Assembly: GCA_938045295.1 (NCBI GenBank)
Contig: CALINO010000062.1
Coordinates: 1-40,031 of the forward strand
Length of the DNA: 40,031 bases
Reading direction: 5' to 3'
Source: an uncultured Arenicella sp.
Lineage (GTDB): Bacteria; Pseudomonadota; Gammaproteobacteria; Arenicellales; Arenicellaceae
The notes beneath the pieces were generated by a model. That model was not told where the DNA came from. It searched no databases and saw only the letters and a program-made list of their open reading frames with translations. Shown here piece after piece: positions 1 to 40,031 of this stretch. The translations under genes and the position numbers were made by a program. The stretch's first letter is position 1, and the number at the start of each line of letters is the position of its first letter.

Positions 1-64
1 TGACTATTTAGCAGAAGAAGGGTGGTAGATAAATAGCACTAAGGAAGGTTATCAGAAGCCAATA

Positions 65-109
65 AAAAAGAAGGGCAGAGCTATAGTAAGTAGCTCTGCC
101 CTTCTTTTT
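65..109. terminator. Bidirectional intrinsic terminator
   Basis: A perfect 19-bp inverted repeat (65-83 with 91-109) around a 7-nt loop. The outer ends are A-rich on the left and T-rich on the right, so the hairpin carries a U-run on either strand. It lies just past the minus-strand gene ending at 135 and after whatever plus-strand gene ends before about position 30, as expected for a shared terminator between converging genes. Confidence 0.9.
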
Positions 110-134
110 ATATGTTTTTTTGCGTTTTGTTATA

Positions 135-458
135 TTACAAAATAGTCAAAAAAGTGAGGCTCGGGTTTGATCCGTTACACTCTGAATCAGAAAAGCCTAA
201 ACGAACTTCACTTTCAGAAACTTTCGCAGTTAAGGCTGAAGCGAAAAAGCTTTTACCATCTGCTGTTCTACCATTAAACGTCACTTGGCGACTTTGACAT
301 GCTGATGGACCAAAAGGATCTCCAGACATATTAATAAAACAAATTCCCGAGCTATTACAGCCTGTACCTGTAATAGTTTCACCTGAAACACTCCCCGCAT
401 TAGCTGTTCCGATGAAGGATAGACACAACAATAAACCACTTAATACTTTTTTTAACAT
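135..458 (-). CDS. Small secreted cysteine-containing protein, unknown function
   Basis: A 107-residue protein from the ATG at 458. A longer reading from 530 is possible, but the 458 start has an AGAGG Shine-Dalgarno about 9 nt upstream and opens directly with a classic signal peptide: MLKK, a hydrophobic stretch, then a TANA-G type signal peptidase I site near residues 20-21. The mature part is about 87 residues, has four cysteines that could form two disulfides, and is rich in Ser, Gly and Asn. No domain is recognised. It stands alone between the terminator at 65-109 and a 316-bp spacer before the gene cluster at 775, so its context gives no function. A periplasmic or extracellular location is inferred from the leader. 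Confidence 0.75.
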   Translation of the reverse strand: MLKKVLSGLLLCLSFIGTANAGSVSGETITGTGCNSSGICFINMSGDPFGPSACQSRQVTFNGRTADGKSFFASALTAKVSESEVRLGFSDSECNGSNPSLTFLTIL

Positions 459-740
459 AACTACAGCCTCTTTAATGAGTTTAATATGGATATTCGAACT
501 TGATTTTAACAATTTGCGCAATGGTTGCAAGTGTTTTTAGTGTATTTGGTGACCTGTTTAACTTGAATAAAATAATCTAAAGAGGCTACTCTGAATATGA
601 TTTCAAAATAAAATACAGAACTTATCTAACCACAGATCAAGCCCACCATCAACCTTACATAACCTCCATTAACAACCTGTAATCAGCTAATTTTCATTGT
701 GAAAAGCGCTTTAGTTGACCGAAAAATCACCTTATTTACA

Positions 741-778
741 TTGAATACCATCTACTTAATTTATGGAGTAGTATTCAA
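741..778. other. Imperfect hairpin over the 3' end of the 775-1422 gene
   Basis: Arms 741-748 and 771-778 are perfect 8-bp complements. Inside them 753-756 pairs with 767-770, leaving a small one-sided bulge. The stop codon of the minus-strand gene (775-777) lies in the stem. There is no clear U-run after it, so it may be a weak terminator or a 3'-end stability element. The rest of 531-740 shows only AT-rich sequence. Confidence 0.35.
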
Positions 779-1422
779 TAGCTGTATACAGGAGCTGTTC
801 TTAATCGGTAAACCTGAAGTGTTTTTCCTTCATAGACAAGTTTAGCGAAAGAGTCTACTACTTCCAACATTGCTCTACGAGTTTGCGACAAGCAATCATA
901 TTTGAAGTTAACATTATACACGTCCACATTAATAATCAGGTATCGAATAGGAGCAATTTTTTTAGCACTTGCTCGAGTCTCTTCATAACTCAAAAACTCT
1001 TTAAAATGCTTCAAGTTATTTGGCACGTCAATATAACAAGCGATATTAGAACTCAATAAAGAGCCCCACTCATAGGACTTGTATCTTCCGTGATGTCGAT
1101 TAACGTTCCTTACATAAACTGGTAAAGAAGAAGCCATGTAGTAACTAGTAGCAATATCAGCAAATACGGCAGTGTTAGGTTCAATAATACCTTCTAATTT
1201 TCTAAAATCTTCAAGGTGCTTTAATCCGCCACTTTCATAAACATGCCCCTGTCCAAAGAAAACATTCCAATGCCTTTGAGCAGAATTGACCGTTTTTTTT
1301 AACTCAATTAAATTTTTGTCAAAGTGAAATTTCGAATCTAAAAAAACCAAAAAAAATACACAAATCAAACCAATTACACACACAAAAATTTTGATTAAAT
1401 AGTTATCATAAGCAGTCGTCAT
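775..1422 (-). CDS. Single-TM protein resembling the C-terminal domain of a GT-C glycosyltransferase
   Basis: A 215-residue protein. A short cytoplasmic start is followed by one strongly hydrophobic segment at about residues 9-28 and then a soluble, probably periplasmic, domain. That domain has a stretch resembling the 'asp...thr-ser-tyr-tyr' region seen after the last membrane helix of many GT-C transferases (here FADIATSYYMAS, near residue 90) and ends in a YEGKTLQVYRLR strand typical of such tails. Its ATG overlaps the TGA of the upstream membrane gene by 4 nt (ATGA), so the two are translationally coupled. The simplest reading is that the two form one enzyme split into two chains. A split caused by a frameshift is the alternative. 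Base composition is AT-rich compared with the core genes nearby. The functional assignment is inference. Confidence 0.6.
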   Translation of the reverse strand: MTTAYDNYLIKIFVCVIGLICVFFLVFLDSKFHFDKNLIELKKTVNSAQRHWNVFFGQGHVYESGGLKHLEDFRKLEGIIEPNTAVFADIATSYYMASSLPVYVRNVNRHHGRYKSYEWGSLLSSNIACYIDVPNNLKHFKEFLSYEETRASAKKIAPIRYLIINVDVYNVNFKYDCLSQTRRAMLEVVDSFAKLVYEGKTLQVYRLRTAPVYSY

Positions 1423-3050
1423 ACCGATCTCACTTCAATTAACATAATCAACCGCCTAACTAAGCAGACTATAAATGCAGCAATAGCAAGCTGGTGGAAA
1501 CTCAATATAGCGAAGCGCCAAACAGAATGATATTGCAGCACATCAGTAAGCCATTGATAAAAGTATGGTGACGTGCACAAAAACCATGTAAAAACTATGT
1601 TTGCAGAAACAAAGATCCACTCAGGTGAGCGTTTAGATACAGCAAGGTAAAAACTTACAATACCGGCAACGACACCACTCCATAAAAGCCCCTCTCTCAA
1701 TTGCAAATGCCAACCAGGCAAAACCAACTGCATTCCAAACCAACCTATTGACATTACCGGATGCTCGTGAGAACCGCTCCTAGGCAATTCCAACTCCGGT
1801 CTAAATAGTGATGCAAAGTGTTGGTAATCTATGGATATAAAAAGCACAACCATCACTACAATTATAATACTTTGAGATATTTTTCTATGATTGTTTACCA
1901 GAAAATCAGCTGCCAATAATGCAAAAAATATGAACAGAGGAAAGCTGAGTACAAGCCAATAATCATACTCACCTATTTTCAACTGCTTGTTTATAAGAAC
2001 AATGATTGACGTCACAATCAGGCCGACAAGAAGCAATCGATATAGCATTATAAAAAAAGCATGATTTACATAAGTGGCATTAGATGCTTCAAGATCAAAA
2101 CACCTACGAACAGACCCACCTATAAAATAAACACAAAAAACACAAACGAACAAAAGCAGTTCAAATTGATGAAGAAATATGATCAATAACAATAAAAAGC
2201 CCAGCACAACTACTACCCCTAAATACTGAAATGATGCACGACAATAACTAATAAAGGTATTTTCTTTCGAATTTACTACATCTAAAAAATGTAATATTAC
2301 GTATAAAGAGAAAAACCAAATAATATATGAAATGTGAGACGGCCAAGCTGACACTCTCATATAACTATTACCCAGACCAGGCAGGAGCGCAAACATAACA
2401 GCTCCGAGTAAAGCAATTTTCTTATCTTTAAATAATCCAAGCCCAAAAAGGTAATATGCCATTAGTTTTAAAGCCCCTCCCCATGCTGTGAAGGCATTCC
2501 AAAGAGCTGGCAAGAGCTGATCTGAGATTTCGCTAATAAGAGCCAAGTTTCCATGCCAAAGCGGTGGGTAGTAACGGTCTGAAATTCCGGTTAAATGACC
2601 TTGCTCTAATGTAAGGGAACCAGCTAAGCCTATTTTGTTAGCCAATGACATGTGCCACCACGCATCCGACACTTGATCAATCATGCCTCCGTTGTAAAAC
2701 AAAACAACAAACATGACAAAATACAAAGGTAGAGCAAGCAAATTAAATTGAGGCCTCCAATTCAAAAGGTTTTTTTTCCAAGCCGTATACAACAACAAAA
2801 AGCCACTAATTAAAAACAGCACATTGCGTGCATAAGAAAATGGCAGTGCAAGCTGATCCAGAACAACCAATACAACACCATTCAACCCTAACGATAACGC
2901 GAAACTCATAATTACTTGAGCTTCAAATGGACGCATTAAGCACTCATACTGAGACGAGCGCTCGCTAAACAGTCGATTCAATAACAAACCATTAAAGAAC
3001 AGTGTGTAGGCGATCCATAAATGGGCTTCTGAGTGAAAGAATATTGGCAT
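1419..3050 (-). CDS. Polytopic membrane protein, putative GT-C-type glycosyltransferase
   Basis: A 543-residue protein with many hydrophobic segments (I count roughly 11-13) and short polar loops. After the fourth helix lies a loop with Asp and aromatic residues, DQVSDAWWHM, followed by ANKIGLAGSL. This resembles the first periplasmic loop of GT-C transferases, which use lipid-phosphate sugar donors and carry an essential acidic residue there. The usual C-terminal soluble domain is missing from this chain and seems to be encoded by the overlapping downstream gene. Its ATG shares one base with the TAA of the epimerase gene (TAATG), so all three genes are coupled. GC content is low (about 37% in a 60-bp sample near 2101). 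The acceptor and sugar are unknown, and an O-antigen polymerase-like role cannot be excluded. Confidence 0.6.
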   Translation of the reverse strand: MPIFFHSEAHLWIAYTLFFNGLLLNRLFSERSSQYECLMRPFEAQVIMSFALSLGLNGVVLVVLDQLALPFSYARNVLFLISGFLLLYTAWKKNLLNWRPQFNLLALPLYFVMFVVLFYNGGMIDQVSDAWWHMSLANKIGLAGSLTLEQGHLTGISDRYYPPLWHGNLALISEISDQLLPALWNAFTAWGGALKLMAYYLFGLGLFKDKKIALLGAVMFALLPGLGNSYMRVSAWPSHISYIIWFFSLYVILHFLDVVNSKENTFISYCRASFQYLGVVVVLGFLLLLIIFLHQFELLLFVCVFCVYFIGGSVRRCFDLEASNATYVNHAFFIMLYRLLLVGLIVTSIIVLINKQLKIGEYDYWLVLSFPLFIFFALLAADFLVNNHRKISQSIIIVVMVVLFISIDYQHFASLFRPELELPRSGSHEHPVMSIGWFGMQLVLPGWHLQLREGLLWSGVVAGIVSFYLAVSKRSPEWIFVSANIVFTWFLCTSPYFYQWLTDVLQYHSVWRFAILSFHQLAIAAFIVCLVRRLIMLIEVRSV

Positions 3051-4018
3051 TATCCGTAATACTCGTTATACCACCCAGCAAATTTCGCAACACCTTCGTC
3101 AACCGAAATTGACGGTGAATAACCGTACTTAGTTTGCAGCTGCGTGGTGTCGGCCATGGTTCTTGGCACATCGCCATCTTGCATTGGTTTCATATCAATG
3201 ATGGCTTCAACACCTAAATGGCGGCTTAACGCGTCAATGAAGTCCATAAGTTGCACTTTTTCACCGCGACCAATATTCAGCACACTGTACTGCCCTTGTT
3301 GAGCATCACTTTCAACCACTAATTTAACGCCTTCGGTAATATCATCAATGTAAGTAAAATCACGAATCATATTGCCGTTGTTATAAACGGGTATCGGCTC
3401 GCCTTTAAGCATTCTTGAGGCAAAACGAAATGGCGCCATATCAGGTCTACCCCATGGCCCATACACTGTGAAGAAACGCAAACCTGTGCATTGCATGCCA
3501 TACAAATCCACGTAACTGTGCGCCATCAATTCATTGGCTTTTTTGGTGGCAGCGTACAACGACACAGGGTTATCGACTCGATCATTTTCTTGGAACGGAA
3601 AGTTTTTGTTAGCTCCATACACTGAGCTCGATGAGGCATACACCAAGTGTGGCACTTTACTGTGTCGGCAACCTTCAAGAATATTTCCAAAACCAACCAG
3701 ATTGGAATCGATATACGATTCTGGGTTCTCTAACGAATAGCGCACGCCAGCTTGCGCCGCCAAATTCACCACCACATCAAAACGGTTATCACTGAACAAC
3801 GCTGCCATCGCCGGCCTATTCACAATGTCAATTTCCACAATAGAAAACTGGTCGGCTTGCGGGTGTTCTTGTACTTGCGCTATTCGTGCTCTTTTTAACG
3901 AGATGTCATAATAATCGTTGAAATTATCAATACCAACAACGCTGTGCCCTTGACTCAAAAGCTTCAGCGCGAGGTCGGCGCCAATAAAACCGGCTGCGCC
4001 GGTAATTAAAATATGCAT
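3050..4018 (-). CDS. NAD-dependent nucleotide-sugar epimerase, probably UDP-glucuronate 4-epimerase type
   Basis: A 322-residue extended SDR protein. I place the start at the ATG at 4018, because MHILITGAAGFIGADLA opens directly with the Rossmann GxxGxxG motif; the upstream extension to 4195 has no family character. Key features are the D-N-F-N-D-Y-Y-D segment after beta-2, the SSSSVYG serine motif, the catalytic YAATK (YxxxK), and the RFFTVYGPWGRPDMA stretch typical of the UDP-GlcA to UDP-GalA 4-epimerase branch. UDP-galactose or UDP-GlcNAc epimerase is the alternative. The product would be a cytosolic sugar nucleotide feeding surface polysaccharide. It is first in a three-gene coupled unit with the GT-C-like pair, and is divergent from the deaminase gene at 4182. 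Confidence 0.85.
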   Translation of the reverse strand: MHILITGAAGFIGADLALKLLSQGHSVVGIDNFNDYYDISLKRARIAQVQEHPQADQFSIVEIDIVNRPAMAALFSDNRFDVVVNLAAQAGVRYSLENPESYIDSNLVGFGNILEGCRHSKVPHLVYASSSSVYGANKNFPFQENDRVDNPVSLYAATKKANELMAHSYVDLYGMQCTGLRFFTVYGPWGRPDMAPFRFASRMLKGEPIPVYNNGNMIRDFTYIDDITEGVKLVVESDAQQGQYSVLNIGRGEKVQLMDFIDALSRHLGVEAIIDMKPMQDGDVPRTMADTTQLQTKYGYSPSISVDEGVAKFAGWYNEYYG

Positions 4019-4181
4019 TTGTTTTTCAAATAATCGCCTACAGTTAGGCTGGGTTAGTAAATATATACGCTCAAATGCGTAGTATATATTACAATCCCAA
4101 CGTGCAGAATGTATTGCCGTGTTTTTGGCACAGCCAATCACGTGGCAAACTTCGTGTACCAACAACATTAAGACGCATTTT

Positions 4182-5510
4182 ATGGATTCAGACATTCACA
4201 TTTTATCAGCTCGTTGGGTAATACCTGTTGTGCCTCGCAACACGGTGCTAGAACAGCACAGCATCGTTATTGAAAACGGCAATATAAAAGACATATTACC
4301 CACGCAAGAGGCCAGCACACGGTACCCTAATGCCAATGTCACGGACCTTGCTGATCAAGCGCTGATTCCCGGCTTAGTTAACGCCCACACACACGCGGCC
4401 ATGAGTTTATTTCGTGGCTTGGCTGATGATGTGCCACTGATGACGTGGCTGAACGATCATATTTGGCCAGCCGAAGGTAAATGGGTGAATACAGAATTTA
4501 TGCGCGACGGCACCGAGCTCGCTATTGCGGAAATGTTATTAAGTGGCACCACTTGCTTTAATGACATGTACTTCTTCCCCAATGTGGTTGCCCGCACGGC
4601 ACAAGACATGGGCATTCGCGCATTTGTCAGCATGATCGTGATTGACTTTCCCAGCGTGTGGGCTGGTAGCGCAGACGAATACTTCACGAAAGGCCTGGAT
4701 ACCCACGACGAGGTGCGTTCATTATCCAGAGTCAATACAGCCATGGGGCCACACGCGCCTTATACTGTGTCAGATGGCCCTCTGGAACGAGTACGCACGT
4801 TAGCCGATGAACTGAACGTGCAAATTCACATGCACGTGCACGAAACTCACCAAGAAGTGGCTGACTCACTAGCGCAAACTCAACAGCGCCCGCTTGAACG
4901 CTTAAATCAACTGGGTTTACTCAACCCTCGCATGATGGCCGTGCACATGACGCAACTCACAGATGAGGAAATTCAACTTTGTGCCCAACAAGGCGTCAAC
5001 ATCGTGCATTGCCCAGAATCTAATCTAAAACTAGCGAGTGGGCACTGCCCCGTTTCTGCCTTGCTGGATGCCGGAACCAATGTCTGTTTAGGCACCGACA
5101 GTGCAGCCAGCAACAATGATTTAGACATGTTGGGCGAAATGCAAACCGCCAGCCTAATAGCAAAAACCACAGCGAATGACGCCACCGCATTACCGGCGTG
5201 GCAAGCGCTTGAAATGGCAACCATTAATGGCGCAAAGGCCCTCAATGTGCAGCATGAAATCGGCTCTTTAGAAATAGGAAAATCGGCCGATATTACCGCC
5301 ATTAATCTGAACCATATTTCCACTCAGCCAGTGTATGACGCCTTAGCCCAAGTTGTGTACAGTGCCTCCAGGCAGCAAGTGAGTGACGTTTGGGTTCAAG
5401 GCAAACAACGGGTAAAGAATGGCGAACTTACCGGTGCCGACACCCAGAAAATCTTAAACAATGCCGCTCAGTGGGGCGAACGCATTAGCGCCGCTAACCA
5501 AGAATCGTAA
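4182..5510 (+). CDS. mtaD: 5-methylthioadenosine / S-adenosylhomocysteine deaminase (TRZ/ATZ family)
   Basis: A 442-residue amidohydrolase that deaminates MTA or SAH to the inosine derivatives, part of SAM-product recycling in the cytosol. The start at 4182 (MDSDIHIL) is chosen because an upstream in-frame ATG at 4119 adds a non-conserved tail. The metal-binding NAHTH motif is at about residues 67-71, a second His cluster (HMHVHETH) lies near 210, and the GTDSAASNNDLDM motif carrying the catalytic Asp is near 300. The family also holds chlorohydrolases and guanine deaminases, but the length, the motifs and the position directly before ubiG match the MTA/SAH deaminase group known from Pseudomonas. 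It leads a plus-strand unit with ubiG, the phosphatase and the SDR. Confidence 0.85.
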   Translation: MDSDIHILSARWVIPVVPRNTVLEQHSIVIENGNIKDILPTQEASTRYPNANVTDLADQALIPGLVNAHTHAAMSLFRGLADDVPLMTWLNDHIWPAEGKWVNTEFMRDGTELAIAEMLLSGTTCFNDMYFFPNVVARTAQDMGIRAFVSMIVIDFPSVWAGSADEYFTKGLDTHDEVRSLSRVNTAMGPHAPYTVSDGPLERVRTLADELNVQIHMHVHETHQEVADSLAQTQQRPLERLNQLGLLNPRMMAVHMTQLTDEEIQLCAQQGVNIVHCPESNLKLASGHCPVSALLDAGTNVCLGTDSAASNNDLDMLGEMQTASLIAKTTANDATALPAWQALEMATINGAKALNVQHEIGSLEIGKSADITAINLNHISTQPVYDALAQVVYSASRQQVSDVWVQGKQRVKNGELTGADTQKILNNAAQWGERISAANQES

Positions 5511-5570
5511 TGCCAAACAACAGTAATCAAACAATAGCGGCCAACCAACCAATTCAAATAAACCAGCATC

Positions 5571-6284
5571 ATGAGTAACGCAACAATGACGAATGTAGAC
5601 CCAAGTGAAATCAAAAAGTTTGAAGACCTTGCGTCTCGATGGTGGGACCCTGAGAGCGAGTTTGCCCCATTACACGCCATCAACCCGCTGCGCACCGAGT
5701 ACATTAACCTGCACTCACCCGTTAACGGGCTAAAGGTTCTTGATGTTGGCTGTGGCGGCGGTTTAATCAGCGAAGCCATGGCCGCGTTTGGTGCTCAGGT
5801 AACCGGCATTGATATGGGCGAAGCACCACTGAGTGTGGCGCAACTGCACTTACTCGAAAGCGAGTTAGAAGTAGAATATAAAAAAATCACCGCCGAAGAG
5901 CTGGCCGAAGAACGACCGGAACAATATGACGTGGTCACGTGTTTAGAAATGCTTGAACACGTGCCAGAGCCGGCGTCGGTGATTGAAGCCTGCTCGCGAT
6001 TAGTCAAACCGGGTGGCGACGTGTATTTTTCCACCATTAACCGCAACCCAAAGGCGTGGTTATTTGCCATTGTCGGCGCTGAATACGTGCTTAACTTACT
6101 GCCACGAGGCACTCACGAATACAGCAAACTGATCAAACCGTCAGAATTAAACGAATACGCCCAGAGCGCAGGCTTACATTTAGAACGCATGATCGGTCTG
6201 CACTACAACCCTTTTACCAAGGGTTATAAGTTGGCACCAGGGGTGGATGTGAATTACATGATGCACACTCGCAAAACCGCCTAA
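5571..6284 (+). CDS. ubiG: Ubiquinone biosynthesis O-methyltransferase UbiG
   Basis: A 237-residue SAM-dependent methyltransferase carrying out both O-methylations of the ubiquinone ring. The N-terminal [18 protein letters not shown] segment is diagnostic for UbiG. The SAM-binding motif [10 protein letters not shown] is at residues 56-64, with an acidic GID at the end of the next strand. Near the C terminus, [13 protein letters not shown] is also family-typical. Length matches the family (about 235-240). It lies 60 bp after mtaD and 28 bp before the phosphatase gene, consistent with one transcript. SAH released by this reaction is a substrate of the upstream deaminase. Confidence 0.96.
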
Positions 6285-6312
6285 TCATATTTAAAAACCA
6301 AACAATTAGCAC

Positions 6313-6999
6313 ATGGAATTAAAAGCCCTATTACTCGATTTAGACGGCACGCTTGTTAATACGGCTCCAGATATGGTTGGCGCGCTTAACCGTTTATTGG
6401 AAAAGCATGACAAACCCAAAACAGACTCAGAAGTGGCCAGTAAGCTAGTTTCTAATGGGGGCCGCGCGTTAGTAGTGCACGGCTTTGGGCCAGCCGAATG
6501 TGAACGCTTAGGCGATCACGGCATTGACGAACTTGTGCAAGAATTTTTAGCCATCTATAAAGAATTTGTATGCGTGGATAGCCATGTTTACGACGGCTTG
6601 CTAGAAACACTCGAGTACTGCGAATCAAGCAACATACGTTGGGGCGTTATCACTAACAAACCATTAGAACTGGCCAAAGACGTCTTATCTGGCTTAGGCT
6701 TATTTGAGCGTTGCAGTATTTTACTGGGCGGCGACAGCTTGCCCGTACGCAAACCAGACCCAGTGCCCATGCTGCACAGCTGTATGGTACTTAACCTCGC
6801 GCCCAGCCAATGCTTATACGTAGGCGACCACCTACGCGACATTCAGGCAGGCAATGCCGCGGGCATGGATACCGCCGCGGCACTCTGGGGCTACATTGGT
6901 GACACCGAAACCCCAGACACTTGGCAAGCTAAATATATGGTGAGAAAGCCCACCGGCTTACTCAATTTAGTGCAAGATTTAATTCAACACGCTAACTAA
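6313..6999 (+). CDS. mupP: HAD phosphatase, MupP / phosphoglycolate phosphatase family
   Basis: A 228-residue HAD hydrolase with a helical cap. Motif I is LLLDLDGTL (Asp9 nucleophile, Asp11 acid/base), motif II is the VITNKP region, motif III is the Lys of RKPDP, and motif IV is VGDHLRDIQAG. Sequence alone cannot separate phosphoglycolate phosphatase (Gph) from N-acetylmuramic acid 6-phosphate phosphatase (MupP, peptidoglycan recycling). Placement between ubiG and a YciK-like SDR is the order known for mupP in Pseudomonas, so I favour MupP. No other muropeptide-recycling gene is present in this window to confirm it. The stop is 5 bp before the SDR start. Confidence 0.75.
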   Translation: MELKALLLDLDGTLVNTAPDMVGALNRLLEKHDKPKTDSEVASKLVSNGGRALVVHGFGPAECERLGDHGIDELVQEFLAIYKEFVCVDSHVYDGLLETLEYCESSNIRWGVITNKPLELAKDVLSGLGLFERCSILLGGDSLPVRKPDPVPMLHSCMVLNLAPSQCLYVGDHLRDIQAGNAAGMDTAAALWGYIGDTETPDTWQAKYMVRKPTGLLNLVQDLIQHAN

Positions 7000-7004
7000 C
7001 CACC

Positions 7005-7766
7005 ATGACAACATTTGACTGGCAACACTTTCAAGCGCAACCAAACTGCTTGCAAGATAAAGTGATTCTCATCACCGGCGCGGCTGATGGCATAGGCAAA
7101 GCGGTGACCATTGCATTTGCCGAGCACGGCGCCACCGTTTTGATGTTAGATAAAAAAGCGCGCCACCTTGAAAAACTGTACGACCAGATCGTGGAACGTG
7201 GGTTTACTGAGCCTGTTATTCTGCCTGTTGATTTAATGGACGTAACGCCTGAGTCGGCCACCATTTTTGCCCAAGCCATTCATGACGACATAGGCAAGCT
7301 TGATGGCTTATTACACAATGCCGCCGACTTAGGCTCACCCAGCCCTCTTGATCAATACAATATGGAATATTGGCATTCGGTTATGCAAACCAATCTGCAT
7401 GCCCCCTACTTTCTAACCCGAGCCTGCCTACCACTGTTAAAGCAAGAACACGACACCAACATCGTGTTTACATCAGCCGACGTTGGCCGACAAGCCGCAG
7501 CGTACTGGGGTGCTTATGCCATTGCTTACGCAGGCCTAGAAGCGCAAATGACCATATGGTCACAAGAGTTAGAAAACACCACCAACATTAAAGTCAACTC
7601 ACTAGACCCCGGCCCAGTACGCACCAGTTTTAGACGCCGTTCTCACCCCGGCGAATCTCAAGACAGCTTGGTAGCGCCGCAACAGATTACTCCTGCCTAT
7701 TTACAATTATTCAGTGCCAATAAGCAACGCCAAGGTGCCGCGTTAAAAATTATTGATAGTGAATGA
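7005..7766 (+). CDS. YciK-like short-chain dehydrogenase/reductase with altered catalytic residues
   Basis: A 253-residue classical SDR, last gene of the mtaD-ubiG-mupP unit. The cofactor motif TGAADGIG is intact (residues 24-31), as is the HNAA structural motif (104-107). The VGRQ...YWGAYA stretch marks it as YciK-like. The active site is unusual. The catalytic Tyr171 is present, but the Lys expected at 175 is Tyr (YAIAY instead of YxxxK), and residue 158, 13 before the Tyr where the catalytic Ser normally sits, is Ala. Ser157 is adjacent. The fold and NAD(P) binding are probably kept, while ordinary SDR chemistry is doubtful. The YciK substrate is not known to me. It converges with the GT2 gene ending at 7814; the 47-bp gap has only a weak 5-bp inverted repeat. 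Confidence 0.85.
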   Translation: MTTFDWQHFQAQPNCLQDKVILITGAADGIGKAVTIAFAEHGATVLMLDKKARHLEKLYDQIVERGFTEPVILPVDLMDVTPESATIFAQAIHDDIGKLDGLLHNAADLGSPSPLDQYNMEYWHSVMQTNLHAPYFLTRACLPLLKQEHDTNIVFTSADVGRQAAAYWGAYAIAYAGLEAQMTIWSQELENTTNIKVNSLDPGPVRTSFRRRSHPGESQDSLVAPQQITPAYLQLFSANKQRQGAALKIIDSE

Positions 7767-7813
7767 ACGTTTTAAATTAACGTAAGAACACTCAATACTG
7801 ATCGCCAAGCAAT

Positions 7814-8776
7814 CTACTGTTGTTTTGTAAACCAAGACCGCAATAAGCAAACGAACCATTTGAGTCTTGCGTTTACAGCGAGTGGTTTTTCTGTGAGTGC
7901 TTTGTGCCAATAAACAAGTGCGGCTTTAGGTTGCTGTTTGCTCAACACTGAGGCGATAAAATAATTGCCGGCAAATCGGCTGACGGCTTTGTGGCCACCA
8001 ACGTTATCGTTATTCGACTTGTATTGTTTTGCTTGTTCTAAAATAACGGTGTCGTTTTTACCTTGTTGACGCAGCACATTGGCCTGCACCACTAAGTTGG
8101 CTAACTCTGTTTGTTGTTGCTTATGCAACCCACTGATGCCGCTGGCTGAAAACACGGCTTTTTGTAAAACGTCTTCGATAACCGACAACGGGTAGCAGTG
8201 TAATAGCCGCGCCCACAGATCACAATCTTGCGTAAAATAAAATTCAGGTCGATAGCCACCAACTTCCACGTAGTGCGCTTTACGAAACATCACCGACGAA
8301 TGCACCGGTGACTTTAGCTGCCCAGGCTGGGTTGTACTTAACCCTTGAGTGAGCTCTTTTGCACTGTATTGCACATCGTACAATTTGAAGCCTTCTTCGG
8401 TGTGCATGTGTACCCAACAACACACTAACGCCAAACTCTTATCACGCTCTAATGTTTGAGCTTGAGCCAACAAACGCCCAGCTAGCATTTCATCTCCAGC
8501 ATCAACCCGCGCTATGTATTCGTGCTTGGCGTGATTACAGCCGTTAGCTAAAGCAACCGTCAAACCCTGATTGGTTTGATAAATAATATTGAGGCGTGAG
8601 TCCTGATAAGCTGCCAACACGTCATTAACGTCGTCACTGGCACCGTCACTTACCACTACCAACTCTAGCTCCACGCCTTGTTGCGCTAGCACGCTGTCGA
8701 CAGTCAAACGCACGTCATGAGGTTTGTCGTAAACCGACATCACCACACTGACCGATAAAGGTGCAATTGTGCTCAT
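7814..8776 (-). CDS. Family 2 glycosyltransferase
   Basis: A 320-residue GT-A fold transferase. The N-terminal strand SVSVVMSVYDKP leads into DSVLAQQ and VVVSDGASDD, the nucleotide-binding half. The metal-binding position reads RVDAGDEM, a variant of the usual D-x-D-D, and FTQDCDLWARL supplies the downstream acidic motif for the base. The last third is helical, lacks membrane helices and has no recognised domain. Its ATG overlaps the previous GT2 gene by 4 nt (ATGA). It is the last gene of the long pcnB-to-GT array. It probably adds a sugar to a surface glycan on the cytoplasmic side; donor and acceptor are unknown. Confidence 0.85.
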   Translation of the reverse strand: MSTIAPLSVSVVMSVYDKPHDVRLTVDSVLAQQGVELELVVVSDGASDDVNDVLAAYQDSRLNIIYQTNQGLTVALANGCNHAKHEYIARVDAGDEMLAGRLLAQAQTLERDKSLALVCCWVHMHTEEGFKLYDVQYSAKELTQGLSTTQPGQLKSPVHSSVMFRKAHYVEVGGYRPEFYFTQDCDLWARLLHCYPLSVIEDVLQKAVFSASGISGLHKQQQTELANLVVQANVLRQQGKNDTVILEQAKQYKSNNDNVGGHKAVSRFAGNYFIASVLSKQQPKAALVYWHKALTEKPLAVNARLKWFVCLLRSWFTKQQ

Positions 8777-9798
8777 CTGCCCGTGGCCTCTACAACCCTA
8801 GCCGCACGCTGCCAGCCCAACAGGGTGACCAGTTTTAAAAATAGCCAGTGCTGGGGTGTTTTCTTGCCCACGGCTTCAATCGAAATTGTGGTCATGGCTC
8901 GCGCCTCTGAGCTCAAACCGGCTTTGGCACACTGCCTTGCTAATAAAAATGTGTACTTACTGAATTGCGCCCAATCATCCTGCTCTATAGAGCTAGGGCG
9001 GTCATTCAGCTTCATATAATCTTTAGCGTGTTGAAAAATTCTAGCGCGCGACATAGCTCGATGAGCCAACTTATTAGCATCACGAGTGCCGTCAGCCGAT
9101 AAGTGCGCGTCGTCATTAGAAGCATGCCCCTTATGCACTCGGTGTAATGACACAAACTCATCAACAAAAGCTAAACCACCACCCAAACTGGCTATGCGGC
9201 AATCGTACTCCCAGTCTTCTTCGTTCATAGCATCAGACCAAGGGCCTGCCTTTTCAAGTACCGAGCGCCGATACAATGGCGTACTGGTAAACCACCAACG
9301 GTAATATAAAAAAGACGGAAACAACGCGGTATGCGCTACGCCGGTTTCTCTGTGCGCAACCCCTATGGGCTTGGCATCAAACTCAATGACTTCTGTTTTG
9401 CCGTAGGCCGCACTGGCTTGCGGTTGCGATTTTAACGCCGCCACCTGTTGAGCAAATTTAACCGGCAAAAGCACATCGTCGCTGTCTAAGTATTGAATAA
9501 ACTCGCCACGCACGTTTAAACGGCCATGCTCACGCGCCACCCCAGGGCCGGCATTTTTTTGCGTAAACACACGCACTTCTTCATGCTGTTCAGATAACTG
9601 CTTTAATACCGTTGGGGTGTTATCAGTAGAGCCATCATCCACAATAATAATTTCAATCGGGCGATGGGTTTGGGCTAATACTGACTGAACCGCGTCTCTG
9701 ATCATGTCGGGGCGATTAAACACGGGAATAACCGTGCTCACCATATCAGCCTGCACCAATAAGCTCGACGACAAACCACCAGAATTCGGTTTAGCCAT
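8773..9798 (-). CDS. Family 2 glycosyltransferase
   Basis: A 341-residue GT2 protein. The conserved start VSTVIPVFNRPDMIRDAVQSV is preceded by about 18 less conserved residues, so Met19 (9744) is an alternative start. IIIVDDGSTDNT is the first acidic motif, QYLDSDDVLL carries the DxD metal site, and MNEEDWEYDCR the ED base motif. The C-terminal part is helical and soluble. It starts 3 nt after the GT2 gene at 9802 and overlaps the next by 4 nt, so the three transferases are co-translated. A role in building a surface oligosaccharide is inferred from family and grouping. Confidence 0.88.
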   Translation of the reverse strand: MAKPNSGGLSSSLLVQADMVSTVIPVFNRPDMIRDAVQSVLAQTHRPIEIIIVDDGSTDNTPTVLKQLSEQHEEVRVFTQKNAGPGVAREHGRLNVRGEFIQYLDSDDVLLPVKFAQQVAALKSQPQASAAYGKTEVIEFDAKPIGVAHRETGVAHTALFPSFLYYRWWFTSTPLYRRSVLEKAGPWSDAMNEEDWEYDCRIASLGGGLAFVDEFVSLHRVHKGHASNDDAHLSADGTRDANKLAHRAMSRARIFQHAKDYMKLNDRPSSIEQDDWAQFSKYTFLLARQCAKAGLSSEARAMTTISIEAVGKKTPQHWLFLKLVTLLGWQRAARVVEATGR

Positions 9799-9801
9799 AC
9801 A

Positions 9802-10557
9802 TCACGACCGAGCAAAAAATTGAGGCAACTTTGAGCCAAATTTAATCGCAAAAAAGCTAACTGGGTCGCGCTTCAGACCAAGCTTTCGCAGCGCTTTGTA
9901 TGAGCGCCAATTGCTTTTAATCATGATGATGACATTCGCTTGTGATGCCCCGCCAGTGCGCATGTGCACCCATATTTCAGGGCTGTAGTGGCTGCTAATA
10001 TTATGCAGCTCAAACGCTCGTGCACAGAACTCTAAGTCGGCTTGATTACCCAGCTCTGGCTTGAAGTAGCCAATGTTATCAACCGCCTGTTTTTTTAAAT
10101 AAAATGTGGGGTGAGCAGGCATCCAACCTTTAAAACACAAGCCCGGCGTGTAATCTTTAGACCGCCAATGGCGTTGTACTTTGCTGTCATTAAGGTCATC
10201 GAAGTACACCAAATTAGCGTAACAGCCGTCCAGCGAACTATCTTGATGCAGTTCAGCAATACGGCTCAGCACCTCGTTGTGCGCATACACGTCGTCGGCA
10301 TTAAGAAAACCAACCACATCGCCTGACGCCAAACGCAAGCCTTTATTCATGGCATCGTAAATGCCATTGTCTGGCTCGCTAACAAAATGCGCTAATGCAT
10401 CTCGATGCGACTCAATCACCGACACAGTGCCGTCACTAGACCCACCGTCGATAACGATATGTTCAATATCAGAATAAGTTTGCTGAGCCACCGAATTCAA
10501 CGCATCGGCAATCGTGTGCGCGGAATTATAAACAACCGTAATGACGCTTATTTTCAT
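9802..10557 (-). CDS. Family 2 glycosyltransferase (WcaE-like group)
   Basis: A 251-residue GT2 protein. It starts MKISVITVVYNSAHTIADAL and shows HIVIDGGSSDGT, the EPDNGIYDAMNKG motif typical of the colanic-acid type group, and GFLNADDVY as the metal-binding acidic site. GNQADLEFCARA is the likely base region. There is no membrane segment. It begins 22 nt after the rluB stop and is the first of three tightly packed glycosyltransferases, so it probably shares the rluB transcript. The sugar specificity cannot be read from sequence. Confidence 0.88.
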   Translation of the reverse strand: MKISVITVVYNSAHTIADALNSVAQQTYSDIEHIVIDGGSSDGTVSVIESHRDALAHFVSEPDNGIYDAMNKGLRLASGDVVGFLNADDVYAHNEVLSRIAELHQDSSLDGCYANLVYFDDLNDSKVQRHWRSKDYTPGLCFKGWMPAHPTFYLKKQAVDNIGYFKPELGNQADLEFCARAFELHNISSHYSPEIWVHMRTGGASQANVIIMIKSNWRSYKALRKLGLKRDPVSFFAIKFGSKLPQFFARS

Positions 10558-10570
10558 AAATACAGAGACG

Positions 10571-10598
10571 CCGAAAACATTAGCTTGAGCGTTTTCGG
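10571..10598. other. Hairpin at the rluB stop codon
   Basis: CCGAAAAC (10571-10578) is the perfect complement of 10591-10598 around a 12-nt loop that contains the rluB stop codon (10580-10582). No U-run follows, so it is not a standard terminator. It sits exactly at the junction between the housekeeping genes and the glycosyltransferase trio, and could affect mRNA processing or relative expression there. Confidence 0.5.
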
Positions 10599-11632
10599 GT
10601 TACTTTTTTATTGCTCGTTTTCTTTTTGTAGGCTTTACCGCTTGCTCGCTTAGCCGAGCCTGAGCCACTTTCCATGGTCTTTTCAAAATAAGACGCATCT
10701 CGCCCAGCATTTCGCTTGGTGGTTCTCTTAGTAACCCTGTTAGTGGTTCTTTTAGCTTTCTTTTTACCTGACACTCGAGTATTTTTCTCTTGTTGTTGAG
10801 ATGCAAACTTTGGTGATGGCTTAGGTTTATTGCCTGATTTAGCATTACCATCACGGCCAGACGAATAGAGCTGATGAGAAAACTCATCTTGCAAACCAAC
10901 CGCGGTCACCATTTTTTCCAATTGCTTAGGCGCCATCTTACTGACTTTGCCACGCTTCAAATCACGCGTCAGTTTGATGGTTCCGTAGCGCACACGTTTT
11001 AAACGACTGACCGTATGCCCAACCGCATCCCACATACGCCGCACTTCTCGGTTACGGCCTTCTTTAATAATCACGCGATACCAATGATTGGTACCTTCTT
11101 CAGCCATATCCGCCGCCAGCACACTTTCAAATTTGGCCGGTTTGCCATCAATGTCTACGCCTTTACGAGTGAGCTGTTCTAAGGTTTTGTCGCTGGCTCG
11201 GCCTCGAACCCGCACTAAGTACTCACGCTCAAGGCCGGTAGATGGGTGCATCAATTTATTCGCCAGCTCACCATTATTGGTAAACAACAACAAGCCACTG
11301 GTATTGATATCCAAACGCCCAACGGACACCCAGCGACCGTTCATAATGGCTGGCAAGTTTTCAAACACGGTGGGCCGACCCGCTGGGTCTTTGCGTGTGC
11401 AAATTTCACCTTCGGGCTTATGGTAAATCAAAGCTTTGATCGACTCCGAATGCCTTGATGACAAACTCACCAATTTGCCATCAAGCAAAATACGGTCATT
11501 AGCCGAAGCTCTCTCGCCCAGCTTGGCGCGCTTGCCATTTACCGTGATTCGGCCATCGCTAATCCACGTTTCAATTTCACGGCGCGAGCCATGACCTGCA
11601 TGTGCAAGTAATTTTTGTAATTTGTCGTCCAT
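10580..11632 (-). CDS. rluB: 23S rRNA pseudouridine synthase RluB (U2605)
   Basis: A 350-residue member of the RsuA/RluB/E/F family that makes pseudouridine 2605 (E. coli numbering) in 23S rRNA. An N-terminal S4 domain (residues 1-60, KLLAHAGHGSRREIE) precedes the catalytic domain with GRLDINTSGLLLFTN, where Asp108 is the nucleophile. A RLKRVRYGTIKL segment typical of RluB follows. From about residue 250 the protein has a long Lys/Arg/Ser-rich tail ending KKVTRKRSS, probably disordered and RNA-binding. RluE lacks such a tail, and the position after scpA-scpB is classic for RluB. It starts 23 nt after scpB. Confidence 0.93.
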   Translation of the reverse strand: MDDKLQKLLAHAGHGSRREIETWISDGRITVNGKRAKLGERASANDRILLDGKLVSLSSRHSESIKALIYHKPEGEICTRKDPAGRPTVFENLPAIMNGRWVSVGRLDINTSGLLLFTNNGELANKLMHPSTGLEREYLVRVRGRASDKTLEQLTRKGVDIDGKPAKFESVLAADMAEEGTNHWYRVIIKEGRNREVRRMWDAVGHTVSRLKRVRYGTIKLTRDLKRGKVSKMAPKQLEKMVTAVGLQDEFSHQLYSSGRDGNAKSGNKPKPSPKFASQQQEKNTRVSGKKKAKRTTNRVTKRTTKRNAGRDASYFEKTMESGSGSAKRASGKAYKKKTSNKKVTRKRSS

Positions 11633-11655
11633 CGGTCACATTCTTGGCGTGGCGG

Positions 11656-12546
11656 TTATTCTTCAGGGAAGTCTGTGCTTGGTTTTTGGTCTGGCTGTTC
11701 GCCGCTAACGGCTTCCTCTGAATTCAACTCAACTTCAGACTCCAACTCTATATCAGCGTCTTCACCCACACCCTCTTTGGGGTGCAGTTCAACCACTTCG
11801 GCCGATTCTGGTTCAGAAGATTGCTCTTCGCCCATGTCAGCTTCAGGTGTATTAGTTTCGTTTTGCACGCCGTCCATTGGCAAGGTTAAATTCATATCTT
11901 TAGCAATGGCTCTAAGTTCACGCTTTTCGATTAACTCAGGCAACTCGTTCAAACCGGTCATATTGAAATATTCCAAAAAGCCCTGCGTTGTACCAAACAA
12001 TGCCGGGCGGCCAGGAACATCGCGATGGCCAATTTGAGCAATCCAATCTCGCTCTTCGAGCGTACGAATAGTGTCACTGCTAACGCCAACACCACGAATT
12101 TCTTCGATGTCTCCGCGAGTCACCGGTTGGCGATAGGCAATGATCGACAGTGTTTCGAGCAGCGCGCGTGAATATTTAGGCGCTTTATTGCCACTTAGCT
12201 TGCGTAACCACGGTGCGTATTTTTCTTTGGTTTGGTATCGCCAGCCCAAACCAATACGGCGTAACTCAATACCTCGGTTTTCGCATTGCTCTTGTAAAAT
12301 TAGGATAACGTTTTGAATATCTACCTTACTGGGCTGAGCGTCTTCGGGAAACAATGAGGTCAACTTACGAATGCCTAACGGCTCTTTGGCGGCGTACAAC
12401 GCGGCCTCAATAATATTGCTGAGCTCACTATCAACCGGCGGCCGTTCTTTGTCGCTGCCGTTGCCGTCTTTTTTACTGTTCGAGTCTTGCTCTGCGGGTT
12501 CCGCAGCCGCTTGCTCTTTTGCCATTTCCAAGTCTTTTTGTTTCAT
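11656..12546 (-). CDS. scpB: Segregation and condensation protein ScpB
   Basis: A 296-residue kleisin-associated protein that joins ScpA and SMC in chromosome condensation. Two winged-helix domains span about residues 38-210, with ALLETLSIIAYRQPVTRGDIEEIRGV and GRPALFGTTQGFLEYF as family signatures. Both ends are extended. The first ~35 residues are charged and probably disordered, and residues from about 225 to 296 are very acidic (Glu/Asp-rich). A second Met at residue 8 is an alternative start. It lies 58 bp after scpA and 23 bp before rluB, the common order. Confidence 0.93.
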   Translation of the reverse strand: MKQKDLEMAKEQAAAEPAEQDSNSKKDGNGSDKERPPVDSELSNIIEAALYAAKEPLGIRKLTSLFPEDAQPSKVDIQNVILILQEQCENRGIELRRIGLGWRYQTKEKYAPWLRKLSGNKAPKYSRALLETLSIIAYRQPVTRGDIEEIRGVGVSSDTIRTLEERDWIAQIGHRDVPGRPALFGTTQGFLEYFNMTGLNELPELIEKRELRAIAKDMNLTLPMDGVQNETNTPEADMGEEQSSEPESAEVVELHPKEGVGEDADIELESEVELNSEEAVSGEQPDQKPSTDFPEE

Positions 12547-12604
12547 ATTTTTAGCGTCTGTTTGGCTTTATGGTCGATGCATTTTCAGTTAAACGCATCA
12601 TTCA

Positions 12605-13501
12605 TTAAGCCGCTCGTTTAATATGTATGGGGGCCAGTGGCTCGGTTTGCACCACGACTAACATATCGTCTCTGAACAATTCTAATAGGGCAATAAAAGT
12701 CACCACCACGCCTAAGCGGCCTTCGGCTTGGGTAAACAAGTCTTCAAAACGAAGATAGTCTGTTTCTTGCAAACGCTGCAAGATATTCGTCATACGCTCA
12801 CGCATCGACAATACCTCGCGCGATACCTGCATATGCTGATTTGCATCGGCTCTGTCGACAACCGTTTGATACGCCTTCACCAATTGCTCTAACGTCACTT
12901 GAGCTTCTACATCGGGCGGCGTTGGATCGTCAAACAATACCGTTGCTTTAAATAGATCACGCTCCATGCGTGGGCGGTCATCAATTTGATTAGCCGCTTC
13001 GCTAAAACGTTCGTATTCTTGCAAACGCCTGATTAGAGCTGACATCGGATCTTCTTCATCATCAAGATCGTCCTTAGGCTTGGGTAGCAACATGCGTGAT
13101 TTTATTTCACCGAGCAGTGCCGCCATCACCAAATATTCTGCGGCAAGATCTAAGTTTGCAGCGCGCATTATTTCAACGTAAGACATGTACTGACGAGTAA
13201 TGTCGGCCACCGGAATATTTAAAATATCAAGGTTTTGCTTACGAATTAAATACAACAAAAGATCAAGCGGGCCTTCAAAGCTGTCTAACACCACCTCTAG
13301 CGCGTCGGGCGGAATGAACAAGTCTTGCGGCCAGTCGTTCATTACTTCGCCCATGACCACAGCGCGCACGCTCTCGGCAAACGCTAAGTCATCATCAGTG
13401 CCCTCAACGGGCATTGTGCCTTGCGCTTCCGGCTGAGAATCGCCTTCTGGCGGCTCAGGCACGTCGCCTGTCGGCGTATTTTCTTGATCTTCAGGTAACA
13501 T
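12605..13501 (-). CDS. scpA: Segregation and condensation protein ScpA (kleisin)
   Basis: A 298-residue kleisin that bridges SMC heads together with ScpB. After about 65 Pro/Glu/Asp-rich residues the conserved FEGPLDLLLYLIRKQNLDI segment begins (about residue 74), followed by the AAEYLVMAALLGEIKSRMLLP helix. The C-terminal winged helix includes FIALLELFRDDMLVVVQ. Its ATG lies 6 nt after the trpS stop, so the genes are probably coupled; I see no strong Shine-Dalgarno. Confidence 0.93.
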   Translation of the reverse strand: MLPEDQENTPTGDVPEPPEGDSQPEAQGTMPVEGTDDDLAFAESVRAVVMGEVMNDWPQDLFIPPDALEVVLDSFEGPLDLLLYLIRKQNLDILNIPVADITRQYMSYVEIMRAANLDLAAEYLVMAALLGEIKSRMLLPKPKDDLDDEEDPMSALIRRLQEYERFSEAANQIDDRPRMERDLFKATVLFDDPTPPDVEAQVTLEQLVKAYQTVVDRADANQHMQVSREVLSMRERMTNILQRLQETDYLRFEDLFTQAEGRLGVVVTFIALLELFRDDMLVVVQTEPLAPIHIKRAA

Positions 13502-13507
13502 AGATCA

Positions 13508-14728
13508 CTAATAATAGTCTAAATTCATGGTTGCGCGCACCTGCTCCATGGTTTCATCCGCAGTTTCTCGTGCTTTTTCACAGCCATCGGCAATAATATT
13601 GCGCACCAAAGTGGGGTCCTCGATGTACGGTTGCGCGCGCTCAGCGATGTCTTTTTGCTCTTTTAACAGCGCATCAATCAACGGCTGTTTGCAATCAATA
13701 CAGCCGATTCCGGCCGAGCGACAGCCTTCTTCTACCCAATCACGCGTGCTTTGTTCTGAATACACATGGTGAAATTGCCATACCGGGCACTTATTCGGGT
13801 CACCCGGGTCATCTCGGCGCACACGAGCAGGGTCGGTTGGCATGCTTCGTACTGATTTTTCAATGCGCTCAGGGTCGTCACGTAGCGCAATGGTATTGCC
13901 GTAAGACTTAGACATTTTATCGCCATCCAAGCCGGGCAGTTTAGATGCTTCGGTTAGCGAGGCCTCTGGCTCGGTCAAAATAGTACGGCCGCCGCCCTCT
14001 AAATAACCATAAAGGCGCTCTTGCTCAGCATTACTCAAGTTTTGGTTGCTGGCCAATAAGGCATGAGCCTTCTCAAGTGCCTCATGATCACCGCGCTCAG
14101 TATAGGCATTGCGTAAATTTCGATACAGCTTGGCGCCTTTTTTACCCAGCTTTTTAATCGCTTCTTCGGCTTTTTCTTCAAACCCAGATTCACGGCCGTA
14201 AAGGTAATTAAAGCGGCGTGCTATTTCACGAGTTAACTCAATGTGTGGCACTTGATCTTCGCCAACCGGAACTCGCGATGCATGGTAAAGCAAAATGTCG
14301 GCCGCCTGCAGCACTGGGTAGCCCAAAAAACCGTGTGTAGAAAGGTCTTTTTCACTCAGTTTTGCTTGCTGGTCTTTATAGGTGGGTACGCGCTCTAGCC
14401 AACCCAGTGGCGTCATCATTGATAATAACAAATTCAATTCGGCGTGCTCTGGCACTCGCGACTGAATAAACATGGTTGCGCGCGTTGGGTCTACCCCCAC
14501 TGCCAACCAGTCAATCACCATTTCCCAGACATTGGAATTAATGGTTTCTGAGTCCTCTTCATAGAGTGTGGTCAAAGCATGCCAGTCGGCCACAAAGAAG
14601 TAGCAATCGTATTCGTTTTGCAGCTCTACCCAGTTTTTTAACACACCGTGATAATGCCCTAAATGCAAACGCCCAGTGGGGCGCATACCTGAAACGATTC
14701 GATTAGATTGTCCGGGTTTAGAAATCAT
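13508..14728 (-). CDS. trpS: Tryptophanyl-tRNA synthetase
   Basis: A 406-residue class I synthetase charging tRNA-Trp. GRLHLGHY near residues 18-25 is the HIGH motif and GDKMSKSYG near 265-273 is KMSKS. Compared with the ~335-residue E. coli enzyme it is longer, mainly through a charged insert around residues 175-255 before KMSKS. The C-terminal region has the cluster GCRSAGIGCIDCKQ, which could bind metal and occurs in this longer TrpS branch. There is no Shine-Dalgarno upstream of the ATG at 14728, only an AT-rich 94-bp gap after yciO. Confidence 0.95.
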   Translation of the reverse strand: MISKPGQSNRIVSGMRPTGRLHLGHYHGVLKNWVELQNEYDCYFFVADWHALTTLYEEDSETINSNVWEMVIDWLAVGVDPTRATMFIQSRVPEHAELNLLLSMMTPLGWLERVPTYKDQQAKLSEKDLSTHGFLGYPVLQAADILLYHASRVPVGEDQVPHIELTREIARRFNYLYGRESGFEEKAEEAIKKLGKKGAKLYRNLRNAYTERGDHEALEKAHALLASNQNLSNAEQERLYGYLEGGGRTILTEPEASLTEASKLPGLDGDKMSKSYGNTIALRDDPERIEKSVRSMPTDPARVRRDDPGDPNKCPVWQFHHVYSEQSTRDWVEEGCRSAGIGCIDCKQPLIDALLKEQKDIAERAQPYIEDPTLVRNIIADGCEKARETADETMEQVRATMNLDYY

Positions 14729-14798
14729 TGAATAACAAAAAGTAAAATAAAAATTAAGGGGTTAAGAATAACGCCTGCGGGCAAGCAACTCTATAGAT

Positions 14799-14823
14799 AC
14801 CTTTCTTTTTCGAGAAAAAAGGT
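14799..14823. other. Hairpin at the yciO stop codon
   Basis: Read on the minus strand, a 9-bp stem (one G-U pair, then one mismatch and one more pair) forms around a 3-nt loop between 14799 and 14823, touching the TAA stop of the YciO gene at 14823-14825. It has A/T runs inside the stem but no U-run after it. It may be a weak attenuator or processing site between yciO and trpS. Confidence 0.35.
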
Positions 14824-15443
14824 TAACGCAAAAAATCAACATTACCGGCACCTTGACGAACCACGTTCAATGTTCCGTCGTGCCAGTCGATCACGGTTGA
14901 AGGCTGATTGAGGGTCAAACCGGCATCAATCACTAAATCAACGTCGTGCTCCAGCTGGCTACGAATCTGCTCTGGGTCACTCATTGGCAAGCTTTCATTC
15001 GGCAAAATCAAACTGGACGACATGATGGGCTCACCCAGCTCAGCTAACAATGTTTGCACCACCTTATGATCCGGTATGCGAATACCAATAGTGCGGCGTT
15101 TCGGGTGCACCAAGCGGTTAGGCACTGAACGTTTGGCACCTAAAATAAACGTAAACGGACCCGGGGTTAATGATTTAATCAAACGATATTGCTCGTTATC
15201 AATTTTAGCAAATTGCGCCGTCTGTTTTAGCTCATTCGCCACCAGAGTGAAGTTATGATGCCGATCTAACTTACGAAGCTTACGTATTCGGTCAACGGCT
15301 TTTTTGTCGTCTAAATGGCAACCCAATGCATAGCTTGAGTCGGTAGGGTAAGCAATCAACCCGCCCGAGCGAAGTATTTCCGCCGCTTGATCGATTAATC
15401 GCCGCTGCGGATTTTGTGCGTGTATATGAAAATACTGAGCCAT
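14823..15443 (-). CDS. yciO: YciO, Sua5/YrdC-family protein
   Basis: A 206-residue YrdC-domain protein. It opens MAQYFHIHAQNPQRRLIDQA, close to E. coli YciO, followed by the nucleotide-binding YPTDSSYALGC motif, KxR-type residues in RIRKLRKL, the HNFTLV strand, and TPGPFTFIL. The family includes TsaC, which makes threonylcarbamoyl-AMP for the t6A modification. YciO is a close paralogue whose main role is less certain, so the name is by similarity and by placement before trpS-scpA-scpB. The protein is cytosolic. It starts 33 nt after folK. Confidence 0.9.
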   Translation of the reverse strand: MAQYFHIHAQNPQRRLIDQAAEILRSGGLIAYPTDSSYALGCHLDDKKAVDRIRKLRKLDRHHNFTLVANELKQTAQFAKIDNEQYRLIKSLTPGPFTFILGAKRSVPNRLVHPKRRTIGIRIPDHKVVQTLLAELGEPIMSSSLILPNESLPMSDPEQIRSQLEHDVDLVIDAGLTLNQPSTVIDWHDGTLNVVRQGAGNVDFLR

Positions 15444-15476
15444 TGCGCTAACCGCTTATCTTAAAAGAAAGCCCCA

Positions 15477-16007
15477 TTAAAGCCGCAAACGCTGTATGCG
15501 CTGGCCTGAAAAAACAGACGTATCAGTATTCGCATATTGCTTTGCTAGCGTAGGGTTAAGCTCTTGCAATGGTTGCAATACAAACAAGCGCTCATGCATT
15601 CGCGGGTGTGGTACCACTAAGTCGGGCTCACGTATGCGCATGTCAGCATACAGCAATAAGTCGATGTCAATCACTCTAGGGGCATTTTGATTGCCAGCAA
15701 CACGCTGTCGGCCCAATGTACTTTCAATCACCTGCATGGCCTCAAATAAGGCCCGATATGCGCTGCCACTCTGCGTTTCACTGCCAGGCTGATCGTTTAT
15801 CGTTAACTCCAACACACTGTTAATGAACTCAGGCTGATCATCATAACCAACGGGCGACGACTGATACATCGACGACGACCGCCCTGACGTAACGAATGGC
15901 AGTTGATAAAGCATTTGCCGCGCGCTTATTAATTGCTCAACAGCATCGCCTAAGTTGGCCCCTAGGCCTACGTAGGCCAACACCGAATTATTTGAACAAC
16001 GCCCCAT
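15477..16007 (-). CDS. folK: 2-amino-4-hydroxy-6-hydroxymethyldihydropteridine diphosphokinase
   Basis: A 176-residue HPPK transferring pyrophosphate from ATP to 6-hydroxymethyl-dihydropterin in folate synthesis. AYVGLGANLGD near residues 10-20 is the N-terminal signature, SSMYQSSPVGYDDQPEFINSV is the second conserved block, and NAPRVIDIDLLLY matches the metal-binding R-x-I-D-I-D-L motif. VVPHPRMHERLFVL follows as expected. Length is normal. It follows pcnB by 32 nt, an order common in gammaproteobacteria. Confidence 0.95.
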   Translation of the reverse strand: MGRCSNNSVLAYVGLGANLGDAVEQLISARQMLYQLPFVTSGRSSSMYQSSPVGYDDQPEFINSVLELTINDQPGSETQSGSAYRALFEAMQVIESTLGRQRVAGNQNAPRVIDIDLLLYADMRIREPDLVVPHPRMHERLFVLQPLQELNPTLAKQYANTDTSVFSGQRIQRLRL

Positions 16008-16039
16008 ACCCGTCTGCGTGACAATAACGTGCCGCGTGC

Positions 16040-17929
16040 TTAGAAATGAGGTGTGTCGTTGTCGGTTTTGGCATCAGGCGCGACAACACGGCGCTTACGA
16101 CGCACTTTCACTTTTTTATTACTGTTCGACTCTGCAGAATGATTGCCTAAATCGTCTTTCGGGCGTGACTCCACATAGCGAGCATCTTGATTAGCCGGGC
16201 CATTTCTGCGACCGCGGTTAGCACCATTATTATTGCGGCGTTGTTGGCCATTACGACCACGCGCATTACGCGATCTATTGGCATTATTGTGTGTTTTTCG
16301 CTCTTGGCCATTATTACCCTGAGTATCATTGGCCTGAGAATTGTTACGACCTTGGCGACCCCCGGTGTTTTGAGCCGGTTTAGCGCGACGGCTGCCACCA
16401 CGTTTGGTTTGTTTTTTACGCCCGCCATTATTACTGCGGTTGCTGTTAGCGCGGCCTTGACCATTACGCCCTTGATTGTTGCGGCTTTGGCCACCGCGAT
16501 TATCCGTATTAGTTTGATTACCGGCATACCCGTAGTTATTGCCATAATCGTCGTCGTACACACCAACCTGTTGATTCGCATTGTAATTAACAGAATTATA
16601 ATCAACACTGTTGCCGTTTGTTTCATCGGTGTGCTGGTGTTTGGATTGACGCTGCTTTTTATACACTTCACCCAACTCAACGATCATTTCTTCACGTTCA
16701 GAAGCGTCGACCTCTTGAATTTTAGTCCACCACTCGCCTATTTCCTCATCCACTTCGTGCACTTGGGTACGCAACAACAAAAAGTCGTACGCGGCGCGAA
16801 AACGGCGATTATTTAAGCTGGTTTTCACCATGCGAGGGTTTCGCTTAATTAAACGAAAGTGAATATGCCAGATATCAAGAATAATATCGGCCAACCGGCG
16901 CGGCACCGCGACGTATTGGTTTTGATCTCTTAAGCCATCGTGCATGGCTATACGCCAGGCTTGCGCTTCAGGGGTGCCATCTTCCATCAGCACCTGAGCG
17001 TCAGCCTTAACCGGATCCCACATCATGCAGGCGAATAAAAACGCGGGAATGACCGGTTTATTATTACGAACCCGCTTATCGGTGTTTTGCAATGCCCGCT
17101 CAGGCATGCCTTCAACGCCTTCAATTGCCACTTGCTCGGTAAACGGGAATAAATACTTAAACAGGCCGTACTTTCTAAGCAGTAAATACGTGTCGTAAGC
17201 CGCGCCGCCGTGAAATAACTTGAGCACTTCTTCAAATAAACGAGCCGAAGACACATGAGACAATAAACTGCCTTGGTCTTCAATCATGTCTAACGCTTCT
17301 GGCTCCATCTCAAAACCAAGCTTGGCGGCAAAACGAATGACTCGCAACATGCGCACTGGGTCTTCAGTAAAGCGAAGCTTAGGATCGCCAATGCTGATTA
17401 ATTTTTTTGCTTGAATGTCTTCGACACCGCCCATAAAGTCTAAAATTTCGCCTTTAATCGGGTCGTAATACAGCGAGTTAGCTCTAAAGTCACGACGAAC
17501 AACGTCTTCTTCCATAGAACCAAACACATTATCACGCAGCAATTGACCTTGGTCGCCTTCGCTCATTTCATTATGGTTAACGTCTTTGCGATCGCTGGCG
17601 TTGGCTCTAAAAGTAGCCACTTCAATCACTTCATAACCGTAACGCACATGAACCAACTTAAAACGTCGACCAATAATGCGAGCATTTCGGCCGAAGATCT
17701 TTTTAATTTGTTCTGGGGTGGCGTCGGTCGATACGTCAAAGTCTTTAGGCTTAATTTCGAGCAGGAGATCTCGAACACAACCGCCAACCAAATAGGCTTT
17801 AAAACCCGATTCTTGCAATTTTTGTACTACCTCAATTGCTTTCGGGCTTAAGTTTTTATTATTTACACCGGCTTCTTCAGCCTGAATTATTTCTGCAGTA
17901 ATCAATGGATCGTTTAAGTCAGTAGGCAA
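16040..17929 (-). CDS. pcnB: Poly(A) polymerase I, with a non-ATG start and a long disordered tail
   Basis: A 629-residue class II nucleotidyltransferase adding 3' poly(A) to RNA and promoting decay. AYLVGGCVRDLL (residues 45-56) binds nucleotide, and KDFDVSTDA with Asp63 and Asp65 supplies the catalytic acids. The RRDFRANSLYY and DPVRMLRVIRFAAKLGF segments are typical. There is no ATG in frame before the conserved core: the reading frame opens at a TAA at 17987-17989 and offers TTG (17929) plus in-frame ATT codons shortly after. E. coli pcnB is known to start at AUU, so poor initiation may be conserved. Residues from about 430 to 629 are an Asn/Gly/Arg/Gln-rich tail, far longer than usual, probably disordered and RNA-binding. 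The gene heads the ten-gene array down to 7814. Confidence 0.93.
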   Translation of the reverse strand: MPTDLNDPLITAEIIQAEEAGVNNKNLSPKAIEVVQKLQESGFKAYLVGGCVRDLLLEIKPKDFDVSTDATPEQIKKIFGRNARIIGRRFKLVHVRYGYEVIEVATFRANASDRKDVNHNEMSEGDQGQLLRDNVFGSMEEDVVRRDFRANSLYYDPIKGEILDFMGGVEDIQAKKLISIGDPKLRFTEDPVRMLRVIRFAAKLGFEMEPEALDMIEDQGSLLSHVSSARLFEEVLKLFHGGAAYDTYLLLRKYGLFKYLFPFTEQVAIEGVEGMPERALQNTDKRVRNNKPVIPAFLFACMMWDPVKADAQVLMEDGTPEAQAWRIAMHDGLRDQNQYVAVPRRLADIILDIWHIHFRLIKRNPRMVKTSLNNRRFRAAYDFLLLRTQVHEVDEEIGEWWTKIQEVDASEREEMIVELGEVYKKQRQSKHQHTDETNGNSVDYNSVNYNANQQVGVYDDDYGNNYGYAGNQTNTDNRGGQSRNNQGRNGQGRANSNRSNNGGRKKQTKRGGSRRAKPAQNTGGRQGRNNSQANDTQGNNGQERKTHNNANRSRNARGRNGQQRRNNNGANRGRRNGPANQDARYVESRPKDDLGNHSAESNSNKKVKVRRKRRVVAPDAKTDNDTPHF

Positions 17930-18468
17930 ACACAGCCAATATAGTCGTGGTATGAAAACATGAGTCAGCTCGTTTGCCTGTATATTTTAAGCAAGCCTCA
18001 TGCCGGAACATTCGTTAAAGTGGGGTTGGCTGTTCAAGCGCTCTTTAACTTTAGACTAAATTAGGGGCAACTGCGTGACCTGGCAGTTAACTGTTTTGCT
18101 TGGTTTTAGATAGTTTCTTAGATGCTTTTTAGATACTTATTAAGAGCTGAACTTTAAGAGCCAAACTCTGTTCCTATTTTGTGCGCACACATTATTGACG
18201 CTACTCGTAACTTTAAAATTAAAGTATTACTCGACATCCATATCAAAACGCATTAGCCAAGCTTAATTAAGATCAAAGGATCTATACCCAATTAAACTAG
18301 TAAGCAAATTTTAAACCAAATTAACCGCTCTACCCCTAGCTTACGTTCTTGGCCGAAATCATTTCTGCCAAACAAAGTTACTAATAACCTTATGTGGGCA
18401 TTGTGCCTAAAACGTATAAGATATGCTACCCCTTAAGTGTAATTAACCGAACAAAGCGCTTCTTCCAA
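17930..18468. other. Intergenic region upstream of pcnB with repeated AT-rich motifs
   Basis: A 539-bp gap with no convincing gene on either strand. It must hold the pcnB promoter, but I find no good -35/-10 pair. Repeats seen: TTAGAT at 18106, 18118 and 18129 (spaced 12 and 11 bp, about one helical turn); TTAAGAGC at 18140 and 18154; an inverted repeat 18069-18074 / 18083-18088; the palindrome TGTGCGCACA at 18180-18189; and a 7-bp inverted repeat 18210-18216 / 18219-18225. No tRNA-like T-arm is seen. Confidence 0.5.
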
Positions 18469-19365
18469 TTACCCTCTGGGGTGATGCTGCTTGTGGATCA
18501 CTTGCAAACGCTCTTTCGCCACGTGCGTATAAATCTGCGTAGTGGATAAATCAGAATGCCCCAACAACATCTGCACCGACCTTAAATCAGCTCCATGATT
18601 GATTAAATGCGTGGCAAAGGCATGCCGCAGTGTGTGTGGCGACAAGCCTGCGTCGATACCCGCTAACGCCGCGTATTTTTTAATGATGTGCCAAAATGCT
18701 TGGCGCGTCATGCCTGCGCCTCGGGCTGTCACAAACACCGCATCACACGCGCGCTGCTTAAGCATTTCGGGCCTAACTTCATTCAAATAATGCCGCAAAG
18801 ACGCCACGGCTTGATCACCCAGAGGCACCAAGCGCTCTTTGTTGCCCTTACCCACTATTCGAACCAAGCCCATATCAAGGTTCATTTCCAACAAGGTAAG
18901 CTGCACTAATTCACTCACCCGCAGCCCGGTGGCGTACAAGGTTTCGAGCATTGCGTGATCTCTAGCGCCTAAATTTAACTCCACGTCTGGCGCATTCAAT
19001 AGCGCCTCAACCTGAGCTTCACTGAGTGTTTTGGGCAAAGGGCGCCCGAGTTTTGGCGGCAACACGTCTCGACACGGGTCTTCTTGCATTTGGTTTTGCC
19101 GAATCTGATAGCGAAAGAAGCGCCGCAATGTGGACAACACACGAGCACTGCTGCTGGCTTTATTGCCGGCGGCCATCAGGGTGGCTAAAAAGCGGTGAAT
19201 GTCGGACGACTCGGCTTGCATTAAACTTTTGTCAGCCAAAAACGTGGCCAGCCGATTTAGGTCAGAGCGATACGCACTTAAGGTGTTCTTGGATAAGCCC
19301 GCCTCCAACCACATTGCGTCAACAAACACATCAATGTGATCAAGGTTGTCTTGGCTAATTGTCAT
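18469..19365 (-). CDS. xerD: Site-specific tyrosine recombinase XerD
   Basis: A 298-residue recombinase that with XerC resolves chromosome dimers at dif during division. I choose the ATG at 19365 (MTISQDNLD), since the longer reading from 19401 would start inside the terminator at 19403-19435, and 298 residues is the usual XerD length. The N-terminal core-binding domain shows LEAGLSKNTLSAYRSDL. Catalytic residues visible are Arg in TGLRVSEL, His and Arg in HTLRHAFATH, His in LLGHSDLSTTQ and Tyr in IYTHV. LEAGLS-type N-terminal wording favours XerD over XerC. A weak -10-like TATACT lies just before the start, so a very short leader is possible. Confidence 0.92.
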   Translation of the reverse strand: MTISQDNLDHIDVFVDAMWLEAGLSKNTLSAYRSDLNRLATFLADKSLMQAESSDIHRFLATLMAAGNKASSSARVLSTLRRFFRYQIRQNQMQEDPCRDVLPPKLGRPLPKTLSEAQVEALLNAPDVELNLGARDHAMLETLYATGLRVSELVQLTLLEMNLDMGLVRIVGKGNKERLVPLGDQAVASLRHYLNEVRPEMLKQRACDAVFVTARGAGMTRQAFWHIIKKYAALAGIDAGLSPHTLRHAFATHLINHGADLRSVQMLLGHSDLSTTQIYTHVAKERLQVIHKQHHPRG

Positions 19366-19402
19366 ACTCAAAGTATAGCGTACGGATTCATCAACAGGCA
19401 CA

Positions 19403-19435
19403 AAAAAGCCGCCCCGATATTCGGCGCGGCTTTTT
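19403..19435 (-). terminator. Intrinsic terminator after the rpsP-rimM-trmD-rplS operon
   Basis: A 10-bp stem (19403-19412 with 19426-19435) continues as CCG/CGG after one C-C mismatch, with a 5-nt loop. The A-run on the plus strand becomes the U-run on the minus strand. It ends the ribosomal operon and separates it from xerD. The mirrored T-run could also work on the plus strand. Confidence 0.92.
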
Positions 19436-19447
19436 CAAAGCTTTCGG

Positions 19448-19499
19448 TATTGAGTTTTGTTAAACGCTCAATATTGCTTGTTTAAAAGTAATAACAAGC
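19448..19499 (-). other. Two hairpins in the rplS 3' untranslated region
   Basis: GCTTGTT at 19476-19482 pairs with 19493-19499 directly after the rplS stop codon (19500-19502). Next, TATTGAG at 19448-19454 pairs with 19467-19473. Both are perfect 7-bp arms without a U-run. They lie between the rplS stop and the terminator and may protect the 3' end from exonucleases. Confidence 0.55.
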
Positions 19500-19847
19500 T
19501 TAGCCCAACTTCTCTTTGATTCGAGCAGCGCGACCTGTACGCTCACGCAAGTAGTACAACTTGGCTCTGCGTACCGCACCGCGGCGCTTAACCGTTACTG
19601 AATCAATCAATGGGCTGTGTGTTTGAAAAACACGCTCAACGCCTTCACCGTACGATATCTTACGTACTGTGAACGCTGAATGTAGGCCACGGTTACGTTT
19701 CGCAATCACCACACCTTCATAAGCCTGAAGACGCTCACGGTTACCTTCTTTAATTTTTACTTGAACAACAACAGTGTCACCTGAACCGAATTCAGGGATG
19801 TCTTTATTCAACTGTTCGTTGTTGATTTCATCAATAATATTAGTCAT
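19500..19847 (-). CDS. rplS: 50S ribosomal protein L19
   Basis: A 115-residue L19, located at the 30S-50S interface. [33 protein letters not shown] is the signature, and the end [23 protein letters not shown] is standard. A strong GGAG Shine-Dalgarno lies before the ATG at 19847. Last gene of rpsP-rimM-trmD-rplS, 112 bp after trmD. Confidence 0.98.
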
Positions 19848-19959
19848 TTTAGTCTCCGGCGATACTGTACGGTCATTAACCCAACAATAATCGGGTGCCG
19901 CAGGAAGTACCGTCTATCAATTAAAACCCAAGCAAGCTTCCTCGCTTAAGTCGATCACA

Positions 19960-20757
19960 TCACTCAAACTCAGAGCCATTACAGCCATTGAATTCAAGTT
20001 TAAATTCATCCAACAGCCGAATTTCTTCCGCTGTCAGCGCTTTATTCTCTAACAAGTCTGGGCGGCGCAACCACGTACGCCCTAACGACTGCTTTAAACG
20101 CCATGTCTCAATGGCTTGATGATCCCCACTCAGTAACACCTGAGGCACGGGCTCACCGTTAAACTGTTCTGGCCGCGTATAATGCGGGCAATCAAGCAAG
20201 CCGTTCGAAAACGAATCTTGCTCAGCAGACTCAACATTACCCAAACTGCTGGGCAATAAGCGCGCAATGGCGTCAATCATGATCATTGCCGGCAGCTCAC
20301 CACCGGATAACACATAATCACCCACCGACCACTCTTCATCAACGTAGCGCTGCAACACACGCTCATCAACACCTTCGTAGCGCCCCGCCAATAAAATCAG
20401 CGAGTCGCACTCATCGTTTTCAGCAAAGTTTTTTGCTGCCGAATGAGTAAAGCATTGACCTTGCGGGCTTAGATAAACCACTTTGGTTTTTCCAAGCTTG
20501 TCGTCAGCCTGTTTTCGTTGCTGCGCATTTTCAAGCGCCGCCTCAATCACACTGGCCATCACGTCTGGCATCATCACCATGCCGGGGCCACCGCCATAAG
20601 GCCTGCCATCAACCGTGCTGTGCTTATCATTGGCAAAGTCACGAGGATTTAACAGCGACACGTTTAACACGCCCTGCTTAATCGCTCTGGCAATCACCCC
20701 ATGTTCAGTGATCGCAAGGAACATTTCAGGAAAAATGGAAATAACCTGTATGTCCAT
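19960..20757 (-). CDS. trmD: tRNA (guanine37-N1)-methyltransferase TrmD
   Basis: A 265-residue SPOUT methyltransferase making m1G37 in tRNAs, needed to prevent +1 frameshifting. Starts [29 protein letters not shown] and the knot region [13 protein letters not shown], followed by [18 protein letters not shown], contain the SAM-binding and catalytic elements. The C-terminal helical domain includes [13 protein letters not shown] and [13 protein letters not shown]. There is an AGGGG Shine-Dalgarno. It sits between rimM and rplS as usual. Confidence 0.98.
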
Positions 20758-20819
20758 ACCCCTAACTGCCCTCTGTGTTTTTGCGCGCTACAAACCATCG
20801 GTTTAGCAGCACCATTGGG

Positions 20820-21350
20820 TTAATCAAGCAAACAATCAGGGTCCCAGTCTACAACCATAAAACCTGCTTGAATGTCGATTTCTAGCACAACTTCGTCAGT
20901 ATAAGGAATCAGCACTTCGGCCGCTCCCGCCTCTGACGATTTGCAAACCAGCACATCATTCGCACCGGTTTCCAAGATAGATTGAATACTACCAATCTCT
21001 TTTTCATTATTTGAAACCGTCAAACCGATCAGCTGTTGCCAGTAAAACTCACCGTCTGGTAATTCTGGCAAATCACTTTCTTTCACCCAAACACCTTGGC
21101 CGCTCATGGCCATCGCTTGGTCTCGGTCATCGACGCTTTCTAATTGGGCCACAATGCCCTTTGCCTGCTCACGGCACTGCAATACATTTATCATAGAAGG
21201 GCTAGCATCGTTCGCTGGCCCTTTCTTATGTCGTGACAAATACCACGTTTTGTATTGCGCAATGTCGGCTCTATTACGGGTGTAAGAGTGCAGTTTAATC
21301 CACCCTTTGACACCCCAAACACCAACAATTTTTCCCAGCTCTACATACAT
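20820..21350 (-). CDS. rimM: Ribosome maturation factor RimM
   Basis: A 176-residue 30S assembly factor that binds S19 and matures the head domain of 16S rRNA. The N-terminal RimM domain opens YVELGKIVGVWGVKGWIKLHSYT. The C-terminal PRC-barrel includes EFYWQQLIGLTVSN and LETGANDVLVCK, ending in the usual LIPYTDEVVLEIDIQAGFMVVDW. Normal length. It lies 62 bp before trmD and 71 bp after rpsP. Confidence 0.97.
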   Translation of the reverse strand: MYVELGKIVGVWGVKGWIKLHSYTRNRADIAQYKTWYLSRHKKGPANDASPSMINVLQCREQAKGIVAQLESVDDRDQAMAMSGQGVWVKESDLPELPDGEFYWQQLIGLTVSNNEKEIGSIQSILETGANDVLVCKSSEAGAAEVLIPYTDEVVLEIDIQAGFMVVDWDPDCLLD

Positions 21351-21421
21351 AAACAGTTAAGCTGACCTACAAACAGGCGTCTACTTTTTAATACAAATCT
21401 TACAAAAGTAGTAACGAAACG

Positions 21422-21871
21422 TTACTCAGCCGCGTCTTCGCTAGCTTCTTCAGCTGGCGCTTCTGCTTCTGCTTCAGCCGCTTTGGCTTCAGCGTCAGCC
21501 GCCGCCTTTGCTTCTGCAGCGGCTTTTTCTTTTGCTTTCACGGCTTGCGCTTCTGCTTTCGCAGCCGCTTCTTGCTTAGCCGTTGCTGCTGCTTCAAGTT
21601 TCGCTTTTTCTGCTTCCAGCGCTTCTGGGCCTTTAGCGTATTGCTTCAACAATGCAGCCACACGATCAGAAGGTTGCGCACCTTTACTGATCCAGTATTC
21701 AACACGCTCGGTGTCTAAACGCAAACGCTCTTCGCCGCCAACAGCACGAGGGTTGAAAAAGCCAACACGCTCAATAAAACGACCGCGCGGTGAACGACGT
21801 GAATCAGCAACCATGATGCCGTAGAACGGGCGTTTTTTAGCGCCACCACGAGCCAAACGAATTGTTACCAT
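21422..21871 (-). CDS. rpsP: 30S ribosomal protein S16 with an extended Ala/Glu/Lys tail
   Basis: A 149-residue S16. The first ~80 residues are the normal protein ([20 protein letters not shown], then [13 protein letters not shown]). The remaining ~68 residues are an Ala-rich tail with alternating Lys and Glu, becoming wholly acidic at the end, likely helical or disordered. Many S16 proteins end near residue 82-90. The extension is in frame with a regular Ala-Lys-Glu pattern, so it is unlikely to be an artefact. First gene of the operon; ffh, often next to it, is absent here. Confidence 0.97.
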
Positions 21872-21899
21872 AATAAGTACTCTATTTTATCTTTAAAAA

Positions 21900-21943
21900 T
21901 GCTTGCTTACTCTTACGCTAAACGCGCCTATATCAAGCAAGCA
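21900..21943 (-). promoter_or_regulatory. Stem-loop in the rpsP leader
   Basis: TGCTTGCTT (21900-21908) and its exact complement (21935-21943) could form a 9-bp stem with a 26-nt loop about 30 nt upstream of the rpsP start at 21871. Position suits a 5' untranslated regulatory structure. No ribosomal-protein binding site is proven. Confidence 0.4.
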
Positions 21944-22148
21944 ATCTCATGAATCTTTCTAATCAATGCGTCAACTGACAGTCAATAACCAAATAACTAT
22001 ATATAAGTCATTAACTACGCTAGAAACGCCAATGCTTAAAAGACAAGCAATACTCGAACCCTTCAATCGTTAGGTCAAGCACAGGAATCCTCTAAAGGCG
22101 CGCGATTTTATCCCTTAAGCGCCACAAAGAAAAGGTTTTTAACGCAAT

Positions 22149-22170
22149 AATGGGTAAAAACTTACCCATT
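22149..22170. promoter_or_regulatory. 9-bp inverted repeat, possible operator or hairpin
   Basis: AATGGGTAA at 22149-22157 and its complement at 22162-22170 around a 4-nt spacer. No U-run follows on either strand. It lies 86 bp upstream of the candidate sulP -35 box and could be a regulator site or a hairpin. Confidence 0.4.
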
Positions 22171-22255
22171 GCAGTAAAACCCTGTCAATAGAAGCAAACT
22201 ATCCAACTATCTATTGTAAAGCAACGAAAAACAACGTTATTTAACCTAGCCGAGA

Positions 22256-22284
22256 TTGTATTAGAGTCTTTAGCACACTAGAAT
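22256..22284 (+). promoter_or_regulatory. Candidate sigma-70 promoter for sulP
   Basis: TTGTAT (22256-22261), a 17-bp spacer, then TAGAAT (22279-22284), a 5/6 match to the -10 consensus; the -35 matches only TTG. It would give a leader of about 65 nt before the start at 22356, which has an AGGA Shine-Dalgarno. Confidence 0.4.
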
Positions 22285-22355
22285 TCGCGCGCGACATGAG
22301 GCCGCCGACGCACAATCAGCGGCTCATGCACTTTTTACTGTAAACAGGACATCTT

Positions 22356-23942
22356 ATGTTTGAAATTACTGCGGCACGTAGAGCCAACCTTAAAAATGAT
22401 ATTTTATCTGGCTTAACCGTTGCCCTTGCGCTAGTACCCGAAGCCGTTGCGTTTGCCTTAATTGCCGGTGTGGAACCGTTAGTTGGCTTGTACGCGGCAG
22501 CCATCGTTGGCTTCATTACCGCCGTCGCTGGCGGGCGCCCGGGCATGATTTCAGGCGCCACTGGCGCACTGGCGGTGGTTATGGTGTCGCTGGTAGCTCA
22601 GCACGGCGTGCAATACTTGTTTGCCACCGTTGTGCTAATGGGGTTCATTCAAATACTCGCCGGCGCTTTACGCATTGCGCGTTTTATTCGGCTCGTACCA
22701 CACCCGGTTATGCTGGGTTTTGTGAACGGCTTGGCCATCGTTATTTTCTTAGCGCAACTTGGCCAATTTGGCACTGAAGACGGCGTTGGTTGGGCCAAAG
22801 GTACATTCCTAGAAGGCAGCATTGTTGATGTGGCTTGGCTGCCATCGGCAGAATTAACGGTCATGCTGGGCCTAGTTGCCGTTACCATGATCATCATTCG
22901 CTTTCTGCCTCTTCTAACCAAAGCGGTTCCGTCTTCACTGGCGGCTATTTTAGTCGTTTCACTGGCGGTGATTGGCTTTAATATTGACACCAAAGTGGTT
23001 GGCGATGTTGCCTCTATTGCTGGCGGCATTCCTGACTTTCACATTCCGACGGTACCACTGACATTCGAAACCTTAAGAATCATTTTTCCGTACGCACTGA
23101 TCTTAGCCGCCATTGGCCTGATTGAGTCACTGCTGACATTACGCCTGATTGATGAAATTACCGAAACACGCGGCAATGGCAATAAAGAGTGCTTTGGGCA
23201 AGGTTTGGCAAATACAGTGACTGGCTTTTTTGGCGGCATGGGCGGTTGCGCCATGATCGGCCAGAGCATGATTAACGTAAACTCCGGCGGCCGTGGCCGC
23301 ACCTCAGGCATCAGCGCGGCGGTGTTTTTAGGTATTTTCATTTTAGTGGCCTCAAGCCTCATTGAGCAAATCCCGATTGCAGCATTAATAGGCGTGATGT
23401 TTATTGTGGTCATCGGCACCTTTGAATGGTCAAGTTTTCGCATCATTCGCCGTGTCCCTAAGCAAGATGCCTTTGTTTTAATTACCGTATCAGCGGTAAC
23501 CGTGTTCACTGATTTGGCGGTTGCCGTGATTGTAGGAGTGATTATTTCAGCGCTGGTATTTGCTTGGAATCACGCCAAAGAAGTGCGCGTGGAAAAACGT
23601 GAAAATCGTTATGGCTCGCACTACTACACAGTCCATGGCCCATTGTTTTTTGGCTCAACCGCGTCTTTTTCTGAACAGTTCACACCCAAAGACGACAACA
23701 ATGACGTAATTATCGACTTTGCCGATTCTCGAGTGGCAGACCACTCTGGCATTGAGGCCATTGATGCGCTTGCTGAGCGCTACCGAAAAAACAATCGCAC
23801 CTTGCACCTTATTCACTTAAGCCCCGAGTGCAAAACCTTGTTCAAAAAAGCCGGTGACATGGTGGAAGTAAATGTGGTCGAAGACCCTAATTACTTCGTG
23901 GCCATTGAAAGCGCCTTCGACGAAGACGATGCTAACCGTTAA
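22356..23942 (+). CDS. SulP-family anion transporter with STAS domain
   Basis: A 528-residue inner-membrane protein. About 10-12 hydrophobic helices fill residues 15-410, starting with [32 protein letters not shown], the SulP signature, and a glycine-rich GATGALAVV re-entrant region. [29 protein letters not shown] is another family block. The C-terminal ~100 residues form a STAS domain ([22 protein letters not shown]). Family members move sulfate, bicarbonate or other anions with Na+ or H+; the substrate cannot be decided here, and no carbonic anhydrase or sulfate-assimilation gene lies beside it. Strong AGGA Shine-Dalgarno at 7 nt. Confidence 0.92.
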
Positions 23943-23977
23943 AACGGCTCAATAAACGTAGCTCAAAAAAGAAACCC

Positions 23978-24023
23978 GCCGTGTGTGTTAGCCTATAGGC
24001 AATATTAAAGCAACACACATGGC
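23978..24023 (+). promoter_or_regulatory. Stem enclosing the start codon of the DoxX-like gene
   Basis: In the plus-strand transcript, 23978-23989 can pair with 24012-24023 over 12 bp (one G-U). The right arm contains the ATG at 24019-24021. The 22-nt loop holds a perfect palindrome, GCCTATAGGC (23991-24000). Such a fold would hide the start codon, so it may control translation. No U-run follows, so it is not a terminator. Confidence 0.5.
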
Positions 24024-24480
24024 TAAGGGTATGAATAAGAAAAAAGCATTTGTTTATTTATTAATCGCGTACGTAGTGTTCGTGTTTTTGCAGTCGTTGG
24101 TGTATAAATTTTCCGGCTCTGAACAAACCGACATTATTTTCACCACCATCGCCGAATGGATGAACGGTGTTGGGCTGGGCTTTATCGCCCCAAGCTTTGC
24201 CGTCTATGGTGGGCTGATTATTGGCAGTACCGAACTGATTGCCAGCGGCTTGCTGATCAACGCAAAAACTCGCAGCATTGGCGCCTTACTTGGCTTAAGC
24301 ATTATGTCAGGCGCCATTTTCTTTCACTTATTCACGCCACTTGGGGTAAACCGAGTGATTGATGCACAAGGCAATACCGACAACGGAGTGTTGTTTTACA
24401 TGGCTTGCGGTGTGTGGATTAGCTGCTTGCTGATTCTGCTATTAGGCAGACCTTCAAACACAGAGCGCTCTTACAGCTAA
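24019..24480 (+). CDS. DoxX-like small integral membrane protein
   Basis: A 153-residue protein with four likely membrane helices (about residues 8-27, 45-70, 75-105 and 122-143). The first helix and following loop, FLQSLVYKFSGSEQT, and the TELIASGLLI segment of the third helix resemble the DoxX/DoxD-like superfamily, whose members are quinone- or redox-linked or of unknown role. Met5 (24031) is an alternative start, but the AAGGG before it is too close to work as a Shine-Dalgarno. The gene lies 76 bp after sulP, possibly on the same transcript, and converges with fghA. No specific function is claimed. Confidence 0.65.
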   Translation: MAKGMNKKKAFVYLLIAYVVFVFLQSLVYKFSGSEQTDIIFTTIAEWMNGVGLGFIAPSFAVYGGLIIGSTELIASGLLINAKTRSIGALLGLSIMSGAIFFHLFTPLGVNRVIDAQGNTDNGVLFYMACGVWISCLLILLLGRPSNTERSYS

Positions 24481-24515
24481 ACCTCAAGAGGAAATAAGCG
24501 GCAGGCCACACATCA

Positions 24516-25358
24516 TCATTGCGATAAAAATCGATGATGAAAGCGCAAATGCTCTTCGATAAAGCTGGCAATAAAAAAGTAGGAATGGTCATAACCTTCT
24601 TGGTAACGCAGTGATATTGGATAACTCGCGCTTTGGGCCGCCTGCTCTAATAAGTGCGGTTTAAGTTGCTCTTCCAAGAAGCTGTCTTTTGAGCCTTGGT
24701 CTATTAAGATTGGCAGCTGGGTGCTATTAGCGTGTTCAATCAAATAGCAAGCATCGTATTTTTGCCACTGAGCACGATCGCCACCAAGATAATTGGTTAG
24801 CGCTTTTTCGCCCCAAGGGCAATTCAACGGCGACACAATTGGCGCAAACGCAGACACCGATTTGAATTTTTCAGGGTGAGTTAACGCAACGGTCAACGCG
24901 CCATGCCCGCCCATGGAATGGCCTGAAATGCTGACATTAGACGCATCAACATTAAAATGTTGCGCAATGTGCTTTGGCAACTCTTGGCTGACGTAGTCGT
25001 GCATTTGATAGTGTTCTTGCCAGGGTGACTGGGTAGCATTAACATAAAACCCTGCTCCTAAGCCAAAATCCCACGCGCCTTCAGGGTCATCCGCCACATT
25101 ATCACCGCGCGGGCTGGTATCGGGGCACACAATGGCCATACCCAGCTCGTTGGCCACTTTTTGTGCACCGGCTTTGGTGACGAAATTTTGATCATTGCAC
25201 GTCAACCCTGACAGCCAATACAACACAGGAACCGCTTCAGTTTCTGCCGCCTGTGGCAAAAAAATGGAACAGGTCATTTCACAATTCAACGTGCTCGCAG
25301 CGTGAGTGAATTGAATTTGCTGGCCGCCACAGGCTTTAATGTTTGATACGATTTTCAT
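24516..25358 (-). CDS. fghA: S-formylglutathione hydrolase
   Basis: A 280-residue alpha/beta hydrolase (esterase D family) that releases formate and glutathione from S-formylglutathione in formaldehyde detoxification. I start at the ATG at 25358, giving the usual length; an upstream TTG at 25376 adds six residues. SISGHSMGGHGAL places the nucleophile at Ser148. LYWLSGLTCNDQNF and CPDTSPRGDNV are family signatures, and GYDHSYFFI carries the catalytic His. The partner alcohol dehydrogenase gene (adhC/frmA) is not beside it. The gene is divergent from the ABC exporter. Confidence 0.95.
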   Translation of the reverse strand: MKIVSNIKACGGQQIQFTHAASTLNCEMTCSIFLPQAAETEAVPVLYWLSGLTCNDQNFVTKAGAQKVANELGMAIVCPDTSPRGDNVADDPEGAWDFGLGAGFYVNATQSPWQEHYQMHDYVSQELPKHIAQHFNVDASNVSISGHSMGGHGALTVALTHPEKFKSVSAFAPIVSPLNCPWGEKALTNYLGGDRAQWQKYDACYLIEHANSTQLPILIDQGSKDSFLEEQLKPHLLEQAAQSASYPISLRYQEGYDHSYFFIASFIEEHLRFHHRFLSQ

Positions 25359-25475
25359 ATATTTTATTCTATCCAATTAACAACGGCTCATCCGCCTCAA
25401 GCAAACCCACAATAACGCAGACCTTTAAATCAAGCGAGTGTTAAACTTAAACCTAACCAAGAGCATCGAGTCGTA

Positions 25476-27299
25476 ATGTTTAAACTGTTTGAGAAATTTG
25501 TTGAGCCCTTCCCCGACAATAACGTAGTTCAACCGCCCGAAAAGCTGCTGCCGTTTATTTGGCATTACACCAAACCTTTTCGTTTTTTACTCATTGCGTT
25601 ATTCATAACGTCGGCCGCCATCGCGGGCATTGAAGTGTACATGTTCAGCGCCATTGGGAAAATGATTGATTGGATGCAAAGCGGCGACCCCAGCTTATTC
25701 TTTTCGACCCACGCAACGACATTAATACAAATTGCGGCCCTTATTTTGTTGGCTTGGCCGGCACTCAGCTTACTGGATTCATTGATCGAGCACCAAGGCT
25801 TGCTGGGCAACTTCGCAATGCAAATACGGTGGCGTTCGCATCGCTATTTATTACGCCAGTCATCCACTTTTTACGCCAATGACTTTTCAGGGCGAATTGC
25901 CACCAAGGTAATGCAAACCGCATTAAGCGTGCGCGACTCGGTGGTGACTCTGAACGGCTTAATGGTGTACGTGGCCGTGTACTTTAGCAGCGCCGTTGTT
26001 ATCTTTTTCAATAGCGACTGGCGGCTCGCCGTGCCATTAGTGGTGTGGTTGTTTTTATACGTTGGCGTGATGCGGTTTTTCTTACCCAGGCTAAAAGCGG
26101 TTTCCACATTACAATCAGACGCAAGGTCTACCATGACCGGGCGCGTTGTGGATGCCTACACCAACATTCACACCGTAAAAATGTTTGCCACCAACACCAC
26201 TGAAGAGCAATACGCCAAAGACAGCATGCAAGACATGCTAGTGTCGGTTTATCAGCAAATGCGGCTGGTCACGCAGCTCAATACCGTACTGATCATTAAT
26301 AACGCATTATTGATCTGCGCCACCATGGGGTTTGGCATATGGCTGTGGACACAATCTATTGTTTCAGCTGGCGCCATTGCGGTGGCCGGGGCACTCACCT
26401 TACGCTTACAGGCCATGAGCCAATGGTTTATTTGGGAACTGTCTCGCTTGTTTGAAGCATTTGGCACTACCCAAGACGGCATGAATACCATTTCTCAAAA
26501 CTTAGCCATTGCCGACGATGACAATGCCAGCAATCTGACCGCCATTAAAGGCGCCATCGAATTCAAAAACGTTTCCTTTCACTACGGCAAGAGCAGCGGC
26601 GTGATTGAAGACTTTTCTCTTGCCGTACAACCCGGTGAGCGCATTGGGTTGGTTGGCCAATCAGGAGCAGGAAAATCCACATTGGTGAACCTGCTGCTGC
26701 GGTTATACGACATTGAGAAAGGCACCATTTCAATCGACCAACACGCCATTAATAAAGCCACTCAGGAAAGTTTACGGCAGAATATTGCCATGGTAACGCA
26801 AGACACGTCATTACTGCACCGCAGCATTCGTGAGAACATTGCCTATGGAAAGCCAAACGCCAGCGAAGAAGACATTCTACACGCAGCCGCATTGGCCAAA
26901 GCCGACGAGTTTATTGCTGATTTAGAAGACAACGAAGGCAACAAAGGCTTGGATGCCAAAGTGGGCGAGCGCGGTGTGAAGCTGTCTGGCGGGCAACGCC
27001 AGCGAATTGCCATTGCCAGAGTCATATTAAAAGACGCCCCCATTTTGATTCTTGATGAAGCCACTTCGGCGCTGGACTCAGAAGTTGAAGCCGCCATTCA
27101 AGAGCAATTGGAAAGCTTAATGCAAGAAAAAACGGTGATTGCCATTGCTCACCGCTTATCTACTATTGCGCAAATGGACAGGTTAATTGTGTTAGAAAAA
27201 GGTCGAATCGTGGAACAAGGCACGCACGCTCAATTGCTGAAGCTGAATGGCCAATACGCCAAATTGTGGGCACGACAATCCGGCGGTTTTCTAAATTAA
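25476..27299 (+). CDS. ABC exporter, fused membrane and ATPase domains
   Basis: A 607-residue half-transporter of the MsbA/multidrug type, working as a dimer in the inner membrane. Six hydrophobic helices lie in residues ~35-320 and the nucleotide-binding domain in ~360-600. Walker A is GQSGAGKS (394-401), the signature LSGGQ is at 503-507, Walker B LILDEA at 524-529, and the H-loop His is at 559. All catalytic residues are present. The cargo could be a lipid or drug; no neighbouring gene indicates it. Stands alone, with its stop 8 bp from that of the converging MazG-like gene. Confidence 0.92.
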   Translation: MFKLFEKFVEPFPDNNVVQPPEKLLPFIWHYTKPFRFLLIALFITSAAIAGIEVYMFSAIGKMIDWMQSGDPSLFFSTHATTLIQIAALILLAWPALSLLDSLIEHQGLLGNFAMQIRWRSHRYLLRQSSTFYANDFSGRIATKVMQTALSVRDSVVTLNGLMVYVAVYFSSAVVIFFNSDWRLAVPLVVWLFLYVGVMRFFLPRLKAVSTLQSDARSTMTGRVVDAYTNIHTVKMFATNTTEEQYAKDSMQDMLVSVYQQMRLVTQLNTVLIINNALLICATMGFGIWLWTQSIVSAGAIAVAGALTLRLQAMSQWFIWELSRLFEAFGTTQDGMNTISQNLAIADDDNASNLTAIKGAIEFKNVSFHYGKSSGVIEDFSLAVQPGERIGLVGQSGAGKSTLVNLLLRLYDIEKGTISIDQHAINKATQESLRQNIAMVTQDTSLLHRSIRENIAYGKPNASEEDILHAAALAKADEFIADLEDNEGNKGLDAKVGERGVKLSGGQRQRIAIARVILKDAPILILDEATSALDSEVEAAIQEQLESLMQEKTVIAIAHRLSTIAQMDRLIVLEKGRIVEQGTHAQLLKLNGQYAKLWARQSGGFLN

Positions 27300-27307
27300 A
27301 TTACCGG

Positions 27308-27655
27308 TTAAAGATTGGTGTATTTAGTTTGATTACCCTTGGCTTTCTCAATCGGGTATTTGATCGCATTTTTTTTGATTTTACTTTCGGCCGCTTGAAT
27401 TAAATCCACCTCTAATTTATCAGCCAGGCGGATGAGGTAAATAAACACATCAGCCATTTCGTCTTGCACTTCACTTAACTGCTCGGCATTCAAGTTAGCG
27501 GATTCTTCTTGGGTTAACCATTGAAAATGTTCCACCAACTCACCCACTTCACCGGTAAGCGCCATAGCTAAATTTTTCGGTGACTGGTAAGGCTGCCAAT
27601 CGCGTTCATTAACAAATTGCTCTACTCGGTTTTGTACGTCTTTTATCGTTTTCAT
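27308..27655 (-). CDS. MazG-like nucleotide pyrophosphohydrolase
   Basis: A 115-residue all-alpha NTP pyrophosphatase from the ATG at 27655; a GTG one codon earlier is an alternative. EVGELVEHFQW (ExxE) and EVQDEMADVFIYLIRLADKLEVD (ExxxD) give the four acidic metal ligands of the family. The single domain and WQPYQSPKNLAMALTGE start resemble the dCTP pyrophosphatase (RS21-C6/XTP3TPA) group, which clears non-canonical or excess dNTPs. The substrate is inferred. Confidence 0.85.
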   Translation of the reverse strand: MKTIKDVQNRVEQFVNERDWQPYQSPKNLAMALTGEVGELVEHFQWLTQEESANLNAEQLSEVQDEMADVFIYLIRLADKLEVDLIQAAESKIKKNAIKYPIEKAKGNQTKYTNL

Positions 27656-27797
27656 CACTGTGGCTTATCGGCTTTTATATTAGCCAGAATACAACCAAAT
27701 CTCATATAATAAAAGAATACGATTGAACGGGAAAAAAACCGAACTTCTCCACACGACAAGGAAATAAAGCGCCGTTATTTGGCGTGTCACCAGTAAT

Positions 27798-28838
27798 ATG
27801 AAGCACAACACAGGAAATATTGACGCCTTACGCGCGCTTGCCATCGTGTCTGTATTCATTCATCACTGCAGCCACTCTTTTAATCTGCACATTCCCTTTT
27901 TCTCAAAGTTTGGCGGCCAATTTGGTGTGCAACTATTTTTTATTATTAGCGGCTACTTAATCAGCCACAGCGTTACCCGACGACCGGCCAAGGCTTACGC
28001 AGTACAGCGTATTTTTAGAATATTTCCCGCCTACGTTGCGCTGTACATTCTTCTTGGCATTGGTATAGGCGTGCTGACTCCAGCCGCCATACAGCATGGC
28101 TGGCAAGGCATTTTGATTAACCTGCTGTCGTTACAGCATGTGTTTCCGGTTGCACTGGTTGCGTACGATGTTTTCCATGTGAGCTGGACGCTTACTGTGG
28201 AATTATTTTGGTATTTGCTGGCCCCGCTTACGGTGATGCTGCTGCGTTCAAAAAAACGGGCAACCACCACTGTAGCCATACTCATATCGTTATCATGGGC
28301 ATACGCATCACACCAAGGAAACTTAGATCACCTTTACCCCAATCAACATGCACTCACCGGCCACTCGCTTGAACACTTCAGAACCTTATTTTTAAGCAAC
28401 GCGTTCCCGGCCGTTTTTTGCTTCTTCATACTTGGCGCGCTTGTGCAACACACACAAAATGTTGTAACTACAGTACCAAAGACAGTGTTATTAATGGCAT
28501 TTGGCTTATTGGCTGTCTTGCTACCTTACGGTTTACCGCCCGCGTTTCAACCCAGTTTCCTTTATGCTGTTGGTTTAACCGCATTACTGGTTCTGGCGCT
28601 ATCCACCCAAAACATCAGTAACAAGCTAATTAAATGGCTGGCCAACATTTCTTACTCTTTTTATTTAATACATTTCACGGTTATTCTGTATTTAGCCAAC
28701 AACTATAGCACCAATAGCCTATTACTGATGTTGGCCGCGTTTACCATCAGCGCACTGCTTGCACTGATCAGTTACCAAACCATTGAACGCCCAATGATTA
28801 AGTTGGGGAGGCGTTATTCAAGCCGCGTCCAAACTTAA
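27798..28838 (+). CDS. Acyltransferase-3 family membrane protein (OafA/YrhL type)
   Basis: A 346-residue protein with about ten membrane helices. NIDALRALAIVSVFIHHCSH carries the conserved Arg12 and His22/His23 of the family, SGYLIS the next conserved block, and WTLTVELFWYLLAPL the E-x-F-Y-like segment. Members acylate (often O-acetylate) sugars on O-antigen, exopolysaccharide or peptidoglycan. There is no C-terminal SGNH domain. It stands alone on the plus strand, so its acceptor is unknown. Confidence 0.9.
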   Translation: MKHNTGNIDALRALAIVSVFIHHCSHSFNLHIPFFSKFGGQFGVQLFFIISGYLISHSVTRRPAKAYAVQRIFRIFPAYVALYILLGIGIGVLTPAAIQHGWQGILINLLSLQHVFPVALVAYDVFHVSWTLTVELFWYLLAPLTVMLLRSKKRATTTVAILISLSWAYASHQGNLDHLYPNQHALTGHSLEHFRTLFLSNAFPAVFCFFILGALVQHTQNVVTTVPKTVLLMAFGLLAVLLPYGLPPAFQPSFLYAVGLTALLVLALSTQNISNKLIKWLANISYSFYLIHFTVILYLANNYSTNSLLLMLAAFTISALLALISYQTIERPMIKLGRRYSSRVQT

Positions 28839-28847
28839 GGTTAGTGT

Positions 28848-28890
28848 CTACCCTCTCTCTGGGGTAGCATTTATATGCTAGTCTTTAGAC
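28848..28890. repeat. Three small palindromes in tandem
   Basis: Between the acyltransferase and zinc-ribbon genes: CTACCC (28848-28853) with GGGTAG (28862-28867); TAGCAT (28865-28870) with ATGCTA (28875-28880); and GTCT/AGAC in 28881-28890. The first two share bases and cannot form together. There is no U-run. Possibly a weak 3' hairpin or a regulator site for the gene at 28931. Confidence 0.4.
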
Positions 28891-28930
28891 ATTAAAAACA
28901 TAAGAACCAACAACACTTAAGGATAATTTT

Positions 28931-29476
28931 ATGAAGTGCTCTTCATGCCGTACTGGAACACTTAACCCATCTTACTTAGAGGGTTTATTTGCTTGTCACA
29001 CCTGCACTGATTGCGCAGGAAATTTAATCATTTTGAGTGACTTTTTGCGCTGGCAAGCACAAAACCCCGAAACCGATCTGACCGTCAATGCTGGGGTTGA
29101 AATAGAAGCGCAAGAAACATCAAAAGCCATGATTTGCCCTAAAACAGGCGGTTTGATGACTAAATACAAAATTTCGGCTGACACGGAACACCGCTTAGAT
29201 TTAAGCCCAACAATCAATGCTATTTGGTTAGATAAAGGCGAATGGGCGCTGCTTAAGTCCAAAGGTTTGGCACACAAGCTAAACACCATATTTACCAATC
29301 ACTGGCAACATGAAATTCGCGACAATGAGGCTAGCGAAGTATTAAGCGCGCTATATCAGCGTAAGTTTGGAGATCGTTACGACGAGGTAAAGCAGCTCAG
29401 AGCCAGCCTTCTAAGCATGGAAAATCGTTCAGAAGTTATCGCATATCTACTTGCCGATGACCCGTACGAAATTTAG
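28931..29476 (+). CDS. Zinc-ribbon (TFIIB-type) protein of unknown function
   Basis: A 181-residue soluble protein with a good AAGGAT Shine-Dalgarno. Residues 3-28 form a zinc ribbon (CxxC at 3/6, then Cys22, Cys25 and Cys28 before AGNL). A second half (from about residue 75, CPKTGGLM ... INAIWLDKGEWALL) has the pattern of another TFIIB-type ribbon, including the I-W-L-D-x-G-E ending, but lacks three of the four cysteines. The C-terminal third is helical and charged. Such proteins are common in bacteria without an assigned role. It converges with pnp across the terminator at 29498. Confidence 0.7.
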   Translation: MKCSSCRTGTLNPSYLEGLFACHTCTDCAGNLIILSDFLRWQAQNPETDLTVNAGVEIEAQETSKAMICPKTGGLMTKYKISADTEHRLDLSPTINAIWLDKGEWALLKSKGLAHKLNTIFTNHWQHEIRDNEASEVLSALYQRKFGDRYDEVKQLRASLLSMENRSEVIAYLLADDPYEI

Positions 29477-29497
29477 TCGATATCTATAGCTCAAATA

Positions 29498-29528
29498 AAA
29501 AAGGCTCGTCGCAGTGACGAGCCTTTTT
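29498..29528. terminator. Bidirectional intrinsic terminator
   Basis: A perfect 13-bp inverted repeat (29498-29510 / 29516-29528) with a 5-nt loop, A-run on the left and T-run on the right. It serves the zinc-ribbon gene on the plus strand and pnp on the minus strand. Confidence 0.95.
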
Positions 29529-29549
29529 AAACTTTATAATGCGTTACCG

Positions 29550-29580
29550 CTTGCTCTGAATTAACGCAATTCAGAGCAAG
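29550..29580 (-). other. Strong hairpin in the pnp 3' untranslated region
   Basis: A perfect 13-bp inverted repeat, 29550-29562 with 29568-29580, loop of 5 nt, starting 12 nt after the pnp stop. It has no U-run and precedes the true terminator by about 20 nt. A 3'-end stabiliser or RNase III substrate is plausible. Confidence 0.75.
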
Positions 29581-29592
29581 TTGATATTCACA

Positions 29593-31677
29593 TTAGTCGT
29601 TGCCAACCGCTTTCATTGACAAACGAACACGGCCTTGCTTATCCACTTCAAGCACTTTAACCGTGACTTCGTCGCCTTCTGACAAGTGATCAGACACATT
29701 TTCCACACGCTCTTCAGAGATTTGTGAAATGTGTACCAAACCATCTTTACCCGGCAATACGTTTACGAACGCGCCGAATTCCATGATTTTAACTACCTTA
29801 CCCGTGTAAACGCGATCTACTTCGATGTCCGCTGTGATCTCTTCAATACGGCGACGTGCTTCTGCACCGGCAGCGCCGTCCACAGAAGCTACGTTTACTG
29901 TGCCGTCGTCTTCAAGATCGATAGTGGCGCCCGTTTCTTCGCAAAGCGCACGAATAACCGCACCGCCTTTACCGATAACGTCACGAATCTTATCTGGGTT
30001 AATTTTGAATGTGATGATACGCGGCGCGTGGTCCGACATTTCTTCACGTGGCTTATCAAGCACTTTGCCCATCTCAGCTAAGATATGCACACGCGCGTCT
30101 TTAGCTTGCGCTAAGGCTTGCGTCATAATCTCTTCAGTGATGCCGTCGATTTTGATGTCCATTTGCAACGCGGTAATACCTTCTGGTGTACCGGCTACTT
30201 TGAAGTCCATGTCACCTAAGTGATCTTCATCACCCAAGATGTCAGTCAGTACCGCAAAGTTATCGCCTTCTTTGATCAAGCCCATGGCGATGCCCGCAAC
30301 CGGCGCTTTCAATGGCACACCTGCGTCCATCATAGCTAGTGAAGAACCACACACCGATGCCATTGAGCTAGAACCGTTCGATTCAGTAATCTCAGACACC
30401 ACACGAATCACGTACGGGAATTCTTCCGCTGTTGGCAATACCGCAGCCACACCACGACGCGCCAAACGGCCATGACCGATTTCACGACGCTTAGGTGAAC
30501 CCACACGACCTACTTCGCCCACTGAATATGGAGGGAAGTTGTAATGCAACATAAAGCGATCAGTAATGTCGCCTTCAAGCGCATCAATACGCTGAGCATC
30601 ACGCTCAGTACCCAGAGTCGCCACTACCGCAGCTTGAGTTTCGCCACGAGTAAACAACGCTGAACCGTGAGTACGTGCCCAGATACCAGTGCGCACATTA
30701 ATTGGGCGAACCGTTGTTGTATCACGTCCATCAATACGTGGAGAACCGTCAATAATGCGGCCACGAACGATGTCTTTCTCAAGGCCTTTGAACGCCGCAT
30801 TAACCGCATCAATGTCAGCCACTGATGACTCGTCGTTAAGTAACGCACCTAATACTTCGCTGTGCGCAGCCGAAATTTTAGCCACACGATCAACTTTGCT
30901 GGCTGTTGAAAACGCGTCTTCTAAACCAGCCTTCGCAATCTCAGCAACCTTAGCAGTTACCGATGTGTCTTCCACTGGTGGAGTCCACTCTTTCATTGGC
31001 TTGTTCACTTCAGCGGCCAACTCTTGAATCGCGGCAATCGCTTTTTGTGACTCTTTGTGGCCATACATAACAGCGCCTAACATAACGTCTTCTGACAAAA
31101 TGTTAGCTTCTGATTCAACCATTAGTACTGCGTCTTGAGTACCGGCAACCACAAGATCCAGATCAGACACTTCAAGCTGCTCCAGAGTAGGGTTAAGCAA
31201 GTAGTCACCATTAATGTAAGCAACACGAGCGGCGCCCACAGGGCCATTGAAAGGAATGCCTGAGGTGGCCAATGCCGCAGAAGCACCAACCAAAGACACA
31301 ATTTCAGTGTCAATATTCGGGTCAATTGACAGAATAGTGATCACCACTTGCACGTCATAACCAAAGCCCTTAGGGAACAATGGGCGCAACGGGCGGTCGA
31401 TCAAACGACACGTTAAAATCGCCTTTTCAGACGGGCGGCCTTCACGACGGAAGAAGCCACCAGGAATTTTGCCTGCCGCATACGTACGTTCTTCAACGTC
31501 AATCGTAAGGGGCATGAAATCTCTTGGTTCACCAGACATCTTGTTAACAACGGTGACCATAACTTGAGTATCGCCACAGCTGGCGATGATGGCTGAATCA
31601 GCCTGGCGAGCAATCTCGCCTGTTTCTAATTTGAATTCGTATTCGCCGAATTGAAAGGTTTTTGTTACCTTTGACAT
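29593..31677 (-). CDS. pnp: Polyribonucleotide nucleotidyltransferase (PNPase)
   Basis: A 694-residue phosphorolytic 3'-5' exoribonuclease, core of RNA decay and of the degradosome. Two RNase PH domains are joined by a helical domain: [31 protein letters not shown] in the first and [17 protein letters not shown] ... [13 protein letters not shown] in the second. The catalytic-site region [16 protein letters not shown] follows. A KH domain ([12 protein letters not shown]) and an S1 domain ([31 protein letters not shown]) complete it. AGGT Shine-Dalgarno 8 nt before the ATG. It follows rpsO after a 268-bp gap rich in hairpins. It acts opposite to PcnB, also encoded in the window. Confidence 0.98.
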
Positions 31678-31737
31678 ACTTTTTTACCTATAAATTTATC
31701 CGCTCGCCCGCCCTATTGCGCTTGAGCTTCCTGTAAT

Positions 31738-31797
31738 TGGCTCTTCTTTATCTACTTACGAGCCAGCCTATGAGAAGCCATTTTGAAGTTGCTTCAA
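31738..31797 (-). promoter_or_regulatory. Hairpins in the pnp leader
   Basis: TGGCTC (31738-31743) pairs with 31760-31765, and TTGAAG (31783-31788) with 31792-31797, 60-120 nt upstream of the pnp start. In E. coli the pnp leader is cut by RNase III in a stem and then regulated by PNPase itself. These short stems occupy the same place; the analogy is inference. Confidence 0.35.
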
Positions 31798-31897
31798 TTG
31801 AACTTAGATACTGACTGCTTAACTGCGCCTTTACTCAAGCTTTACCGTTTGAACAGTGTTAGTTTGAATAAGCGTGACGCATTAAAAATCAGCAGTG

Positions 31898-31933
31898 AAA
31901 CGATAAAGGCCCTATCGTTTGATAAGGCCTTTA
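31898..31933 (-). terminator. rpsO terminator-like hairpin with an overlapping alternative stem
   Basis: TAAAGGCC (31904-31911) pairs with GGCCTTTA (31926-31933), and inside it TATC (31913-31916) with GATA (31921-31924), giving a 12-bp stem with one mismatch, 13 nt after the rpsO stop. A second stem, 31898-31905 with 31913-31920 (8 bp), uses some of the same bases and cannot coexist. The U-run is poor, so termination may be partial, letting transcripts reach pnp. Confidence 0.65.
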
Positions 31934-31945
31934 ACATTCGAACTT

Positions 31946-32215
31946 TTACTTACGCAAGCCTAAGCGCTTGATAAGTGAACGATATCTTTCAACATCGCTG
32001 CCTTTCAAGTAATCAAGCAACTTACGACGGCTGTTTACCAAACGCAACAAACCTTGGCGCGAGTGATGGTCGTGGATGTGCTCTTTGAAGTGTGGCGACA
32101 AGTCTTTAATACGAGCCGTCATCAACGCGATTTGAACTTCAGGAGAACCTGTATCGCCTTCTTTTACTTGGTAGTCTGCAACGATTGCAGCTTTTTCTGC
32201 AGCATTTAATGCCAT
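31946..32215 (-). CDS. rpsO: 30S ribosomal protein S15
   Basis: An 89-residue S15, primary 16S rRNA-binding protein of the platform. I start at the ATG at 32215 (MALNAAEKA), which has a GAGGA Shine-Dalgarno 8 nt upstream; the reading frame runs 38 codons further up without family character. [17 protein letters not shown] and [22 protein letters not shown] are diagnostic, ending KRLGLRK. It lies between truB and pnp in the usual order. Confidence 0.98.
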
Positions 32216-32237
32216 GATAATTTCCTCTTCAATAAAA

Positions 32238-32329
32238 CTTAATATCATTAAGCTTAAAATCAGTTTAAAACCGCATTCCCTGAAGGGTGGAAATGGGTCG
32301 CTTAGTTTGTTGAGGCAATGCCTCAACAA
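32238..32329 (-). promoter_or_regulatory. Structured leader of rpsO
   Basis: Two stems precede the S15 gene: a perfect 10-bp hairpin with a 3-nt loop (32307-32316 / 32320-32329), and a 6-bp hairpin with a 3-nt loop (32238-32243 / 32247-32252) about 12 nt before the Shine-Dalgarno. In E. coli, S15 represses its own mRNA through a leader pseudoknot. These stems are candidates for a similar element. The first could also be the truB 3' hairpin, but it lacks a U-run. Confidence 0.45.
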
Positions 32330-32429
32330 GGCGTGTATTCTAACGGTTTACTACCGAAAAGCACGTTAAATAAGCAAAAAAGTAGGCCTAAATGCCTGTA
32401 ATTAGTGCTTTTAAGCTCTTTCTTGCGCT

Positions 32430-33344
32430 TTAGCCAATATCCACAAACATTTTATGCGTCTTAAGCTGGCCATTCGGCAGTACTTCGCCCAAGCCAAATA
32501 AGACACCGTCAGCGCGATAAAAACGTGTTAACTCAGTGGTTTGCAAGCCATCGGCTGACGTTGGTCGGCCGTTCTTCAAACCTTCAACTTGCGGTTCTGA
32601 TAGTTCTAATTTGGGCATGTCGGGCAACAACACATCAATGGGCAACAAGCGCTGCTGCAACTCGTTAGACTCAAGCCCCAATTCAGTCAACGCTTCTAAG
32701 TTGTGCGCTTGCTCAACGTTGATGGATTTTATTGCCGTACGGCGAAGCTCTACCACGTGCGCGCCACAGCCCAAATGCTGACCCAAATCGTGCGCTAACG
32801 AGCGAATGTAAAACCCGCTGGAACAATGTACGTCTAAGCGCACTAAAGTCTCGTTTAAGCGTTCGGCCTGCAAGCTATGAACCGTCATATCGCGTGCCGG
32901 GCGTTCAATGACTTCGCCTTTTCGTGCCAATTTATACAACGGTTGGCCGTTTTTTTTAAGCGCGCTGTACATTGGTGGCACTTGCTTAATGTGCCCTCTA
33001 AACGAATCTAACGCAGTTTGAATTTGCTCATCAGACACGTCAACCGGCTTGCGTTGAGTTACCTCACCTTCGGCATCCAGCGTGTCGGTTACTTCGCCCA
33101 ACTTAATCACCGTGGTGTACTTTTTATGCGAGCCCAATAAGTACTCACTCACCTTGGTAGCTTGCCCAAAACAAATGGGCAATAAGCCGGTTGCCAACGG
33201 GTCAAGGCTGCCGGTATGGCCTGCCTTAGCTGCTTGGTATAACCACTTTACCTTTTGCAATGCGGCATTTGAAGAAATGCCCTGAGGCTTGTCTAGTAAC
33301 AACACCCCATGCACTGATTTTTTTTTACTTTTGAACTGTGGCAT
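32430..33344 (-). CDS. truB: tRNA pseudouridine(55) synthase TruB
   Basis: A 304-residue enzyme making pseudouridine 55 in the T-loop of tRNAs. I use the ATG at 33344; a TTG one codon upstream is also open. VHGVLLLDKPQGISSN and GHTGSLDPLATGLLPICFG are the family motifs, with Asp48 as the nucleophile. YTTVIKLGEVTDTLDAEGE, IRSLAHDLGQ and a C-terminal PUA-like part follow. Its first 20 nt overlap the end of the sulfotransferase gene, so its translation is probably coupled to that gene instead of to rbfA as in most relatives. Confidence 0.97.
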   Translation of the reverse strand: MPQFKSKKKSVHGVLLLDKPQGISSNAALQKVKWLYQAAKAGHTGSLDPLATGLLPICFGQATKVSEYLLGSHKKYTTVIKLGEVTDTLDAEGEVTQRKPVDVSDEQIQTALDSFRGHIKQVPPMYSALKKNGQPLYKLARKGEVIERPARDMTVHSLQAERLNETLVRLDVHCSSGFYIRSLAHDLGQHLGCGAHVVELRRTAIKSINVEQAHNLEALTELGLESNELQQRLLPIDVLLPDMPKLELSEPQVEGLKNGRPTSADGLQTTELTRFYRADGVLFGLGEVLPNGQLKTHKMFVDIG

Positions 33345-34227
33345 CAATTGAAAAATTAAGCTTGGAATAGATTTCGTTATTAAGCTTTCGAGCCTTTATA
33401 TGAACGGCGTAAATGCATTTTAACACTGCGTTAGAACGCCAAGCATCGTCGTATTTAATTTGATCACGATTGCGCATAATAAATGATTTATTGCCAATGC
33501 CAATGTGCGCTTGATTGTGATTGATATCAGTACTCAAATGAGCCGGGTCGATAAAGCCGTTGGTTAAACGAGCCAGCACCTGCGATGTATTGGTGCACAG
33601 CTCTTCATAGAGCGATAACTGTACATCAACCTGAGTGCGGGTATTGATGTTGGATAAGTACGCAAAGATCTCGCGATTAGCGCCCACCCAATAGTTAAAG
33701 TGACGCAAGGTGCTCAACAACGACGTTGCCGGCACTGAATTTGTCGTCGCTTCTCGACGCTTGGCTTCAGCTTTTCGCAGCATCGAAGCCACGAATGAAC
33801 GAGGGTCTTTTACCGCAAACACAATACGAAAATCGCTTTCAGACAAGCCAAGTTGGGGCGCATTGTCTAACCAGTTTTGTAAGCCGCTTAATGATTTGGA
33901 TGAATCAACCAGAACAACGTCATTGCCGTATATTTTTTTCGCGACATCAACCAGCTTGGCGTACTTAGCGGCAACAGCTTGGTCGGAGTGTAAACCCGAG
34001 TGCGGTTGCAACTCACGCCAGAACTCACAATCATCAAACAACTGCCCGCAGGAACACCTGTAAGCATCATCAAAATGCCCCCATATGCGGTGATAGTGCG
34101 ACATTTGCTGAGGTGAAAAATACCTTGCCACCTCACCCACACCCACCACGCCCGAAGCGCCGCTGATCAATTGATCAGTCAGTGTGGTGCCGCTGTGTTC
34201 TAAACCGAGAATGTATATTACTTTCAT
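33325..34227 (-). CDS. Sulfotransferase-family protein inserted between rbfA and truB
   Basis: A 300-residue P-loop protein. GLEHSGTTLTDQL (residues 8-20) is the 5'-phosphosulfate-binding loop for PAPS. RCSCGQLFDDCEFW (57-70) is the Cys motif common in bacterial sulfotransferases. VDSSKS (107-112) and VKDPRSFVASML (139-150) form the 3'-phosphate-binding region, with Lys where Arg usually precedes DPR. It would transfer sulfate from PAPS to a glycan, lipid or other acceptor, which is unknown. It lies 94 bp after rbfA and overlaps truB by 20 nt. I see no Shine-Dalgarno. Composition is not obviously different from its neighbours, suggesting an old insertion. Confidence 0.82.
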   Translation of the reverse strand: MKVIYILGLEHSGTTLTDQLISGASGVVGVGEVARYFSPQQMSHYHRIWGHFDDAYRCSCGQLFDDCEFWRELQPHSGLHSDQAVAAKYAKLVDVAKKIYGNDVVLVDSSKSLSGLQNWLDNAPQLGLSESDFRIVFAVKDPRSFVASMLRKAEAKRREATTNSVPATSLLSTLRHFNYWVGANREIFAYLSNINTRTQVDVQLSLYEELCTNTSQVLARLTNGFIDPAHLSTDINHNQAHIGIGNKSFIMRNRDQIKYDDAWRSNAVLKCIYAVHIKARKLNNEIYSKLNFSIDATVQK

Positions 34228-34291
34228 TTAAAGAAACCACACATCACCGTTATGGCTAAAAGCCTCTCAATGAAGGCCTTCAACCCATATT

Positions 34292-34310
34292 AACGCTTAA
34301 TCTTAGCGTT
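34292..34310 (-). other. Short hairpin after rbfA
   Basis: AACGCT (34292-34297) pairs with AGCGTT (34305-34310), 11 nt past the rbfA stop and upstream of the sulfotransferase gene. No U-run. Possibly a processing or pausing site. Confidence 0.35.
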
Positions 34311-34321
34311 CATTATTAAGG

Positions 34322-34678
34322 TTAATCGCGGTTTAAAGCCTTATCAATCAACGCCGACATTCTCGCCCCTTCGGAGATCGAATTATCGTAAGCAAAAAGC
34401 AAGTTAGGGCAATGACGCATTTCACTCACAGACGCTAACTTTCGGCGAATGAAACCGCTCGCACGGTCTACCGCTTCCATCACCGCGTCAATGTCGATTT
34501 GATCGTCCGACATGTTGGTAACGTAGATTTTCGCTTGGCGTAAATCCTTACTCACTTCCACATCGGTAATCGTAAGCTCACTGACCCTTGGGTCTTTCAC
34601 TTGGCTGCGCAGAATCACCGCCAATTGACGGTTAATGGTCTGCGCAACTCGGTCGCTTCTGGCAAATTCTCTTGGCAT
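34322..34678 (-). CDS. rbfA: 30S ribosome-binding factor RbfA
   Basis: A 118-residue single KH-type domain that binds the 16S rRNA 5' end during late 30S maturation and cold adaptation. REFARSDRVAQTINRQLAVIL, KDPRVSELTITDVEVSKDLRQAKIYV and IRRKLASVSEMRHCPNLLFAYDNSI are family segments. Length is near the E. coli protein (133), slightly shorter at the C terminus. It starts 21 nt after infB. Confidence 0.97.
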   Translation of the reverse strand: MPREFARSDRVAQTINRQLAVILRSQVKDPRVSELTITDVEVSKDLRQAKIYVTNMSDDQIDIDAVMEAVDRASGFIRRKLASVSEMRHCPNLLFAYDNSISEGARMSALIDKALNRD

Positions 34679-34699
34679 GGCAAATATCAGTAACTGCGT

Positions 34700-37435
34700 T
34701 TAAAGCGTGACTTTCACTTCGACTTTCTCAAAAATCTCAAGTTGGTCGCCCACTTTAATGTCGTTGTAATTAGTAACGCCAATACCACACTCGGTACCTT
34801 GCTTAACTTCACTTACGTCATCTTTAAAGCGGCGCAGCGAGTCAATATTGCCTTCAAAAATCACAACACTGTCGCGTAATACACGCACATTGGCCTTTTT
34901 ACGCACCACGCCTTCGGTGACATAACAACCGGCAATGGTGCCAATTTTAGGCGCTTTAAATACTTCACGCACTTCCACATAACCGATGAAATCTTCACGA
35001 ATCTCAGGGTCAAGCATGCCTTCCATCGCCGCTTTCACATCGTCTATGACTTCATAAATAATGCTGTAGTAACGAATTTGTACGTCTTCTTGCTCGGCTA
35101 ATTTTCTGGCTTGTGCATCGGCGCGCACATTAAAACCAATTACCACTGCCGACGACGCCATGGCTAGGTTAATGTCCGATTCGTTGATCGCACCCACCAT
35201 GCCGTGCACCACGTTCACTTTCACTTCATCGGTTGAAAGCTTCACTAATGATTCGCTTAAGGCTTCAATAGAACCTTGTACGTCACCTTTAATCAGCACA
35301 TTCACTGTTTTGGCTTCGCCTTCGCTCATTTGCGAGAACATGTTCTCAAGCTTGGCCGCCTGTTGACGGGCTAAACGCTCATCACGTTCTTTGTGCTGAC
35401 GGAACTCAGCCGCTTCACGTGCTTTACGCTCATCGTCAACCACCAACATTTCATCGCCTGCGGCAGGCACGCCGCTTAAGCCCTGAATTTCAACCGGGGT
35501 TGATGGGCCAGCCACTTTAATGTTCTTACCGGCGTCGTTCACCATGGCGCGTATACGCCCGGTTTCGCGACCAACCAGTACGATATCGCCGTACTTTAAT
35601 TCGCCGTGCTGTACCAATACGGTACACACTGAACCGCGGCCTTTATCTAAGCGCGCTTCTACCACTCGGCCACTGGCGTTACCACTTGGGCGAGCTTTAA
35701 GTTCTAAGATTTCCGATTGCATGGCCACAGACTCAAGCAATTCTTCAACGCCATCACCGCTGTGAGCCGACACTGGCACCATCATCACGTCGCCACCCCA
35801 ATCTTCAGGAATAACTTCGTGCGTTGCCAGCTCTTGCTTAACGCGTTCAGGGTCGGCGGCCTCTTTGTCCATTTTATTAATGGCAACCACCATAGTAACG
35901 CCGGCATTTTTAGCGTGCTTAATGGCTTCAATGGTTTGTGGCTTCACGCCGTCGTCCGCCGCAACCACCAAAATAATTAAGTCAGTGGCTTGTGCACCAC
36001 GGGCACGCATGGCACTGAATGCCTCGTGGCCTGGTGTATCAAGAAACGTAACTTCGCCGTTGTTTGTTTGAACTTGGTAAGCACCAATGTGCTGAGTAAT
36101 GCCGCCGGCTTCGCCTGCGGTTACTTTGGCTTTACGAATGTAATCTAATAACGACGTTTTACCATGGTCAACGTGCCCCATTACCGTCACAACTGGGCAA
36201 CGCGACTCCCACGAAGATTGATCTTCTTCAACTTCCTGAGTTTGTGCAATGAATGCTTCAGGGTCGTCTTGCTTAGCCTCAACAGGGTTGTGCCCCATTT
36301 CTTCCACCACCAACATGGCGGTGTCTTGGTCTAAGGTATGGTTAATGGTCACCATGGTGCCCATTTTGAATAATTCTTTGACCACTTCAGCGGCTTTCAC
36401 CGACATCTGTGCTGCCAAATCCGTCACGCTGATGGTTTCACCCACTTGCACGTCACGCACCACTGGCGCTACTGGGCGCTCAAATGCGTGCTGATCTGAC
36501 GAACTGGTGGTGATGTTATTAGGTCTGCGTTTTTCTTTTCTATTGCGTTTGCCTTTTCTAGAAACGTGTAACTCTTCACGCCCAGTAAATGGCTTACGCT
36601 TGTTTTTGGCTGTTTTATTTGCCGCAGGAGCCGCTTTGGCTGGCTCGGCCGCTTTCGGCTCAGCCTGCTTAATAATAGGCGACGTGCGCTTACGATCACT
36701 GGCTTTACGAATAATAGAAGGCATTGCCACTTCACGACGCCGGCGTACTGGTTCAGCCGGTTTCTCTGGCGCTGCCTCGGGCTTTTTCTCAGCCGCTGGG
36801 CTGGCTTTACTTGACTTAACCGCTTCTTGTGCTGCTTTGGCTTCTTGCTCAGCTTTCTCGGCCGCTTCTTTGGCTCGAGCTTCTTCTTCCGCAATGCGTG
36901 CCGCTTCTTCCGCTGCACGTGCGGCTTCTTCTGCCTCTTTAGCCGCCGCTTCTTCAGCTTGAATGCGCTCTTGCTCGGCTTGCTCTTGTGCTACCACCGA
37001 TTCTTGCTCGGTTTCGACTACCGCAACCTCATCAACCGCAACATCATCAACTTGGCGTGCTTCTTCTTCAGCTTGAGCTTGCTCAGCCTGCTGGCGTTCA
37101 GCTTCTTGTTGTTCTAACACTTCACGCTTAACAAACGTACGGCGCTTTTTGGTTTGCACCTGCACGGTACGCGCCACACCTGTTTTTGTGGTTTGCTGAA
37201 TTTCGGACGTGGTTTTCTTTTTCAGAGTAATTTTACCGCGCCCTGCCGCTGCTGGAGCCGGCTCGGCCGACGCAGTGCCCGTGCGCAAAAACTCAAGCAG
37301 GGTACGCTTTTCTTCATCAAGTAATGAATCTTCCACGGTTTTACCCTTCACACCGGCATCGTTGAGCTGCTTTACTAAGCGCTCAGGTTCGATACCAATT
37401 TGTTGGGCAAAGGCTTTAATGGTAATTGTTGACAT
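34700..37435 (-). CDS. infB: Translation initiation factor IF-2
   Basis: A 911-residue GTPase delivering fMet-tRNA to the 30S P site. The N-terminal IF2-N domain spans residues 1-50. A very charged Ala/Glu/Lys segment at about 100-230, probably a long helix or coiled coil, is followed by a second IF2-N domain near 325-385. G1 is GHVDHGKT (420-427), G3 DTPGHEAF and G4 NKMD. Domains II-IV end in [10 protein letters not shown]. Length matches E. coli IF2-alpha (890). It lies 74 bp after nusA. The initiator tRNA it recognises is encoded at the head of the same cluster. Confidence 0.98.
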
Positions 37436-37509
37436 AATTTCGTTTAATCGTGTGTGTTTATCGAGTGGCGGTGCGGTTCAATACCTGTTTAATCAGCGTT
37501 AGGTAACCC

Positions 37510-39024
37510 TTACGCTTCCTCCGCATCAATACCCATTTCTTCAAACCATGGGCGTCGTGCAATCATAATTAATTCTTGCGCACGTTCTTCGGTGATGTTT
37601 AACCCTTCTATTTCAAGCAACTCGTCCGTAGCCGCTTCAGCAAGGTCTTCCATCGTTTTTATATCGTTGATTGCTAAATACTTAGCCGTTACGTCGTCCA
37701 TTGACTCCATGGTAAGCAAATCTTCGGCCGGGTCAGCGCCTTTTAGCAATTCTTCTTTTTGAATGGCTAACGTCACTAAAGCGTCGTCGGCGCGTTGTCG
37801 TAATTCATCAACCAACGCCTCATCAAACTCTTCAATTTCGATCATTTCATCGCGTGGCACGTAAGCCACTTCTTCCAGGCTAGAAAACCCTTCTTGAATC
37901 AAAATTGTGGCCACATCGGCATCAATATCGAGTTTTTCCATGAACATTTCGCGCACACCCGAAGACTCTTCTTCCAGCTTCTCGTTCGCTTGCTCATAGG
38001 TCATGATGTTGATTTCCCAGCCGGTTAATTCACTGGCTAAGCGCACATTCTGGCCACCACGGCCAATCGACAATGACAACTGACTTTCATCAACAATCAC
38101 GTCCATTGAGCCTTTGTCTTCGTCTACCATAATAGACTCAACTTCGGCCGGCGCTAATGCGTTAATCACGAATTGCGCTGGGTCTTCTGACCATTTAATA
38201 ATGTCAACGCGCTCGCCGTTAATTTCGTTAGACACGCTTTGCACACGTGAACCTCGAATGCCCACGCACGCGCCTACTGGGTCTACTTTCGAGTCATTCG
38301 ACTTAACCGCAATTTTGGCACGCATGCCAGGGTCACGTGCGGCACTGATGATTTCAATGATGTTTTCACTGGCTTCAGGCACCTCAGCGCGAAACAGCGA
38401 CAACACCAATGTAGGCGTCACGCGGTCTAACACCAATTGCGGGCCACGATTGTTTTGCTTTACTTCGCTCAAAATGGCACGCACACGGTCACCCGAACGC
38501 AACGCTTCGCGTTGAATCGTGCGGTTACGCGGCAATACGGCTTCAAGGCCACCTAAGTCAATAATGGTGTCGCCACGCTCTTGGCGCTTAACCACGCCAG
38601 ACAGCATTTCGCCCACGCGTGGCTCAAATTCTTCTTTAATTTTGTTGCGCTCAGCTTCGCGCACTTTTTGCATGATGACCTGTTTGGCCGCCTGCGCCGC
38701 AATACGGCCAAATGGAACGGCTTCAAGCTCTTCTTTTACATAGCCGCCCACTTCTAATTCAGCGTCGTGCTCTTTGGCCGCACTTAAGCAAATTTGCTTA
38801 GTCGGGAACTCTAATTCCGCATCGTCTTCAATTACTTCCCAAACGCGGTAGGGTATATAAGAACCATCAGTTTGGTCGATGGTGCAATGCACATCAATAT
38901 CTTCACGATGACGTTTACGGGTAGCCGTGGCTAATGCGGCCTCAATTGCTTCAAAAATTATGTCTTTATCAACCGCTTTTTCGGTTGATAAAACTTCAGC
39001 CATCATCAATATTTCGCTTGCCAT
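37510..39024 (-). CDS. nusA: Transcription termination/antitermination factor NusA
   Basis: A 504-residue RNA polymerase-binding factor. The N-terminal polymerase-binding domain (residues 1-125) is followed by S1 (GEMLSGVVKRQERGDTIIDLGGLEAVLPR), then KH1 and KH2 (GACVGIRGSRVQSVSNEINGERVDII; LSIGRGGQNVRLASELTGWEINI), and two acidic C-terminal repeats (from about residue 365 and 440) as in E. coli. AGAG Shine-Dalgarno upstream. NusA regulates its own operon through leader terminators in E. coli, relevant to the terminators at 39592 and 39814. Confidence 0.98.
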   Translation of the reverse strand: MASEILMMAEVLSTEKAVDKDIIFEAIEAALATATRKRHREDIDVHCTIDQTDGSYIPYRVWEVIEDDAELEFPTKQICLSAAKEHDAELEVGGYVKEELEAVPFGRIAAQAAKQVIMQKVREAERNKIKEEFEPRVGEMLSGVVKRQERGDTIIDLGGLEAVLPRNRTIQREALRSGDRVRAILSEVKQNNRGPQLVLDRVTPTLVLSLFRAEVPEASENIIEIISAARDPGMRAKIAVKSNDSKVDPVGACVGIRGSRVQSVSNEINGERVDIIKWSEDPAQFVINALAPAEVESIMVDEDKGSMDVIVDESQLSLSIGRGGQNVRLASELTGWEINIMTYEQANEKLEEESSGVREMFMEKLDIDADVATILIQEGFSSLEEVAYVPRDEMIEIEEFDEALVDELRQRADDALVTLAIQKEELLKGADPAEDLLTMESMDDVTAKYLAINDIKTMEDLAEAATDELLEIEGLNITEERAQELIMIARRPWFEEMGIDAEEA

Positions 39025-39050
39025 GTTCGTAGCTCTCTAAATTGAAGTTC

Positions 39051-39515
39051 TTAAATATTAAAGTCGTACACCGGCACTAATCGTGCTCGATCCATTTCTG
39101 TATAGGGCAGCTCTGATTGTTCACCATCCACCTCTACTACGATAAATTCTTCGTTTGCTTCTATTAACTCACCGGTAAAACGGCGGCGGCCATTCACCAA
39201 TGTAGCCATTTTAATCTTCACCTGTTGGCCTACCACCGCTTTAAAGTGCAACGGCTTTGCCAACGGGCGGTCCATACCCGGAGAAGACACTTCCAAGGTA
39301 TAACGATTAGAGATGGGGTCTTCAACGTCTAAAATAGCGCTGAACTGCCTGCTGGCTTTAGCGCAATCATCCACATTCACACCTTTTTCAGTATCAATGT
39401 ACACACGCACTATTGAGCTTTCACTGCCACTGAGCTCCACCGCCACAATTTCGTAGCCCAACGCTTCAGCGCCGGGTAATAAAAGCTCTTCTATATGTGG
39501 AACCGTCAGTGCCAT
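39051..39515 (-). CDS. rimP: Ribosome maturation factor RimP
   Basis: A 154-residue 30S maturation factor. I start at the ATG at 39515 (MALTVPHIEELL), giving the normal length; the open frame upstream to 39614 runs through a terminator hairpin and is not conserved. LLLPGAEALGYEIVAVELSG, RVYIDTEKGVNVDDCAKASRQFSAILDVEDPI and YTLEVSSPGMDRPL are diagnostic. First protein gene after tRNA-fMet, 26 bp before nusA. Confidence 0.97.
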   Translation of the reverse strand: MALTVPHIEELLLPGAEALGYEIVAVELSGSESSIVRVYIDTEKGVNVDDCAKASRQFSAILDVEDPISNRYTLEVSSPGMDRPLAKPLHFKAVVGQQVKIKMATLVNGRRRFTGELIEANEEFIVVEVDGEQSELPYTEMDRARLVPVYDFNI

Positions 39516-39591
39516 TTTCTCAACATCTCTAAACAAATAAATTTTACATTGACCAAACCCAGTATTGCGCCGCTTGAAAAACAAAAAGCAC

Positions 39592-39615
39592 AAAAAAAGG
39601 CGAGCCCTGCTCACC
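39592..39615 (-). terminator. Intrinsic terminator in the rimP leader
   Basis: On the minus strand GGTGAGC (39615-39609) pairs with GCTCGCC (39605-39599), with one G-U pair and a 3-nt loop, followed by seven U (39598-39592). It lies 77 nt upstream of the rimP start, so it could act as an attenuator for the rimP-nusA-infB operon. Confidence 0.85.
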
Positions 39616-39813
39616 TGCTTTGCGCAAACTTAACCTATTAATAGTTAAACAGCGCTGAATCGATTTTAGGTTAGTGAACAACATTTAGTAACAACATAAT
39701 GCCGATTCAACAACCTCTGACTCACCACTTACTTTAAATGGCGATCAGTACTTAAAAAGCAATTAGACTTTCATAATCAGATTCAATATTTAGTCGCAGT
39801 ACAAAAACACGAA

Positions 39814-39831
39814 ACCCCGCAAAAGCGGGGT
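39814..39831 (-). terminator. Terminator downstream of tRNA-fMet
   Basis: ACCCCGC (39814-39820) and GCGGGGT (39825-39831) form a perfect 7-bp GC-rich stem with a 4-nt loop. On the minus strand it is followed by UUUCGUGUUUUU, an interrupted U-run. It lies 153 nt past the tRNA 3' end. Confidence 0.75.
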
Positions 39832-39863
39832 CTCCAGTGAGCTTAAAACTCTAAACAGAGCCT

Positions 39864-39879
39864 TAACCAAATTTGGTTA
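39864..39879. promoter_or_regulatory. Perfect 16-bp palindrome
   Basis: TAACCAAATTTGGTTA reads the same on both strands, with no spacer. With no loop it is a poor RNA hairpin but a good dimeric-protein binding site. It lies between the tRNA and the terminator at 39814. No regulator is identified. Confidence 0.45.
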
Positions 39880-39941
39880 CAGCGCGTCAGCCTATCAAAA
39901 ATGATTAGCGCCAACGAAACACCGCACTTAACTAGCCAGAA

Positions 39942-39969
39942 AAATAAAGTTGAGCAGTTAACTTTATTT
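39942..39969 (-). terminator. AT-rich hairpin right after tRNA-fMet
   Basis: AAATAAAGTT (39942-39951) pairs perfectly with 39960-39969, loop of 8 nt. On the minus strand the stem runs into AUUUUUC. It starts 14 nt after the tRNA CCA end. It may be a weak terminator or a block that defines the 3' end for tRNA processing. Confidence 0.55.
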
Positions 39970-39983
39970 CTTACTAATTAACT

Positions 39984-40031
<48 letters not shown>

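Follow-up and report, generated by a model that had tools for sequence, protein, structure and literature searches.

A Sulfotransfer_3-like gene between rbfA and truB in the translation operon of an uncultured Arenicella and three congeners

The window, a stretch of 40,031 nucleotides from an uncultured Arenicella sp., belongs, as contig C62, to a genome of 3.0 Mb (G000). On its minus strand the genes follow the order nusA-infB-rbfA-ST-truB-rpsO-pnp, where ST is the sulfotransferase gene between rbfA and truB (Table 1); rbfA and truB were recognized by Pfam and the other genes by eye. Apart from this insert the order is that of the Escherichia coli operon metY-rimP-nusA-infB-rbfA-truB-rpsO-pnp (genes as given in PMC6511841), to which the window adds one cistron, at the rbfA-truB junction. 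The identities of rbfA and truB as the flanks of ST are secure from their sequences. A preliminary description of this DNA had placed a sulfotransferase gene at the junction, with a 20-nt overlap into truB, and both the ORF coordinates and the Pfam assignments of the flanks confirm this; the span reported there, 33325-34321, comprises the ST ORF and the rbfA-ST gap. An alternative TTG start for truB, one codon upstream of the ATG, would extend the overlap to 23 nt.

Table 1. Features of the rbfA-ST-truB region, in window coordinates.
Feature	Position	Strand	Details or basis
ST ORF, Sulfotransfer_3-like	33325..34227	(-)	300 aa, ATG start
truB (tRNA pseudouridine synthase B)	32430..33344 from its ATG	(-)	Pfam TruB_N 2.6e-55
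rbfA (ribosome-binding factor A)	34322..34678	(-)	Pfam RBFA 1.8e-31
rbfA-ST gap, 94 nt	34228..34321	(-)	ORF coordinates
Overlap of ST 3' end and truB 5' end, 20 nt	33325..33344	(-)	ORF coordinates
PAPS-binding loop, residues 8-16 GLEHSGTTL	34180..34206	(-)	11-row alignment
CSCGx6CEFW stretch, residues 58-70; C58, C60, C67, W70 invariant in 11/11 rows	34018..34056	(-)	Alignment
3'-phosphate-binding stretch, residues 140-148 KDPRSFVAS; D141, R143, S148 invariant in 11/11 rows	33784..33810	(-)	Alignment
13-bp hairpin in the rbfA-ST gap	34254..34285	(-)	z-score of folded stretch -3.17

Three further genomes, G013, G011 and G007 (with G000, the carriers), have homologues of ST in this position, which encode proteins that share 57, 52 and 43% identity, respectively, with the window protein and are free of internal stops. 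Between G000 and G013 the differences at the three codon positions are 0.387, 0.223 and 0.610, values typical of a selected coding sequence. Given these stop-free homologues at one place and a pattern of differences as under selection, the ST ORF is not a chance reading frame.

Searched alone against Pfam, the window protein matched only Sulfotransfer_3 (PF13469; E 2.7e-5), residues 4-222 aligning with profile positions 2-207 of 216, and its score of 25 bits stays below the curated cut-off of 27. All four carrier proteins match this family (best E 2.7e-5) and no other Pfam family at E<=1. In NCBIfam there was no match for the window protein, and a weak match to NoeE (E 0.0013) came from a single carrier protein of the four. 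A PDB search with the single ST sequence returned no sulfotransferase, its hits being two weak matches to a histone acetyltransferase (E 0.27-0.28). By comparison, a family profile of 11 rows, consisting of the four carriers and seven more distant proteins, recovered CurM and tyrosylprotein sulfotransferases from the PDB at E-values of 3.6e-13 to 1.3e-10 (CurM 3.6e-13, TPST1 6.8e-13, TPST2 9.9e-11), the best-scoring stretch covering only about profile positions 121-216; the best solved relatives include PDB entries 4gbm, 5wri and 3ap1 (E 3.6e-13, 1.1e-12 and 1.1e-10). The identification of ST as a PAPS-type sulfotransferase, proposed in the preliminary description, is thus supported by sequence, with the profile comparison providing the superfamily relation. 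A structure prediction from two sequences, the window protein and L005 (from CALJWL010000009.1, an uncultured Arenicella sp., the contig of G013), gave a mean pLDDT of 35.7, too poor a model for a fold search. Viral contigs yielded 25 pattern matches, none of them a relative of ST.

Besides Met1, the residues invariant in the 11-row alignment are C58, C60, C67, W70, D108, S109, S110, D141, R143, S148, W180, Y207, E208, H241, N246 and W263. By analogy with tyrosylprotein sulfotransferase, Glu32 of ST presumably serves as the catalytic base. Like Sulfotransfer_3 proteins, ST has recognizable PAPS-loop and 3'-phosphate stretches; it differs from them in its score below the cut-off, in a His in the PAPS loop and in the invariant CxCx6CxxW stretch. 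Of the two superfamily features whose roles are described in PMC11625862, the Ser on the 3'-phosphate-binding helix is present in all 11 rows (S148), whereas the Lys/Arg of the PAPS loop in classical families is replaced by His11 in all four carriers. Retention of the PAPS-binding residues, on which the preliminary description had made its proposal depend, therefore holds for D141, R143 and S148 and fails for the loop Lys/Arg. The loop is reached by 10 of the 11 rows, one being cut by a contig end before it, and carries His in eight of these and Arg in two near-identical rows. His is common among the relatives and so appears to be characteristic of the family, not a sign of decay. This substitution and the low Pfam score could also be expected if ST were an inactive or decaying passenger whose product had lost the ability to bind PAPS. 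We consider such decay very unlikely in view of the rows that share the His, which include proteins encoded among glycan genes, the invariance of D141, R143 and S148, and the four intact carrier ORFs with codon-position differences as under selection.

The preliminary description had also called for a search for genes of PAPS synthesis. An APS kinase is encoded in G000 beside an ORF that reads, by eye, as ATP sulfurylase, and this pair makes a supply of PAPS plausible. APS kinase was detected in 17 of the 21 family genomes; none was found in the carrier G007, whose genome is 95% complete.

ST stands alone in a translation operon, and no glycan biosynthesis genes adjoin it. Seven distant relatives were placed in context, using Pfam for chosen neighbours and inspection by eye for the wider surroundings. 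Four of them (G029, G197, G119 and G286) lie among genes for glycosyltransferases, nucleotide-sugar enzymes or epimerases, or other sulfotransferases. In addition, the other PF13469 match of G000 (on C23) falls in what appears by eye to be a locus for an ABC-exported polysaccharide. From these contexts our best guess is that ST most likely acts on a surface or exported glycan. The company kept by these relatives, together with the weak NoeE match noted above, likens ST to the sulfotransferases of capsule, polysaccharide and nodulation-factor clusters, from which it departs in its solitary place in a translation operon. NodH has been assigned to PF13469 (PMC11625862), and sulfated capsular polysaccharides of marine bacteria have been published along with their gene clusters (PMC11641403, PMC11766843). 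An active ST that modifies a lipid, a small molecule or protein tyrosine instead is a less probable alternative, though one that deserves weight. The best solved relatives of the profile are CurM, a sulfotransferase of a polyketide synthase, and the tyrosylprotein sulfotransferases, and three of the seven distant relatives are away from glycan genes: those of G193 and G316 (L153 and L152), from another family of the class, sit between sppA-like and maf-like genes, and that of G021 is beside amidohydrolase- and racemase-like ORFs. Against this stand the four relatives among glycan genes. The acceptor of ST is probably different from those of CurM and the tyrosylprotein sulfotransferases. The link from growth to glycan sulfation that the preliminary description suggested is an inference.

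The claim that rbfA and truB are normally contiguous was examined across the order: of 109 genomes, 104 contain a TruB match, and 83 of these lie outside the family. We took in 82 of these 83, omitting G073, in which the truB match is a fragment. In all 82 junctions truB comes directly after rbfA, uninterrupted by any gene, and the same is true of the three junctions in sister genera (34, 86 and 54 nt), so that the survey upholds the claim. Measured from the rbfA stop to the start of the TruB alignment, the spacing outside the family has a median of 22 nt and a maximum of 178 (n=75), the other seven junctions being contiguous as well. Within the genus, 10 of 18 genomes have a contiguous junction, counting G008, whose contig holds only the last residues of rbfA; the nine that could be measured have a longer spacing than genomes outside the family, with a median of 90 nt. 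In G017 an ORF of 1042 aa without a Pfam match lies between rbfA and truB (L065:2241-5369). This ORF has two relatives in G015, at 28 and 26% identity. The operon is split in G003 (L066, L155): ORFs reading as obgE and proB come after rbfA, and truB is preceded by a DsrE-family ORF, two more ORFs and one of the DsrC family, which together read as tusDCBE. The same tus-truB arrangement was seen by eye in G005 (L067), in which no rbfA match was found. In G006 the contig ends 316 nt upstream of truB, and the end of a further ORF is present there. Leaving out G003, G005 and G006, an inserted gene occurs in 5 of 15 resolved genomes of the genus versus none of 78 measured outside it (Fisher p 5.8e-5, a value that is descriptive only because the genomes are related). 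The rbfA-truB junction is loose within the genus.

In some other phyla, DHH-family genes stand between rbfA and truB. Our literature search found no paper joining a sulfotransferase with Arenicella, or rbfA, truB and DHH together. The rbfA-truB pair itself is listed as a gene-neighbourhood pair with a count of 273 (PMC9514032).

The distribution of ST is narrow. In the family sample of 21 genomes (18 of the genus and three of two sister genera; carrier threshold E<=1e-5), ST was found in four, all of them within the one genus, and each carrier has a single match at this threshold, always between rbfA and truB. The insertion is therefore not a peculiarity of this assembly, a possibility raised in the preliminary description. 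The 109 genomes of the order contain three more distant relatives at E<=0.001, in G029, G021 and G040; neither G029 nor G021 has an insert at its rbfA-truB junction, and G040 gave no truB match. The weak ST-like match of G040 and loci L145-L147 lie outside the analysis. The carrier profile, run on a sample of 369 genomes of the class, found matches at E<=1e-15 in six, including the window's own genome. Among the genomes searched, ST is restricted to the genus.

To place the carriers relative to one another we used a tree of the 21 family genomes built on RbfA, TruB, RpsO and part of Pnp, which has several weak forks and lacks RbfA for 4, RpsO for 4 and Pnp for 6 genomes. The four carriers do not form one clade on this tree (p-AU 2e-4): G007 belongs to a group with four non-carriers (support 99/100), and G011 is on a long branch. 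The ST tree, rooted on the distant relatives, has the form (G007,(G011,(G000,G013))), with supports of 100/99, 95/94 and 92/92, and G007 is the outermost carrier on both trees. As ST branches in the order of the operon tree, the comparison favours one old capture followed by losses, which appears to be the simplest reading; the agreement involves four rows only and could be due to chance. Had ST instead moved between congeners through recombination at the operon, without descent from a single old capture, this would account for carriers that are scattered on the operon tree and for the one identical place of the gene in all of them. We find this account less probable, as G007 groups by its operon genes with non-carriers and apart from the other carriers, and the divergence of the ST proteins is both large and ordered as the operon tree is.

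The preliminary description had further suggested that, through the overlap, tRNA modification may be coupled to the translation of ST. The joint between ST and truB is tight in all four carriers, and its form differs in each. Three have overlaps of 20, 11 and 4 nt; G013 has no overlap, its candidate truB starts lying 3 to 18 nt past the ST stop. Shine-Dalgarno duplex energies in the window are 0.1 for truB, 0.1 for infB and 0.6 for rbfA, none of them clear; in other carriers truB has a weak site (-2.7 in G011 and G007) or a good one (-6.1, for a single candidate start in G013). An overlap selected as a device, by which translation of ST would set that of truB so that pseudouridylation and sulfation move together, might be suggested by the tight joint and by the unclear site of the window truB. 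Such a device is improbable, however: overlap length is not conserved, rbfA and infB are equally devoid of a clear site while truB of other carriers has some, nine congeners without ST keep truB behind a gap of its own (15-115 nt), and a different insert is tolerated at the junction in G017. The proposal of the preliminary description, read as such a device, is not supported. Coupling of ST and truB through close spacing, as plain operon mechanics, is likely, and a regulatory coupling of ST to tRNA modification is unproven.

A separate promoter for ST and truB was considered and rejected, since the stretch 32300-34800 contains one promoter-like site, inside ST, versus a mean of 3.2 in shuffled sequence; there is none in the rbfA-ST gap. 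The gap is about 24-32 nt long in the other three carriers, much shorter than in the window. The hairpin in the window's gap was also considered as a dispersed repeat, which was rejected on finding one copy in the genome at <=3 mismatches.

On balance we lean towards the following reading. ST would be a PAPS-dependent enzyme of the Sulfotransfer_3 kind, whose related genes are often found in polysaccharide clusters. It was probably captured once, in an ancestor within the genus, where the usually tight rbfA-truB joint had become loose, and may since have been passed on at that site, with losses along several lineages. Read-through of the nusA-infB-rbfA-truB operon most likely accounts for its expression, as a passenger cistron whose translation is directly followed or overlapped by that of truB, and the acceptor of ST is expected to be a surface or exported glycan. 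ST thus looks like a known kind of enzyme at an unusual place, a passenger retained over a long time and not a novel type of system. It is far less conceivable, to the point of being highly improbable, that ST belongs in the operon for a reason of its own, sulfating a component or co-product of the translation machinery or setting the level of TruB and so tying sulfur status to tRNA modification. If that were true, the truB genes beside sulfur-relay (tus/dsrC-like) genes in two congeners would represent a second route to a link between sulfur and tRNA modification, and any true coupling in the carriers would link sulfation to tRNA modification.

The locus is a clear natural case of a core translation operon opened in one genus and carrying varied cargo, among it an enzyme of unrelated function that has stayed intact across deep divergence. 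It also cautions that function should not be read from operon neighbourhood alone.

Three minor observations concern other parts of the window. A partial tRNA match at 39987-40031, cut by the window end and not reported by ARAGORN, lies upstream of a rimP-like ORF, possibly in the position of metY. A Ribosomal S15 leader (RF00114, 51.5 bits) was detected at 32159-32275, before rpsO. Finally, the ORF at 22356-23942 reads by eye as a SulP-type anion permease, possibly a sulfate transporter.
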